A DNA stretch of 64,000 nt. Origin: Hydractinia symbiolongicarpus (taxonomy: Eukaryota > Cnidaria > Hydrozoa > Anthoathecata > Hydractiniidae). The stretch covers positions 4,278,001-4,342,000 of the forward strand of contig NC_079875.1 of the NCBI RefSeq assembly GCF_029227915.1, written 5' to 3'. A program made the translations under genes and the position numbers. Position 1 is the stretch's first letter. Each line of letters begins with the position of its first letter. Under the pieces are notes generated by a model. The model saw only the letters and a program-made list of their open reading frames with translations. It ran no database searches and had not been told where the DNA came from. This document shows positions 1 through 64,000 of this stretch, one piece after another.

Positions 1-868
1 TTTACTCCTTAAATTTTATATCTATTGAAAAGGCATTCCAGGATGCATTGAAATTTAAACTATTCTTGGTTATTTATTACTACCCCGTGCAGTACCAAGT
101 ACTTTTTTTCAGTTAGGATTTAAATGTAACTACCTTTGTGTTTCAGTAAGGTAGTCTGCTTTGTTGATCAAGATAATAAACTTCTTTGATGGATCTACTT
201 CTTTTATGTAAGATTCCTAAATAAGAAAAAAGTGTAATATAAAGGCAAAGAAAAAAGCCTCAAATATAACACTTTAAAAAACAATCCTGAAAAAGAACAC
301 TGTAATGGAAAATTAAAATTTGAACATTCAAAAGTTTTTGGTTATCCATTGTGTGAAGATGGTTTCTTGTAAATTATACAAAGAATAAAAATAAAAAAAG
401 GTTCAAAGGCATTTATTCCTTTATTTTGTGGTGCCACGCATGTTGTGGTCTTTGATCACACCTTCAAAAATACATATAACCATAAAGCTTACAGATATGG
501 GATAACGTTTTTGTATCAAAAACTGATTTTTTTATTAGCCATTTAATATTACAGAAAAAACAACTTTCCAATGCTAAAATTATTAATTTATTTAAATTAA
601 TTTATTTTATGAACTGGAAAGTTGACTTATTTTAAATAGCTTTTTTTTCTGATTTTTCTTTTACAGTTATCACCCTCTTAAGTAAAAATTTTCAAAATAA
701 AAAAAAAAAAAAACGTTTGATTATATGATTGTTTTTTTTTTAAAAAAAATTAGATGATCATATTTTTTTCAAGAAAAATATAAAATTTAAAAGGACAACC
801 TTCTAAATTTTCACATGCTTGAAAGGTATGAAGATTTTTGAAGATATTTTAAAAAAATTTTTAAGATG
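1..868. other. AT-rich non-coding stretch
   Basis: No exon with good codon structure was found on either strand. Poly-A and poly-T runs are common. If LSG1 continues leftward, as its missing GTPase motifs require, this is probably intron sequence. No LSG1 exon 7 could be recognised here. Confidence 0.5.
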
Positions 869-2118
869 CAGGCTTTTTCAGGAGGGACGTGTGATCGCAC
901 GCGCACGCCTTGGCACACACCTAAATAGTTTTAGGCGTGTGATTAATCGCACGAATGAAAAATAAATATTGAGTTTAGAAAATCAACCCATAAAATCCAT
1001 TTTGCAGCGTGCGATGGCAGGCCTCGAAATAATTTTTAGAGTCTTGTCAGACATAATGTCCGACACATTTCCAATTCGGTCGGACATGCTTGTAGCTCGT
1101 TTCGAACTTTTGTCTGACAATACGTCCGATAGATTTCCGTCTTGGTCGGACACTTTCAAATCTCAGATTTATTGAATAGTCCTGGTCCTTTTAATCCAAG
1201 CGCAAGCCTATTCATAGCCAACCTGACCATCCTATCTAATTCACTGACTCCTGATTTAGTTAAAGAACTGCGTAGACATAAATTTCTTTTGCCCATCCCC
1301 TTCGTCGTTGGTAACCAGGTCTTACACAAGAAATCTAGCCATGCGTCTCTTAACTAATGCGGAGGTGAATGCTGACGGAGCACGGATAAAGCAAGTCTGC
1401 AAAACTGCACTTAAGCGGAATAGACATTTTATCATGGATTTAATTGTAAATAATTTCTTTATTTGACAAACAATTGAAAACCATAGCAGGTCCGAATTTA
1501 ATTGAGTTTTTTCTTTATGCCGCAAGTGTTATTTTTATTCAAATAATTTTAAAAACAAAAGCGAAGCATATTTTTGCCTATTTGCTTGTAATTGGTAATC
1601 TTCCATTCCAGGCGATTACTAATAAGAATCAATTGGTGGTGGGGTTTACTTGTGTTGAACCAATCTTGCTGGTGAAATCATTGTGTTTATAATAGTGGTA
1701 TATATTGTGTTGTGTGTAAATCAATTGAGTTTATTTGGTGTTGCGTTATTAGGAGAACTGTGAAGATAACCTACAGGTTAGTCATACACATATTGTGAGT
1801 TTAACAGTGATGACCTGAAAAATAAACAATAAATTTATGAAAATGACAGTATAGTCATGCAAACTATTATTTCGAACATGTTGAAAAGGAAGTTAAGATA
1901 GAGAGAGTCGCTGTACGTTGACGCTCGATCACCCTAACCCTAACGATTTAAAACGTCCCATACATTTCTACCGCAAAATGAATGCGCAGCAAAGAGTAAC
2001 CCCGGAGCCTGTATCGCACGTGTAACATCCTTTCCATGTGCGTTTTACATAGCACGCCTTACTTGATTTGCACGTGCGATTCATCGCACACCTACTTAAA
2101 TATTCCTGAAAAAGACTG
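869..2118. mobile_element. Non-autonomous TIR transposon, copy 1 (5-bp TSD)
   Basis: The left end reads CAGGCTTTTTCAGGA and the right end is its near inverse (reverse complement CAGTCTTTTTCAGGA). The direct repeat AGATG flanks it at 864-868 and 2119-2123. Subterminal GTGTGATCGCAC/GCACGTGCGAT motifs are repeated in inverted form. The interior holds repeated GTCSGACA-type motifs and no long ORF. It matches the element at 13551-14974 along its length, which confirms both ends. The CAG terminus and 5-bp duplication would suit a hAT-like (hAT5-type) element, but that superfamily call is inference. A short CCCTAACCCTAAC tract lies at 1932-1944. Confidence 0.8.
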
Positions 2119-2123
2119 AGATG

Positions 2124-2849
2124 CGTTCCTTACTTTTGTTTTTTTGTAAACCATCTATTACATTCTATATCTTATTTACAAAACTTTAAAAGCTCTGCAA
2201 GTGATAGGGCTATTGTGTTAAAGCCTACTTGGTTATTAAGCAATTTCTCTTATCGCCAAAAAGTGAACCACTCTCTAGATATTACATCCCAATGATAAAA
2301 GTTTAAGATAAAAATCTACAGCAATGACAAAATAATTAGGAAGTCGTTTACACATACAGCTATCACGATTCTAAAGAACATCAGGCTTGGAAAGGAATGG
2401 TTTAATGATTTAACCAGTAAGCCCCAACACTGGAGACTGTAAAAGCCTTTAAACATTTAAAACAAAAAAAAACACTTTTCTGTAGATCTCCCCTATTTGA
2501 CCTCAAAAATTAAAAATCGAAATATGCAAAATAACTAGATAATTCAAATATAATCTGTCTCATTTAATCAACCTTCGTTTGGCATCTATTTCATTTTGTT
2601 TTTATATGCCATGTGCCATCATGGAATTTTCGTAATCATGATCACACTTACCACAAGTAATAAATGTGTGTAAGACGCTGTTAAAAAACAAAGGCTGCGC
2701 ATTTTAATAAGCCAATTAAATCGCAAAAATGCCGTCACTAAAGAAAACTTAAAACATATAAAAGAAATTTTTAAGTTTGTATTATTATTATTAATTGTAA
2801 AGTCGCTTGTGCTCAAAAATAATTATGTGTGTCTGTGTGTCTTTTGAAG
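2124..2849. other. Non-coding, nothing recognised
   Basis: AT-rich sequence between two copies of the same transposon family. No exon, RNA gene or repeat boundary was recognised. Confidence 0.4.
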
Positions 2850-3145
2850 ACTTGCTTTATCAGTGTTCTGTCGGCGTTCACCTCTGCATTAATTAAGAAC
2901 CGCACAGCTAATTTCTTGTGTAAGACCTGGTTACCAACGAAGAAGGGGCCAGACAATAAAGATTTATGTCTACGTAGTTCTTTTAACTAAGGCAGGAGTC
3001 GGTGAATCAACTAGGATGGTCAGGTTGGCTATGGATAGGCTTACTCCTGGATTTAAAGGACCAGGACTATTCAATAAATCTGAGATCTAAGCAAATGTGA
3101 GTGTCTGACCAAGATGGAAATATACCGGAAGTTTTGTCCCATGAA
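2850..3145 (-). mobile_element. Internal fragment of the 869-2118 TIR family, inverted
   Basis: Its reverse complement matches the interior of the 869-2118 and 13551-14974 elements. The match runs from the GGTCGGACAC segment through TGGTAACCAGGTCTTACAC to GTGAACGCTGACAGA. Both termini are missing, so it is a relic. Confidence 0.7.
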
Positions 3146-3629
3146 AGTTGATTCATACACATTTTTTTCTAATTTTTCGCCTTTTGTTTTAGTGTAGCTA
3201 GCTAGCTAGCTAAATTGCTGTCATCTTGACTACAAATAAAATAGCCAAAGTCTTGCATCAATTGTGAGATAAAGAAATCCAGAGGTCCCACTTCTGTACA
3301 GTTTTTGAATAATAGAACAACAAGATTTTGCCATGTGATGACCCGCACACCAGAGATTTTACAAGCCTACATTGAATGACAACTGGTAATGAAGTAGTTT
3401 TGTAAAAGAATTTGTTTTTTGAATAAAGGATATCTCTATATCATTTAGAAGTTAAAAGTTTTAAATTATTTTTATACTAGTTTTGAGTGATGTATGAATA
3501 AATAAACTTGATTTACTTTTACTAAAACGTAATTTAAAAAATCCTGCTCGCAAGATATAGCGTATCCTTAAAACAATCAGGGATAATGTAACACCAGATT
3601 ACAACCAACATAATAACATGTTTTCTTAC

Positions 3630-6600
3630 TAGATCATCACATTTATACAGCAGTGGATTACGTGCATCAACAATTTGACAGATGACATCACTAAAAATAA
3701 ATAAACAATACATTAAACATTTTCATAATAAAATTGCTTTATATCAGGAAGAAAATTACCAAAAACCCAAGATAAATTTCCTTCATTTTTTATGAACTAC
3801 CTTAAGGCAGACCTGACTTAGGAGGGATCCAGAAGTACTTACAATTTCAGGCTGGTTGCAGCTATTACACAGTTACTTTTATCGTTTTACATTTATGGTG
3901 GTTAGCTGCTTGAAATTTTAGGGTAAAAGTTGAAGTATACATATGCTTTAAAATTTTAATAATTTTGTGAGTTTTAAAACTTTACTTAGTGTAGCCACAA
4001 CTGTGAAAATAATGTGTGGGAATTTTTTTATAGCTCTTTTCTTGAAATAAACAAACAACATTACTTGGCGAGTACCTGCATCTGGGAGCCTGCAAAAGTT
4101 CTACTTTTCAAAAGTATGCTTCAGGCCTTGATATTAATCATGAGCAATTACTTGCAAGCATGAAGCGCTTGCATGAACGTTTGTTACAAACCAAAAAAAA
4201 ATTTGATAAAAAAATTGACAATTTTCCCTCCAAATCTAGAATCCTCCAAACGCTAGAATACTTCTATTACTTTGTGCAACACGCAAAGCTACAGCAATTC
4301 ACAGATCAACCACAGAGCAAGCTCTATGAGCAGTGAACCTAAACGATGCACCACTATTAAATGATTTAAATCATTATCTAGCATTAACTCATTACTTGGG
4401 TTATAGTAAAGCGTTCTTCTTTCATTTGTTGTTTCCAATACCATTAAACTCAGTTTACTCTGCTTGGGACTTCAAAAATTAAATTTAAATCATATTTTTT
4501 CAAAAGAAAAAAATTAACAAAAATTCACAAAAATCACCTTTCAATCAACCTTGTAACATTAAAAGATAAGAATAACAGAACATAAAACAGCATAACAGTG
4601 TTACAACAAACATATAGAAACATTTCTTTCTGTAACAAACTATAATAAAAACACATATGCAAAATCTATTTAATAAAAATGTTTTTTGATTGGGTGTCCC
4701 TACTCTCCAATGGAGGATTCGAATTATCGTATGTAGGGAAAGGATGTTGTGTGGGCAAAGGGATGACCTAAGAAACAAGGGCTTCATCAGACGCACAGGC
4801 CTTGTTTCTTATACCGCTTTCTGCTCAGGTAGTGAAATTGATCCATGATAGAATCACAATGGAGTAGAGTTTAACAACAACCATATATTCTAGAATTTGG
4901 CTGCAAACACAGTGGCAGTTGAGGTATACAGCTGTGAGTTTTATGCATGGTTATGAAACTTATGAAAAAACCTTTTATAAACATAAATGATTATCTAGAT
5001 CTATGTTTCAACAGTCAAAGGTAGACTTAAAAGTAACATGCCCTGCTATGGTTTAATGCTTTAGTGAAAGTTGGGCGAGTGGAATTACTAGTGTACATTT
5101 GACTGTGTAAGTGGCCCATCACTTGGCTCATGGCTAAACTTCCATTAGCTGTACTGGAAAAAACCACTCCACTATCTTGAAGGTCCGAAATACTTTTGGA
5201 CCTAATTAAATATGGATGTTTTTAAGTCCTGAGTTCGCTCTATGGTCAAATTTGACAAGTTTGCAGTGAGTGTCACTTAGATAGAAAAGGCGTTCTTAAT
5301 TGCATCTGCTTGTGATACTTTTAATTCTGCATTTTTCTCAATATATTATGTCCAGGGTTGTAACTAGCTAGCTATAAACCTTTACAAAGCTAAAGAAACA
5401 AAAAATTTTGGATGACCATAACCACAAGCCATTTCCATATAACTAATGCTCAGAATCCAGGGTCAAGTTTTTTCGTGTGTGGTGTGAGTCTTCAAGCCGA
5501 ATTATTTCTTTTGGCAATTTAGAAAGTACCACTTGGCCTCTACATACTCCGTTGATTTTAACTTAAATATGCAGTCCAAAAATGTGCCCACTGCAATTAT
5601 AAAAAAGAGATTATTGCAGTTGTTTAAATACGAATGGTCATTGATATATTCTTGCTGTAGCCAAATGTTATGTTTAAATAGTGACTCATTTTAGTGCCAA
5701 TTTCAATACACAAAATACATTAAATTATTACTACATTGATTGAAATTAATTTAGCCAGACATTTCAAAAATGAAAATTTATTAATATTGATCTAGATTGC
5801 CAAAAAATCTGTCTGCTTGTTTATGTATTAAAAATAATCTAGAGAAAATAATGTTAATAATCTTTAAACTTGTTTGAACAACAAAAGTTCATTTCTTACC
5901 TTCTTTCAATAACCCTCCATAATTGCCGCCACACATCTAAATTCTTTTCATATGGCGTTAGCAATAATTGCTTTTCTTCTTGTAATCTGATGAAAACAAA
6001 AAAAGAAGGGCATCAAATTATTGAAGAGAAATTATTAATATACTTTTGATCCAGTCTATTAAAAAAATTAAGATTTATAGAGTTTTGCTTAATAGGCTTA
6101 TAAAAGACTTGTGATAATCAAACCAAAATTGAAATGCACACCATTTAACATGCCTAGAGACATGGTTAGACATGGTATGGTTGTTGATTAACAGTGGACA
6201 AAAAGTGTAATACAACCATATTACAGGCTTAAACATTGCTGAAATTCATTGAAAAGCAAAATCAGCATGCCATGTTTTTAAATATTTGCAAATAATACAG
6301 CACCTCTGCTAAACACAGCACCCCCTCGGTTTGCATCTCTTTTTTAAAAAGGGTGCTTATTTAATAAAATAGTGCTCTGAGGGGCAATCATTAGAGGACT
6401 ATTCCACAAATTCAAAATTAAATATTATGCTTAACTATAATTACTGTTGTCTGCTACTGAGAAATCATCAAAAAGTACCTACAATGCTAAGGTTCTTCTC
6501 CAGGTCAAAAATGCTTCTCTCTCAAGTAGGGCTAATTCTTCTGAAGATGTATTTACATCCCACTTTGGCCTAAACAGAATTGCAACAACTTACATATTAT

Positions 6601-8259
6601 TAATTACAATAAACAAATAATAATTATTTATTTAAGACATTTCTTGAAAAAGAGAACTAATTACTTTTGTCAATAGTGAAATAATGAAAAACTTTTCAAC
6701 ATGGTTATCTAAGGGATTAAAGAGTCCTTTTAAACACAAACACTAACCGTCGTGGTATCGTAACAAAGCTTCTATTTTCTTCTTGAAGTTTCTTCACTGA
6801 TTCTTTCTCTGCATCACCAAGCACACCAGTGACACTACCTGTTCCAACTATCTTCACATTAAGTTTTTCTAATAAACAACAAAATAATACATGTAAGATA
6901 TTTTATTATGCTACAAAATTTTTATCCAACAATATATCTCAAACCTGCAGTAAATTCGACACCAGCCAATTCCGCAGTCTCTAAAAACTCATCCAGTGTA
7001 TTTTGCTCTGTTATTGACTGTAAATTTAATCTATTCCAATCGTATCCATCTTGAACTTCACTAGTATGCAGCTTAATAAATTAAGAAAAGAAAACAATGT
7101 TATTATCCGAATGTGATTCAGAAAATTGTTTTGGACTTCTACAGCTCAATATTTCTAATACAGATTGGCATTTTGCTGGCACAAATATTGACACGTTAAC
7201 AAAAAATCTAAAATCTTGGTGCACATCCTTTCAAGTGCCTTATAGAATGGTTAGGTGCATAAAATTCTTGTGCACATAAAAACGCACATCACATGCACAC
7301 AGCTGTACACCATTTGTGCACCTTGATATTAATTATATCGATTTTTATTTGTAACAAAGCGAAGGAGGAATATATGGATTCTATTCTTAAGCACCACTTT
7401 TTGTTTATGGTAAATTGATCAAGGAAATATTCCCCCAGGGACATAAATTGTTTTAGAAATTTTTTTTTTGTGGCATAAATTATTGCAACATAAATTTTTG
7501 CAGTTCGCAATTAATGTGACAAAAATATAAATAAATAGTAATCCATACGATTAAATTGCAATGTTGACTGTAGATTATTTTTAATGGAATAAGAAACTCT
7601 TTTCTATTGAAACAATTCCAAACCAAACCAAAAAAAGCAGATAAGAAACATTTTAATGAGTAAAAAACATTAGAAAATGTCAAAAGAAATTGCAAAAATC
7701 ACAATAATGTTGCAAAATTCATTTTTTTAATCTTCAATTCGCAATAGTTTACTATATAGTTTAAATATCTTGGTTAAGTTATTTTTTACCTTCTATTTTG
7801 AAAATGTGAAATATACACTTGATGAAAATTTATATCTGACAGTATCTTGAATAAATAAAAATCTGATTTGACCATTAAACTTTGTAAGGCGCACTATTAT
7901 TTTAATAATAACATGGAATTGACAGCATTGATTTTACATGCACGGTTTTTGCATGTTAACAAAGTTTAGGTGCACACTTTTGAATGTTTTTAAATAAATT
8001 AATAAATCTGTTGGTTGTGCTAAAAATAGGAAAGTTTTTGTTTAACAAACAAGACCTTCTATGCAACAGTTACAAACACAGAAATAAGGCAGAATTGGTA
8101 TTTTATTACATAGAAGTGTTACAAAGTATAAAGAAAGATAACACATACCCAGGAGTCTTTACCAGCCCTTTGCACACTTCTTTTTGCTTGGTTTTTTCCC
8201 TTGATTAAGCTTCTACCCAAATCTGGATGCTTCGTGTTTGACTTCTTATTTTTTCCCAT
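3630..8259 (-). CDS. LSG1: LSG1 (large 60S subunit nuclear export GTPase 1), 5' half
   Basis: LSG1 is a cytoplasmic circularly permuted GTPase that releases the NMD3 export adaptor from the 60S ribosomal subunit. Six coding exons join in frame: 8149-8259, 6945-7071, 6748-6868, 6483-6569, 5900-5986 and 3630-3690. All introns are GT-AG. The start MGKNKKS at 8259 begins a basic N-terminus. Family-typical segments follow in order: SWLHTSE across the first junction, DGYDWNRLNLQSITEQ, RPKWDVNTSSEEL, LLLTPYEKNLDVWRQLWRV, then VIERSDVICQIVDARNPLLY, the start of the GTPase domain (DAR motif). The model gives about 198 residues of a protein near 650. The NKAD and P-loop motifs are absent, so the rest lies beyond the left edge. 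Exon 4 uses the donor GTAGGTAC; the GT 6 bp downstream would leave an in-frame TAG. Confidence 0.93.
4046..4336 (+). pseudogene. Unrecognised open frame inside LSG1 intron 5
   Basis: A frame of about 96 codons is open from just after a TGA at 4043 to the TGA at 4334-4336. It has a lysine-rich, coiled-coil-like middle (MKRLHERLLQTKKKFDKKID) and an aromatic stretch (LEYFYYFVQHAKLQQF). The only ATG is internal, at 4159. The amino-acid make-up looks protein-like, not random. It lies antisense to LSG1, inside the intron between exons 5 and 6. It may be a transposon or pseudogene remnant; no family was recognised. Confidence 0.3.
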
Positions 8260-8414
8260 ATTTTAACTAAAATAGTGCTACAACGTACAGAGCAGGTAAA
8301 ACAAAAACTTGACAGCATAAAATAGGTAATTATTCCAGAATATTATATTTTAAGACTAGCTGTTTTATACCAAACATAATCTCAACCTCAAACAAATTAA
8401 TGCTTCAGCTTATT

Positions 8415-11400
8415 TCATCATCATCATCATCATTCTCGGCTTAACGTCCGTTTTCCATGCTAGCATGGGTTGGACGGGGTATATTAATGACCCTCTTCCA
8501 ATCTGATCTAGACTGTGTTAGATCTAAACTCAACTTCCTCTCTATCAAGTCTGTCCTTATAACCTCCTGCCAAGTCTTTCTCGGTCTGCCTCTGGGCTTT
8601 GCCCCAGGAACTATCAAGTCTCTACACTTTCTTACCCAATTATTCTCCTCCATTCTTTCCAAGTGCCCCAGCCAATTCAATCTTCTTATCTGGATAACAT
8701 CTTTAATTCTACAGAGACTTAGCCTGCTTCTTAGCTCATCTGAACTCTTTCTGTCTCTCAGACTGGCATTACACATCCACCTAACCATTCTCATATCATT
8801 CCTTTCTAAACGGCCAAGATCTTCCTGCTTCACTGCCCATGTCTCACTACCGTACAACATAACACTTCTTACACAGGCCTCATACAACCTACCTTTTACC
8901 TCAATTGACAGGACTCTGCTAGTCAATAAAGGAAGTAACTCTCTAAACTTTTTCCAAGCAGAACCTATCCTGCAAGTAACACTTCTTCCAACACCCCCTT
9001 CACTGCCCAACATATCACCTAAGTAACAGAAGTTGTTAACTATCTCTAACGAGCCACTGTTGTACATCATTAAAGCTGGAAATACTTCATTCTTTATAAT
9101 CTCACCTTTGCAACGCTTGCATACAAACTGTATGCCAGCTCTTAACCTTCCACTAATACTACTGCACTTCTTATGTACCCAATGCTTGCAAGTCTGACAA
9201 AAAATTGAGTTACTACCAACCCCTTTCCTGCAAACTCCACAAGGCCACTTTCCAACTACAAGGTCACACTTGGCTGCAATGCTACTTATCATGACTTTAG
9301 ACTTTGCTGTGTTTACCTTCAGCCCTTTCTCTTCTAGTCCTTTCTTCCACTTCTCAAACTTTTCAACTAATTCTTCCATCGACTCTGCTATGAGAACCAA
9401 ATCATCTGCATACAATAACTCCCATGGGCAACCTGTTCTGAACTCCATCGACAGCGCTTCTAAGACTAGAATAAACAACAAAGGACTAAGTACAGAACCC
9501 TGATGTACACCAACATTTACACTAAATTCATCACTAAGTGAATCGTTAATCCTGACACGACTTCTAGCATTGCTGTACATAGACTGAACCATCGTAACTA
9601 GCCACTCATCCACACCTAATTTTCTCATAGCCCACCAAATAACTTTACGTGGCACTCTATCAAAAGCTTTCTCTAAATCTACAAAGGCAAAATAGAGATT
9701 CTTTCTCTTTCCTAAATACTTTTCCTGAAGCTGTCTGAGTAAAAATATTGCATCTGTAGTGCCACGCCCTGGAACAAAACCAAATTGCATCTTATCTATA
9801 TCAATTCTTTCTCTAAGTAACTTATCAATCACTCTTTCAATAACTTTCATTACTTGATCAACCAACTTCAAACCTCTATAGTTACCCCTTTCTAATGCAT
9901 CACCCTTGCCCTTGAAACAATTCACTATTACACTCGACTGCCACTCACTCCAAATAGCACCATCCTTTATAATCTGGTTAGCAAGACTTGTAATAAGCTC
10001 AACTCCAATATATCCAGATGCTTTTACCATCTCTGCAACAATACCTGATACTCCTGCAGCCTTGCCAATCTTCATTTTCCTAATAGCCTCCACTACCCAT
10101 TCTGTCTTGATCTGCATGGCTGGCCCTTCTACGACATCATCATCAGACAAATTATCCTCGTCCCAATCAAACTCAGTGTTAAGCAACCTCTGATAATGAT
10201 TCTTCCAAGCTACCCTTTTCTCCTCCTCTGTGCTAGCCAAAACACCTTCATCATTACGTATACACTTCTCACCTACAATATCTTGATTAGTCTTCTTCAT
10301 TTGCTTTGCTATCTTAAATACCTCATTGCGCTGGTCTTCCCTTCTTAACACATCTGCAAATCTGTTTCTCTCTGCTTCTGATTTTGCCTTATACACTGCT
10401 GTACGAGCCTGACGCTTAGCTTCTAAGTAAATATTTTTACTACCACCTGACTTCCACTCTTTCCAAAGTTTCCTCTTTTCCTTTATACACTGGTCAACCT
10501 CATTATTCCACCACCAGGTCTGTCTATGTCTAGCTGGTCCTTTCGTCCACCCACAGGTATCATCAGAAGCTTCTAGAAGACAATTCTTCAAAGTAGTCCA
10601 AGTACTTTCAACATTGTCACTATCACATTGACTATTGTAGGCTAACTGCTGAACTTTTGCACTAAATTGTCTTCCTACAATCTCTTCCTTCAGCTTCCAG
10701 ACTTTTCGACGGGGCCTGTACTTTCTCTTGGCTTCTCTGACACTCTTCAAGATAATATCACAAACCAGCAACCTATGCTGGGAAACACACTCTTCCCCCG
10801 ATATAACTTTCACGTCCTTCACCACTTTCTTGTCTGACTTTCTAACCAAAAAGTAATCTATCTGTGTCTTACAACCACCTGACTCATATGTTATCAGCCT
10901 ACTCTGTCTCTTACTGAATGATGTGTTGCAAACCACCATGTCTGTTGCCATTCCAAACTCAAGCAATCTCTCCCCTTCCTTATTTCTGCTCCCAAATCCA
11001 TAGCCTTCATGCACACCTCTATAACCTTCAGATGACTTCCCAACATGACCATTAAAGTCGCCGCCCACCATGACAAGTTCAGTGTCTCCAAACTTTGATG
11101 TGACTGCTATTAACTCATCATAAAACTTATCTTTATCTTCCTCACTGAGTCCACACTGTGGAGCATAAACTGACAGAAAAGTGACAATCCTATTACCTAT
11201 CAAAAACTTTATCACTATAATATGACTATTAACACGCATAACATCTATTACTTTTTCTACCCACTTCTCTGCAACGAATATGCCAACTCCTCCATATCCA
11301 TCACTATTACCAATCCAAAAAAGCTTATACCTTGCCCTCCTACCTTCCACAAATCTCACTGAAGCTCCTCTCCACCTAACTTCCTGAACACAACACATAT

Positions 11401-11911
11401 CAACAGATCTACGTTCTAACATTTCAACTACTTCACCTGCTCTACCTCTCAGAGTACCAACATTTACACTAGCCATCCTCAACCTAGTGTTATCTACCTT
11501 GTGATGTGATAGCTGGGTAACGGTCTGACGATGCTCACATCTGACATCTGTCCTACCGTGCGCGACACCTTCACTCCTTAGAGTTCCAGCCCCGTTTACG
11601 CAGTTTGTCTGATTAACTATTCTTACGGCCATTAATAAAGAGTTTTGGCATTGTTTTACAGCTGGATGCCCTTCCTAGCGCCAACCGTTCACAGACCGGA
11701 CTGGGTGTTTTTTAAAGTGACACCATCACTATGTGGCATTTCATGGGACTTCCACAATCGCCCCTTTAAACTAAGGTATGGTGGAGGACGTTCAACTCCT
11801 CTCTTGTCTCTTAAGGAGACCCTTCACCTATTTCATACTTTTAAAATAACAAAACCATTGTGGTCGGTCTTGAGGCAACTTTTTCTCGCTAAAGTTATTC
11901 TTGTCACTTAA
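8415..11911 (-). mobile_element. Full-length RTE-like non-LTR retrotransposon (LINE)
   Basis: Read on the minus strand, the element has a leader of about 280 bp, an intact 1063-codon ORF and a 3' tail of GAT/ATGATG repeats at 8416-8432. The leader carries the motif GGATGCCCTTCCTAGCGCCA, which recurs in RTE-related LINEs and SINEs of many invertebrates. A second, 5'-truncated copy with the same tail lies at 53177-54030. The 5' boundary is approximate and no clear target-site duplication was found. The ORF has no stop or frameshift, so the insertion is probably fairly recent. It lies between LSG1 (start codon 8259) and whatever lies upstream. Confidence 0.88.
8441..11632 (-). CDS. LINE ORF: AP endonuclease - reverse transcriptase - PHD-like finger
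   Basis: The 1063-residue retrotransposon polyprotein begins with an AP-type endonuclease at roughly residues 50-295 (SVNVGTLRG, CVQEVRW, GGDFNGHVG, TQIDYFLVRK, SQHRLLVCD), which nicks target DNA. Reverse transcriptase follows at about 510-770, with QFGFVPGRGTTDA, FVDLEKAFDRVPR, GVHQGSVLSPLLF and the catalytic YADD near residue 743. A Cys/His cluster at about 798-840 (CGVCRKG, FCQTCKHWVHKKC, CKRC) resembles a PHD/RING zinc finger. The C-terminal region (YLGDMLG, LYEACVRSVMLYGSETW) is shared by RTE-like elements. All catalytic motifs are present. The last codons, PTHASMENGR then stop, are encoded by the conserved 3' end, which contains the 14-bp palindrome at 8455-8468. Long plus-strand frames within this span are antisense shadows. 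Confidence 0.93.
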   Translation of the reverse strand: MAVRIVNQTNCVNGAGTLRSEGVAHGRTDVRCEHRQTVTQLSHHKVDNTRLRMASVNVGTLRGRAGEVVEMLERRSVDMCCVQEVRWRGASVRFVEGRRARYKLFWIGNSDGYGGVGIFVAEKWVEKVIDVMRVNSHIIVIKFLIGNRIVTFLSVYAPQCGLSEEDKDKFYDELIAVTSKFGDTELVMVGGDFNGHVGKSSEGYRGVHEGYGFGSRNKEGERLLEFGMATDMVVCNTSFSKRQSRLITYESGGCKTQIDYFLVRKSDKKVVKDVKVISGEECVSQHRLLVCDIILKSVREAKRKYRPRRKVWKLKEEIVGRQFSAKVQQLAYNSQCDSDNVESTWTTLKNCLLEASDDTCGWTKGPARHRQTWWWNNEVDQCIKEKRKLWKEWKSGGSKNIYLEAKRQARTAVYKAKSEAERNRFADVLRREDQRNEVFKIAKQMKKTNQDIVGEKCIRNDEGVLASTEEEKRVAWKNHYQRLLNTEFDWDEDNLSDDDVVEGPAMQIKTEWVVEAIRKMKIGKAAGVSGIVAEMVKASGYIGVELITSLANQIIKDGAIWSEWQSSVIVNCFKGKGDALERGNYRGLKLVDQVMKVIERVIDKLLRERIDIDKMQFGFVPGRGTTDAIFLLRQLQEKYLGKRKNLYFAFVDLEKAFDRVPRKVIWWAMRKLGVDEWLVTMVQSMYSNARSRVRINDSLSDEFSVNVGVHQGSVLSPLLFILVLEALSMEFRTGCPWELLYADDLVLIAESMEELVEKFEKWKKGLEEKGLKVNTAKSKVMISSIAAKCDLVVGKWPCGVCRKGVGSNSIFCQTCKHWVHKKCSSISGRLRAGIQFVCKRCKGEIIKNEVFPALMMYNSGSLEIVNNFCYLGDMLGSEGGVGRSVTCRIGSAWKKFRELLPLLTSRVLSIEVKGRLYEACVRSVMLYGSETWAVKQEDLGRLERNDMRMVRWMCNASLRDRKSSDELRSRLSLCRIKDVIQIRRLNWLGHLERMEENNWVRKCRDLIVPGAKPRGRPRKTWQEVIRTDLIERKLSLDLTQSRSDWKRVINIPRPTHASMENGR

Positions 11912-12479
11912 AATGATGAAAAACAAAAAAAATATATAAAATCTTATGGTTTTAGTGCTTGCCATGCGATCTTTTTATAGGAAGATCTAAATGTAAAATC
12001 TTTTTACGGATCATAATACATTTCATAATGCATTTTTTTCAAGTGATATTAATCAAGATATGGTCAACATGGCGGATGGTTTTTAACAATCTTTAAAAGT
12101 TTTAATTGGGGAACTGTTTTATCTAAAAACGGTTAAATTTGAAATATTAAAATTTAGAAACAGAAGTGTTAAAGTTTGCAAGGGACTGCTTGGTGACCTA
12201 AATTGTGTTGAAGTCAGACATATTATATAAATACGGCAATATAATAGGTATGGGCACAATATAACTATGGGCACAATAAAAACAGATTGCAAAGTGTTTG
12301 TTGATAACCTGGCAGTCATTGGAAAATAATCAACTCAGCATGCCAGTTTTTTGCAAATTACAAGAAATACTTATTCTCAGCCAAAAACTGAGTTCTTCAA
12401 ATATGTTTCTCACTAACAGATCCCTAACGAATATAAGATGCTTGTATTTATGTCAGAGCAAAAAAAGAACACAACCTAT
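11912..12479. other. Non-coding, nothing firm
   Basis: AT-rich sequence between the LINE 5' end and a possible retroelement remnant. The frames here are broken by many stops. No RNA gene was recognised. Confidence 0.4.
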
Positions 12480-12484
12480 TGGGA

Positions 12485-12911
12485 TTATTGATTGAAACCA
12501 GGATGTGGGCAATTCAACAGAAGATGGACCAAACTAAACTTATTGTATTGGCATACACGGAAAGTTATGATAGAATGCATAGATGAGCACAGATGGGTAT
12601 ATTTGTCACCCATATAGAAAGAACATGTGAGAGAGCTGGAGATGAGACATGCTATCAAGATAAATGATAATGTTGGAAAAGTAAAGATCAATGGAGAAAA
12701 ATTGTTAAAAAGTTATAAGACGTTTGTCATTGACATTTCCCAGAAGGAAATATCCACTCATAAGAAGCTGCGATTGTATAATTTTGATGATTGGGAAAGG
12801 AAAACGTATCTTACAGACTTGAAACCAAGAGATGCAATAAGGGTACTGCAAGTGAAGCTCAATATAAAGGATGCAAAATCAAATAACAAGCATTTGAAAA
12901 AGGCAATTTAA
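12485..12911 (+). pseudogene. Possible LTR-retroelement integrase C-terminal remnant
   Basis: A plus-strand frame reads FNRRWTKLN near 12510. After stops and a frame change comes a 94-codon open frame (12627-12911) with HVRELEMRHAIK, LKPRDAIRVLQVKL and a lysine-rich end. Order and spacing loosely resemble the end of BEL/Pao or Ty3-type integrases (RRWT-x-EYL, LRE-x-HR, then G-x-DG-x-IR). The resemblance is weak and recalled from memory. No LTRs, protease or reverse transcriptase were seen nearby. It could equally be an unrelated remnant. Confidence 0.28.
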
Positions 12912-13545
12912 TTTTTATGTTCCAGGCCAATAAGAGCAATAAATCAATCACCCAAGATTACAATAATACAATAATTTAAACTGAGCGAGCAATCTGAATA
13001 AATAGAATAAGATTATAAACACATATTTTATCACAAAGTCTTTTATTTATTTTATTTTATCTTTTTTTTATATTTTGGTTCTTTTTTACTGTAAATAATA
13101 AGAAAGAGAACATTGATTTCTATGTGAGATGAATTGATATTGCTTAGGCAGAAAAAATTTTTTTGGAATTGGGGGAGCAATTAATGGTTCAGCTAGTTTC
13201 TCATTTCTCAGAATTGGAAGAGCCTTTAAACAAGAGCAATTGCTCTTCCGTTATAGATAGGCCTGTTGTTTCGTAGCTTTGGAAAATTAGTACTAATTTG
13301 ATCCCAGGTGGTCCCTAGTTACACACACAGAAAATGACATCAGTTATTTCCACTTGTTTCTAACTGTTTCTGTTACTCTTTGTAATTATGTAATATTTAA
13401 ATAGCTGATAAACAAATTAGATGTTATCGAATTTTCGCATTCTTGAGAAGAAAAAAAACTTTTGCTTTGAAAGGCCAATTTTTTGTCTCATTTAGTATTT
13501 TCAGTTACAGGCAACTTTTTGTAGTATTTCACCGTTTCACAGTAT
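12912..13545. other. Non-coding, with a dispersed repeat fragment
   Basis: AT-rich. The stretch near 13305-13355 (GGTGGTCCCTAGTTACAC followed by ATGACATCAGTTATTTCC) resembles sequence near 56910 and 57495-57530. This suggests a dispersed repeat whose ends were not determined. Confidence 0.35.
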
Positions 13546-13550
13546 AAGTT

Positions 13551-14974
13551 CAGGCTTTCTCAGGAGAGGCGTGCGATCACATGTGCATACCTTGGCACAG
13601 GCCTAAATCGTTTCAGGCGTTTTATTAATACCACGCCTGAAAAATAAATATTGAGTTTTCAAAACCAACCTAAAAATCCATTTTGTAGCGTTCGATGGTA
13701 GCCCTCGAAATAATTTTTGGGGACTTGTTTGACAAAACGTCGGACACTTTCAGATCTTAGAATTATTGAATAGTCCTAGTCCTTCAGTCTTTTTCTGGAA
13801 AGGCGTGCGATGCACACGCCTTGGCACACGCCTAAATCGTTTCAGGCATGTGATTAATCGCACACCTGACAAATAAATATTGAGTTATTCAAAATCAACC
13901 TTTAAAATCCATTTTGTAGCGTGTGATGGCAGCCCTCGAAAGAATTTTTGGAAACTCGTCAGACAAAACGTCTGATAGATTTCCGTCATGGTCGGACACT
14001 TTTAGATCTCAGAAATTAGTGAATAGTCCTGGTCCTTTTAATCCGCGAGCAAGCCTATTCATAGCCAACCTGACCATCCTAGCTAATTCACCGACTCCTG
14101 ACTTAGTTAAATGTACTATGTAGACATAAATCACTTTTGCTTGGCCCCTTCGTCGTTGGTAACCAGGTCTTACACAAGAAAACCAGCCATGCAGTTCTTA
14201 ACTAATGCGGAGGTGAACGCTGACAGAGCACGGATGAAGCAAGTCTGCAAAACTGCACTTATAGGCGGAATAGACATTTTATCATGGATTTAATTGTCGA
14301 TAATTTTTTCAGGTCCGAATTTAATGGATTTTTTCTTTATCCCTGTAAAAACGAAAACCACATGCGGTGTAAATTTTTTTGAAGTTTTACTGGTCTGGAC
14401 TGGTCCTTTCAATCCACGAGCAAGCCTATTCATAGCCAACTGAATTGATTTAATTGTAGATAATTTCTTTACAAAACAATGGGAAACCATAGCATAACCT
14501 TTCGACCTTTAAAAACGAAACCCGCGTGCGGTTCTTTTTTCTGTATAAATTTTGTTAAAATGTAGCTGAACTTTCTGAACGAATTTTGAAGTTTTATTTA
14601 AGCCATGTGGTAAAGAATTTTTTTTAATTTGAAAACAAAGCATATTTTTGCCTCCTCGCTTGTGATGACCTGAAAAATAAACAATAAATATAAAAATGAC
14701 AGTATAGTCATGCATACTATTTCGGACATGTAGAAAAGGAAGTTAAGATTGAGAGAGTTGCTATACCAGTAGACGCCCAATCATTGTGTTTGGGGTTCAC
14801 GATTTAAAACGTCCCCCACTTTTCTACCGCAAAATAAATTCGCATCAAAAATTAACCTTGGAGCACGTATCGCACACCTAACATCCTTTGCACGTGCCTT
14901 TTACATCGCACATGTTACTCGATTTACACATGTGAATCATCGTACACCTACTTAAATATTGCTGCAAAAACCTA
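13551..14974. mobile_element. Non-autonomous TIR transposon, copy 2 (5-bp TSD, doubled left end)
   Basis: This is the same family as 869-2118. The direct repeat AAGTT flanks it at 13546-13550 and 14975-14979. The left terminal segment occurs twice in tandem: at 13551 (CAGGCTTTCTCAGGA) and at 13785 (CAGTCTTTTTCTGGA). The copy is therefore 1424 bp where the other is 1250 bp. The right end (TTGCTGCAAAAACCTA) has diverged. No coding capacity was seen; the short frames at 13923-14293 are repeat-derived. Confidence 0.78.
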
Positions 14975-14979
14975 AAGTT

Positions 14980-15950
14980 GTTCGTTCATTCTCTGTATCA
15001 AAAAAGAAAGTATACAGAGTGAATTTATTAAGGCTTTGACCATGGACGTTGTGAATATTTCGCATTTTCTGAAAAAATACAATTTTCTGAATAAATAAAT
15101 GAAAATTTAGTATGTTATTGCCAATAATCCAACTTAAAACATATTTGAATGATTTGTAACTTTTCTTTTCAAAATATTTCACAAAAAAATTAATTGACTT
15201 TTCTTCATGGTCAAAGTTTACTTCAATTTTTCAATTTATTTAAACAATGGTTAGCTGAAACTGTGAACTTGTGTATATAAGAGATTAGCTTCAGAACAAA
15301 GAAAGAATGGAGGAAAGTGTTATGAAAAGCAGGCCTTTAAATAGACCATCAATTCAAAATTATTGCAGAGAAATATGGCAAAGTGACCAGGGTTTTAAGC
15401 TCGTAATATAAATGTATTCTAACAGCGGTAGTCTTTAATTATACTTTGCAGCTACTTATGGGACAAATGCTATTAAAAGTATGAAATTACAAGAAAAAAA
15501 AACAAGGACACATTTTGTCACAATATTAGTGTCGAAATTTATTATTTCCCATTTTCTGAGATAAATTTTGTATAACAGTAATGCTTGCAGACATTCTGTT
15601 AAGGTTAAATATATGACCTTTAGGAACGGAAGCTGTTATCAAGTAAACAATCTATCTTATCTATTTAATAAGACCTTCAGCTGGATTGTTTAAAATAGTT
15701 TCATATCACTTGTGGGGAAATTATATTATTGTGAAAAAATGTCAATTTTTATGCCACTTTTTTGCCAGTGGTTGAATTAATATATTTCTTCTTTTATTTA
15801 TCTTAAAAAAAATATTTTTTATAAAGTAATGTTTTTTTTAAATATCCTTTATAAATGACTTGCAAATGGTTTATAAAAGTTAAAAAGTTTGCGTATTTTT
15901 GCGCATGCGTGAGCATTTCTGTAGGTAAAAAATACAAACAACAGACAAGG
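14980..15950. other. Non-coding, nothing recognised
   Basis: AT-rich intergenic sequence without a credible exon, RNA gene or bounded repeat. Confidence 0.4.
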
Positions 15951-16141
15951 GGTTGTTGACAAACAGTTTTCGTCTCCGTTAACGGCAAATTGGTTGCTAG
16001 ACTTGGACCCCTCTCCCCCAGCCCCTTAACGGCAAGCCCATTTCCCCTAAGTTAGTTTTTGTCTCTGTTAACGACAAATTTGCCGTTAAATAGAATTTTG
16101 CTCCCCTCTGTGCTTTACGGAACAATTTTTGTGGAGACTTA

Positions 16142-17732
16142 CAGTACAGTCCAGATGTAAGCGTACGTGTACGCTCAACTTGCAAAAATAATTGCTTTCA
16201 TTAAAAAAAACAATAGGATAGCGAGTTCCTTTCAAATTGCGCGAAAATAATTGCTTCGTGTTAAAAACAAAAGCATAGCGAGAAACATTGTTTAAAAACA
16301 ATACTCTGCGCGAGAATAAATTAAACGCGACGGCCATTGAATTTTAATTTTTTTTAACAACGAAACTAATTATAGTAACGCGATTTTAATCTGATATATT
16401 TAAAATCACAAGCTCTTACTTTCAAAATGCGATCTAAAAAAACATTTCTATTGCAGTTTTTCGTTTTTAAACTTTTAAAATGCAATCTAAAAAAAAATTT
16501 CTATCGCCGTTTTTTGTTTTAAAACTTTTAAAATGCGATCTAAAAAAGCTTTTCTATAGCTGTTTTCCGTTTTAAAACTTTTATAATGCGATCTAAAATT
16601 ACATTTCTATCGCCGTTTTTCGTTTTAAATCTTTTAAAATGCATTTTAAAAAACATTTCTATCGCCGTTTTTCGTTTTTAAACTTTTAAAATGCGATCTA
16701 AAAAAACATTTCTATCGCCGTTTTTCGTTTTAAAACTTTTAAAATGCGATCTAAAAAAAAATATCTATCGCCGATTTCCGTTTTAAAACTTTTATAATGC
16801 GATCTAAAATTACATTTCTATCGCTGTTTTCCGTTTTAAAACTTTTATAATGCGATCTAAAATTACATTTCTATCGCCGTTTTTCGTTTTAAATCTTTTA
16901 AAATGCATTTTAAAAAACATTTCTATCGCCGTTTTTCGTTTTTAAACTTTTAAAATGCGATCTAAAAAAACATTTCTATCGCCGTTTTTCGTTTTAAAAC
17001 TTTTAAAATGCGATCTAAAAAAAAATATCTATCGCCGATTTCCGTTTTAAAACTTTTATAATGCGATCTAAAATTACATTTCTATCGCTGTTTTTCGTTT
17101 TAAAACTTTTAAAATGCGATCTAAAAAACATTTCTATCGCCGTTTTTCGTTTTTAAACTTTTAAAATGCGATTTAAAAAACATTTCTATCGCCGTTTTTC
17201 GTTTTTAAACTTTAAAATGCATTTTAAAAAACATTTTTATCGCCGTTTTTCGTTTTTAAACTTTTAAAATGCGATCTAAAAAAACATTTCTATCGCCGTT
17301 TTTCGTTTTTAAAGTTTTAAAATGCAATCTAAAAAAATTTTCAATCTTTGTTAAATAAAATAATTTCTATCGCGTAAAGGCTTTATTTTACCCGCGCAAC
17401 CAACAATGCCTTCTCGCTAGTCTATTTAGTTTTCACGCAAAACCTTTGTTTAATAAAAATATTAAACAATGGCTCTTCGTGTCACATTGATAGAGTTGAT
17501 AACATTTGCAATTATGCTATTGGGAATAGTTATGTTAACACTATTTAACAATAGTTACGCGCAGTTATAATAAGCTATTTTTTCTTCAATAATCTTTTGT
17601 TTATTACGCGCAAGTTAATGACTTACAAGACTCGCAAGATAATTAATAAGAACAAAAGACAAACAACTACCGCCTCCGAGAAAAAGGTGTGAAACTTGAG
17701 CGTACGCGTACGCTTACATCTGGACTGTACTG
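16142..17732. mobile_element. Tc1/mariner-like MITE (TA target) filled with a satellite
   Basis: Perfectly placed TA dinucleotides lie at 16140-16141 and 17733-17734. The 37-bp terminal inverted repeats begin CAGTACAGTCCAGATGTAAG and differ at one position. The TIRs contain a GTACGYGTACGC palindrome. The 1.59 kb interior has no transposase and is mostly the tandem array at 16422-17340. TA duplication and the CAGT terminus fit the Tc1/mariner superfamily; the family is otherwise unidentified. Confidence 0.85.
16422..17340. repeat. 52-53 bp tandem satellite, about 18 units
   Basis: The unit is CTTTTAAAATGCGATCT, then an A-run, CATTTCTATCGCCG, then TTTTTCGTTTTAAA. Eighteen units were counted by eye. 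Diagnostic variants (TATAATGCG, AAATGCATTTTAAA, AAATATCTATCGCCGATTT) recur in the same order in units 4-8 and 9-13, giving a higher-order period of about 264 bp. There are no unique spacers, so this is not CRISPR-like. Confidence 0.92.
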
Positions 17733-17927
17733 TATATGAACACAAGATACATTTTTTAACAACAAATTCTAGATTATGGCAGATTTTTACTGTCGAAACA
17801 TTTTCTAATTTGTTGAATTTTTTTCATTTTCCCTAAAAGAAACAAAAAAGGTGAGAAAGTGAAATTCATGCCAATTTGCCTTTAACAGAGACGAAAACTG
17901 TTTGTCGACAGCCTCCAACACTCTAAC

Positions 17928-18368
17928 GAGGGTGCCAATAAGCCGCATACGCCGTATAGAGTCCGGGCGTTTTCGCGCGAGTTAGGCGTTTTGAAACAAA
18001 TTCAAGTATTCGGCCAAAAAAACCCGCATAGGCCCGAACAATGCCCCAAAAAAAAACAGACACTAATATATGATTCAAAAAAACTATAAAAATTAAAATA
18101 AATTTACTATGTCGTAGCGAAGTTCTTAGAAGAACTGTTTTTGATGGTTTTTGAAAAAGTTTACTTTATAAATAACTTATATATAAACTTTATTAACTCC
18201 TTTCTCTTCAAGCGCCTTCTTCCCAACCATCGTCCGCATGGTTTGTTACAAGGAACTGCATTTCGGGAATGTTCTGGGCGAGTTCGGGAAAGTGCGGGCG
18301 GTTTCGGGGGACAACCGCCAATTTTATTTGAAAAGTAGCCCGGGCGTTTGCGGCTTATCGGCACCCTC
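17928..18368. mobile_element. 441-bp inverted-repeat element
   Basis: The left end GAGGGTGCCAATAAGCCGCA and the right end (reverse complement GAGGGTGCCGATAAGCCGCA) form terminal inverted repeats of about 26 bp with few mismatches. The interior is more GC-rich than its surroundings, with GGGCGTTTTCGCGCG and GGGCGAGTTCGGG motifs. Short overlapping frames on both strands look like chance. No target duplication was evident. Confidence 0.65.
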
Positions 18369-19461
18369 TTCCCCCCTAAGTGGTAATGTTTTTAAAATGC
18401 CCCCTAATGTTCATAAAATGAAATCAAAACAACTACGTCAAATTTAAAAAAGCTTTCCACTTTCTTGTTTTCGTTTGAAAATGTGGAGTAACAGAAGCAT
18501 TAAATATATATCATCACATATAGCTAGCTAGCTAGCTACATATCATCATAAAAAGAAAGTTCAAATTTTTAGATACGCTAGCTACTTCATTATAGACGTG
18601 ACACATCATCTCTAATATCTATTATTTATTTCTTAATATAATAGGAATGATATTCTGATATTTATAAACAAAATTTGGAGGAGACGTGCTCTCAAATTTT
18701 ATTTTTTTTAGAAGAAGCAAAAGATACCCTCGTCAGCATGTTGTCGAAGTAATGGTACCATTTTGGACCTTCTATTTGACATATTTGCTTATTTATTTTT
18801 TTCTTCGGTTTTTAAAACTTCTAAGCAACTCAAAATCCTAAGCCCCTGAGATCTCGTCGCAGACATAAACACAAAAACGTTACTAGGGCGATTATGGTAC
18901 GGATGTAAACAAACAAATATGGCACATGCGTTGTTCATAATGAGAAAACCTTTCATGTAGCACTCATTGAGATTCAAGTTCTATTTCTGATTTAAACGAT
19001 ATATATACATGTTAAATTCATTTATAAGCAATAAGTTTTACTCTATTACTGTATAAGCAATAGGTTTTACTACACTGTTCTATCTTTATCAATTTTCATT
19101 TTATTTAACCTTAATCTATTTAGCTATATATATTTTAGTTAAATTGTAATTATTTTAAGTATATTTATTTATTTTATAAGCATAGAACAGCATTTAGAAT
19201 ATGCACGCTTTTTATAGCAATTAGTAGAGCCTGAAATAAGGCTCCAACGCTTTAAAAACAACAATATTGAGCATTGGCTGTTCTTAATTTGGAGCAAATC
19301 TATTATAGCTGAGCTACTTAAAATCGTTCGAATAGCTATTATAGCAAATAATGTAAACCTAACTAATAAACAACTGAAGTCAAAACCTTCATTCAATGTA
19401 TGTTTTACGAGTGAGAGTATTTTCTTCAGGGTATAAAGTGACACTTATTTTTTAGGTAAAA
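18369..19461. other. Upstream region of CFAP161
   Basis: No coding signal was found. There is a TAGC simple repeat at about 18522-18538 (similar to 3196-3212) and AT-rich sequence up to the CFAP161 start codon. The CFAP161 promoter is presumably within the last few hundred bases, but no TATA box or other element stands out. Confidence 0.4.
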
Positions 19462-22400
19462 ATGAGTGTAAGAACATATAATCCTTCAGTTCGTGTTGGA
19501 AACTGGATTGAAGATCTTTGCTTAGAAGAAGTAATATTGTCTATAACTACTGCTATTATATCTTAGCTGTGAAATGGAAATAATTTTAATTTTTTTGTAG
19601 GACCTCCTTAAAGACTTTGTAGAGAAGGAAGAAAATGGCGATCTATTAATCTATAAGGCCAATAACTTAGCTTCTAAGTTACTTCAGTATGTAAGTCTTT
19701 TGTTTGGATTCTTTCAAGTATTAAATCATATGATACTGGCAAATAGATTATAAATTATAACATATTAGTGAGGGCCACTATGTAATTTCGTGTGCACATG
19801 TGTGTTAAAAGTGATTTTTTGATTTAAAGTTGTTCCTTAGGTCCCAAATTACCAAAAAAATATGGGTGGCAAAATTTTTTGTCCCATCGGACCAAATTAG
19901 ATGACGTCATCACTTTTACAGTCAGCAAAAAAATAATTTCACATTTATATGTCATATTATATATTGTTGGAAAAAGGAGATCGAGTGGATCAAAAAAAAT
20001 GTAAGAACCATGTCTTCAAAACGTAACGTTCGAAAGATATTACTATTCAAACTTTGTACAAATTACAGACCGGTAATTTACTGACCCAGCACAAAAATGA
20101 CGATAACCTGCTCAATAGCGAAGTTTTTTTGTTGAATTTTAGTATGGTATTGGGTCACCCTAATGTCTTTCTGTTTGATCAAAATTTATTGTTCAAATCA
20201 CTTCAAGGGATAATTTACAGACCAGTAATTTACAGACCAAAGCACGTGTTTAGTTGTTTACTTTAGTTTTGAAAAGCAAGTAGCGAATTTCACTTAGACA
20301 TTTTGTATGTATTAGTATCAGTATAATAACAAGTTTTGTTTTATAATTGTTCGATTTCATGGACATAGACATAGAATTCGAATGTTCTATTTCTAGAAAA
20401 CATTCTATTGTTCAATTTCATAGCTAGACTGTTTAATTTCGAAGTGTTAGTGAAGTGTAATGTGAAGTTTATAGTATAGACATACATGCATAATAATAAA
20501 ATGATAAAAAAAAGGATAAAAGGAACAAAATCGATATGGGTACCGTTAAAAAAAGTGAAAATAGTAACTTTCAAAGATCTTGGAAAATCTATCAAAAAGA
20601 GAGTAGGGGATAAAGTTATACAACTCAAAGAGGAAAAAACGCTACTATCAAGATTTTTAATCACTGCACGGAAAAGTCCCGAGTTGGATTTGGAGCACTG
20701 TATTGGCAACTTTGAGTTTTCTGTTGTACCAAAGGCCTTGTTCAGTGCTGATGGAATTCCATTGGCTTGTTTAGACAAATTAAAATTGATTCACGGTATA
20801 GAGGAATTAGCCAGCAAAGGACAAACGACCAATGGTTTATCTGGAGAAGTCGAAACAAACAAAGTAATCATTATAGATGGAATGGCTGTTGTGAATCAAA
20901 CTCCAAAAACACCGGCAGTTAAAACATGCAAGGTATGTATTCAATTTATCACTATCTTACGTAATTTTCTGACGCACTTGTGAAATACTCTGTTAATTTT
21001 TTAGGATTTCGCATCAGCTTTCACAGAACGTGTACTACAAATTTCAAGAGGATGTGATGAAATACGATTGGTATTTGATTGCTATATAGAAAACTCCTTG
21101 AAAGCACGGACAAGAAAGCATCGTACATCTGTTAATGAAGTTCGATACAAAGTATCAGACAACAGCAATATTTCATCCATTAGTCTCAAGCAATTTCTTT
21201 CCCACATTGATACAAAGCAAGCTTTAACCATCTACCTGGCAAAGAAAGTGATGGAGGCTCTTTCATCATTGCATATTCGGTATATAGTGACTTATGATAC
21301 TAAAATGGAATCAAATTTTGTTGATTGCAGAATACACGACCACGAAGAAGCTGACACAGCACTTATATATAATGCTATGGATGTTGCACAGCAATCTCCT
21401 TTGACCAGTTGTATTGTTTACTCTCCGGATACTGACGTGTTTCTACTGCTAATTTACTACTATGAGATGTTACCAATAAATACCATTTTTAGAACAGGGC
21501 GAGTTTCTACTCTACGTGATATTGATATTCGTAATTGCTTTGAAGCCCTTGGTGCAGTACACGCGAAAGCTATTCTTGGTTTTCATACGTTCACAGGGTG
21601 TGACCAAACTGGGCGTTTCAACAAGAAATCGAAGTCTGCTTGGCTGAAGATTTATTTACAGGCAGATAATGAGGTGGTTCTGGCATTATCGACACTTGGA
21701 AGTACTGTCGAACTTCCTAATCTGGAAACACTGGAAAGCTTAGAACGTTTCGTGGTTTCGATGTATAAGGGGAATAAATGTCCTGCAGACGTGGTATCAC
21801 TATCTCAATTGCGCTGGAATTTATTCTCCAAATTCCAGTGTGATGCTGATATGTTGCCACCAACATTAGCTGCATTGAAGTACAAAATATTCAGGTGTCA
21901 CTTCATTTCAATGGTTTTACGAAGCTCGCATATCCTCATTCAACAACTTCCGAATGCAGTCAATTATGGTTGGGATACAGATGAAGTCGGTAACTTATCC
22001 CCCATAATGACTGATGAACTTCCTGCACCGTTGGCACTCATCGAGTTAAGTTCTTGTAATTGCAAAACAAGTTGCATATCCAACTGATGTAAATGCCGTA
22101 AAAATGGTTTTTTGTGCACTGACATGTGTAAATGTACGACGTGTCAAAACAGTGGTGGCGCAAGCGATGAATCCGAGTCAGATGAATATAGTTCTAGTGA
22201 TGATGAGTGAATGAAACATTGTACAAGCATTGCTGAAGTTGTTTTTTGTCATTATTTTCAGCAATTTTTTTAACTTTGTGAAATTGCCAGAAAGAAAGTA
22301 AACAACTAAACACGTGCTTTGGTCTGTAAATTACTGGTCTGTAAATTATCCCTTGAAGTGATTTGAACAATAAATTTTGATCAAACAGAAAGACATTAGG

Positions 22401-25400
22401 GTGACCCAATACCATACTAAAATTCAACAAAAAAACTTTGCTATTGAGCAGGTTATAGTCATTTTTGTGCTGGGTCAGTAAATTACCGGTCTGTAATTTG
22501 TACAAAGTTTGAATAGTAATATCTTTCGAACGTTACGTTTTGAAGACATGGTTCTTACATTTGTTTTGTACCACTCGATGTCCTCTTTCCAACGATATAT
22601 AATATGACATATAAATGTGAAATTATTTTTTTGCTGACTGTAAAAGTGATGACGTCATCTAATTTGGTCCGATGGGACAAAAAATTTTGCCACCCATATT
22701 TTTTTGGTAATTTGGGACCTAAGAAACAACTTTAAATCAAAAAATCACTTTTAACACACATGTGCACACGAAGCTTTATATCAGAACATAGCAGTCCTCA
22801 CTATATCTGAAGTTTTTAATAAATTTTAATAGAAAAATCTATGGAATACTGTACCACGGTTTGTTATTTACTTTGATGCCCTAGTCCGGATTTGATATGA
22901 ATGGATTTCTTTAAACCCATATTTCATTGAATTTCTTTTTACGATCAGGTTGAGCTCAGCAAGCCAAAGAATGGTAATATCTGTTTTGGTGACATCATTT
23001 GTTTGTATAACCCTAGAACAGAAGCTAATTTGTCAATAAATTTATCAAACAGTCGCTTACACGAAGCAAACAGTGTGTCAGCACCATGTGGAGTATCAGC
23101 ATCGAAAATCCTAAATCCGTGTTTTAGAAATGCCTTCGTTATAACCAGGTAAGCTTACAAAGAGGTAAATATGGTTAGACACACCAGGTATTTAGTGATT
23201 CACATATAGATATGGTAACTCTTACTGATTTTTTAGCAAAAAGTTTTTTCCAGGAGGCAAAAGGACTGAATCGGACACTCTCGCATCAACTAATTTATTC
23301 ATACATAAGCAAGAATTGATTTTTTATAATTTTGACATATCCCTAGATTCTATCACTTGCGCTCTGCGTAATAGAAATTATGGAGTGACAAAACATTTTC
23401 TCTTTTTACCCAATGATTTTTCATTTAAAAAAAGTCAATGTAAACAACAAAAATGACATTAAATGCTGATTTTGACAATTTGACACGTTTAAACCAATAT
23501 TTTCATTAAATGCTAATTTGTGAAATATGAACAAAAATATTAAAAACGTAAATAACTTTTCTTCTCTTTGCATTCCTCTAAGAAGAAGTCTATAGTTTTG
23601 TAGTTTTTAATATCTTTCGCTTATAGTTGTGATGGTGTCAGTCAAGTAGGAGACTTTCTGACATATGGACAACAATTTCTTCTTACCACCTTACCAGGGA
23701 TTGGAGGAGAGGTAGGCAGCTATGTAATAACAGATAAACGGTAGGACTTTTCAGGATCGAAATCTTTTGCGATTTTTAGACAATTTTGGCGAAAATAAAT
23801 GTCACTGGAAGAATCAGATAGGATCTAAATTATCAGAACAATGCACATAACAACAAAAATTACAAACTATTTATCACATGTTTTATTGATGTCACGATCT
23901 AGTTAAATCTTTTTTAGCTTTTGAACTATAAATATCGCGAGAATCTGCTCTTCCCCTAATTTCAAAAACACGAAATCAAAAATATACAACAACCAATACC
24001 TTTAACGTTTGAAATGTAATGCAAATAATAAGTTTTAATTTTATTTAATGACCATAGCTCAAATTATCAAGTGATGTTGCCACTTTTATGAAAAATGCCA
24101 AGAAATCTCGTTTACAAGAAGTCTCTCTTACCAGTACAATATCTTATTTATGTCACTGGTAAGTTTTTTGTTCATATCAGGTAACTTAAAGCAATTTTTA
24201 CCAGTTAGGAGAATTATTAAGATGAACGCATTTTATACGTACACTCTTTCATGCAGAGTGCATTTTTCTTCAACTTTGATCTCCTTACGCTATTTCAGCC
24301 TCATAATATTTTTGGTACGCTGTTGGCCAATTTTGTGTATGTTCGTACCTTTATACGCAGGATAGAATTTCCCCTATTTTTTTGTATAAAGAAGAACTTA
24401 TGTTTCTCCAGTTGTTCTACATGAGCCGATAAATGTTTTTTGTATTACCAAGTATACATACCAGTAAGGTTTTTAATTATCAGGACCAAAATTTTTTATT
24501 TTGCAGACAACCTGTATGACGTCATTACTGGTACCGTTGACGTCATTTTTCAATTTTTTCACACATTGTTGTATCGTTGTGACAAGTTTCAACTCATAGA
24601 CTTATTCAAATTTTTGGCTTGGTCAGTTGCTTAGCAGTTTCTTTGTCTCGCTCCAAATATCAGTCTCAGCCCATCGCAACTCGGTTGTTCTTTTCCAACA
24701 AACTGTGCATCTGTTTATATAGCATTTTCACTTCAGGCAAATTCTTCATTTCGACCCACAGCAGAGATTCGAAAGCGAAGGCACACCTGTACCAGTAAGT
24801 GGAAATGGTTTCTTGCTTAAAGCAATCGTACGCCACGCGTCATTGGCTTGCTTATTATACCCTTCTGAACCTCTGTAGTACTTCTTTTTTCTAGGTCATT
24901 TTTGTTAGCTAGTGACACCTTGTTTGCTCCTTTTTTCAGCTCCCCATTGTTTTTTGTACAGTAGACTTTTTTATCTTGAACTCGCGTGGATCATTCCTCC
25001 AGGCATTTACAACTGCCACGAGCGTGATTTGTACCCCTGGTTTCTTATCATAGTGGTCCGCAAATAAACCCTTACTGCTTGTAAGCCTTGATAAAACAGT
25101 TCTGTGTTAAAGTTTTTGTTGGATTTGGACGATTTTTCAAATTGTAGGATATAGAATTATGCGATAGTTCTATTGAATTGTTTTACACAACTCCAACGAT
25201 ATCTTTTACTCTATTTTCAGGCGAATGAGAAAATAATGTTTAATCACTGCAAGACAAACCAGAGACTTTGTGCGCTACAAGAATACGGTTTTAGGTTAGT
25301 TAATTGTTACCATAATAGGATAAACTGATTTTTGTGAACATTAAATACTGTGGAATTAACTATATTCTATTAAATGTATCAATATTTTTCTTTTTTCCAC

Positions 25401-25687
25401 TTTCATGTCTCGAATATTGCATTATATTTCCTCATTCAAAATGAAATCGAGCGTTTTCGTAATTACTCTGTCTCGATAAAGTTTAGTCTCTTAAAAGTTT
25501 GAGATTTTAAAGTGACACATATAAAACGAGTTATCTCTCCAATAAACGGAAACTTTCAGCCCAGTCCTCTATATTTAGAACCACGTTTGGACGGGAGCAT
25601 GAAGTAGCTGGACACACCTTTCTTAATTCTCATAAAGCAGAAAAAGAGGAAAATCACTGGGTGATGGTTGAGCAGGAAAATGATTAA
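19462..25687 (+). CDS. CFAP161: CFAP161 (cilia- and flagella-associated protein 161)
   Basis: CFAP161 is a microtubule-inner protein of motile cilia. Eight exons join in frame to 261 residues: 19462-19530, 19601-19690, 22949-23148, 23627-23711, 24058-24158, 24737-24794, 25221-25294 and 25579-25687. All introns are GT-AG. Recognisable segments, in order: MSVRTYNPSVRVGNWIEDL, DLLKDFVEKEENGDLL, GDIICLYNP, SAPCGVSA, FLTYGQQFLLTT, SRLQEVSLTS, NEKIMFNHCKTNQRL, TTFGREHEVAGHTFLNSHKA and EENHWVMVEQ. The vertebrate protein is about 300 residues. The last exon uses the acceptor ATATTTAG at 25578; the upstream TTTCAG would bring an in-frame stop. Intron 2 is about 3.3 kb because it carries the 19766-22803 element; without it the intron would be roughly 220 bp. 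Confidence 0.95.
19766..20264 (+). repeat. Left terminal inverted repeat of the nuclease element
   Basis: It is the reverse complement of 22295-22803 with few substitutions. It contains TGACGTCA near 19892, ACGTAACGTTCG near 20020, and paired motifs AATTTACAGACC/AATTTACTGACC at about 20063-20090 and 20212-20240. The 70-codon frame at 20054 is mirrored in the right repeat and is not considered a gene. Confidence 0.9.
20486..22210 (+). pseudogene. PIN/FEN-like nuclease with CXC motif, element-encoded; nonsense near 3' end
   Basis: Exon 1 (20486-20932, 149 codons) joins exon 2 (from 21005) in phase 0 by GTATGT...TTAG, giving 509 codons to a TGA at 22085-22087. Acidic motifs follow the order seen in Rad2/XPG/FEN-type PIN nucleases: VIIIDGMAVV, RLVFDCYIENSLKARTRKHR, DHEEADTALI, IVYSPDTDVFLLL and GFHTFTGCDQTGRFNKKSK, which resembles the GCD plus helix-turn-helix region of FEN1. 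The C-terminus has CNCKTSC, the TGA, then 40 further codons beginning CKCRKNGF and CKCTTCQN, ending in an acidic Ser/Asp tail. Read through, the cysteines fit the CXC pattern of Tesmin/TSO1 and MSL2-type DNA-binding proteins. The function is inferred: structure-specific nuclease acting with a DNA-binding cluster, perhaps on the element's own ends. The TGA could be one mutation or could lie in a short unseen intron. Confidence 0.75.
22295..22803 (-). repeat. Right terminal inverted repeat of the nuclease element
   Basis: Mirror of 19766-20264. Starting at 22295 (AAAGTAAACAACTAAACACG), it is collinear with the left arm out to about 22772 (GTGCACACGAAGC). The outer end then differs by a short indel before CCTCACTA. 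The 103-codon minus-strand frame at 22194-22505 is the same frame as in the left arm. Confidence 0.9.
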
Positions 25688-26022
25688 GTGATAAGCTTGT
25701 GTATTTTTTTAAAACCAAAATTGTTGTTATTAATATATATTTTTACAAACTTTAAATTCAATTATACTGCATATACTTGTCACAGCTTGAAAATATACAA
25801 TCTAAATAAGAGATGCAATACTTTTCCATCAAAGAATTATTTATACCTATGTAAAATTGAAGTAAACGAGACATTAACCCTGTTATACCTGGGCTGTTTC
25901 TGACTCTAAAGGGGATAGGACATAAAGTGCTTGCGCGATATAAATCATTTTATTTAAGTTGTCAAACTTGCAGTTGCAGAATGTCTTATTACAAACCCAT
26001 TCCACGTAACAAATTAAGTTGG
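25688..26022. other. 3' flank of CFAP161
   Basis: Presumed 3' UTR and intergenic sequence. No canonical AATAAA was seen close to the stop codon. No other gene is evident. Confidence 0.4.
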
Positions 26023-26142
26023 TGACGTCATTAGAATCAGAAATGACGTCAGAAAGGAAAAGTTTTAGCACTTAATCACATGCGCAACAAAAGTTACGTT
26101 TAGAAAACACGGGTACTTTGGGCCCCCTCCCAGGTATAAAAG
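26023..26142 (+). promoter_or_regulatory. Candidate TATA promoter with paired CRE sites
   Basis: Two perfect TGACGTCA (CRE/ATF-type) palindromes at 26023-26030 and 26044-26051 are 21 bp apart start to start. A GC-rich stretch (GGGCCCCCTCC) and a strong TATAAAAG at 26135-26142 follow. Downstream, GAATGTTCAGAAGCTTC near 26198-26215 resembles heat-shock-element half-sites. No coding exon was found on the plus strand after it, so its target is unknown. It could belong to an unannotated transcript or a retroelement remnant. Confidence 0.35.
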
Positions 26143-26215
26143 GGGATTTTGATCAGACAGCTCGCCACAATTGATTCAGGCGTGTCCTGGCCAGCTCTGA
26201 ATGTTCAGAAGCTTC

Positions 26216-27150
26216 TATTTTTATTTCTGTTTGCCGAGTGGTATCCGTGTTATGTATTTATTCATCACATTTAAATGTCATAAACCAAACTTTATTCTGA
26301 CAATAATTGGATCTATTTTACCTTACTCTCGTAATAGAAAAAATGTATTTTATTCAATATTTTTTTTCATTTCGTAATTACTTAACTAAGTGACTTGTTC
26401 ATTTTCTATAACAAAGTATTAACAAAGTAATTAAGTATTCTTATATACTATAAATCACGTTAAAATATAATAAACGAGTAATATACAATATATAATGTAA
26501 AGCAACAGACCAGAGGAGGTACACAAGAAGCCCATTTTTTCGAATTCAAAGTTTTAGTAACAAAGACCCAACAAACGAAGTAGGTTAGACGATATTTTTG
26601 TATCTTCCACAACTTCAAAATTGCTATAGAGGAGACAGAGTGTTGAAAATATTTACATAAGTTTATAATATAATTTAAAAGTGCAGACACGATAAAATTA
26701 GGCGGTTTAACTTCTAAGTGAAAATCTTATTATACATTGGGCCCTGCAAAACCGTACACAGAATTGAACAATAAGAGCACAAAAATTGATCTGCAGAACT
26801 TAAAGTAGTAAATACACGGCTATTATTGTAAGTATATAATAATAATAATAGTTATAATAGTTAATATTGCCTCATCACACAATTTTGTCTCATACAGGTT
26901 AGCAACCACAACTTTATATCTTTATTATTATTATTATTAACCCTGAAGGGTGGATGTTTGCAAATTGTTACAGCATCTAAAAACAATGCAATTTATGTGT
27001 TATATCGTCGCTTGTGGTAATTAAAGAATATAATTAATGTTTTCATTTTCATGTTTCAAAATTATTGAGGGGAGGGCAATTGCCCCTTTTTAGTTGCTAC
27101 AGGTCAGGATTGTGCGAACCGACGTGTGTGATGTTCACATCGTGTGATTT
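26216..27150. other. Non-coding; 3' flank of the beta-helix gene
   Basis: This stretch holds simple repeats (ATA/ATT near 26828-26850 and 26930-26938). On the minus strand AATAAA (26931-26936) lies about 215 bp past the stop of the 27151-31203 gene and is a plausible poly(A) signal. No other gene was recognised. Confidence 0.45.
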
Positions 27151-30100
27151 CTACTCATCTCGTTCAACAAAACAATTTTTTAACATACAACCCAACTTCC
27201 GGCACCGTGCAAACACAAATAAAACAATTATTATTAACAATGGTGCTACCAGAACTACATGTTCTATCCACATAAAGACTGTCGCCATTGTGTTAATGCC
27301 AGGTACGCTTGACTCATCGTTCATGTAAAGAAATGCAAAAAAAAATCTTTCTGTATTGATGAATATTAAACAACACAGTGATGCAGTCTCAACATGGTTC
27401 AAGATTTGCGTACGATATGGTAAAACATACAGATGATGCAGAAGACAACCCTGCAATAACAGCAATGCGAAAATCACTCGTAAGATGGGATTTACGGTGA
27501 ATGCACACAAGGCTGCTAGGACCATTCGTCGACCAATCAGAACAGCTTCCCAATTTAATTGACCATTTTCATTGAATTTGTAATGACCAATAAAAATCTC
27601 TATAACCTTGTCTATATCATCTTTGTTATTCATGACATTCAATGTTCTGTTTGTACATACGGAGCGCAAGTAGTAATATAATGAGATTGGTGGGATGGCA
27701 AATGAAAGGTAAAATTGCTTTAGATTTATTTGACTTCTTCGTAGCATCTTTACAGACACGTGTACAGATACTGTAAAAGGAATTATCCACAATACAGTGT
27801 AAATCATAATGCAATATTGCCACCAGGTGTAGCATTTGATATCTCCTTGAATGTATAAATAATTTTCATTGTTTATCGAAACACAATTCAACATTCGAAA
27901 GCAAAATGTATTTACTGCGGTGTAACCAAGCAAAGTAACTTGAATCGAGCAAGCTCGTATGTTCTTCATAATTTTGTAAGTTGTAGTTCCAGTGGACGTC
28001 GAGTTTCTTTTCCTTCTAATAAGCTGAAAAGTTTTTATAATTGCAGCTAATAAGAAAAGTATGATAAAAAGAATAAAGATATTTCCAAGTTTGATCAGCG
28101 ATTGCGACAGTGCATCAAGATCTTTTGTTGGGCACAATTTAGACATGTTAAATTGAACTAATTCAAAATTAAAAAAGTGTGTTATCGAGTTTTTTAATAC
28201 TGTTACATATCCGTGATCAAATTTTTCAGGTATTGGGATTTTTGTTAATAATTGTATTTGGTAATAAAAAAACGTGATAGGTTTTAATCCTGAGATGTAT
28301 AGGTCTGTTTTACCACCATTCTTTTCTGTTTTATCATCGTTGTCAGGGGAGCTTTCTCGCTCCTCCTTGTATTCTTCAATACCCTCTTCAAAACGTCTGT
28401 ATCGATACAAATCATTATTAACTGATTTTTTTCTTTTACGTTTCAATTTTTCCAGATTGGTGTACAAATACTTGAATATAGTTTTATAGTACATCAATAA
28501 CACGACGAAAAGTATTGCAAACGTTAGATACAATAACCAGAAGAGCAACTGATTGCAATTTTCATTCTTAACACAGTTGTTATTAAAATAATTCAACCGG
28601 TATCCTTTTTGACAAGTTCCGCAAAGTATTCCTGTTCTGTTTTTATTACAAGTATTGTATGAAACACATTTTTTGGGTGGACAACAATACGAAGCAGGGC
28701 ACGGTATGAATACTACTTTGTGATCACTTCCGACGTATCCCCAAAAATTACCTTTACTTTGTATTTCATATACACATTTTCCACCAGGAGGACACGGCAA
28801 ACACTTAAAATCAGACTTCTTCACAATGAGTTTTCTTTTTGGCATTGACAATTTTACGTTAGCTCTTATTAAACTGTACATTCCTTTTGCACATATCCCA
28901 CATTGAAATGAAAATATTTGAAAACTTCGTTTCAGTGGGAGCACGTCAAAATTATATGGACAAGATAAAGACAGGTTATTTAATTGATTTATCCCGCATC
29001 TTTGTCTGTAATCACAACGCACCCCATCCAGCACTGGTACATCTGGAATTGCGTTGGTTATAGCCATGGATACATTTGTGTAATTCACATGAGCGTTTGT
29101 AAGCATTATTATCCCGTTAGCTAAAGGACTGGTTGCTGCTCCAATAAATTGTACTGAATGTAAATGTAAAATCATATTATGATAGCGTCTTGGTATTCTG
29201 GCGTAAAAGCTACCACCGGAGATTGTAGCTGAGTTGTAAAGAAATGTCGATGATTCAATTAAAGACGTGTTCCTTCCTTTGGAAATGTATATGGCGCCAC
29301 CAGAGTCTGCAGTGTTATAAGAGAACAACGAGTGGTGCACGAATAAGTCACTGCTTTTAATATATATGGCACCACCTTGAATAGCTGTGTTATTTTTAAA
29401 TGTAGAATTATAAACTGTCAAGTTGGTAGGTGAATATACTCGGAAGGGTGAAAATTTAAATTCGCAGACCTTGCTTCTTGCTATTGTAATTCCTGGACAT
29501 TTCGTGATATCGCTGTTTTCAATATATATTGCTCCACCTTGAATGGCTGCATTATTTTCAAATAAAGAATCAGAAATTGTGAATTCCTTAACTAAATGTA
29601 CTCGCAGAGATGAATATTGAAATCCTGAGAACTTACTCTCCACCAATTGAATTCTTGGGCCATTACTAGACCAAATCCCATGCATGGCAACTTGATGCCC
29701 ATTAAAAATAGATTTATTTACTTCAATGAAAAAATTAGGCGTTGTAGTCGACTGGTTCCGTCCAGGGATAGTACATTTAACCCAAATTCCAATGAATGCG
29801 CATTCAAACGTGCTACTTCTTACTTGTATTCTCGCTACTTTAGTTGCATGCAATTCCATTATTGCTCGTTTTTCATAGCTATTAGCTTGAAAAGTGCATG
29901 AATTTATAACAGTCAGTAGATTTTTAACTTTTAAGGTCTTAACAAATCTTGCATTTTTTATAGAACTATGTGACACATGCATCGTAACAACTTCTGCAGT
30001 ACCGTTTGCCTGAATTATAGGTGTAGTTGCATTCTCAAAGCTGCAGTGAGAGATTATAATGTTAAAAGATGAACTATACTGCAAGAGTGAAGTTCCTACA

Positions 30101-31203
30101 AAAATTATGTTCGCTAGTTTTAATTGAATCTCTTCTTTTTCTGATAAATAGAATAAGTAATTTCGATTTTTGTTTTGGTTTATCATTTGGATGACTGGTC
30201 GGAATTCATTATCTTTATAATTTGTCATTGTAATGTTATCTTCAAGGATTACTGATGTGTTCACGTAATATACATATGTTTTATCCGTACCCCCGTCCAA
30301 TCGCACAGTAGCTGTTGAAGTGCGACTCTGCTTTACAGCAAATTCAAATGTACTGCAGGGGCTTAAGTACGTGCCACAAAAAGTGTCATCTTTACCATTA
30401 CGTTTGGAAACGTGTATGTCCAGGGAGGCTACGAAGAAAGAATCAATCAAATGAACACTACATCCTGTATGTTACGAAAAATGAAAGTGTTACAGGTGTG
30501 GTTATATTACCCGTCAAATTTTGTTTTTTGTTTTTTGAGGAGGGGGGGGGGGGGGGGGGGCTCTAAAAATAAACTGTTTCAGCAATTTCTTATCCTATTT
30601 TTTAACAAAAAATGTCTCCTTAACGACGAACTGTAAAGTAAAACGCATATCATTTTTAAAAAAATATTTTCTTGCCTCTTTAAAACGGTTGCATTAATTT
30701 TCTCTTAGTCTGAACAAAAACGCATTATCCAGACTATATCTCTGTATATACAAATCAATTAGTAAAATTTACCCATAGTGCCCTTTTTTTCTCTATGAAC
30801 GACGAATTCGATAGTTCAAGCAGTTTTTTAATAGTATTAGATATAGTATTAAAAGTTCACTTGTACAAGTGGAATCCATAAAATAGGTTTTTATTGTTCT
30901 GTTTCTTAGAGCACACAGACATAAGAAATATCAGAATGCTAAAAGTATTTTTTTACCTAGAACAGGCTAGAATCCCCCCCCCCCCTTGTACTATATGTAA
31001 GCTTGAGCTACACAAAGTTTTAGAAATGGCGGTTTGCGGTTTTGAAAATCGCAATTATCCTTACACAGTGTTGATTTTTAAGCTTTTATAAAAACATTTT
31101 TTCTTACACGTACAAATCTGTTTGTAAACAAATTCTGTTACTTACCAATCTCCACACAAAATATTATAAATACGTTCATACACCAATACATTTTGATTTT
31201 CAT
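27151..31203 (-). CDS. Secreted-start beta-helix, Cys-rich, multi-membrane-span protein
   Basis: Exon 1 (31146-31203) encodes MKIKMYWCMNVFIIFCVEI, a signal peptide. It joins exon 2 (27151-30428) by GTAAG...TTCGTAG, giving about 1111 residues. The mature N-terminus has FCGTYLSPCSTFEFAV, then a right-handed parallel beta-helix region to about residue 470, with repeated ENNAAIQGGAIYIENSD-, FKNNTAIQGGAIYIKSSD- and YNTADSGGAIYIS-like turns. A cysteine-rich stretch (about 500-640: CGICAKGMY, CLPCPPGGKC, CGTCQKGYRL) leads into about eight hydrophobic segments, the first LLFWLLYLTFAILFVVLLMY. A charged cytoplasmic-type loop (EEGIEEYKEERESSPDND) follows the first. This looks like an extracellular adhesin- or receptor-like ectodomain on a polytopic membrane anchor. 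Similar uncharacterised proteins are, from memory, numerous in cnidarians. Function unknown. Confidence 0.85.
30429..31145 (-). other. Intron 1 of the beta-helix gene, with G and C homopolymers
   Basis: The intron separates the signal-peptide exon from the rest. It contains an uninterrupted run of about 19 G at 30542-30560 and a run of 11 C near 30975-30985. The short open frames across the G run are artefacts of the homopolymer. Confidence 0.7.
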
Positions 31204-32715
31204 AAAAGTCTTGTGACATAAATAAGACTAGTTGTTCGCCCGTAGACCAAACATCCACGAGAATTAACCCGTCGCTACTAGCAACTATCTTTTTAATTCA
31301 CAGATACACATCAAGCAATTTGAGATTTAAATTTGGAAGTGTTTTATAGTGTCTACCAAACTAATAAAGAAACAGGTAAAATGAAAGACTGAGTCACGTG
31401 ATTTTCATTTAAATCACATGATAAATAAAAAGAATCGTGTGTCACGTTTTGTTATTTAAATTTGGATGCACAATCTTCAAAACTTCAAAAAGCCATTAAA
31501 AATCCCCAAATCCTAAAAAATTGGGGCCATTTATTTGTTTTGAATAAACTGATTTTCCCATAGAGATTGCTGTGATAAAATTATAACTTCTCTTAGTAGC
31601 ATAACAAAAAGTTTGTAATCTCTTGCTACTAATTTTCTTATATTTATATGACTATAAAAGGTTAACCCCTGAGAGCTTTTTTAACCAATAAACTTTGGCG
31701 GAATTCAGTAGAAAACCCGATTATTTTCTTAATCTTTTACAAGTAAAATTGTCGCAATTTTATATTAAAAGAATCGATAATTCGTCGCTTAGCGAGAAAC
31801 GCACAAAAAGAGCTGGAACCCAGTGACGCGCCTTGTCTTAACAATAGGAATTTGAATAGAGAAATATTGCGTTGTGTCTCTTTCTCTTTTAATAATATCT
31901 CTATGATATGCCGCAAAGAATTTGAAAATTAAAGTGTAACCGAAAGTAATGCTTTGTTTTTGATTTGTAAATTAATTAAAATTTGTAATTAATTAAAGTT
32001 ATAATTAAAGTAAACCATAAAAAGCTTTCCCTTCTGTATTGTGAAAGTATTTTTGAACTTTTTGAATGACATATCGAAATGAAAGTAACAAAATTCTGTT
32101 TAGTTTGCATCGGTACTGTTATCCTAGTACTATAGTGTATTTAAAGCTGCTGTTTGAGCTTTCCGAGTGGCTAAATGTCCTACCCCTTGTGTTGGATTGC
32201 AAGTCATAAAACTTGGAGTAATGTCTGGCACATAATATGATTTTAACGTTACGAATAACGTTTGCTGACGTCAGCATTTTTTACAAAAACTGTTACGAAA
32301 CTATTCAAATTAGGAATTATTTTGATTCTTTGAATATTTAGTACATTTTTGGTTAAAAACATACATTTTTTACGCGTCAATAAGTAAGTGTAAAAAAAAA
32401 CAAGCGCGGAGAATTTCAGAAAATTAAAAAACACGAAAAAAAATTTATCAAGTTTACCAAGGGCGTTTTTAAGTCGTTTTATGACTCTACTGTCTAGAAA
32501 ACAGGTATCTGCAGGCCAAGATGAGCTTATCTGTGACAGCAACACCACTTCTTTGGGAAATGAATTGTTACAGTTTCCAATTTGTACCCACTGCTTCTTT
32601 CGCCTCTTGTGAAGGTGAAAGAAGCGCTAAGTACGAGTTTGATAAGGTCATGACGCATAGCTTATGAGGAAAGAATTTTTTGATTAGATCTCTAAGTGTC
32701 TTTTCTTCGAAAAAG
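31204..32715. other. Intergenic, upstream of the beta-helix gene
   Basis: AT-rich with no credible exons. GCTGACGTCAGC is a perfect 12-bp palindrome at about 32262-32273. A weakly tRNA-like stretch lies at about 32155-32225. The promoter of the beta-helix gene should lie just above 31203, but no TATA box stands out. Confidence 0.4.
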
Positions 32716-32796
32716 GAACCTCTATATAGCGAACACTTGGTTGTAGCGGACACTTCTTTCAGGAACCGTAGGTGCTGCTATAGCGAGGTTGGACTG
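32716..32796. mobile_element. Tigger/pogo-like terminal fragment
   Basis: On the minus strand the end reads CAGTCCAACCTCGCTATAGC, then TGTCCGCTACAACC and GTTCGCTATATAGAGG, followed by TA at 32797-32798. This is the end type of Tigger/pogo elements (compare CAGTGAAACCTCCCTATAGC at 41990). The opposite end was not identified. Confidence 0.55.
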
Positions 32797-33202
32797 TATG
32801 CCTTTTATTTTTATAGGTTGCGCGTTTATCATTAGAGGAAAATATAATAGAAAAGATTTATCGATTGGGTTTATAGAAGAAACAACAGTCTTATATTGAA
32901 CTTCTTCCCCTGAGTTTTGAGTTACTGACAGTTTCAGATAGCGTGTATTTGAAATAATAGGTATCGACTGCACATTCTTAAACGTTAACTACCAATGCTT
33001 GTAAATTAAAAAAGCATTAAATCTCCATCAAAATACTACATCTCCATCAAATACTGCATCTCCATCAAAATATTATATTTCCATGAAAAGGGCGATAAAC
33101 GTACATTTTGTATAGTATCTTTTTTAAATAAAATAATTTATGGAAAAAATTATCAGTCAAACTATCTCGTATGGACTGCGGAGATAACAAAGTTGCTAAT
33201 AG

Positions 33203-36200
33203 TTACATCATTTCAACATTATAAGTAGGAAATTCTGCAACCTCATATATATCTTCAAGCTTATACGTAGGAATAAACCCTTCTCTATTCGTTTTATAAT
33301 CAATCACTTTCGCTTGTCCATTCCAATGATTACCTAACAAAAATTAGGATTAGATGTTCAGTGTTATCTCAAGCATAACGTCTTAACAAATATCGTCGGA
33401 TAATATTTTTTATCCAGATTTTTTCCCGACAGAAATTTTCCTTTGAAATCGTTATGTTTTGTGTTTAAGTTTTTTTTAACACACTTTAATGACCGTGCAC
33501 CAACTTGTGTTGCAGGCATGCGATGTAGGGCAATGCTATACTGACCGTGAACAAGCTTGTGTTGCAGGTATGAGATGTAGAGTAATTCTATACTGACAGT
33601 GCACCAGCTTGTGTTGCAGGCATGCGGTGTAGGGAAATGCTAGGTGTACCTCTAGTTGTGAGGTATAGTTACAGTCGATAAATGGAGGAAGAGCCAGCCA
33701 TCAGAATAAAATGCTTTTTTATATTTGTAAAAATTAAACCGGTTTATTATCGGTACAAAGTAGTGGAATAAACACAGAGGTCTTGAACTAACCTAATACT
33801 TTGACGACATCTCCTACTTTTAAGCTCAACTCTTCTTTTTTGTGTGGTGTGTGCTCCAAAATTACCTTCATTTTATGATCACTTTGACCAGTGAAATAAT
33901 ACAAATCATCCAGCGAGTGAAAGGATTGTGATGCGTCCACGTGTTTACTGTTCATCATCTCGTACGCCATTCGACACACCTGGTAAAAAGTACGTATAAT
34001 TTTAGGTTACTTATATAAAGAATTCTGGTGTACAGAAAAAAAAATTCACAATTTAATACGCAGTAGAGGATCGATTAGTGTTTTTAGAACTGATGCCCAT
34101 GCGCGAAAAAGGCTTATTTTGCACAAAAATAAAAGAGGTCTAAAAATTAGGAGAATTTAAAGGACCAGGCTCAATCAAAATGAATGAACTATAAAGAATG
34201 AAAACTATTTAACCTCCCCTGGTATAAACTAGAAGGCTGAGAAATAGATAGAAAATGAAAGAAAAAGAAAAATATCCCTGGGGACGAGGTTGGACAAAAA
34301 GATTTATCTGCAGAACTTACAATCAGGTTGAGAATATCTAGAAAATACAGTAAATTGCCGAATAAACTAATAATATTTGTCCTGAATATAAAATGTGGAA
34401 CTCGGATTTACAACTTTGACTTCAAAAACCAGTAGAATACTTCTGCAACATGCCCAGGTCGTGCCCAGGTGTTCATTTGAACAGAACCGGAAACAAGTCC
34501 AGAAATAAAACTAACAAGCCCTAGGGACGAGGTTGATGATATACATGTTTAGAACACATACTCCAGAAGAGAAAGTGCAAACTAGATAATCTGTCTCCGA
34601 TAACAGCTCAATATCGGATATAATACCATGTAAGCCATCCTCGTTGCGCTCAGTAGCAGACGCTACTATCTCCACACTACTTAAAAACGTGTATTCAGGA
34701 TATCTAAAGACAAGCAATATAAAAAATTACTCCATTTCGCGCAGATAGGTTGATGCTGTCCTGATGTCAGAAAATACAAGACGCCCTGGAAACGAGGTTG
34801 CTTAAAATAGTTGCACAAAGTAAGAAGAAATTTCTTTAATAGAAAGGAAAAAATGACATTTTCCTCAAGGTGACGAAATTTTTGTCCGATTGTTTTTATC
34901 GATAGGCATGAATTTTGTACAAAATGAACTTACTTTCTTCTCGCTTCTGATAAAACTGATATGTCGTCGGTAGCGATAAATACTCTTTTTACGTCTACTA
35001 CTTCGTTTAGCATCCGCTTTTTATAATACAGCTCTACCCAGTTCATGTATTCCTCGATATTATGAAAGGCTGCCTCCTTGACTTTTATTTTATCTGTTCG
35101 TCTTACATGTATGCTAAATAAATCATTAACAATGATGGCAACCGGCAATAACAGCAAACACAACAACATCAACCACAACGACATCTAAAAAGTCAACGTC
35201 AACGACAACGAAATTAAAAAACGACAGTCGTAACAAAAACAACGACAGCCGCAACAAAAACAACGACAGCAAAAACAACAAAAACGACATGTCACCGACA
35301 ACTTCAACGGTAAAGGTACAAAAAACAACGACAGCCGCAACAAAAACAACGACAGCAAAAACAACAAAAACGATATGTCACCGACAACTTCAGCGGTAAA
35401 GGTACAAAAAAACAACTACAGCTGCAACAAAAACAACGACAGCGACAAAAAACAACGACAGCCGCAACAAAAACAACGGCAGCAACAACAACAAAAACGA
35501 AATGTCACCGACAACTTCAACGGTAAAGGCGCAACAGCTACAATAAAAACAACGACAACATTGAAAACCCTCTTACCCAACAATAGGACTTTTAAAACCC
35601 AACTTTTCTTTTCGACTTTTAATTCTTTCACTAATGTGGTCTTGATATTTAAATAAATATTTAATAAATTGACCAATCCACCACACCGAAGGGTTTTTAT
35701 GAAATTGTATCACCTTACTGTAGACGTCTTTTGGTAGTGTTAACGGCATTTGCGGTATTTTAAATTCTTGAGGTAATACTTGTCGTACTAGTTTAATAAC
35801 TTTTCGTTTGTTATGACTTCTATCCCATAAAAAGCTTCCCCCATCATGTGTACAGTTGCTGGTTGGCTTAAAAAAATCTTCCCAATTTTTCATTGAATAC
35901 TTTAAACCACTGGAATTTATTATAAACGTTCTTTCAGTAGCATAGGCCAACATGAAGCAGTACACAATAAAATGCATTTTGCAAGTATAACCGCAAGGTT
36001 TTTGTAGAGAACAAACAAATTTTCGAGTATTGTTACAATCAATTGGATGCTGCAAACGAAACAATCTCTCTTGTATAACTGAACTTAGCAGTTTCTCTGA
36101 TTCGTTTTTGTATGTTTTCCTTCCTAAATTTACGAGTCTGTTAAAATCATATTCTGTTATACGATGAAGCTCTCCAAAATCTTCTAATATTGTTTTTGCA

Positions 36201-36547
36201 TTTTTCTTGATTAGTGATGGATCATCCTTAAGATTAAGCATTCTATTGGATAAGTAATACCACATCTCCTTCAATTGAGTGTCTATCTTGTTAGCTAATA
36301 TAATTAGGTTGTTCGGTGCTTCTACCTTCTTTGTCTTGTTATCATTATTTGTCTTTTTAAGAAACTGAAGCTGGGAGTGTAAATATTTTTTCTCCCTTTT
36401 AAGCGACTGTACTGTTTGTAAAAGACACTTGTATTCTTCTGGATCGATGCTTTCTTTACCAAAAAGATTTATCTCTCTTTGTAGTATAAAAATTAACGCC
36501 CATAGGAAAGCGGCGAGATAAATATAACGTTTAGTAAAAGAAAACAT
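33203..36547 (-). CDS. FUT8: Alpha-(1,6)-fucosyltransferase (core fucosyltransferase)
   Basis: FUT8 transfers fucose from GDP-fucose to the innermost GlcNAc of N-glycans in the Golgi. Five exons join in frame to 536 residues: 35577-36547, 34934-35113, 34562-34703, 33793-33979 and 33203-33333, all GT-AG. The N-terminus is type II: a short cytosolic tail and a hydrophobic anchor (IYLAAFLWALIFIL), then a coiled-coil stem (about 35-70). Catalytic-domain landmarks are CSLQKPCGYTC, HFIVYCFMLAYATERT, VWWIGQFIKYLF, the donor-binding GIHVRRTDK spanning exons 1 and 2, RVFIATDD, DYLVCTFSSGVCRMAYEMM and FHSLDDLYYF. A C-terminal SH3 domain runs from about residue 470 (LSLKVGDVVKVLGNHWNGQA to EGFIPTYKLED). 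The human protein is 575 residues. Nothing suggests a broken gene. Confidence 0.96.
33491..33646. repeat. 52-bp minisatellite, three units, FUT8 intron 4
   Basis: Units start at 33491, 33543 and 33595, each 52 bp, beginning GACCGTGCACCAACTTGTG or a close variant and containing TTGCAGGCATGCGATGTAG. It lies in the intron between FUT8 exons 4 and 5. Confidence 0.9.
34205..34800. repeat. Short hairpin repeats ending in ACGAGGTTG (FUT8 introns)
   Basis: Three copies of the end motif CCCTRGRRACGAGGTTG occur at 34274-34296, 34518-34535 and 34781-34796. The first pairs with AACCTCCCCTGG at about 34211 to make a hairpin of roughly 85 bp. Related hairpins lie at 49621-49690 and 51690-51740. Similar small palindromic MITEs are, from memory, frequent in cnidarian genomes. 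Confidence 0.55.
35200..35560. repeat. CAACGACAGC-rich minisatellite, FUT8 intron 1
   Basis: Nested tandem repeats of AACAACGACAGC/AAAAACAACAA lie within a larger unit of about 115-125 bp containing ATGTCACCGACAACTTCAACGG. The larger unit recurs near 35289, 35374 and 35500. Long threonine/lysine-rich and cysteine/phenylalanine-rich open frames on both strands arise from this repeat and are not genes. Confidence 0.85.
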
Positions 36548-37165
36548 GTTTCATTCTTTCAATTTTTATATCTTATTATTCTCTTTTTCTTGTTAGGTTG
36601 CTTGATCAATTAATTCACTATATGCATATTTCTTTTAAAAATCAATACATTAAAAGAAATCTCTTTACATGGACATCTTTTACAACAGACACAATTTTCT
36701 GCACTAAGACAGACCTTAGAGGAAGAAAACAGACAGACCAAAGTGTTTTTGTGAAATCCTAGGATTTACTTTCTTTGAATGAAAGTTATCATTTTTGCAA
36801 AATATTGTTTTTTTGTCGTTAGGTACTTTCTTCTCCCAAAAGCAGCCTGGTGTCACTTTGTTGATTCCACTGTACCCTCGCACTTTAAAGCAGGCGATAT
36901 AAGACAATTTAGGAAAAACTTCAACATTAGCGGACGCCTGTCTATGACAGGCACTTTTTTGAGGCTAAGAAAGGTTTCACTGTGCTACAAGTTCATCATA
37001 ACAACAACATGATTGATTTACCAATGTGTACGATACATTGCGGATTAAGTATTAGCAGAATTTTGTACATGCAGGTAAAAAAACAAGACTATATAAGGTT
37101 AAATTTTTGTGGGTACACAAATTCCAAGAGACGCTAGAAATATATTTTTTCTAACTATACTTTAC
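36548..37165. other. Upstream region of FUT8
   Basis: Presumed FUT8 5' UTR and promoter region. No TATA box or second gene was recognised. Confidence 0.4.
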
Positions 37166-37443
37166 TTATATTATTGTGAGAAGTTTATCATTCCTTGAAG
37201 TTTAGTAGGCGACGTTTTGGGAGATGCTTCTTTCATCATCAGGGAAATAAAATAAGGTTAAGGATCGAAATTCATAAAAATGAAACAATGAGGAACAAGC
37301 TGTTAATTACAGTTAATTACGGTAATTAACATTTTTGGACCTAGATGAATATAACTACTTCTTCTGTACGACTGGTAACCAAAAGCGAGACGTCTACTAA
37401 ACTATCATGTTCAAGAAATGATAAACTTTCCACAATAATATAA
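37166..37443. mobile_element. Palindromic MITE, about 280 bp
   Basis: Left TTATATTATTGTGAGAAGTT and right (reverse complement TTATATTATTGTGGAAAGTT) are terminal inverted repeats continuing through TTATCATTYCTTGA and GTTTAGTAGRCG. Its interior includes CTTTCATCATCAGGGAAAT. A TA target is possible but not certain. Confidence 0.75.
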
Positions 37444-39171
37444 ATACTGAACAGACAAACCGAAATAATATCTTCAATAATATACTCCACTCTTTTCAAT
37501 AAAATTTAAATTTTTCGCTAAATGTCTTTCTTCACGATACGGTACTGTATTCTGTTGTTTATATTTTCCACACATAGCGCCGCGACTCATGGAATCTCAA
37601 AACCATTTCTGAAAACAAGTTAAAAAAAATGAAAGAAAGGAAATTATTTTTTCTTAATGAAGCAAGAAATGCAAAAGCATGTAATTTATAATAATTTTTA
37701 CGAATTTCAACGCCATCAAATGTATTGGTATGTTAGATTAATTTTTCCTATTATTAGTGGGTTGATATGATACAAATGTGTTTCCTAACTTTTAAAATAT
37801 ATTTTAGATACCTTAGTGTGTGTCTACACGAGAAGTTCTCTACCATATACTGCTAAAACAAATAATAAATACAGAAGAGATATTAGGCTAGTTTTTAACT
37901 TGGGGTACACACATTTTATCCAGTGTATAGGAAACGGTCTTACTTAGATAAGTTTTGCTAATCTTTGAGTTTGCTTACCTGAGTCTTACTATGGAAAACT
38001 AAACAAGAAGTATAGAAGAATATTTGTTCAAAACTTTTAAACAGAGAGCTACTTCCGTAACCCTCCCTCTCATCCATGGGATCCCTGGCACAGTAATGAA
38101 TCCCTGGAAACAAATTTACAAATCTAAAAACAAAAAAAAGACATGTTAATTATCATTTTGTCTTTTTATTATGCCAAGTTTTGTCAAAAACACTGCAATT
38201 ATAAAATTTGCACGAATTTTGGAAAAACGAAGCCTTTCTATTTTTTAGACCAAGAATGACCATGTTAAGCATTTTTTTGTACTATATCAAAAAAGTCAGA
38301 TTTCTACTAGTCACTAGTAAACAAACCAACAAAAACATCTACAAAAACACAAAAATATTGACCTGCACTGCATCATGCTTCTGTAAGCTTTCCAACTTTG
38401 GTGCAAACATCATCACATCAAATCTTGTAATCTTTGGAGTATTATTTGTAACAAAGTTTTTGATATTGTGGTAATTGTAGGTAATTGCTTTGCAATTACA
38501 ACCCACTTCTTTAAAGCTGATAAACAAAGATCGCGATTACCTATTGAGTAATGATAAAAACCCCTGATTATGTGAACACAAAAGTTAATAAACGATAAGA
38601 GAGGGAAAGATATAAAACTATTTTGTGGCGTCTACAAAAATAAATTTTAAGCAAGAAATAAAAAAAATTAGAAACAGATTTCTAAATTTTAAAATCTACT
38701 AATATAACTTCTATAACAACAAATAAAAAAGAAACTAAATCACGTATACAATACAATAGCATCTCTCATTTCAATACAACGTTACTCTCACTAGCAATTC
38801 AAGTAATGTTCTGAAGTCATTGACTGGCTAATAAATTAAAAATAAACGGACTTACGGCCTTCTATCATTGAATAAAAAGCACTTAGGCTTTTTATCATTT
38901 TTATATATTTATCATTTATCATTAAAAAGCCTTTCCTTTTCGGTTTCTTTTAATTCAGGCCTTTTGAATTGAGAAAAAAATTGTACCCACATAAACCCTG
39001 ATTATATAAAGTCAAACGCCAGCCTTTCTAATTCAATTTATTTCACGTGTTCAAGAAATACCCAAGATGAACTAACATTTGCCTGCTCTACGTCGGCAAG
39101 CTTGTGTTTCACGCCTGCAAATTAAATTTCGTTTGAGATTGTATGTTCCCATACACTAGTACCAGTTAAAT
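37444..39171. other. Non-coding, with one diverged repeat copy
   Basis: AT-rich. A stretch at about 38600-38745 (ATTTTGTGGCGTCTACAAAAAT, then AATTTTAAGCAAGA) is a diverged copy of the left end of the TTAA-flanked family described at 41665. No genes were recognised. Confidence 0.45.
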
Positions 39172-39851
39172 TTAAGAGAAAATAGAACAAAACTTTTGCA
39201 AGTTTAAATCACATCCACCTGCAACAAAAACCAAGTCGGCGAATACATACCGACGTGGATCAATAATTTTTGTTATCACCTCGGCATTTGCCTTAACAAT
39301 TGCTGAGTGTCTGCATGTATTAAAAATATATATACGTGATCCAGGTTTTATCAGCCTAATGAAAAATGTATATGTACGTGGTCCAGAGTCAGCGTGTATC
39401 TCAGTTCTAATATTGTTGTGATATTGTAGTTGTCGATTTCGTTTAAAAAGTTGATTCACAATCTTTGATAAAAGAGACCGCCGCTACTTGCGGTACCATT
39501 TTGCATGACAAAATGTACAAGAAAATCTTAATAAATGAACGCTGCAAAAAATCTCAAAAAAACATATTGTCCTTTTTTCATTATTGCAATTTCTGGTTAT
39601 GGTTTGGACAGTATTTAATGCTTTTCGTAGACTTTTTTTTCCCACACTATCTTAGCTCCCAAAATTCTGTAATGTACAATTCCCGTATTTGATAGGAAAC
39701 CAGGCAACAGAAACCTCTTAGCTTCAAAAAAGCAGAAATTCCTCTGCACTTTGAGCATTGTATGCCATATTGTTGTTGCATACTTTTGTAAGTCTTCATC
39801 ATCTTTTTTGTAAGTCTTCATTACAGTACACACGCAGTATTTCGAAATCAA
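39172..39851 (-). pseudogene. Possible FCP1/CTD-phosphatase fragments, out of order
   Basis: A minus-strand frame at 39172-39459 has FIRLIKPGSRIYIFNTC and KIIDPRRYVFADLVF. These loosely resemble the LRPxLxEFL...IYTxGT...IIDPxxxLFxDR region of FCP1-type RNA polymerase II CTD phosphatases. A second frame at 39615-39851 has DDEDLQKYATTIWHTMLKV and VHYRILGAKIV, which loosely resemble the linker and BRCT start of the same proteins. On the minus strand the second fragment comes first, the reverse of the family order, so this would be a rearranged remnant. The matches are weak and recalled from memory. Confidence 0.27.
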
Positions 39852-39858
39852 TAATCAT

Positions 39859-40205
39859 TCCAGGAAGACAAGAACCTCTGGTGATCTTCTGAAGTTACCT
39901 AAAGTCAAACTTGAATTAGGAAAACAGTCTTTTGCTTATGCAGGAGCTAAAATATTTAACGATCTTCCACTAGGTATTAGAAAAGTGGAATCTTATAGTC
40001 AATTTACAATTGAAATAAGAAAACATTTTAACTGATTTTGTATGTATATGTTAATAAATTTTTAGGTTGGTTTTATCCATAGCTACCATCCTCTATCCCA
40101 GAATCCTTTTCCCACTTACTCTAGATCTCAAGAGGAAAATGGCCCTGAGATAAGGGTTGGTTTTTACCCACTAACCTTTTAAGTTTTACTTTATACTTTA
40201 TACTT
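39859..40205 (+). mobile_element. 5'-truncated non-LTR retrotransposon, 3' end
   Basis: An open frame ending at TGA 40033-40035 encodes RKTRTSGDLLKLP, LGKQSFAYAGAKIFNDLP and SYSQFTIEIRKHF. This is the typical C-terminus of reverse-transcriptase ORFs in many LINEs (RTR...DL, FxxxGxxxWNxLP, SxxxFKxxLKxxL). A 3' UTR of about 165 bp follows, ending in an ACTTTAT repeat near 40178-40208, a plausible LINE tail. Only the last ~58 codons survive. Confidence 0.65.
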
Positions 40206-40209
40206 TTAT

Positions 40210-41660
40210 GTTCACAGGACTAGCATTGATAACAGTAGTAAATTTTATATAAAATTTTACGTAGCTGACGCTTTGTATCCTGTTTAAATATTCTGATAAT
40301 AATAATAATCCAATCCGGTGGATCCCAACTGAGTAGGACAGAAAAAATCGATTTCCTTACATACTCTGTACCTCGGTCGTCCAAGCACAGGAAAAAATTC
40401 ACAAACCTGGTTCTTTTGTTTCTGGATATCTTTAAAAAAAATTTCTTACATCCACGAAATTTCACATTTTTATTAACGCTGTTTCTCAAATCTTTTCGCC
40501 ATCTAGTTTTTAATAGACAGGCATTTCAACGTATTTCAATGTCATTTTAACTCTATATATTTTCACAACAATTAACTGTGTATAAGAATAAGTACAAGTG
40601 AAACAATAACCTTTTTATTGCGGGTTTTTTTTCTCATTTGTATCCTTTAATTATGGCACGTATTGTTATTCTTGATAGATTTCCAAATTAACAATCTCCG
40701 CGGCCAGAAACCGCTTTCTGTTCCTTAACTTTCCTGCTTTTTCAGACAAAGGGCCCTGGTTGGTCAGCTAATCCACATCATTTAAATCATAGTTCACTAT
40801 GCTTTACCTACGTTTGTCTTTATTCCTGATTGCCCCGGACTCTCGTCATTGCTTATTATAGAAATACGTTTCCCTATGATTTAGAAACATTGAGCTGGTA
40901 CTAAGGGATTTTAAATAAAATCTTGCTTGACAAGCGTGTCTTTGGTTAAAATTTCTTTAAAGAATTTTCGATAACTTTGTTTTAAAGGCAATCTAAGAAA
41001 TGCCCGGAAATGATGCCTTTTCCTAGTAAAAATGCAATAAAAGCCAGTGGATTTATGAGCTGTGAAATACCTTGTTTCAACCATGTAGAACCGTACTTAA
41101 AGAACTATTGGCCTAGAGGTCATCAGGGCTGGACGTATTTTAATATTATGTTATGCTGTTAATAGAGATTTAGACGTAATTTAATTTCGTATTTAAAGGG
41201 AACCCAAGGTATAAAAGGATGTTAGACTTATCTTACACACCAACAACACTTTTATTTTCTATTTTCTTCACCTTTTTTGCACGCTTTACACATCAGATGA
41301 TAAAGAGATTACTTATTATTACGAGAAAATTGGTTTTATATATTCAGTAAAACCTAAGTAATTGAAAATTCATCAGCGATGATAGCAAGACATTGGTGCG
41401 CTTATCTGAGGGGGCGCTGATAATCAAGTATAAAAAAGTGCAAGGAAAAACGAAAGAATTTGCATTGTGAATCGGGTAGAAAACTGGTAGGACATGTGCC
41501 AAAAGCCTTTGCCAAGATTTTTGTATCCAATGATTAAAGAGAGGCGAATTTTATTGATGGCTTCCTGAAGAAGAAATTGAACTATTACATGTTTGTTTTA
41601 AAAAATTCATAAAAACTGTATCCATGACAAAATTAAAGATGGAGAAAAAAATCTTGTATT
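40210..41660. other. Non-coding, nothing recognised
   Basis: No credible exon, RNA gene or bounded repeat was recognised on either strand. Confidence 0.4.
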
Positions 41661-41989
41661 TTAAAGGAGGGCGAACAAAAAATTATTTGTGGCGGCCAGA
41701 AAATAAATTTTAAGCGAGAAAAAAAAATTATAGATTTCTAAATCCTAAAATCCTAAAGATAACTAATTTGATAACAAATAACTAACTATATTTCGCCACT
41801 AAGTATCTACATATCTTTCTAACAACATTTATACAGAATTTTTATAGCTAAATGGGGTGAAAATAAGTAGGTTTTTGATCTATTTACCAGGAATATTTTT
41901 TCATGTTTTGAGTTTCTTTTCCACAACATACTACTAGCTTTAAACGATAAAGTTTGGTATGATGAGATAGCGCAAAATTTAAATGAATA

Positions 41990-43650
41990 CAGTGAAACCT
42001 CCCTATAGCGGACAACATCGGGACCTCAAAAAAGTGTCCGCTATAAAGAGGTGTCCGCTACATAGAGGTTCTTCCCAAAATTAGCTCAAATTTCTTCAAA
42101 AACCATTGAGATATTGCTTTGTCTTTGCGAAGACAATTTAATATCTTCCACTTTGTCAATGACTTCTGAAATTAGGCCAGTTAGAGCTTCATCATTTTCA
42201 TTCATTAAAAAATTTAGCAATTCCTCCAAATGCTGCAACACTTTTGATAGAGAAAGTTGCTGAGGAATGTTTTTTTCTTCGTCGTCTTCTGAAGCAGCTT
42301 CTTCGTTTTCAGTATGACTCCTGTCAGATGGGTCTGGGTAAAAATTATTGAATAGCTTCCTCTCAAAGCTCGTCGTCGCCAGTCTATCAAGGCAGTATTT
42401 ATTTGACCAATCGATGTCGTCAGATCGTCATCAAAGTCTTCGACAGTGATGTCATCGTCTTCACGCATCCGAGTAAGAAGACTCGCAAATTCTTCATCAA
42501 TTTCGCTATGCAGCTAATATCTGGTTCTTTCAACCCACACTTTGGAAGCAATGTTGTATGACCTCTGCAGACACATCTTTCCAAGCTACTTGTAACCAAT
42601 GAATTGCTTTCGCAATATTGACGTCTCGTATTATTTCTGAGGCGTTCTTACCTTCGTCAATTTGTGATACTACATACTTCATTAGCATTTTCCGATATTT
42701 ACATTTAAACGCTCTAATTATGCCCGCATCAAGTGGTTGTAAGCGAGATGTGGTACACTTTCGCAGAAAGATCAGCTTAATGTTCTTTAATTTGGAGGGT
42801 TTCAGGGTGGCAAGGTGCGTTATCAAGAAAGAGAATAATCCTTCTACCTTTTAACTGGACTCTACGATGAAGAATTGTCAATACATCTTATATTTTTTTA
42901 GTTCTCATCCAAGCCTTCTCTTATCATGTATGTTCTTAAAACGTCTTGAAGATTTACTCTTCCAAAATACAACAGGCTCAGATACTTTTTAACCATCAGC
43001 CGCCACAAAAATTGCTGCTATAAGACGTTGTTTAGACTTCTTACCCCTTGCAGCTTCTCCGTTTTTGAATAAGACCTTTTTCCGGTAAAGCTTTAAAAAA
43101 CAAACCTAGTTCATTCATATTCCAAATGATTTTTAACTTATATCCTTTAGTTAATTCTGGTAGGCGTACAATCCATGACTGAATGGTCATTGTCGGTATA
43201 TCATCCGCTTCACCTGTAATTCCCGTCTCACGTATTCCATATGTTTGTTTAAACATTTCAAGCCAACCGTTTGATGCAATGAACGCACCTAAATCATTTT
43301 TGCCCAATTTTCCTTTATTAACATCACTTCTTCCTTCAACATTGGACCATCAGGAAATAAGTTTGCGCTCACATATTTTTTATACCAGGTAATTAGAATT
43401 TCATTAATCAAGTGAATTGTCCGTGTCTCAATTTTTTGCAATTTCCTTTGAAAAATTCATATTCTTTTTGAAGAGTTTTTGAGACACAAGTCTTCCCAAC
43501 CTTGAAGTGTTCACTCGACATCCCATTTTTGGATTGTTGTTTGCGTAAGAGATGACCTTCATCTTTTCATCCAATGCCAAGTTTTTTCGTTTCATACGAG
43601 CAGAGAGCTGAAACTTTGAGCACGACAACTTTGCTTTAACTGCTTACCTC
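41990..43650 (-). mobile_element. Tigger/pogo transposon remnant
   Basis: The end CAGTGAAACCTCCCTATAGC begins at 41990 after TA at 41988-41989, followed by more GTGTCCGCTATA motifs. Minus-strand transposase pieces lie between 42214 and 43628. The opposite end was not found, so the element is truncated or its far TIR has decayed. It sits inside the TTAA-flanked element. Confidence 0.8.
42214..43628 (-). pseudogene. Degenerate Tigger (pogo/DDE_1) transposase
   Basis: Pieces in the right order are broken by stops and frameshifts. A CENP-B-type N-terminal helix-turn-helix comes first (43428-43628; MKRKNLALDEKMKVISYAN). The CENP-B-like second DNA-binding part and DDE start follow (43041-43307; NGWLEMFKQTYGI, IIWNMNELGLFFKALP, with Asn where the first catalytic Asp is usual, DE[TL]GLF). 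Next is the C-terminal DDE region (42530-42826; TTSRLQPLDAGIIRAFK) and an acidic tail (42214-42468). Not functional. Confidence 0.85.
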
Positions 43651-44839
43651 AAAGATTCATTCATTCAAGGTACACGTACATTCGAAGAACCTCATTTAAA
43701 TCATTCGAACATTCAAAACATTCGAACATTTCGATGCAATGATTTTATTGACGAATTCTCTTCAAAATAATATCTCTCAGACATTAGTTAGGATAAATAC
43801 GAGATCGCTATACCTCTAAGGATCATGAAATGTTATGTCTACCACTCGGGACATTAATAAGGCAGGGTTTGTAACACTTTTACTGATTAAGTTCAAACTG
43901 AATACAAAGTGAAAGATAAAATTAACGTAAATTTGGCATTATTTGATAACAAAAGAAACATATATAAAATATAAGCTTACCAGCCTGCCACTGTAAAACA
44001 CTAAAAATGTGAAGCTTAATGTTAAAATGTTAAGTATTATACTATTTCATGTAAAATTCAAGCATTTTACTACATACACCTTCATGGTCAGAAGTTAAGT
44101 GAAGTGATGAGAAAAAAGTACAAACCATAAAATATATAGCTTAATTAAATAATTAATATTCCCTAATGACACATATTGACACATATAATTTCCTAAGGGA
44201 CTGCACAAACAAGAATTGAATAGAACAATAAACAATTACTACATAATATAAATAGAATAAAGACTATGAAACATGATTTCTACAAGCAACAAACATAACT
44301 GGTTTACTAACATTGAACTAGACACAAATATAACCTGGTACACACATGCACAGACACTGATTTAAATTTTTGATATATATATATATTATATATGTATATA
44401 TTATTGATAAAGATACAACATATTTCGTGAGTATTCACCTGTGACCATCACAACAAGGAGAAGTACATCCCATTGTTTTTTTAATTTAGCCACCCGTTTG
44501 GCAAATATGTAAAAATACTCAATTATAAATAATTCAGCATTCACATAGACGTAAACAAAACTGGTATTTTTAACAGACTGTTTTATATTTTGGGTGTAGT
44601 GTGTTGTTGTTCGTCAAAGTTTTAAGTGAAAATTTACCGTTTTTTATGTGCTACGAATATTTTTAATATCAAAATATTCTCACTCTTTTTTAAGGACTTA
44701 TTTTGTTATTATGGCTGTAACATGTAAATTGATTTATTATGCAGCAGACCAAGCCAGTCGGTCTGATCTTCAAATTCAACACTGTCATCATGAAATTTTA
44801 TTCAGTAGCCGTGTCGTGCGTAGTTCGCCTCTCCTTTAA

Positions 44840-45745
44840 GTGAAACAAAATCTTCATATTTTTCAATTTCATTGTTTCGATATATCATTACTCTAAACGC
44901 ACTTTTTTAAGGGTGCACTTATAACTAGGTGCGCCTAATTACGGCATTTTACGGCATTTTACGGTATAGCGAGTGGTCGAATACAATCTAGAACAAGATT
45001 TGTACCCATTAATACCCATAAAGTTATGGATCAAACCAAGTATCCTAAGATCCGAAGTCCGCTGTAAACAATTGACAAGTTCGGATTGTGAATTATCACA
45101 TGTAAATGGCTTTGTCCAATACTGGGGTTGCGATTTTCGCAATTTCACCCTTCTCTGCAAGATTTTATGTCCGGGATTGTGGACGTGCACCCTCGCGAAA
45201 TGGTAAAAACCAAATTAGCATAATTATGCGACAATCTGTCATCATTGGACTGGATTTATGGCCACTCACCGGTTCAACGTTAACGGGTACCATTTTGAAA
45301 GTCAATTAAGTTATTTTTCGATGCGATTTTGAGTTTTACTAAAAAAGATGACCGATCACGTGCTACGGATGGTATGTTTTGAAATTTACGTGCATCATAC
45401 CGGGTTTTAAGTTTTGAAGATCCCAACTTCTTTCCAAAGAAGGTCTTCTTTTATCACAGATCTACAAACTATGTTCAAAATAGTTTTAACAACAACTCTC
45501 CCCCTCCCGCCACTCTTCAGTGTTAGGTTGAGATCTTTTGCCAGTGGTAGTATTTCTTGTAAACAATACTCTGAAAAAAGCCTGAAAAGCCGTTTTTCTA
45601 ATAAATTATAAATAGGATTGTAGGCAAGAAATTATTTTTTTATGATCTTTATTAGAATACTCTATTTATTTAATTTTCACATTAAAAAATTTATATATGA
45701 TTTTTATTTGTAAAATCAAAGTCCCGTCTACACGTACAGACTTAT
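44840..45745. other. Non-coding, between two copies of the TTAA family
   Basis: A short ACGGCATTTT tandem lies at about 44940-44965. Short overlapping frames at 44939-45309 on both strands show no recognisable protein. Confidence 0.4.
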
Positions 45746-46822
45746 AGGAGGGGCCAACATTAAACTATTTTATGGCAACCACAAAATAAATTCTCAAGCG
45801 AGAGAAAAGATAATAGATTTACAGATCTTAAAATATACTAAAATAACAATTATAACAACAAATAAACACTATATTGCATAGCAAAATAACAATATAATTT
45901 TAGCAACAGTCCCCCCCCCCCCCCCCCGAATTTTCATGGGTGAAAAAAAGTTATAGATGCACTTACCACTAAACAATGAAAATGAGAATGAAATCTTCAA
46001 TTCAAGATAACTTCAGATTTATTACTAGTAAAAGCATTTTTTAACCTGCTTAAAATTTATTGTAAATTTAGAGTCGTTTTTCAACAATATATTTCTAGCT
46101 TTAAACAATAACGCGTGATAAATTTGATAGATTTACAGACAGAAATCATTCAACAGTCTAACACGCCATAAATAAAGGAGTTATTTTTGCTCACAAGTTT
46201 CTGCAGTAACTTCAGCAGTACAAAATAAAATATTTTTGACATACGCTATTCAACTCATACCATTTTTGCTATTTTGATCTTCAGTTTTTTAATTTTGCAA
46301 AGTGTGCAACCTTTAAAAATATTACCTCTGATCATTGTCATTCAATAATATAAATTATTATCATACCATGAATAAGTGACTTTTTTCTAGTGTATAACCC
46401 GTGCCATCATGATAAAAAGAATTCCATTGTTTGTAAATTGAACCACCTGTTTCTCAATTGTGTTAAAATAATTTATTATAAATAATTCAGCACTCACAAG
46501 ATGTAAACAAAAGGTATTTTTAACAGACTGGTTAATTTTAGGGGCTCTACTGTGTTCTGGAAAGCTTTTAAGCAAATCTCCACACCGTTAACAATGTAAA
46601 CATCGAATTTTTATTAATCTTTAAATACTTTAAATATCAAAACTTTTCTCAGTTTGTGTTCAAAATGCACTTTTTAAATTGTCATGACAACTGTTCTATA
46701 AAAGATTGAATAATAGTAAAGACTTTTTCACGAAGCACGTCAAGCCAGTCAGTCTGGTCCTCAAAATCAACTCTGACATCATTAATTTTTAATCATTAGC
46801 CGTGCCGGAGTTTACTCATCCT
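45746..46822. mobile_element. TTAA-family element, copy 2
   Basis: It starts AGGAGGGGCCAAC and ends near CATCCT before TTTAA. Both halves match copy 1 in the same orientation: ACAAAATAAATTCTCAAGCG and TTTCTAGCTTTAAACAATAA on the left; TATAAATAATTCAGCACTCA, TTTTTAACAGACTG and CAAGCCAGTCAGTCTGGTC on the right. It includes a run of about 16 C at 45911-45927. Non-coding. Confidence 0.6.
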
Positions 46823-46997
46823 TTTAAAGCCCGCCACATTGTAGACCTCAGCTTCTTCGCTACTTTCACTACGAACGCCGCGAAGCTGGTTTATCTAAAA
46901 TAAATATATTCAATTATTGAGATAAATATGTATGAAATTCCTTTCATAAAAAGACTTATATGACTTCTTAGTGACTCGAATGGCGACCTTCTTTTAA

Positions 46998-47693
46998 AGG
47001 AAAGGCGAACTGCGCACGCTGCGGCACGGCTGGTGAATAAAAGTTTGTAGAGTGCTGAATTATTTATAATTAGGTTTTATACACATTTGTGAAATGTTGA
47101 ACAACATGTAACAAACATCATCTTTTTTTATACTACTGAACTTACTGAATAAATTTGCGAATAAAGTTAAGTAAGGCAAAGATTCGAGAATAAAAACGAA
47201 GCCATCATTTTGCGCGCTCGATTTATTGTTGAATGTTTCCGGTCTGTATATTCATTCAAATTTGGGATCTCATCATCATAAACTTTATCGTAGTATGTTG
47301 TGGAAAAGGGGCTCAAAACATGAAAAAAATATTGTTGTTAGTCATGAAAGATATTTCTTTAGTTCGAAGAAGTTTAAACAAAGGTTATAAAAAGTTGTTA
47401 CTAGTATACGTATACGTAAAATATTCTTGATTATCTCGAATCAAAGATGTTATTTTTTATGTCTACTGGTAAGTACATCAAAAACCTACTTATTTTCACA
47501 CGATGTTCTGTAAAATTCTGTAAAAATGTTGCTAGCAGAGATATACAGATACTTAGTTTTAAAATATAGTTATTTAGTTGTTATTATAGTAGTTATCTTA
47601 GAAGATTTTAGGATTTAGAAATCTATAAAAAATTTCTTTTGCCTAAGATTTATTTTCTGGCTGCCACAAAATAATTTTTTGTTCGCCCCTCCT
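46998..47693. mobile_element. TTAA-family element, copy 3 (inverted)
   Basis: It begins AGGAAAGGCGAAC just after TTAA (46994-46997) and ends GTTCGCCCCTCCT before TTAT. The right 240 bp is the inverse of 41665-41890. It is shorter (696 bp) than copies 1 and 2. A weak 65-codon frame at 47233 shows no recognisable protein. Confidence 0.6.
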
Positions 47694-47795
47694 TTATATT
47701 AACCTTTAGGTGAACGGGAATGAACCTTTAATTACAAAGTTCACACAACACACTCTTTGTAAATTTTGATTGAAGAACCGCATATCTTGTATATA

Positions 47796-48622
47796 CAGTA
47801 GAGTCTCCATAACTCGAACCTCTATTACTCGAACGTCTCCTTAACTCGAACGAAATCGTTGGCACCGTAAAAGTTTCCTAATAAACTCTTATAAAAAAAC
47901 CTCTACTACTCGAACCTCCATAACTCGAATGTTCCCTTAAGTCGAACAGATTATTTTGTCCCTTGAAGGTTTTTGACTCCATAACTCGAATTTTGTGGCA
48001 TTTTGAAAAAAATTGATAAGTTTTCCTGATCATTAACTCTTTATCATTTTCATATTTTAATGTTTACGTGTGTTGTGGGCCTTATATTGTTCGAATGCAT
48101 GATTTGAATGTTTTGTCTGTGTTTCGAACGACAACGCTTTCTCAACCAATTTTCAAAAACAGAATTTCATAGCAATCTGACAATGGCGTCTGTGGCAGGG
48201 TCAAAAAGAAGTAGAGCCGATAACAAGTCCTGTAAAATAAATTACAGTACCCTCAAAGAGCTTGAAAAAGGAACTGCTTCAAAGCGTTTTCTCGAAATTT
48301 GGGGAAGAAATGTTGGCTTCCCTAAAGGACTTAAATAAAAACATCAAACGAGATTATGATGATACTTGTAAACAATCAATTATAACTGATTTTTTTCAAA
48401 AAATTTGAGCAAAAAGCAACTAAAACGCTCTGTTTTTGTATTTCACCAACCCAGAACCCCCAATAAGTAAGACTAGGTACTTAATATACTGTTTTTGTTC
48501 ATCTGGTAGGCAAATAAGGGAAAAATTTTGAAAAAACTTGAAAACCTCTACTACTCGAACGTCTCCTTAACTCGAACGGTTTCCTTTTCCCCCTGGCCGT
48601 TCGAGTTATGGAGACTCTTCTG
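47796..48622 (+). mobile_element. Tigger-like MITE with CENP-B helix remnant
   Basis: TA target copies lie at 47794-47795 and 48623-48624. The 24-bp terminal repeats begin CAGTAGAGTCTCCATAACTC, with one mismatch; further ACTCGAACGTCTCC motifs lie inside each end. A 76-codon frame (48108-48338) contains INYSTLKELEKGTASKRFLE, resembling the N-terminal CENP-B helix-turn-helix of Tigger transposases, but the DDE domain is missing. It is an internally deleted derivative. Confidence 0.85.
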
Positions 48623-48624
48623 TA

Positions 48625-49162
48625 TATATGGTATCAGATATGACTAAAAGTCAAGAACCCAACGCGACTTCACGCCTTTGTTTACAGCTAGGAACGCCAT
48701 TTGTGCGTGGGCGTTAAAATCAGCCAAATAAGGTGTATGAATACACGTAATACAAACATAATAATGTGATACAAATATAAACTAGGCTTGTATGTGTTTA
48801 CACTAAAAACTCCTATTCGATATCCTGTTTACAATTTAACATGGGAAAGAAAAGGATTTCTAACACAACTATACAAGAAATAACGTTGCTATAACAACAG
48901 AATGGGATACAAATATTGAGTAATTGATGTTAGTAATTAACTCTGTGCATTTCCAGGTCATTTTTCATTGCGTCATGTTTAATTAGATAGGTAATTTTAA
49001 AACAATTACAAATGAATGTGTCGCCATCATGATTCAGCTGTTTTTTGTATGAGTTTATATGAGGAAGCATTTTCATCGGATGAATAGTTGAGAAAAAGAA
49101 ACGATCAACAGGTTACATAGTGATCGTTTTGTTGCATTCGTTCGTTTAAAAAAATAGCAATC
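48625..49162. other. Upstream region of the aquaporin gene
   Basis: AT-rich, without a coding signal. It should contain the aquaporin promoter and 5' UTR. No TATA box is obvious. Confidence 0.4.
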
Positions 49163-50538
49163 ATGGGAGTTATGGAGTATTTCAGTGAATTTAAAAATAA
49201 ATACTTTTGGAGAGCTGTATTTTGTGAATTATTAGCGACGACTCTTTTCGTCTTTGTTGTGACGACAGCAAGTATAAATTTCGGTGAAGCAGAGATGAAC
49301 ATTGTAAACAAAATGTCAGTAGAAACAATAAGAACGTCATTACCGATTGGATTTGCTATGGCGTTCTTGTTAAAAACATTTGGACCAATAAGTGGAGGGC
49401 ATATGAATCCAGCAGTATCAATGGGTGCTTATGTTAATGGAGATGTGAGCAGTCCACGTGCTACCATGTATTCTGCTGCACAATATGTTGGGGGTAATAT
49501 ACTCTTTTAAAAATTCAGATTAGTTTTGTAGGATATCTAGTTTCTTTTGGTTACAAGACGCAACAATTTCTCTTTCTTAAGTTCCAAGACACCACTAGGA
49601 GCCAAGTCACCATGCCCTCCCAGCTTCGTCCACAGGGTCTCTTTGCGATTCTGTTATGTCAGAATGTGAGAGGCTCTAAGGACGAAGTTGAATAAACGGA
49701 TAAATTTTAAAACATAACTTCTATATTTTATTTAATTTTAAAAATATGGTTTTATTTTCTTAGGAATTCTTGGCGCTGTTATCACACATTTTTTAACGCC
49801 ATCTGAACTCCGAATTGAATCTAAACTTGGCTCAGTGTTCATTGGAAGTGGTGTATCAACTGTCCAAGCGTTTTTTGTCGAGTTTATACTTACCTTCATA
49901 CTTACTCTGGTGTTTCTCAGTTGCACAGATAAACAGAGAAAACATTCCGATGGACCATTGTCCATTATTGTAGGGATAACATATATTGGTCTTCATTTTA
50001 TCGGGGTAAGTGTGTTAGCTACTTTCAATCTTCTCCCCAGGGCTCCTTTTTCACTTTTTGATATTCCCAAGATTAAAAAGTGAAAAAGTCGTGAAAAAGA
50101 AGTTGAGCTTCTTTAGTTTATTTGTTGTAACAATAAACACCTTGCAAGAAAAACCACAGACCAAAAGTCCCGATTCCTTACTTTATATTACTTTCATCTT
50201 TAGAGAGGATATACCGGTGGTTCATTTAATCCTGCAAGAGGGTTTGGACCGTCTCTGATATTTGGAGAATTTGACACTCATTCGTGGGTAAGTAAGGATA
50301 GAATTGACGACCTAATCTCTTCAGTTAATTCCAAACCTCTACAGATTGAAACATTTGTTGTACAAATTCTGTTATTGTTTACCACCGTCTATCGTTATAG
50401 ATATATTGGGTTGCTCCATATGTTGGTTCTACAATCGCTGGTCTTTTGTATAGATTTGTGCTGAAACCGTTGGATCCAGTAAAAATCTCTGGTACAAGTG
50501 ACCAACATACGACGATTGAAATGAATAACGCGGCGTAA
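49163..50538 (+). CDS. Aquaporin (MIP-family water channel)
   Basis: Four exons join in frame to 264 residues: 49163-49493, 49764-50005, 50204-50287 and 50401-50538, all GT-AG. Six membrane helices and two half-helices are present. The first pore motif is GGHMNPAVSMG (NPA at 82-84), the second TGGSFNPARGFGP (NPA at 200-202). By position against AQP1, the aromatic/arginine filter would be Phe in LPIGFAMAF, His in IGLHFIGV, Gly where AQP1 has Cys, and Arg203, a water-selective rather than glycerol-type pore. The start at 49163 is the first ATG in frame; an ATG three codons later is possible. AATAAA at 50594-50599 is a likely poly(A) signal 56 bp past the stop. Confidence 0.94.
49619..49690. repeat. 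Hairpin MITE in aquaporin intron 1
   Basis: Arms CAGCTTCGTCCACAGGGTCTC (49621-49641) and GAGGCTCTAAGGACGAAGTTG (49670-49690) are imperfect inverses. They belong to the same ACGAGGTTG-ended hairpin family seen in FUT8 introns. Confidence 0.6.
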
Positions 50539-50599
50539 CCGATATAACTACATATTATAAATTTTATTTATATTGTAAATAATTTTTTTTGATAATAAA

Positions 50600-52974
50600 T
50601 AACCTGTTGATAATATTTTTTTATGAGAACTAGTCAGTAGGTATACCTGCCTCCGTGAATATTGAGACAAAAAATATCGTTTGTGGAAAACATGATGACG
50701 TAATGATGACGTCATTAGCCAGAAATAATATTTAAGTAAATAGCCGACGTCACACTGAGGTTAGTTTCGGTTAGTTAAAGTTTAATAGTAGTTAACTGTC
50801 TACGTCATAATTAACTGGTCTGTGACTTCGGTAAATTAGTTACTTTCGGAATACAAAATTTTAGTTCTTAACTAAAATTTTCGGCGGCAGAAATTTCGGA
50901 CATATTTTTTTATTTCAGCGGAGAAATTTTCGGAAAAAAAAATCCGTCCAGTTTTTCCGTTCAAAAATTTTTATTCCTAATGTAGTCATTTCTTCAATTC
51001 ACACTGACGATTTGTTAAATCGCGGATAACTAAAATGTGAAAAGCGTGACTTTGGTAGCTAATCTAAGATTAGTGAAATAACCAAGTTTGTGACTGTTCA
51101 GTGTGAATTCGACATCAGATAGGTTAAATTGCATGATTGGTTGAATGGGTGTTAGTTTTGTTTTTAAGACAGGTGAAATAAAATGAATTTTGTGTATTAT
51201 TTTTGCACCTAATCAACCAAAGACACACGCATATTTTAGATTAGTTAAAATTTGTAGTTAATCTGTTCGTTTAACTAAGTTAAACAAGTTCAAATAATAA
51301 ATGTGAAAATAAATAATTTACCGACGTCACATAGACCAGTCAATAATATGACGTAAATATTTAACTACCCTGAGCTTTACTAGCTTCGACGTGAACTTTG
51401 AATAACCCCCAACACAATTAAGACGGTTTATAAAAATGAATGCAGTAGCACTGTTAAACTTTTTTGCCCTTGTTTTACATAAACAAAGTCAATTATTTGC
51501 TAAGGCTCAAATTTAAAGTTTATCTTCTGCAAAGTCAACTGTTGCTTACTTGTTGCTTGTTGACTATCTGCGTGAGAAACTCATATTCATCGTGTTTACT
51601 TGCTTTCAGGTTTATTCACGTTTTTTTGTATGAAAATTTAAAAACAATCTCAACCCCAGCACATTTTACACTATCTTAGATAAGAGTTGACCTAGAAACA
51701 AGGTTGTTAATATAGCCTTTTATCGACCTTGTTTCCAGTGTTTTGCTTTTTAATATTGGAGGCTTCAAGCTGTCTTTGATATCAAAACAGCATCAAAAGT
51801 GTTTAGTAATTAAGTTGGTATTAAATAGTTTTTAATACAGTATTATTTTTCTTCGAAAATATTTTCATCTTTTTTCGTTTTATAAATTCCTATTTTTTAA
51901 AAGAAGAACGGAAGAGGGCTCTTTATCATTGCAAGGCAGCTGGAACGTCTTTTACACGAACAGGAATGACACGACGAGACACTGATTTTTCTCTTCGGTT
52001 TTTCTATTCTACTTAAGCTCATTATTACACAGACAATTTGACTTCACAACAAGAAGCCGTTACTTTCCACAAATTTTGAAACACCAACAGGTCGTTTTCC
52101 CAAAAAGAGTTTTTGTAAATTGACAAATTATATATACGAATATACGGAGCCCTAAATTCACAGAAAAAAACCTAGACTATCACATCGTTCGTCAATAAAT
52201 CGACCAATAAATCAATAAATTAAATAGATAAATCAATATAAATCATATATCCTTCGGCTTCGGCTACCAGAGACACAGTTAACATACTGATGAAAACGCT
52301 CGACCCTCGACCCTCTTTGCATCGCGAATGCGACTCCGGCGCAGGGGCGACGTTGCAAAAAGATTGTTTTGGTGTGCTCGTTTGCTCAGCCCCGTAGGTG
52401 CAGGCATGCATTCAGAACATTTTAAACTTCTGAGGCAAAAGTGATGTTTCACATGGGATCTTTCGCTTCGCTGGTACGTTTTTACCAGCCTTCACTGGTT
52501 TGTTCTTATGTGGATAGCTATTCTTCTTTCGTTTGTCGTTCGTAGTAACTAGATGAAGCAATGTTGAGCAACTAGCATCAAATAAATAATGGACAAAATA
52601 TAGCTGTGTAACTACATTAGATATGGATAAGTAAATAAAAGTGTCTGCTATCTATACACAAAAAAAAAATGCTCTAGGATTATTTGGTGAAGAGAGATCT
52701 TTTCCTTTGGATTTCTTTTCAAAGAAACATCGTTGAGATTATAAACTGTTATCGAGTGTTAATTGATGCCTTCTGCTTTATTTAAATTCATTTAAAGTCC
52801 TAGGAATGCCTTTGTTTTACGAAATGGATTGATAATTACTTTTTTTTACCTAGCGTTCCCAGATCAGGGAGAAGAGCAATAATAAAGATTTTAGGTTTAA
52901 GGAATTTTGATGATGTCAGCAGCGCCTTAAATTTTTTTAAAAAATTTGTTAACTTTGAAACTCTGATCAAAATA
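50600..52974. other. Non-coding, with small inverted motifs
   Basis: At 50700-51420 there are repeated CACACTGA, TGACGTCA and GTTAGTTAAAG-like motifs in both orientations, suggestive of a small degraded MITE without clear ends. A hairpin of the ACGAGGTTG family lies near 51690-51740. A patch at 52250-52400 is richer in CpG than its surroundings. No gene was recognised. Confidence 0.4.
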
Positions 52975-53176
52975 AGGGGCCATCGACAATCGATTTTCGT
53001 ATCTTTCAGCGGCATTTGACCGTTAAACTTTTTGCCCCCTCCCTCTTAAAGGTGCGTAATCACCCTGTAGGCAACTTTTTTTAGAGGTGCCTATTTTATT
53101 GTAAAAATTGAAAGATGTACAAAAGAAACATTATCCTGAAAATTTTATTGAAAACTGACAACCAGAACATGTTCAA

Positions 53177-54030
53177 ATCATCATCATCGTCATTCTTGGC
53201 TTAACGTCTGTTTTCCATGCTAGCATGGGTTGGACGGGGTATAATAATGACCCTCTTCCAATCTGATCTAGACTGTGTTAGATCTAAACTCAACTTTCTC
53301 TGTATCAAGTTTGTCCTTATAACCTCCTGTCAAGTCTTTCTTGGTATGCCTCTGGGCTTTGCCCCAGAAACTATCAGGTCTCTACACTTTCTTACCCAAT
53401 TATTCCCCTCCATTCTTTCCAAGTGCCCCAGCCAATTCAATCTTCTTGTCTGGATAACATTTTTAATTCTACGGATACTTAGCCTGCTTCTTAGCTCATC
53501 TGAACTCTTTCTGTCTCTCAGACTGGCGTTACACATCCACCTAACCATTCTCATATCATTCCTTTCTAAACGGTCAAGATATTCCTGATAAAATTGACAA
53601 CAATATATACAGAGCATATATAAATTATCACTTCCTGCTTCGCTGCCCATGTCTTACTACGGTACAACAAAACACTTCTTACACAGGCCTCATACAACCT
53701 ACCTTTTACCTCAATTGACAAGACTCTGCTAGTCAACAAAGGAAGTAACTCTCTGAACTTTTTCCAAGCAGAACCTATCCTGCAAGTAGCACTTCTACCA
53801 ACACCCTCCTCACTGCCCAACATGTCACCTAAGTAACAGAAGTTCTCAACTATCTTTAACAAGCCACTGTTTTACATCATTAAAGCTGGAAATACTTCAT
53901 TCTCTATAACCTCACCTTTGCAATGCTTGTATACAAACTGAATGTCAGCTCATAACTTTCCACCGATACTATTGCACTTCTTATGTACCCAATGCTTGCA
54001 AGTCTGACAAAAAATTGAGTTACTACCAAC
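53177..54030 (-). mobile_element. 5'-truncated copy of the RTE-like LINE
   Basis: It is collinear with 8420-9220 and keeps the ATC/GAT tail and the PTHASMEN-coding palindrome (53215-53228). It is truncated inside the PHD-finger coding region at 54030. The frame is broken: a 50-bp insertion (53588-53637) is bounded by TTCCTG repeats. Remaining minus-strand frames at 53330-53650 and 53566-53862 are fragments of the ORF C-terminus. Confidence 0.93.
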
Positions 54031-55592
54031 AGTTACTCTCGAATGTTTCATAGAAATAGCAAACTCACTCCAATTTCTCTTTGCCTACAGAACCGCCATT
54101 GCATTTCAATTCACGAATCATGTGATAGTAAATGCACGACAAAATCGATCACATGGTTGCTGGATTCATGCCATTACCTCAAAAATAATGAACGAGGGAG
54201 ATTATATGTAGCTGTGTTTTCATCGTAATGCTTATAAAAGCACAAAAATCCACAAAGTTCCGAACATGATAAATCAGATAAATCAATCAAAGTTATTGTG
54301 TTATACTTTATTATTTAAACTTTTCAACTTACTCAAATCACACTTCTTTGCAACACCAACCTCTTCTTGTTGTTGTTTCTAAAGACACCTTCACCTCACT
54401 AGCTGTCTTACTTTTTGATTATTTTCCTTTGTTCAAACAGCTAGCGTTTCCTTATGGAGACAGTATCAGATCAAGACAATTAGATTACCTAAATTTTCAG
54501 AATTTCCCCTTTTATGCTCTAAATTTAATCATCTCCATAGTGCTTCAACTATCTTCAACTATCACAATGAGCATTCTCCCCCGTTGTGTTTTTTGGCTTA
54601 TGCAATAATCCCGGTCATGCTAATAAAGAAGGAAAGAATAACCATGTTAATTAATAACCACGTTAATAACCACGAGGCAATGCTGTGATTTCATTTTTCT
54701 GTTTTATTTTGTCTGGTCTCCAAAAACAATGGCGAATAGAATAGAAGAAAATTAAATCTAAGTGGAAAAAGTGATACGGATGTTTTTTCATGCGCGGCCA
54801 CTTTTTTAAACAGAACCAAAATTTCTTTCCATTTTTTAATGCCCTGTTTTTAAAAAGAAAAACAAGCCAAAAAGAACAGCGTAAACGGAGCCTACCATTA
54901 TGGTGATTTTATCGAACTCCATCTCAGTGCTCATTTAAAGACAAGGCCGTTTGTTTACCTATGGTTTCACAACGGCCCGCTTATTAGACGAGAATAAGAG
55001 GTCAAAACAAGATCGTTAAATATGGTGGCTGGGAAAAAACAACAATAAATTCAGGATGTTGAAGTACCATTATTTCCATTTCTAGTAGGTCTTATATCCT
55101 CAAATTTTCAGGAAAGTCATAACTCTGTCTGAACTTTGATATAAATATAAAAAATGTATATGTTAATTTTTTCCGATAAGGGTGATTACGTGCCTTTAAC
55201 GGCCAAATTTTGAAAAATATTGTCCAGAAATAAAAGAAAACGAAAACCAACTGTCCTATAAAAACAGCCATATCGTCTTCCTTCCACCACTATCTTTATG
55301 CGATGTTTGGTCTCGATTAAGAAACATTGATCTCGCTCAGCACTTATCTAAATGTACTGAAAACCAAACTCGTTCCCCAGTATAAATATATCAAATATAG
55401 TGTTGCGTTATTATATTATTATTATAAAAACTCCATGCAAATATAACAAACCTACTGTTGTAATCAACACACGTGGCGTAACAATTAATTTTGAAAGTCT
55501 AAAGATCTTTTTTCTATTTCAATTATACCATGTTTGATATCACATGTTCAATCGAACAAATTTCGGCCGCGAGTTGTTAATTATTAAAACGT
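54031..55592. other. Non-coding interior of the inverted-repeat element
   Basis: No recognisable gene. The short frames at 54043 and 54348 have no recognisable protein character. Confidence 0.4.
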
Positions 55593-55778
55593 TTGTTAAA
55601 TGTTAAAATGAGTGAGAAAAAGCAAATTACACTATTTGGAAATTTCGCAAGAATAAAATCTTTCAAATTCATTGTGTACAAAACCTCCAACAACGAGTAC
55701 GAAAGTTTTATTGAAAGGTTTTGTTTGCGTGCGGATATAAAGAAGTCAAGCCATTCACAAGCTTCTAGTTATAGTTAA
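55593..55778 (+). pseudogene. Short frame resembling a transposase N-terminus
   Basis: Sixty-one codons starting MLNVKMSEKKQITLFGNF. A basic start followed by Q-x-T-L-F is seen at the N-terminus of some hAT/zinc-finger transposase-like proteins, but this is a weak cue. It lies inside the 52975-56664 element. A second short frame at 56220-56459 (APKIVRYYNVYKAYVKTHSR) is unrecognised. Confidence 0.2.
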
Positions 55779-56664
55779 TTTTTATTGCATATTTTGAAGA
55801 TAAGCCATTTGCTTGTTTACTAATTTCAAAAGAAGCCTCATATTGAGAACAAACTTGCTTCTACTCATATAATTACTTATTTATTTTTTTGCTCGCTTAC
55901 TAATTTCAATTAAAGCTACAAAGTGAAGGGAAAGGAGGTTTAAACTTCCTCGGTGGGAACATTGGGAAGTAATAGTTAATAAAACTTCGAATTCAAGATA
56001 CTTTATATATTTTCAGGTATGATCAGCATAGCTACGAAAAAAATAGCCGACCTGGTACTGAGGTTGTGGTAGCAAAGGCGGTGTTGAAAAGTCAGGAAAA
56101 ATTTTCTGGTTCATCACCTGAAGTAGGAAAGGAGCCTACGTAATTTGGTGAATCTCTTCCTCTCGTACCAATTCCAGATACTGCGGATATACTACACATC
56201 CCAAAGGCGAGACTAACCATTGACATTTTTCAAAAAAATTCACTTATTGCCTTCTGTTCAGATCTTTAGTTGGGCTGGTCCTGCTCCAAAAATTGTTAGA
56301 TATTACAACGTCTACAAAGCCTATGTGAAAACACATAGCAGATTAAAAACATCAATTCAACTCTTTAAAATGACTAGTGAATTTGACTTCTACCTAAACG
56401 ATTTAAAGGAAAGTCTTCATTCAGCAAGCCAAATCAAAAGGCAGGTTTGGAGGATATGATGATTTAGCTACAATATAAATCTAGTCTTTTAAAATTGATT
56501 TTAGTAATGTCGTAAGCAATAGCGGAAAAAATTAAAAAAAGAAAGAAGAATGAACATCAATATCTTAGAGATTTTCATATCTTTTTAACGGCGTTAGCTT
56601 CCCCTCCCTCCTTCAACGGTCAAACGCCGCTAAAATATACGAAAATCGATTGTCAATGGCCCCT

Positions 56665-59600
56665 AATGTATAGGTTATTGTTTTGGACAAATGATTAAGG
56701 AGATCTGAGGGTTTAAAAATGTTGATACTCAATAACTGTTTTTAGATTTTTATGAAATCTGGTGCTTTTGTCAAATAATTGAAGAGATATATATTGGGAT
56801 TTAAAGCCTTTTTGATGAGGTCATCAACACTTTGGTTCTAAAACGGTTGGGCTGAACCCACTGTGAGAAATTGGTCTAATTTCTCACCACATTTCACACA
56901 CACATAATCTCAGGTGGTCCCTATAGTTACAAGTTTTTTAGTCTCAAATTTATATTTTCAGTGTAATGGGTTTACTAATAAAAATTACATTAAATTAATC
57001 AAACTAATGTAATCAAGTCAACAAATAACTAATTTGTTGGTAAACAATAAATACATAAAAAATATTCTCTTAGTAAAAGTCACCTACACCCACATAAAGG
57101 TATTAGATAAAATGCTTTTTTTAGGCAGGTGTTTTATAAAAAGAAATTTTGCAAATTTTATTTTTTGTTGCCTGTAATGTGTAGAGCTTGAAACGCTGAT
57201 GAAAAAAAAAACATGACGAACGTATAAGGAATAAGGGTTTGAAAGTTTTGCCGACATCAGCAAAGACTAGCCAAAAACAAAAAAAATTTAAAAATTTGTA
57301 TGCCTACATTTTATAGACCTTGAAACAAGAAAATGTGTAGGATCATGTGCTTTTGCCAACTGAGAGATATTGTGGTTTAATATATATGTTTGTTTGATAT
57401 TGTTTTAAGGTTTTTTGTTGTCATTAACCTGTCCATTTTAAAATGGATTTAAGGAGCCATGTTTAGAAAACTGACCCAATTTGATTCCATGTTGACCCTA
57501 GTTACCTGCCTGTGAAAAATAACTGATGTCGCCACCTTTTTTCCAAGTCATTTGGTCACAAAGTTATAATTGTAATACCTTCAATGTTATCTATTAACAT
57601 TTGTGACATGCATTTTTCGGTGACATTAAAGAAAAACGAACACTGTTCATATTATTATAAGAGATTTTAGTTTATTGAATATTCTATATATATTTATAAC
57701 AAGATAACAATAATAAATTAAATTCTTATTTACATTATTTCTAGGGGTTCTACATACATAAAACTAAATAATGATGAAAAAGTGAAGGTAAAAAACTTCC
57801 GGAAGATGGATGTCAACAAAAAAGTGTTGCAGCATTAGATATAATGTCTAAAGCAAAAAGGTTATTTTGCTAGAAGTTATTTCGAGTATGGCTCAGGAAG
57901 TGAAGAATGGGAAAAGCCACAATGATTTTAAATGAAATTGCAATGTGTTGCGTGATGAATACAGTAAGTGAAAAGTACCTACAACCCTATTCTTTTGCCT
58001 ATATATTCAGTATTTTGGTTTAACCTTAAAACACCATCATTTGGTTATACCCACTAAATTATTATTGTTTTGGATAATGTACTTCTTGTGTGTTTTCCAA
58101 GCATGACATTTTAGTTTAAGAGTTTATTTTTTAAGATTAAGGGGAAAAAAGCTGGGAATTAAATTAGGATCCAACATTGGTGCACTAATTTTGCTAGTAT
58201 GGGATCCATAGTATAAATTTTTATTTAGTGCAGTAGTTTTTAAATCTTTGAAACCAGTACTGGTTCAGAAGTTTTGGAATTTACAAATTCAGTACTGATG
58301 CAGCAGACACATTCAACTAAACAAGTAGCTGGCTATTTAGCTATATTTTTCACTTTTCACGAGCTACAATATAAATTGTAACATATTCTTTACTTGTATA
58401 TATTAATGTATGTCATGGCTATCTATAGAATAAAAATAAAAAAACTTTATTGCGTTATTTTAGATGTCAGACCATGAAACTGATGAATATTTTTACCATA
58501 AGTTTTATCCCCAAAGGAATTTTTTACTTTCTATGCTAGTGAGAACATGAACTTTTTTTTGGCCAAGTCAATGGAATTAAATATGCTGTTTTGCATGTGA
58601 ACCTTCTGTGATTAATATATTTTTAGCTATTTCACGAAATGACCAAATTGCATTACTTGGCCGATACTCAGCAGCTCGTAGGCCACAAAAGTTTTTTCTT
58701 TTGCAGAGGTATAGGTGTAGGCTCAGGAACCAACGTGAAAAAGTTATCTGCACTTTCCATATTTCCCACAGTGTGGAAAAAAGTCTATTGTGGACATTGA
58801 ACATGAATTGTTACAAGTTTTGAGTGCGTGTTAGTGACATATAAACATCTTTCTCAATTGCTTGTGGTCACAAACTTTGGACTTCAGTCCTGTTTAGCAG
58901 TAATTTTTGTCCGCAATATTGATAATCAACAGCAACTAAAAAAACTTGTGGTGTGAACTGTAGTTTTAATATTAGCGATTTTCACGAAATGATTAGTTTT
59001 TGTGGTACGTACAATTATGACAGGTTTTTGTTCAAAGAAAACCTTTAGTTTAACATTCCAAATTATCTTAGAATCCTAACAGGAAGTGTAAGTTCAAAAG
59101 CCTTTTCATTGTAGAATTAATTCTTGCATCCTAAAAATTATATTTTTATTAAGATTGATCAAATTAGTCCCAGTGGCATTTTGTTTTATTTTTCTCAAAT
59201 CTCCTCAATTTCAATTTTACAACCTGTTGCATGTTTTTATTTTCAAAATGCTACATTTATGCAGCGATAACTTGTTCTTCACTCACAACATCATTTTTCA
59301 AATCTTCTAATTTCAATTTTACAACATATTTTACTTTCAAAATGGATAGAAATACTGCATTTATGCAGCAATAACTTGTTCTTCATGACATCATGACATC
59401 TCCTTCAAAAATCTCTTCAAATCCTCAATTTTTTATAAAAACACAGCCATCTTCTCAAAAAAGGTTGAGAACTCTTTCAAAAGTCCTAGAATCTTTTTAT
59501 TTTGGATTATAATGATCTGACATTTTTTTTATTTTGCTTTAAATAGCTTTGTTGTGAATGTGGTTTATATTTGTGTATCTTACATGATTAATGATGCTGG

Positions 59601-60179
59601 TTATAAAAAGGAAATATTCAATTGATTTATTAGGGTTTGAATCAAAATTGAATTAAAGTTTAAATTTTGTTCAATGATTTTTGTGCATTCACTTAATCCC
59701 TACCTTATAAATTATTGAGATTTTAGGAATCTTCTTTAAATTTGAAATCTAACAAAATGGTGCTACAGTATATATAATAAAATTGTTAACAGTAAAGTTA
59801 ATGTAGTACGTTTTAATTTCTCTATTACCAGACCTAATTGGTTTGCTGATCTCTTGGTTGTGTTTATATTTTAGAAACTGTGTCATATGTGTGTGGATGT
59901 GATATTTTCTTCACCATAGCTTTGTTTGTCTAATAAAGATTTGGAGTTACTTCATAACTTGACAACAACTGTGTTATTGATATATAAATAGCTAACTTCT
60001 CGATTTCAAAAATATTTATGATCCAAACCTTGTCTAAAAGTAATGTCAAAAAATGTTGTGCTTTATGTTTCATGTTGCTATTCTTATTTGGATAGCCTTA
60101 GTAATTGTCAATTATCAATTGTTTCCAGGACTGCAAAGGAGTGTTTAAATATGAGCTACGGAAATTTTTACAGAATTTT
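56665..60179. other. Non-coding, with dispersed repeats
   Basis: At 59185-59400 a segment of about 115 bp (TCAATTTTACAACCTGTTG, TTTATGCAGCGATAACTTG) is imperfectly duplicated in tandem. The regions 56830-56950 and 57480-57540 resemble 13300-13355. Overlapping frames near 58577-58823 on both strands show no recognisable protein. Confidence 0.4.
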
Positions 60180-60285
60180 TTTTCGAACTAGACAACAATG
60201 TTATGTGAGGATTTAATCCACAACCTTTCAGATGTGACTTGTGCACTCTACTGACTGAGCTGCTGATCTCCAACTCAACTCATAT
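60180..60285 (-). mobile_element. tRNA-derived SINE-like remnant
   Basis: On the minus strand, CAGCTCAGTCAGTAGAGTGC resembles a tRNA D-arm/A box. GGTTGTGGATTAAATCC lies about 45 bases later and resembles a T-arm/B box (GGTTCGAATCC type). An anticodon arm and acceptor stem are not well formed, so this is not a functional tRNA gene. An A-rich stretch follows on that strand. Confidence 0.5.
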
Positions 60286-60907
60286 AATATGAATCAACCA
60301 TTCTGACAGGAAGTTCTTTTACAGATTTAGAATTTGTTTAGAAATTTTCAAAACATTATAAATTCACATTATTTAAAACTAACTAGTTAAAAAATGTACT
60401 TCATTAGGGACTCAAATAGTTATATACAACAAGGAACATCTTAATTTTCTAATCTATGCTTTTATTCATTTATTCTGAAGAAAGTTATTTCCAATTTTTC
60501 AAAATGCATTATTCCAGCATTTCTTATTCCTGTTGCCATTTGATGATTGTTGAATTGATTGTCCTTGGTTTTCTTCAATTGGTCATTATGAAACAAGAGT
60601 TTTATTTGACTACTTTATTCATTGAAAACAATGTGAGAGAAATTTGTTTGGTAATTTATAAATAGACAAGTAAGAACAACAACAACAGCAATAACAGCAA
60701 CAATCAACATCTTTTATATCAGGGGAATAAGGCTTGTTAATAGGTTTCATTAGCAAAATAATTAATAAATGACCAAATTCTCCACTACTACTGAAGTCAA
60801 TGGATGTTCAGCAATATCTATTTACATTATGTACAAATTGTGGTAATAAATTTATTTGTCACTTTTTAATTTAAAGCTTTCTTGTTTTTAGTTTTTAAAG
60901 TGCAATC
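60286..60907. other. Non-coding, upstream of the 60908 gene
   Basis: A CAA-type simple repeat (AACAACAACAGCAATAACAGC) lies at about 60676-60705. A pyrimidine-rich acceptor (TTGTTTTTAG) at about 60890 just precedes the ATG at 60908, so a 5' UTR exon may lie upstream. Confidence 0.35.
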
Positions 60908-62279
60908 ATGCTTTCTGCAGAAAAGATATTCAACATTGCTACAATTCTACTAAACAATGGCTATATACCAGCTGAATCCCCAAATAGTTTGGTAAAACTC
61001 TTTAAATGGTATTCTGATACAAAAATTGATGAAATTTTTGAAAGAACCAAGATTAGCAAGAATGAGCTATACATGTTCTTTAACGAAACCATACCTTGCT
61101 TAGTTAATACAACTCAAAAATTTTCGAATTCTTATAATGATGCTGTGGTGCTGAAAAAGATTGTTGAAATTTGGTATGCTATTAACTTGCTTGCTATTTT
61201 TATAAGGAATATGAATTTGAAAACTTAATATGGTTGGGTTGGAAAAATCAGGAAATTCCATGAGAAGTTTTTTTAACGCATGCTGCCAATGGCATGGATA
61301 AGTACATTTATTAACATTGGGGTGTAGGATTTTCAAAAGCTATACGAGGCTTAAAATTCATATTGATTTTAATTTTAATGTATAAGTAATGTTATTCTTT
61401 TCTATGAAATTGAGATGACCTGAAAAGGGGGGGAGGGAGCAAAATTGAGATAACCCCAAAAGGGGGGGGGGGGGGGGGCAAATTGTTGTATTCGATGCTT
61501 CTGCACATGTTCAATATCTATCAATATCTTTAGCATACCACGTAATTTTTTCTCATTCGCCAGCATTTCTTACAGCAGTTGGAGTAAGTTACGATAAATG
61601 GTATAAACATTGAATATCTACCTGTTATGGAGTATAATAAAAAAAGAAATGGAGCTGAAATGTGCTGAAATAAGAAATTGGTAGTAGTAAAACTAAATAA
61701 ATGTTAAAAATAAAAATTTGTTTTGCTACATTGAACTGCATTCTTCTATTTCTTTGCAGTAAATAGATTTTTGTATTTTTCTTATAAGAAATTACAACGA
61801 ATGAGTTTGAATTCAAGTTATATTTTTTTTTATTTATTTCAAAACAAAAACAAGTAAGGTAAAAAAGACGATTTTATCGTTATTATAATAAATTAAAAAT
61901 ATTAAAAATATTAAAAATATGCAATAGAAAACATTAGATCAATTGAGTAAATATATGATCTTCAAAAAAAAAATTAATTTAACCGCAAGTGATTACAAAT
62001 TGTTTCTAATGATGTAGCTAAAGCTCAAAGTATGTAACAACAGCTAAAAGCATGTCATTGCATGCCTCTCATAGAATTCCCTAAAAACTATGGTATAGGA
62101 CAACCAAGGCGTTAGGCTTCAGGATATATTTTAAAAGGCCTTTTAAATCATTTTTTGACTTTTTCTTTAACCTATTGCTTTATTTTTATAGTTTTAAGAA
62201 ATATGCCACAACCAGTAATTTTATATGTGAACACGAGAATATTGAGGCAGGTATACGAGGAATCATGCTCATAATATCA
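60908..62279 (+). CDS. Unrecognised spliced gene, first two coding exons
   Basis: Exon 60908-61173 (88 codons plus 2 nt; starts MLSAEKIFNIATILLNNGYI) has a good GTATGC donor. It can join exon 62192-62279 after a TTTATTTTTATAG acceptor, giving KKIVEICFKKYATTSNFIC and continuing to a GTAAGT donor at 62280. The joined frame is open and phase-consistent, about 117 residues, mostly helical, with leucine/isoleucine spacing that could suit an ARM/HEAT-type protein; that is a guess. It has no signal peptide or membrane segment. Without splicing, exon 1 runs to a stop at 61228. Further exons should lie to the right, beyond 62280 or outside the window. Confidence 0.5.
61174..62191 (+). other. Putative intron of the 60908 gene
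   Basis: It includes a G run (about 17 G) at 61461-61478 preceded by GGGGGGGAGGGAGC. No other feature was recognised. Confidence 0.4.
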
Positions 62280-64000
62280 GTAAGTTTTATTTTTGTTGCA
62301 TCATTTAATACTATAATTTAATTGACAGCAAGGAGAAAACATAACAATTCAGACCTGGTCACATATGGTGAACAGTAATGCACCAAAAACTCTAAAATGC
62401 TCTTAACGCAGATATGGTTTACAATCATCTGCACACCTATTTAGTTTACGTGCTCTGCTTGTAGTGTATCCAAAGTATTTAAAAAACTTAGGATAGCATT
62501 GGTCTGTTCAACTACAGCTTTTTTAAATGCTTAGAGACAGAGCAAGCTACATGTGCACTGAATCCCAACACTGGACCATTATTAATTTGTGGTAAATACA
62601 GTATCAAACAGTAACTAATTTGAAAGCAGAAAAAAAATAATAAGCCTAAACCAGGCCTGCATCGTTCAAAGTTGAAAATTGATGGTAGGATCATAGCATA
62701 TTTATTATAAATGAAAAATATTAACATAAAAAATATAAAAATAAGAATAAGATAAAAAAGCATACATTTTTTTCTCAGTTCTTTTAAATAAAATTTAATT
62801 TGTTTACAAAGTCTAAATCTTGATATTTCAAAAACAAATTTTGCTTAATACACGTCTATGTCTTATGCTAAAAGGCAAAAGCGTTTATGAATATGGAGAC
62901 AATACTAAAATATTAATGATTTGGGCGTACTAAGCTCTTAAACATTGTCTGTTTTTTTCTTCAATTGAATTACTAAGATTTTATAACATGATTGGAAAGA
63001 TATAGAAATAAAATCCTTTAACAACATTCACTTTTAGTATTTGACCATTCTTTAGATAGCTAACTTTTAGTGCTACACATATGTGGCCCACTAGCCAGGC
63101 TGAAGGGTGAAGGGAGGTGGTCTCTAGCTAGCTAACATTAGGAAAATCGGAAAATTTATATATTTATATCATTGCATTTTTATTAAAAGTTTTTTTATGC
63201 AAGAACCAAAAATTGTGGCAGTAAGATATTTATTTGAAAATAAAATTAGTAGAAAATGTTCAGCGAAATATAAATTATATATATATTAAATTTTTTTACA
63301 AAAAGCTAAATTGAAACTGGAAAAAAAAAAACTGAATAATTATTTCATAAAATGAGATGATTTTTCATCGTAATATAACTATAAAAAGATTAACGCTATA
63401 AGTCAATTTTAGAATGACTGTACAACAATTATATAAATTTTAATAAAATAAAATTGAAGAGAAACAAATTTTAATAAAAAAGTTAAAAATATATAAAAGT
63501 TTATGTCTTCACTATTTTATTTATTTTTCTTTTTTTCAAGAGTGTATACATTGTATAGTGCATTATAATTTATCATCCGCAAAAGTAGAAATTTTTCAAA
63601 TCTTTTGTCTGCTACTAAAATGTATGCTCTCATACATAATACTAAAGTTATTATAAATAAAAAAGACATTTTCGGGTATATCTGCGAAATTATGTTTCAA
63701 AAAATTTGCAGAAATAAATTCTACAAAACAAGATGAAAATCTATTTTTCCCATATTTAAAAGATGAGCAACTGTTCTATAATTCTCTATGTCTTTCCAGT
63801 TTATTATTTGTGACAAAAGTAGCAGCATTCGATAGAGAATTTATGTATACTTTTTATGTACCTTTATATGACAGTTTAGAAGATATAGAAGATATAGATA
63901 GTAATCTCTGCATGGGTAATTTTTCACGTATCCATAATATATATTTAGCAAAACCTTAGCAAGACGTCAGCTATTTGGTTATTAATTTTTTATGTTTAGA
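62280..64000. other. Non-coding to the right edge
   Basis: AT-rich with no credible exon. If the 60908 gene is real, this is probably its next intron. Confidence 0.4.

Follow-up and report, generated by a model that had tools for sequence, protein, structure and literature searches.

The unit described here, which is about 3 kb long, encloses one two-exon gene and occurs once in the window (the whole 64,000-nt stretch of DNA analysed), is best explained as a non-autonomous, AcademX-like DNA transposon in which a nuclease-CXC gene is accessory and the DDE transposase would come from another copy. We give this reading a probability of about 0.6, and we infer the membership of the Academ superfamily from the published description of AcademX and not from a comparison with Academ sequences. 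Rather than being moved by a new enzyme, the element is probably a reduced form of a transposon of a known kind, because its relative carries the same module fused to a large transposase-like part. The best reading of its present form is that the transposase part has been lost or was never in the unit of the window.

Boundaries of the element and its position in CFAP161

The unit is bounded by two inverted arms of 485 nt that are 98% complementary (19787-20271 and 22288-22772), which bears out the inverted repeats of about 500 bp reported in the first-pass annotation. Aligned from the terminal bases, the outermost 8 bases are the same in both arms and are followed inward by some 20 bases that have diverged, with an indel of 10 bp among them, and then by a near-identical stretch. 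The left terminal inverted repeat (19766-20271, + strand) begins with TAGTGAGG and the right one (22288-22803, - strand) ends with CCTCACTA, so that the junctions read ..CATAT/TAGTGAGG .. CCTCACTA/TATCTG. The matching TAT flanks noted earlier are present on either side of this one copy (19763-19765 and 22804-22806) and fit a putative 3-bp target duplication. Taken alone they are weak evidence: a fixed 3-bp match is expected by chance in about 2% of cases from the base counts, the boundary was picked afterwards, and a boundary with a TA duplication and GTGAGG ends is compatible as well. All eight exact matches to TTAC[AT]GACC in the window fall within the two arms, and the four in the left arm (20063-20238, + strand, at 20063, 20078, 20215 and 20230) are candidate subterminal binding sites.

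The element sits in an intron of CFAP161 and on the same strand (+), with the flanking exons, whose limits were placed by eye, within 19462-23740 (about 19462-19690, and then from 22949 onwards). The translation of the joined exons aligned at E=5.9e-41 with a solved CFAP161 chain (residues 1-148), with 52 residues coming from upstream of the element and the remainder from downstream, and matched the Pfam CFAP161 model at residues 45-151 (E=1.9e-15). A disruption of the CFAP161 reading frame was considered and rejected, since the insertion lies in the intron. Arms, flanks and intron position all support the earlier description of a transposon-like unit. The single copy seen, on which both the ends and the flanks were tested, would also be compatible with a host nuclease gene lying between two inverted MITE or foldback copies that do not form one mobile unit. 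We find this highly improbable, however, as the arms face each other and share their outermost 8 bases, the flanks match, the unit lies inside the CFAP161 intron, and the ORF that holds the sole relative found is transposon-like too.

The nuclease-CXC gene

The core contains one gene of two exons, as first proposed, on the + strand. Exon 1 (20486-20932) holds the first acidic motif, IIDG, and is followed by a 72-bp GT-AG intron (20933-21004), across which the exons rejoin in frame; exon 2 (21005-22208) holds VFDCY, HEEADT, SPDTD, FTGCD and a CXC array of nine cysteines, which the TCR/CXC profile matches below its curated cut-off. The splice sites were read from the sequence and are backed by the relative, in which the intron stretch is absent. 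In the 550-residue reading the motifs start at 129 (IIDG), 172 (VFDCY), 262 (HEEADT), 289 (SPDTD) and 345 (FTGCD), and the cysteines lie at 500-529. The five acidic motifs and the CXC array of the first-pass annotation stand, with the correction that the array is interrupted in the window copy by an in-frame TGA (22085-22087). The gene is open for 509 of its 550 codons ahead of this stop, and the protein from the window copy is probably defective because the interruption lies inside the array.

The gene also starts on its own behind a leader of 214 bp, an arrangement that a simple deletion would be unlikely to leave, and the ancestor may therefore have had two genes. No transposase part was recognised between the terminal repeats, and a tblastn search of the window with the protein of the relative (E up to 1) matched the nuclease part alone. 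An autonomous element that is mobilised by the nuclease-CXC protein, with nicking or resolution of DNA at the repeat ends and no DDE transposase, would account for a sole recognised gene between near-identical long repeats that has its own start, leader and intron and is open over most of its length. We nevertheless think this very doubtful, since the sole relative found is fused to a part of about 900 aa with transposase-like motifs, the 3-bp match of the flanks agrees with strand transfer by a DDE enzyme, and AcademX, in the accessible text of PMC10045372, already pairs a nuclease with such a transposon.

The acidic residues (D131, D174, E264-x-D266, D291-x-D293 and D349) follow the D, D, E-x-D, D-x-D, D order common to the PIN-like 5' nucleases FEN1, XPG and PolI exonuclease, with a spacing that was judged suitable against that of FEN1. 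A lysine and two arginines stand at +8, +12 and +15 from the second aspartate, which we take to resemble the FEN1 arch. The X in AcademX presumably refers to an XPG nuclease. A nuclease of FEN/XPG order is supported by these motifs, which are kept in the relative; a significant profile match was not obtained. With hmmscan at E up to 10, Pfam models of XPG and of 5'-3' exonucleases were absent from the list (the HMMER filters still discard most matches above about 0.1 at this setting), and the one nuclease-like Pfam match listed was to NYN (E=0.046), a PIN-like family. In hhalign the highest-scoring alignment was to a profile built from PolI exonuclease, T4 RNase H and T7 gp6; it placed HEEADT on VEADD and SPDTD on TGDKD, with a score within chance. 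This three-row 5' nuclease profile gave E=0.21, where four unrelated controls, including a cut gene, gave 0.24-0.66, and 28 of 399 column shuffles scored as high; the single profiles gave E=0.3 for PolI exonuclease and E=0.45, out of register, for T4 RNase H. An AlphaFold2 model of the module of the relative, made from a two-sequence alignment, was too poor to use (mean pLDDT 33.6).

The nine cysteines are spaced in a near-canonical way for the CXC domains of Tesmin/TSO1/LIN54 and MSL2, with one interval 1 residue shorter than in the consensus; in contrast to those proteins, there is a single CXC repeat here, and it is at the C-terminus of a nuclease. The TCR/CXC profile matched the window protein at E=0.0014 (19.3 bits) with an X at the stop and at E=1.1e-4 (22.9 bits) with the stop read as W, and the relative at 10 and 11.4 bits in two runs, while the MSL2-CXC profile matched the window protein at E=0.81; the CXC scores are below the curated cut-offs, the one for TCR/CXC being 23.5 bits. 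LIN54 (5fd3, E=0.016) was the sole PDB match to the window protein by sequence or profile. AcademX carries a Cys-rich finger.

A relative fused to a transposase-like part

Our searches found one relative, on contig JAJRVU010000273.1, which is filed under a Planctomycetota MAG but is probably eukaryotic contamination. A truly bacterial origin was set aside on its CpG observed/expected ratio of 0.40 and on the 2.1 kb past the ORF, which contain no stop-to-stop frame above 125 aa. Relative and window protein are identical in 154 of 542 aligned columns (28%, E=4e-52) and collinear over the nuclease-CXC module, with the eight motif carboxylates and the nine cysteines conserved throughout. The ORF of the relative spans at least 1,466 codons, of which this module makes up roughly the last third, and residue 1 of the window protein aligns near residue 913 of the relative, downstream of the transposase-like part. 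Of the approximately 900 residues that precede the module, part matches Pfam DUF6589 weakly (E=0.003 at residues 559-760 and E=0.0011 on a 691-aa piece, both below the curated cut-off), a family named by no paper in the literature searched. The motifs FDNID (340), LDEAIY (551), LGAFH (577) and IEQTFN (798) of this N-terminal part supply a D, D, GxxH, E series that could form a DDE core, with residues 341 or 344, 552 and 799 as the candidate D, D and E, although the first position of GxxH is unlike the C/DxxH signature given in the accessible text of PMC9587614. With the same hhalign controls the best match of the N-terminal part was to an unrelated control (E=0.12), and an AlphaFold2 model of an N-terminal piece was too poor to use (mean pLDDT 36.4). 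On its 5' side the contig is open. A search of it for four terminal or subterminal motifs gave none, and terminal repeats are not visible. The one PDB match of the relative, to cystathionine gamma-lyase (E=1.6), was taken as chance, as was the similarity of its module to a Tc-toxin binding domain (E=0.079 in one run and 0.028 in another).

The position of the module at the C-terminus of a larger ORF with a transposase-like N-terminal part speaks against the earlier suggestion that the nuclease works in place of a DDE transposase, and of the two options offered then, a non-autonomous element carrying the nuclease is preferable. The same ORF bears on whether the element is a non-autonomous member of another DDE superfamily (PIF/Harbinger-like, Zator-like or another group with 2-3 bp target duplications) that captured the nuclease-CXC gene as cargo. 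Flanks of a 3-bp or TA type suit several superfamilies, with duplications of 3 bp in Zator, 0-4 bp in PHIS and TA in Mariner (PMC10045372, accessible text), and several kinds of accessory nuclease are known in Kolobok lineages (PMC9587614, accessible text). We consider such a capture unlikely, as the module of the relative is already within a transposon-like ORF and a recent independent capture is therefore not needed.

The one scan of genome contigs sought relatives with just one of the two possible codons at the start of its pattern. Scans of viral contigs mostly gave no match; one gave 120 pattern matches with none confirmed, and another gave 27 loci in which tblastn detected no relative (best E=0.78). 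There was no match in the phage and plasmid searches or in NCBIfam, and none for the two-row profile A2 against the PDB. An LRR family was matched by the window protein at E=0.12 and 0.082, and PHROGs gave a single match (E=0.081); all of these were taken as chance. No paper describing the nuclease-CXC gene was among the literature matches listed, and the primary Academ paper is outside the literature searched.

Comparison with known transposons and proposed mechanism

AcademX is a lineage of the Academ superfamily credited to Kojima 2020, with target duplications of 3-4 bp that are tied to an encoded nuclease, according to the accessible text of a 2023 paper (PMC10045372), and Academ is counted among the superfamilies with a DDD/E transposase in that of PMC9587614. 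An Academ transposon, a nuclease and duplications of this length have already been brought together, and the undescribed transposon class proposed at first is not upheld. The likeness of our element to AcademX, drawn from description, lies in the putative element-encoded nuclease and the length of the putative duplication, and the difference is that no transposase part lies between its terminal repeats. The Kolobok lineages KolobokE, KolobokP and KolobokD are also DDD/E transposons with an extra nuclease, but their nucleases have other folds and their duplications are TTAA (PMC9587614, accessible text).

For an AcademX-like element moved in trans, the long inverted repeats with the repeated TTACAGACC would be the substrate of a DDE transposase from another copy, and strand transfer would give rise to the 3-bp duplication. 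The kept gene would encode an accessory protein in which a C-terminal CXC domain holds a FEN/XPG-type PIN nuclease on DNA, and in intact copies this nuclease may cut back branched or flapped DNA at the junctions made by excision or integration.

It is also conceivable, but quite improbable, that there is a nuclease-CXC-only family that moves or is copied without a DDE transposase, or a two-part system co-mobilised with a separate transposase element. If nuclease-only copies have spread as a family, an accessory nuclease would have become separated from its transposase in a little-studied lineage, and this would offer a direct route to the role of a flap-type nuclease in DDE transposition. Pairs of nuclease-only and transposase elements could then test the idea, put forward by Kojima as a suggestion, that the accessory enzyme is related to the length of the target duplication (PMC10045372, accessible text). 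Under the Repbase rule, as given in the accessible text of PMC4455052, membership would call for termini that align with those of an autonomous Academ family. A non-autonomous member of AcademX need not itself encode an Academ-type DDD/E transposase.

Results and discussion

The 3,038-bp transposon-like unit at 19766-22803, defined by its inverted arms and flanks, looks like the nuclease half of a transposon standing alone between transposon ends, because the protein that it encodes begins past the end of the transposase-like part of the one relative found. The first-pass annotation's inverted repeats, TAT flanks and two-exon gene were borne out. The arms (19787-20271 and 22288-22772) are 485 nt each and 98% complementary; aligned from the outermost bases, they have TAGTGAGG in common, followed by about 20 differing bases and a 10-bp indel before the close match begins. 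TAT stands at each side of the one copy examined, and since a fixed 3-bp flank match is expected by chance in about 2% of cases (calculated from base counts) and the boundary was picked after the match was seen, the flanks are consistent with a target duplication but are a weak sign of one. A TA duplication is a possible alternative reading. Each arm contains TTAC[AT]GACC four times, and these eight sites account for every exact match within the window; our guess is that they are binding sites. No second copy of the unit was found within the 64,000 nt.

A 72-bp GT-AG intron separates exon 1 (20486-20932) from exon 2 (21005-22208), the splice preserves the reading frame, and a 214-bp leader precedes the gene's own start. 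The reading of 550 residues is open except for one internal stop at 22085-22087. It carries acidic motifs at D131, D174, E264-x-D266, D291-x-D293 and D349 and a C-terminal array of nine cysteines (500, 502, 506, 511, 513, 520, 524, 526 and 529). The stop falls after the third of these and takes off the other six, and the product of this copy is therefore probably inactive or mislocated. Pfam TCR/CXC matched below its curated cut-off (E=0.0014, or 1.1e-4 with the stop read as W), and the LIN54 CXC domain was the sole match in a PDB search (E=0.016). NYN, also under its curated cut-off, matched over HEEADT-SPDTD (E=0.046; 0.064 with the stop read as W), about as well as an LRR family did (E=0.12 and 0.082).

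A motif scan of genome contigs yielded a single contig, JAJRVU010000273.1 (here L001), the only relative found; no terminal inverted repeats are visible on it. It is filed under a Planctomycetota MAG and is likely eukaryotic contamination, judging from a CpG observed/expected ratio of 0.40 and from a 2.1-kb stretch in which no stop-to-stop frame exceeds 125 aa. By tblastn, residues 11 to 531 of the window protein align with a stop-free stretch of L001 (E=4e-52, with identity in 154 of 542 columns). L001 keeps all eight motif carboxylates and all nine cysteines, as well as three basic residues (one Lys, two Arg) located 8, 12 and 15 positions after the second Asp. That the motifs come in FEN/XPG order, and are conserved throughout in a pair of proteins about 30% identical, makes a FEN/XPG nuclease the likely assignment. 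The FEN-type PIN nuclease proposed earlier keeps its motif support, whereas no profile test was significant. When E. coli PolI exonuclease, T4 RNase H and T7 gp6 were combined in one profile, hhalign reported E=0.21; four unrelated controls gave 0.24-0.66, and 28 of 399 column shuffles scored equally high. Even so, the best alignment placed HEEADT onto VEADD and SPDTD onto TGDKD, the PolI positions that bind metal; T4 RNase H by itself aligned elsewhere (E=0.45). An AlphaFold2 model of the L001 nuclease module was of low confidence (mean pLDDT 33.6).

The nuclease-CXC module forms roughly the C-terminal third of the L001 ORF (2115-6512, minus strand), which has at least 1,466 codons and runs off the contig. 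A region farther upstream in this ORF (3753-5825, minus strand) weakly matches DUF6589, with E=0.003 and 16.8 bits at residues 559-760, or E=0.0011 and 18.2 bits with a 691-aa piece, against a cut-off of 27 bits. If the match is real, Pfam DUF6589 may be a transposase core; our literature search found no paper mentioning DUF6589 by that name. The N-terminal part of L001 contains FDNID (340), LDEAIY (551), LGAFH (577) and IEQTFN (798). Its arrangement, with two Asp that follow predicted strands, then a GxxH, an extended helical region and lastly a Glu, resembles that of transposases in which a helical domain is inserted into an RNase H fold. Since the model giving the strand positions has a mean pLDDT of only 36.4, we infer the transposase-like part from motifs. 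The GxxH differs from the C/DxxH signature described in an excerpt of PMC9587614 in having G, not C or D, in first position.

The window protein starts near L001 residue 913, past the last candidate transposase motif at 798, and an L001-type N-terminal part was looked for in the window and not found. Either a deletion or descent from a two-gene ancestor could have produced the unit. The nuclease of AcademX, a lineage of the Academ DNA transposon superfamily, is XPG. Taken with the 3-bp flanks of the unit, the fusion of a transposase-like part to a FEN/XPG-like module in L001 agrees with AcademX as described. The excerpt of PMC10045372 gives duplications of 9-10 bp for AcademH and 3-4 bp for AcademX, lengths tied there to the encoded helicase and nuclease, and Academ is counted among superfamilies with a DDD/E transposase (PMC9587614, in part). 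The bolder idea of the first-pass annotation, a transposon driven by the nuclease in place of a DDE transposase, would agree with a unit whose gene encodes only the nuclease-CXC protein; set beside the transposase-like part of L001, we consider it improbable. In our preferred reading of a nuclease half between transposon ends, the DDE transposase of another copy would bind the arms and move the unit; in intact copies, the CXC domain would hold the nuclease on DNA, where it may process a flap or branched end at excision or integration.

The exons on either side of the unit, when joined, align to the solved CFAP161 chain 8snb (residues 1-148, E=5.9e-41) with an unbroken junction, the first 52 residues lying upstream of the unit and the remainder downstream, and match Pfam CFAP161 at residues 45-151 (E=1.9e-15). 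They read as one CFAP161, and the unit therefore sits within an intron of this host gene and shares its strand. The window DNA is eukaryotic, and its neighbouring genes include an alpha-1,6-fucosyltransferase and a LINE-type ORF of 1,077 aa (8441-11674, minus strand) that encodes an endonuclease and a reverse transcriptase, the latter followed by a PHD finger; the 3' part of this ORF is repeated at 53177-54030. Region 15951-17913 may be a further mobile unit, built around a minisatellite: it holds 17.5 copies of a 53-bp unit (16418-17337) between two pairs of short inverted repeats (15951-15993/17871-17913 and 16140-16184/17690-17734). An uninterrupted ORF of 1,106 aa at 27151-30471 (minus strand) matches a Chlam_PMP-type repeat, and its C-terminal part is, by eye, cysteine-rich and membrane-spanning-looking.
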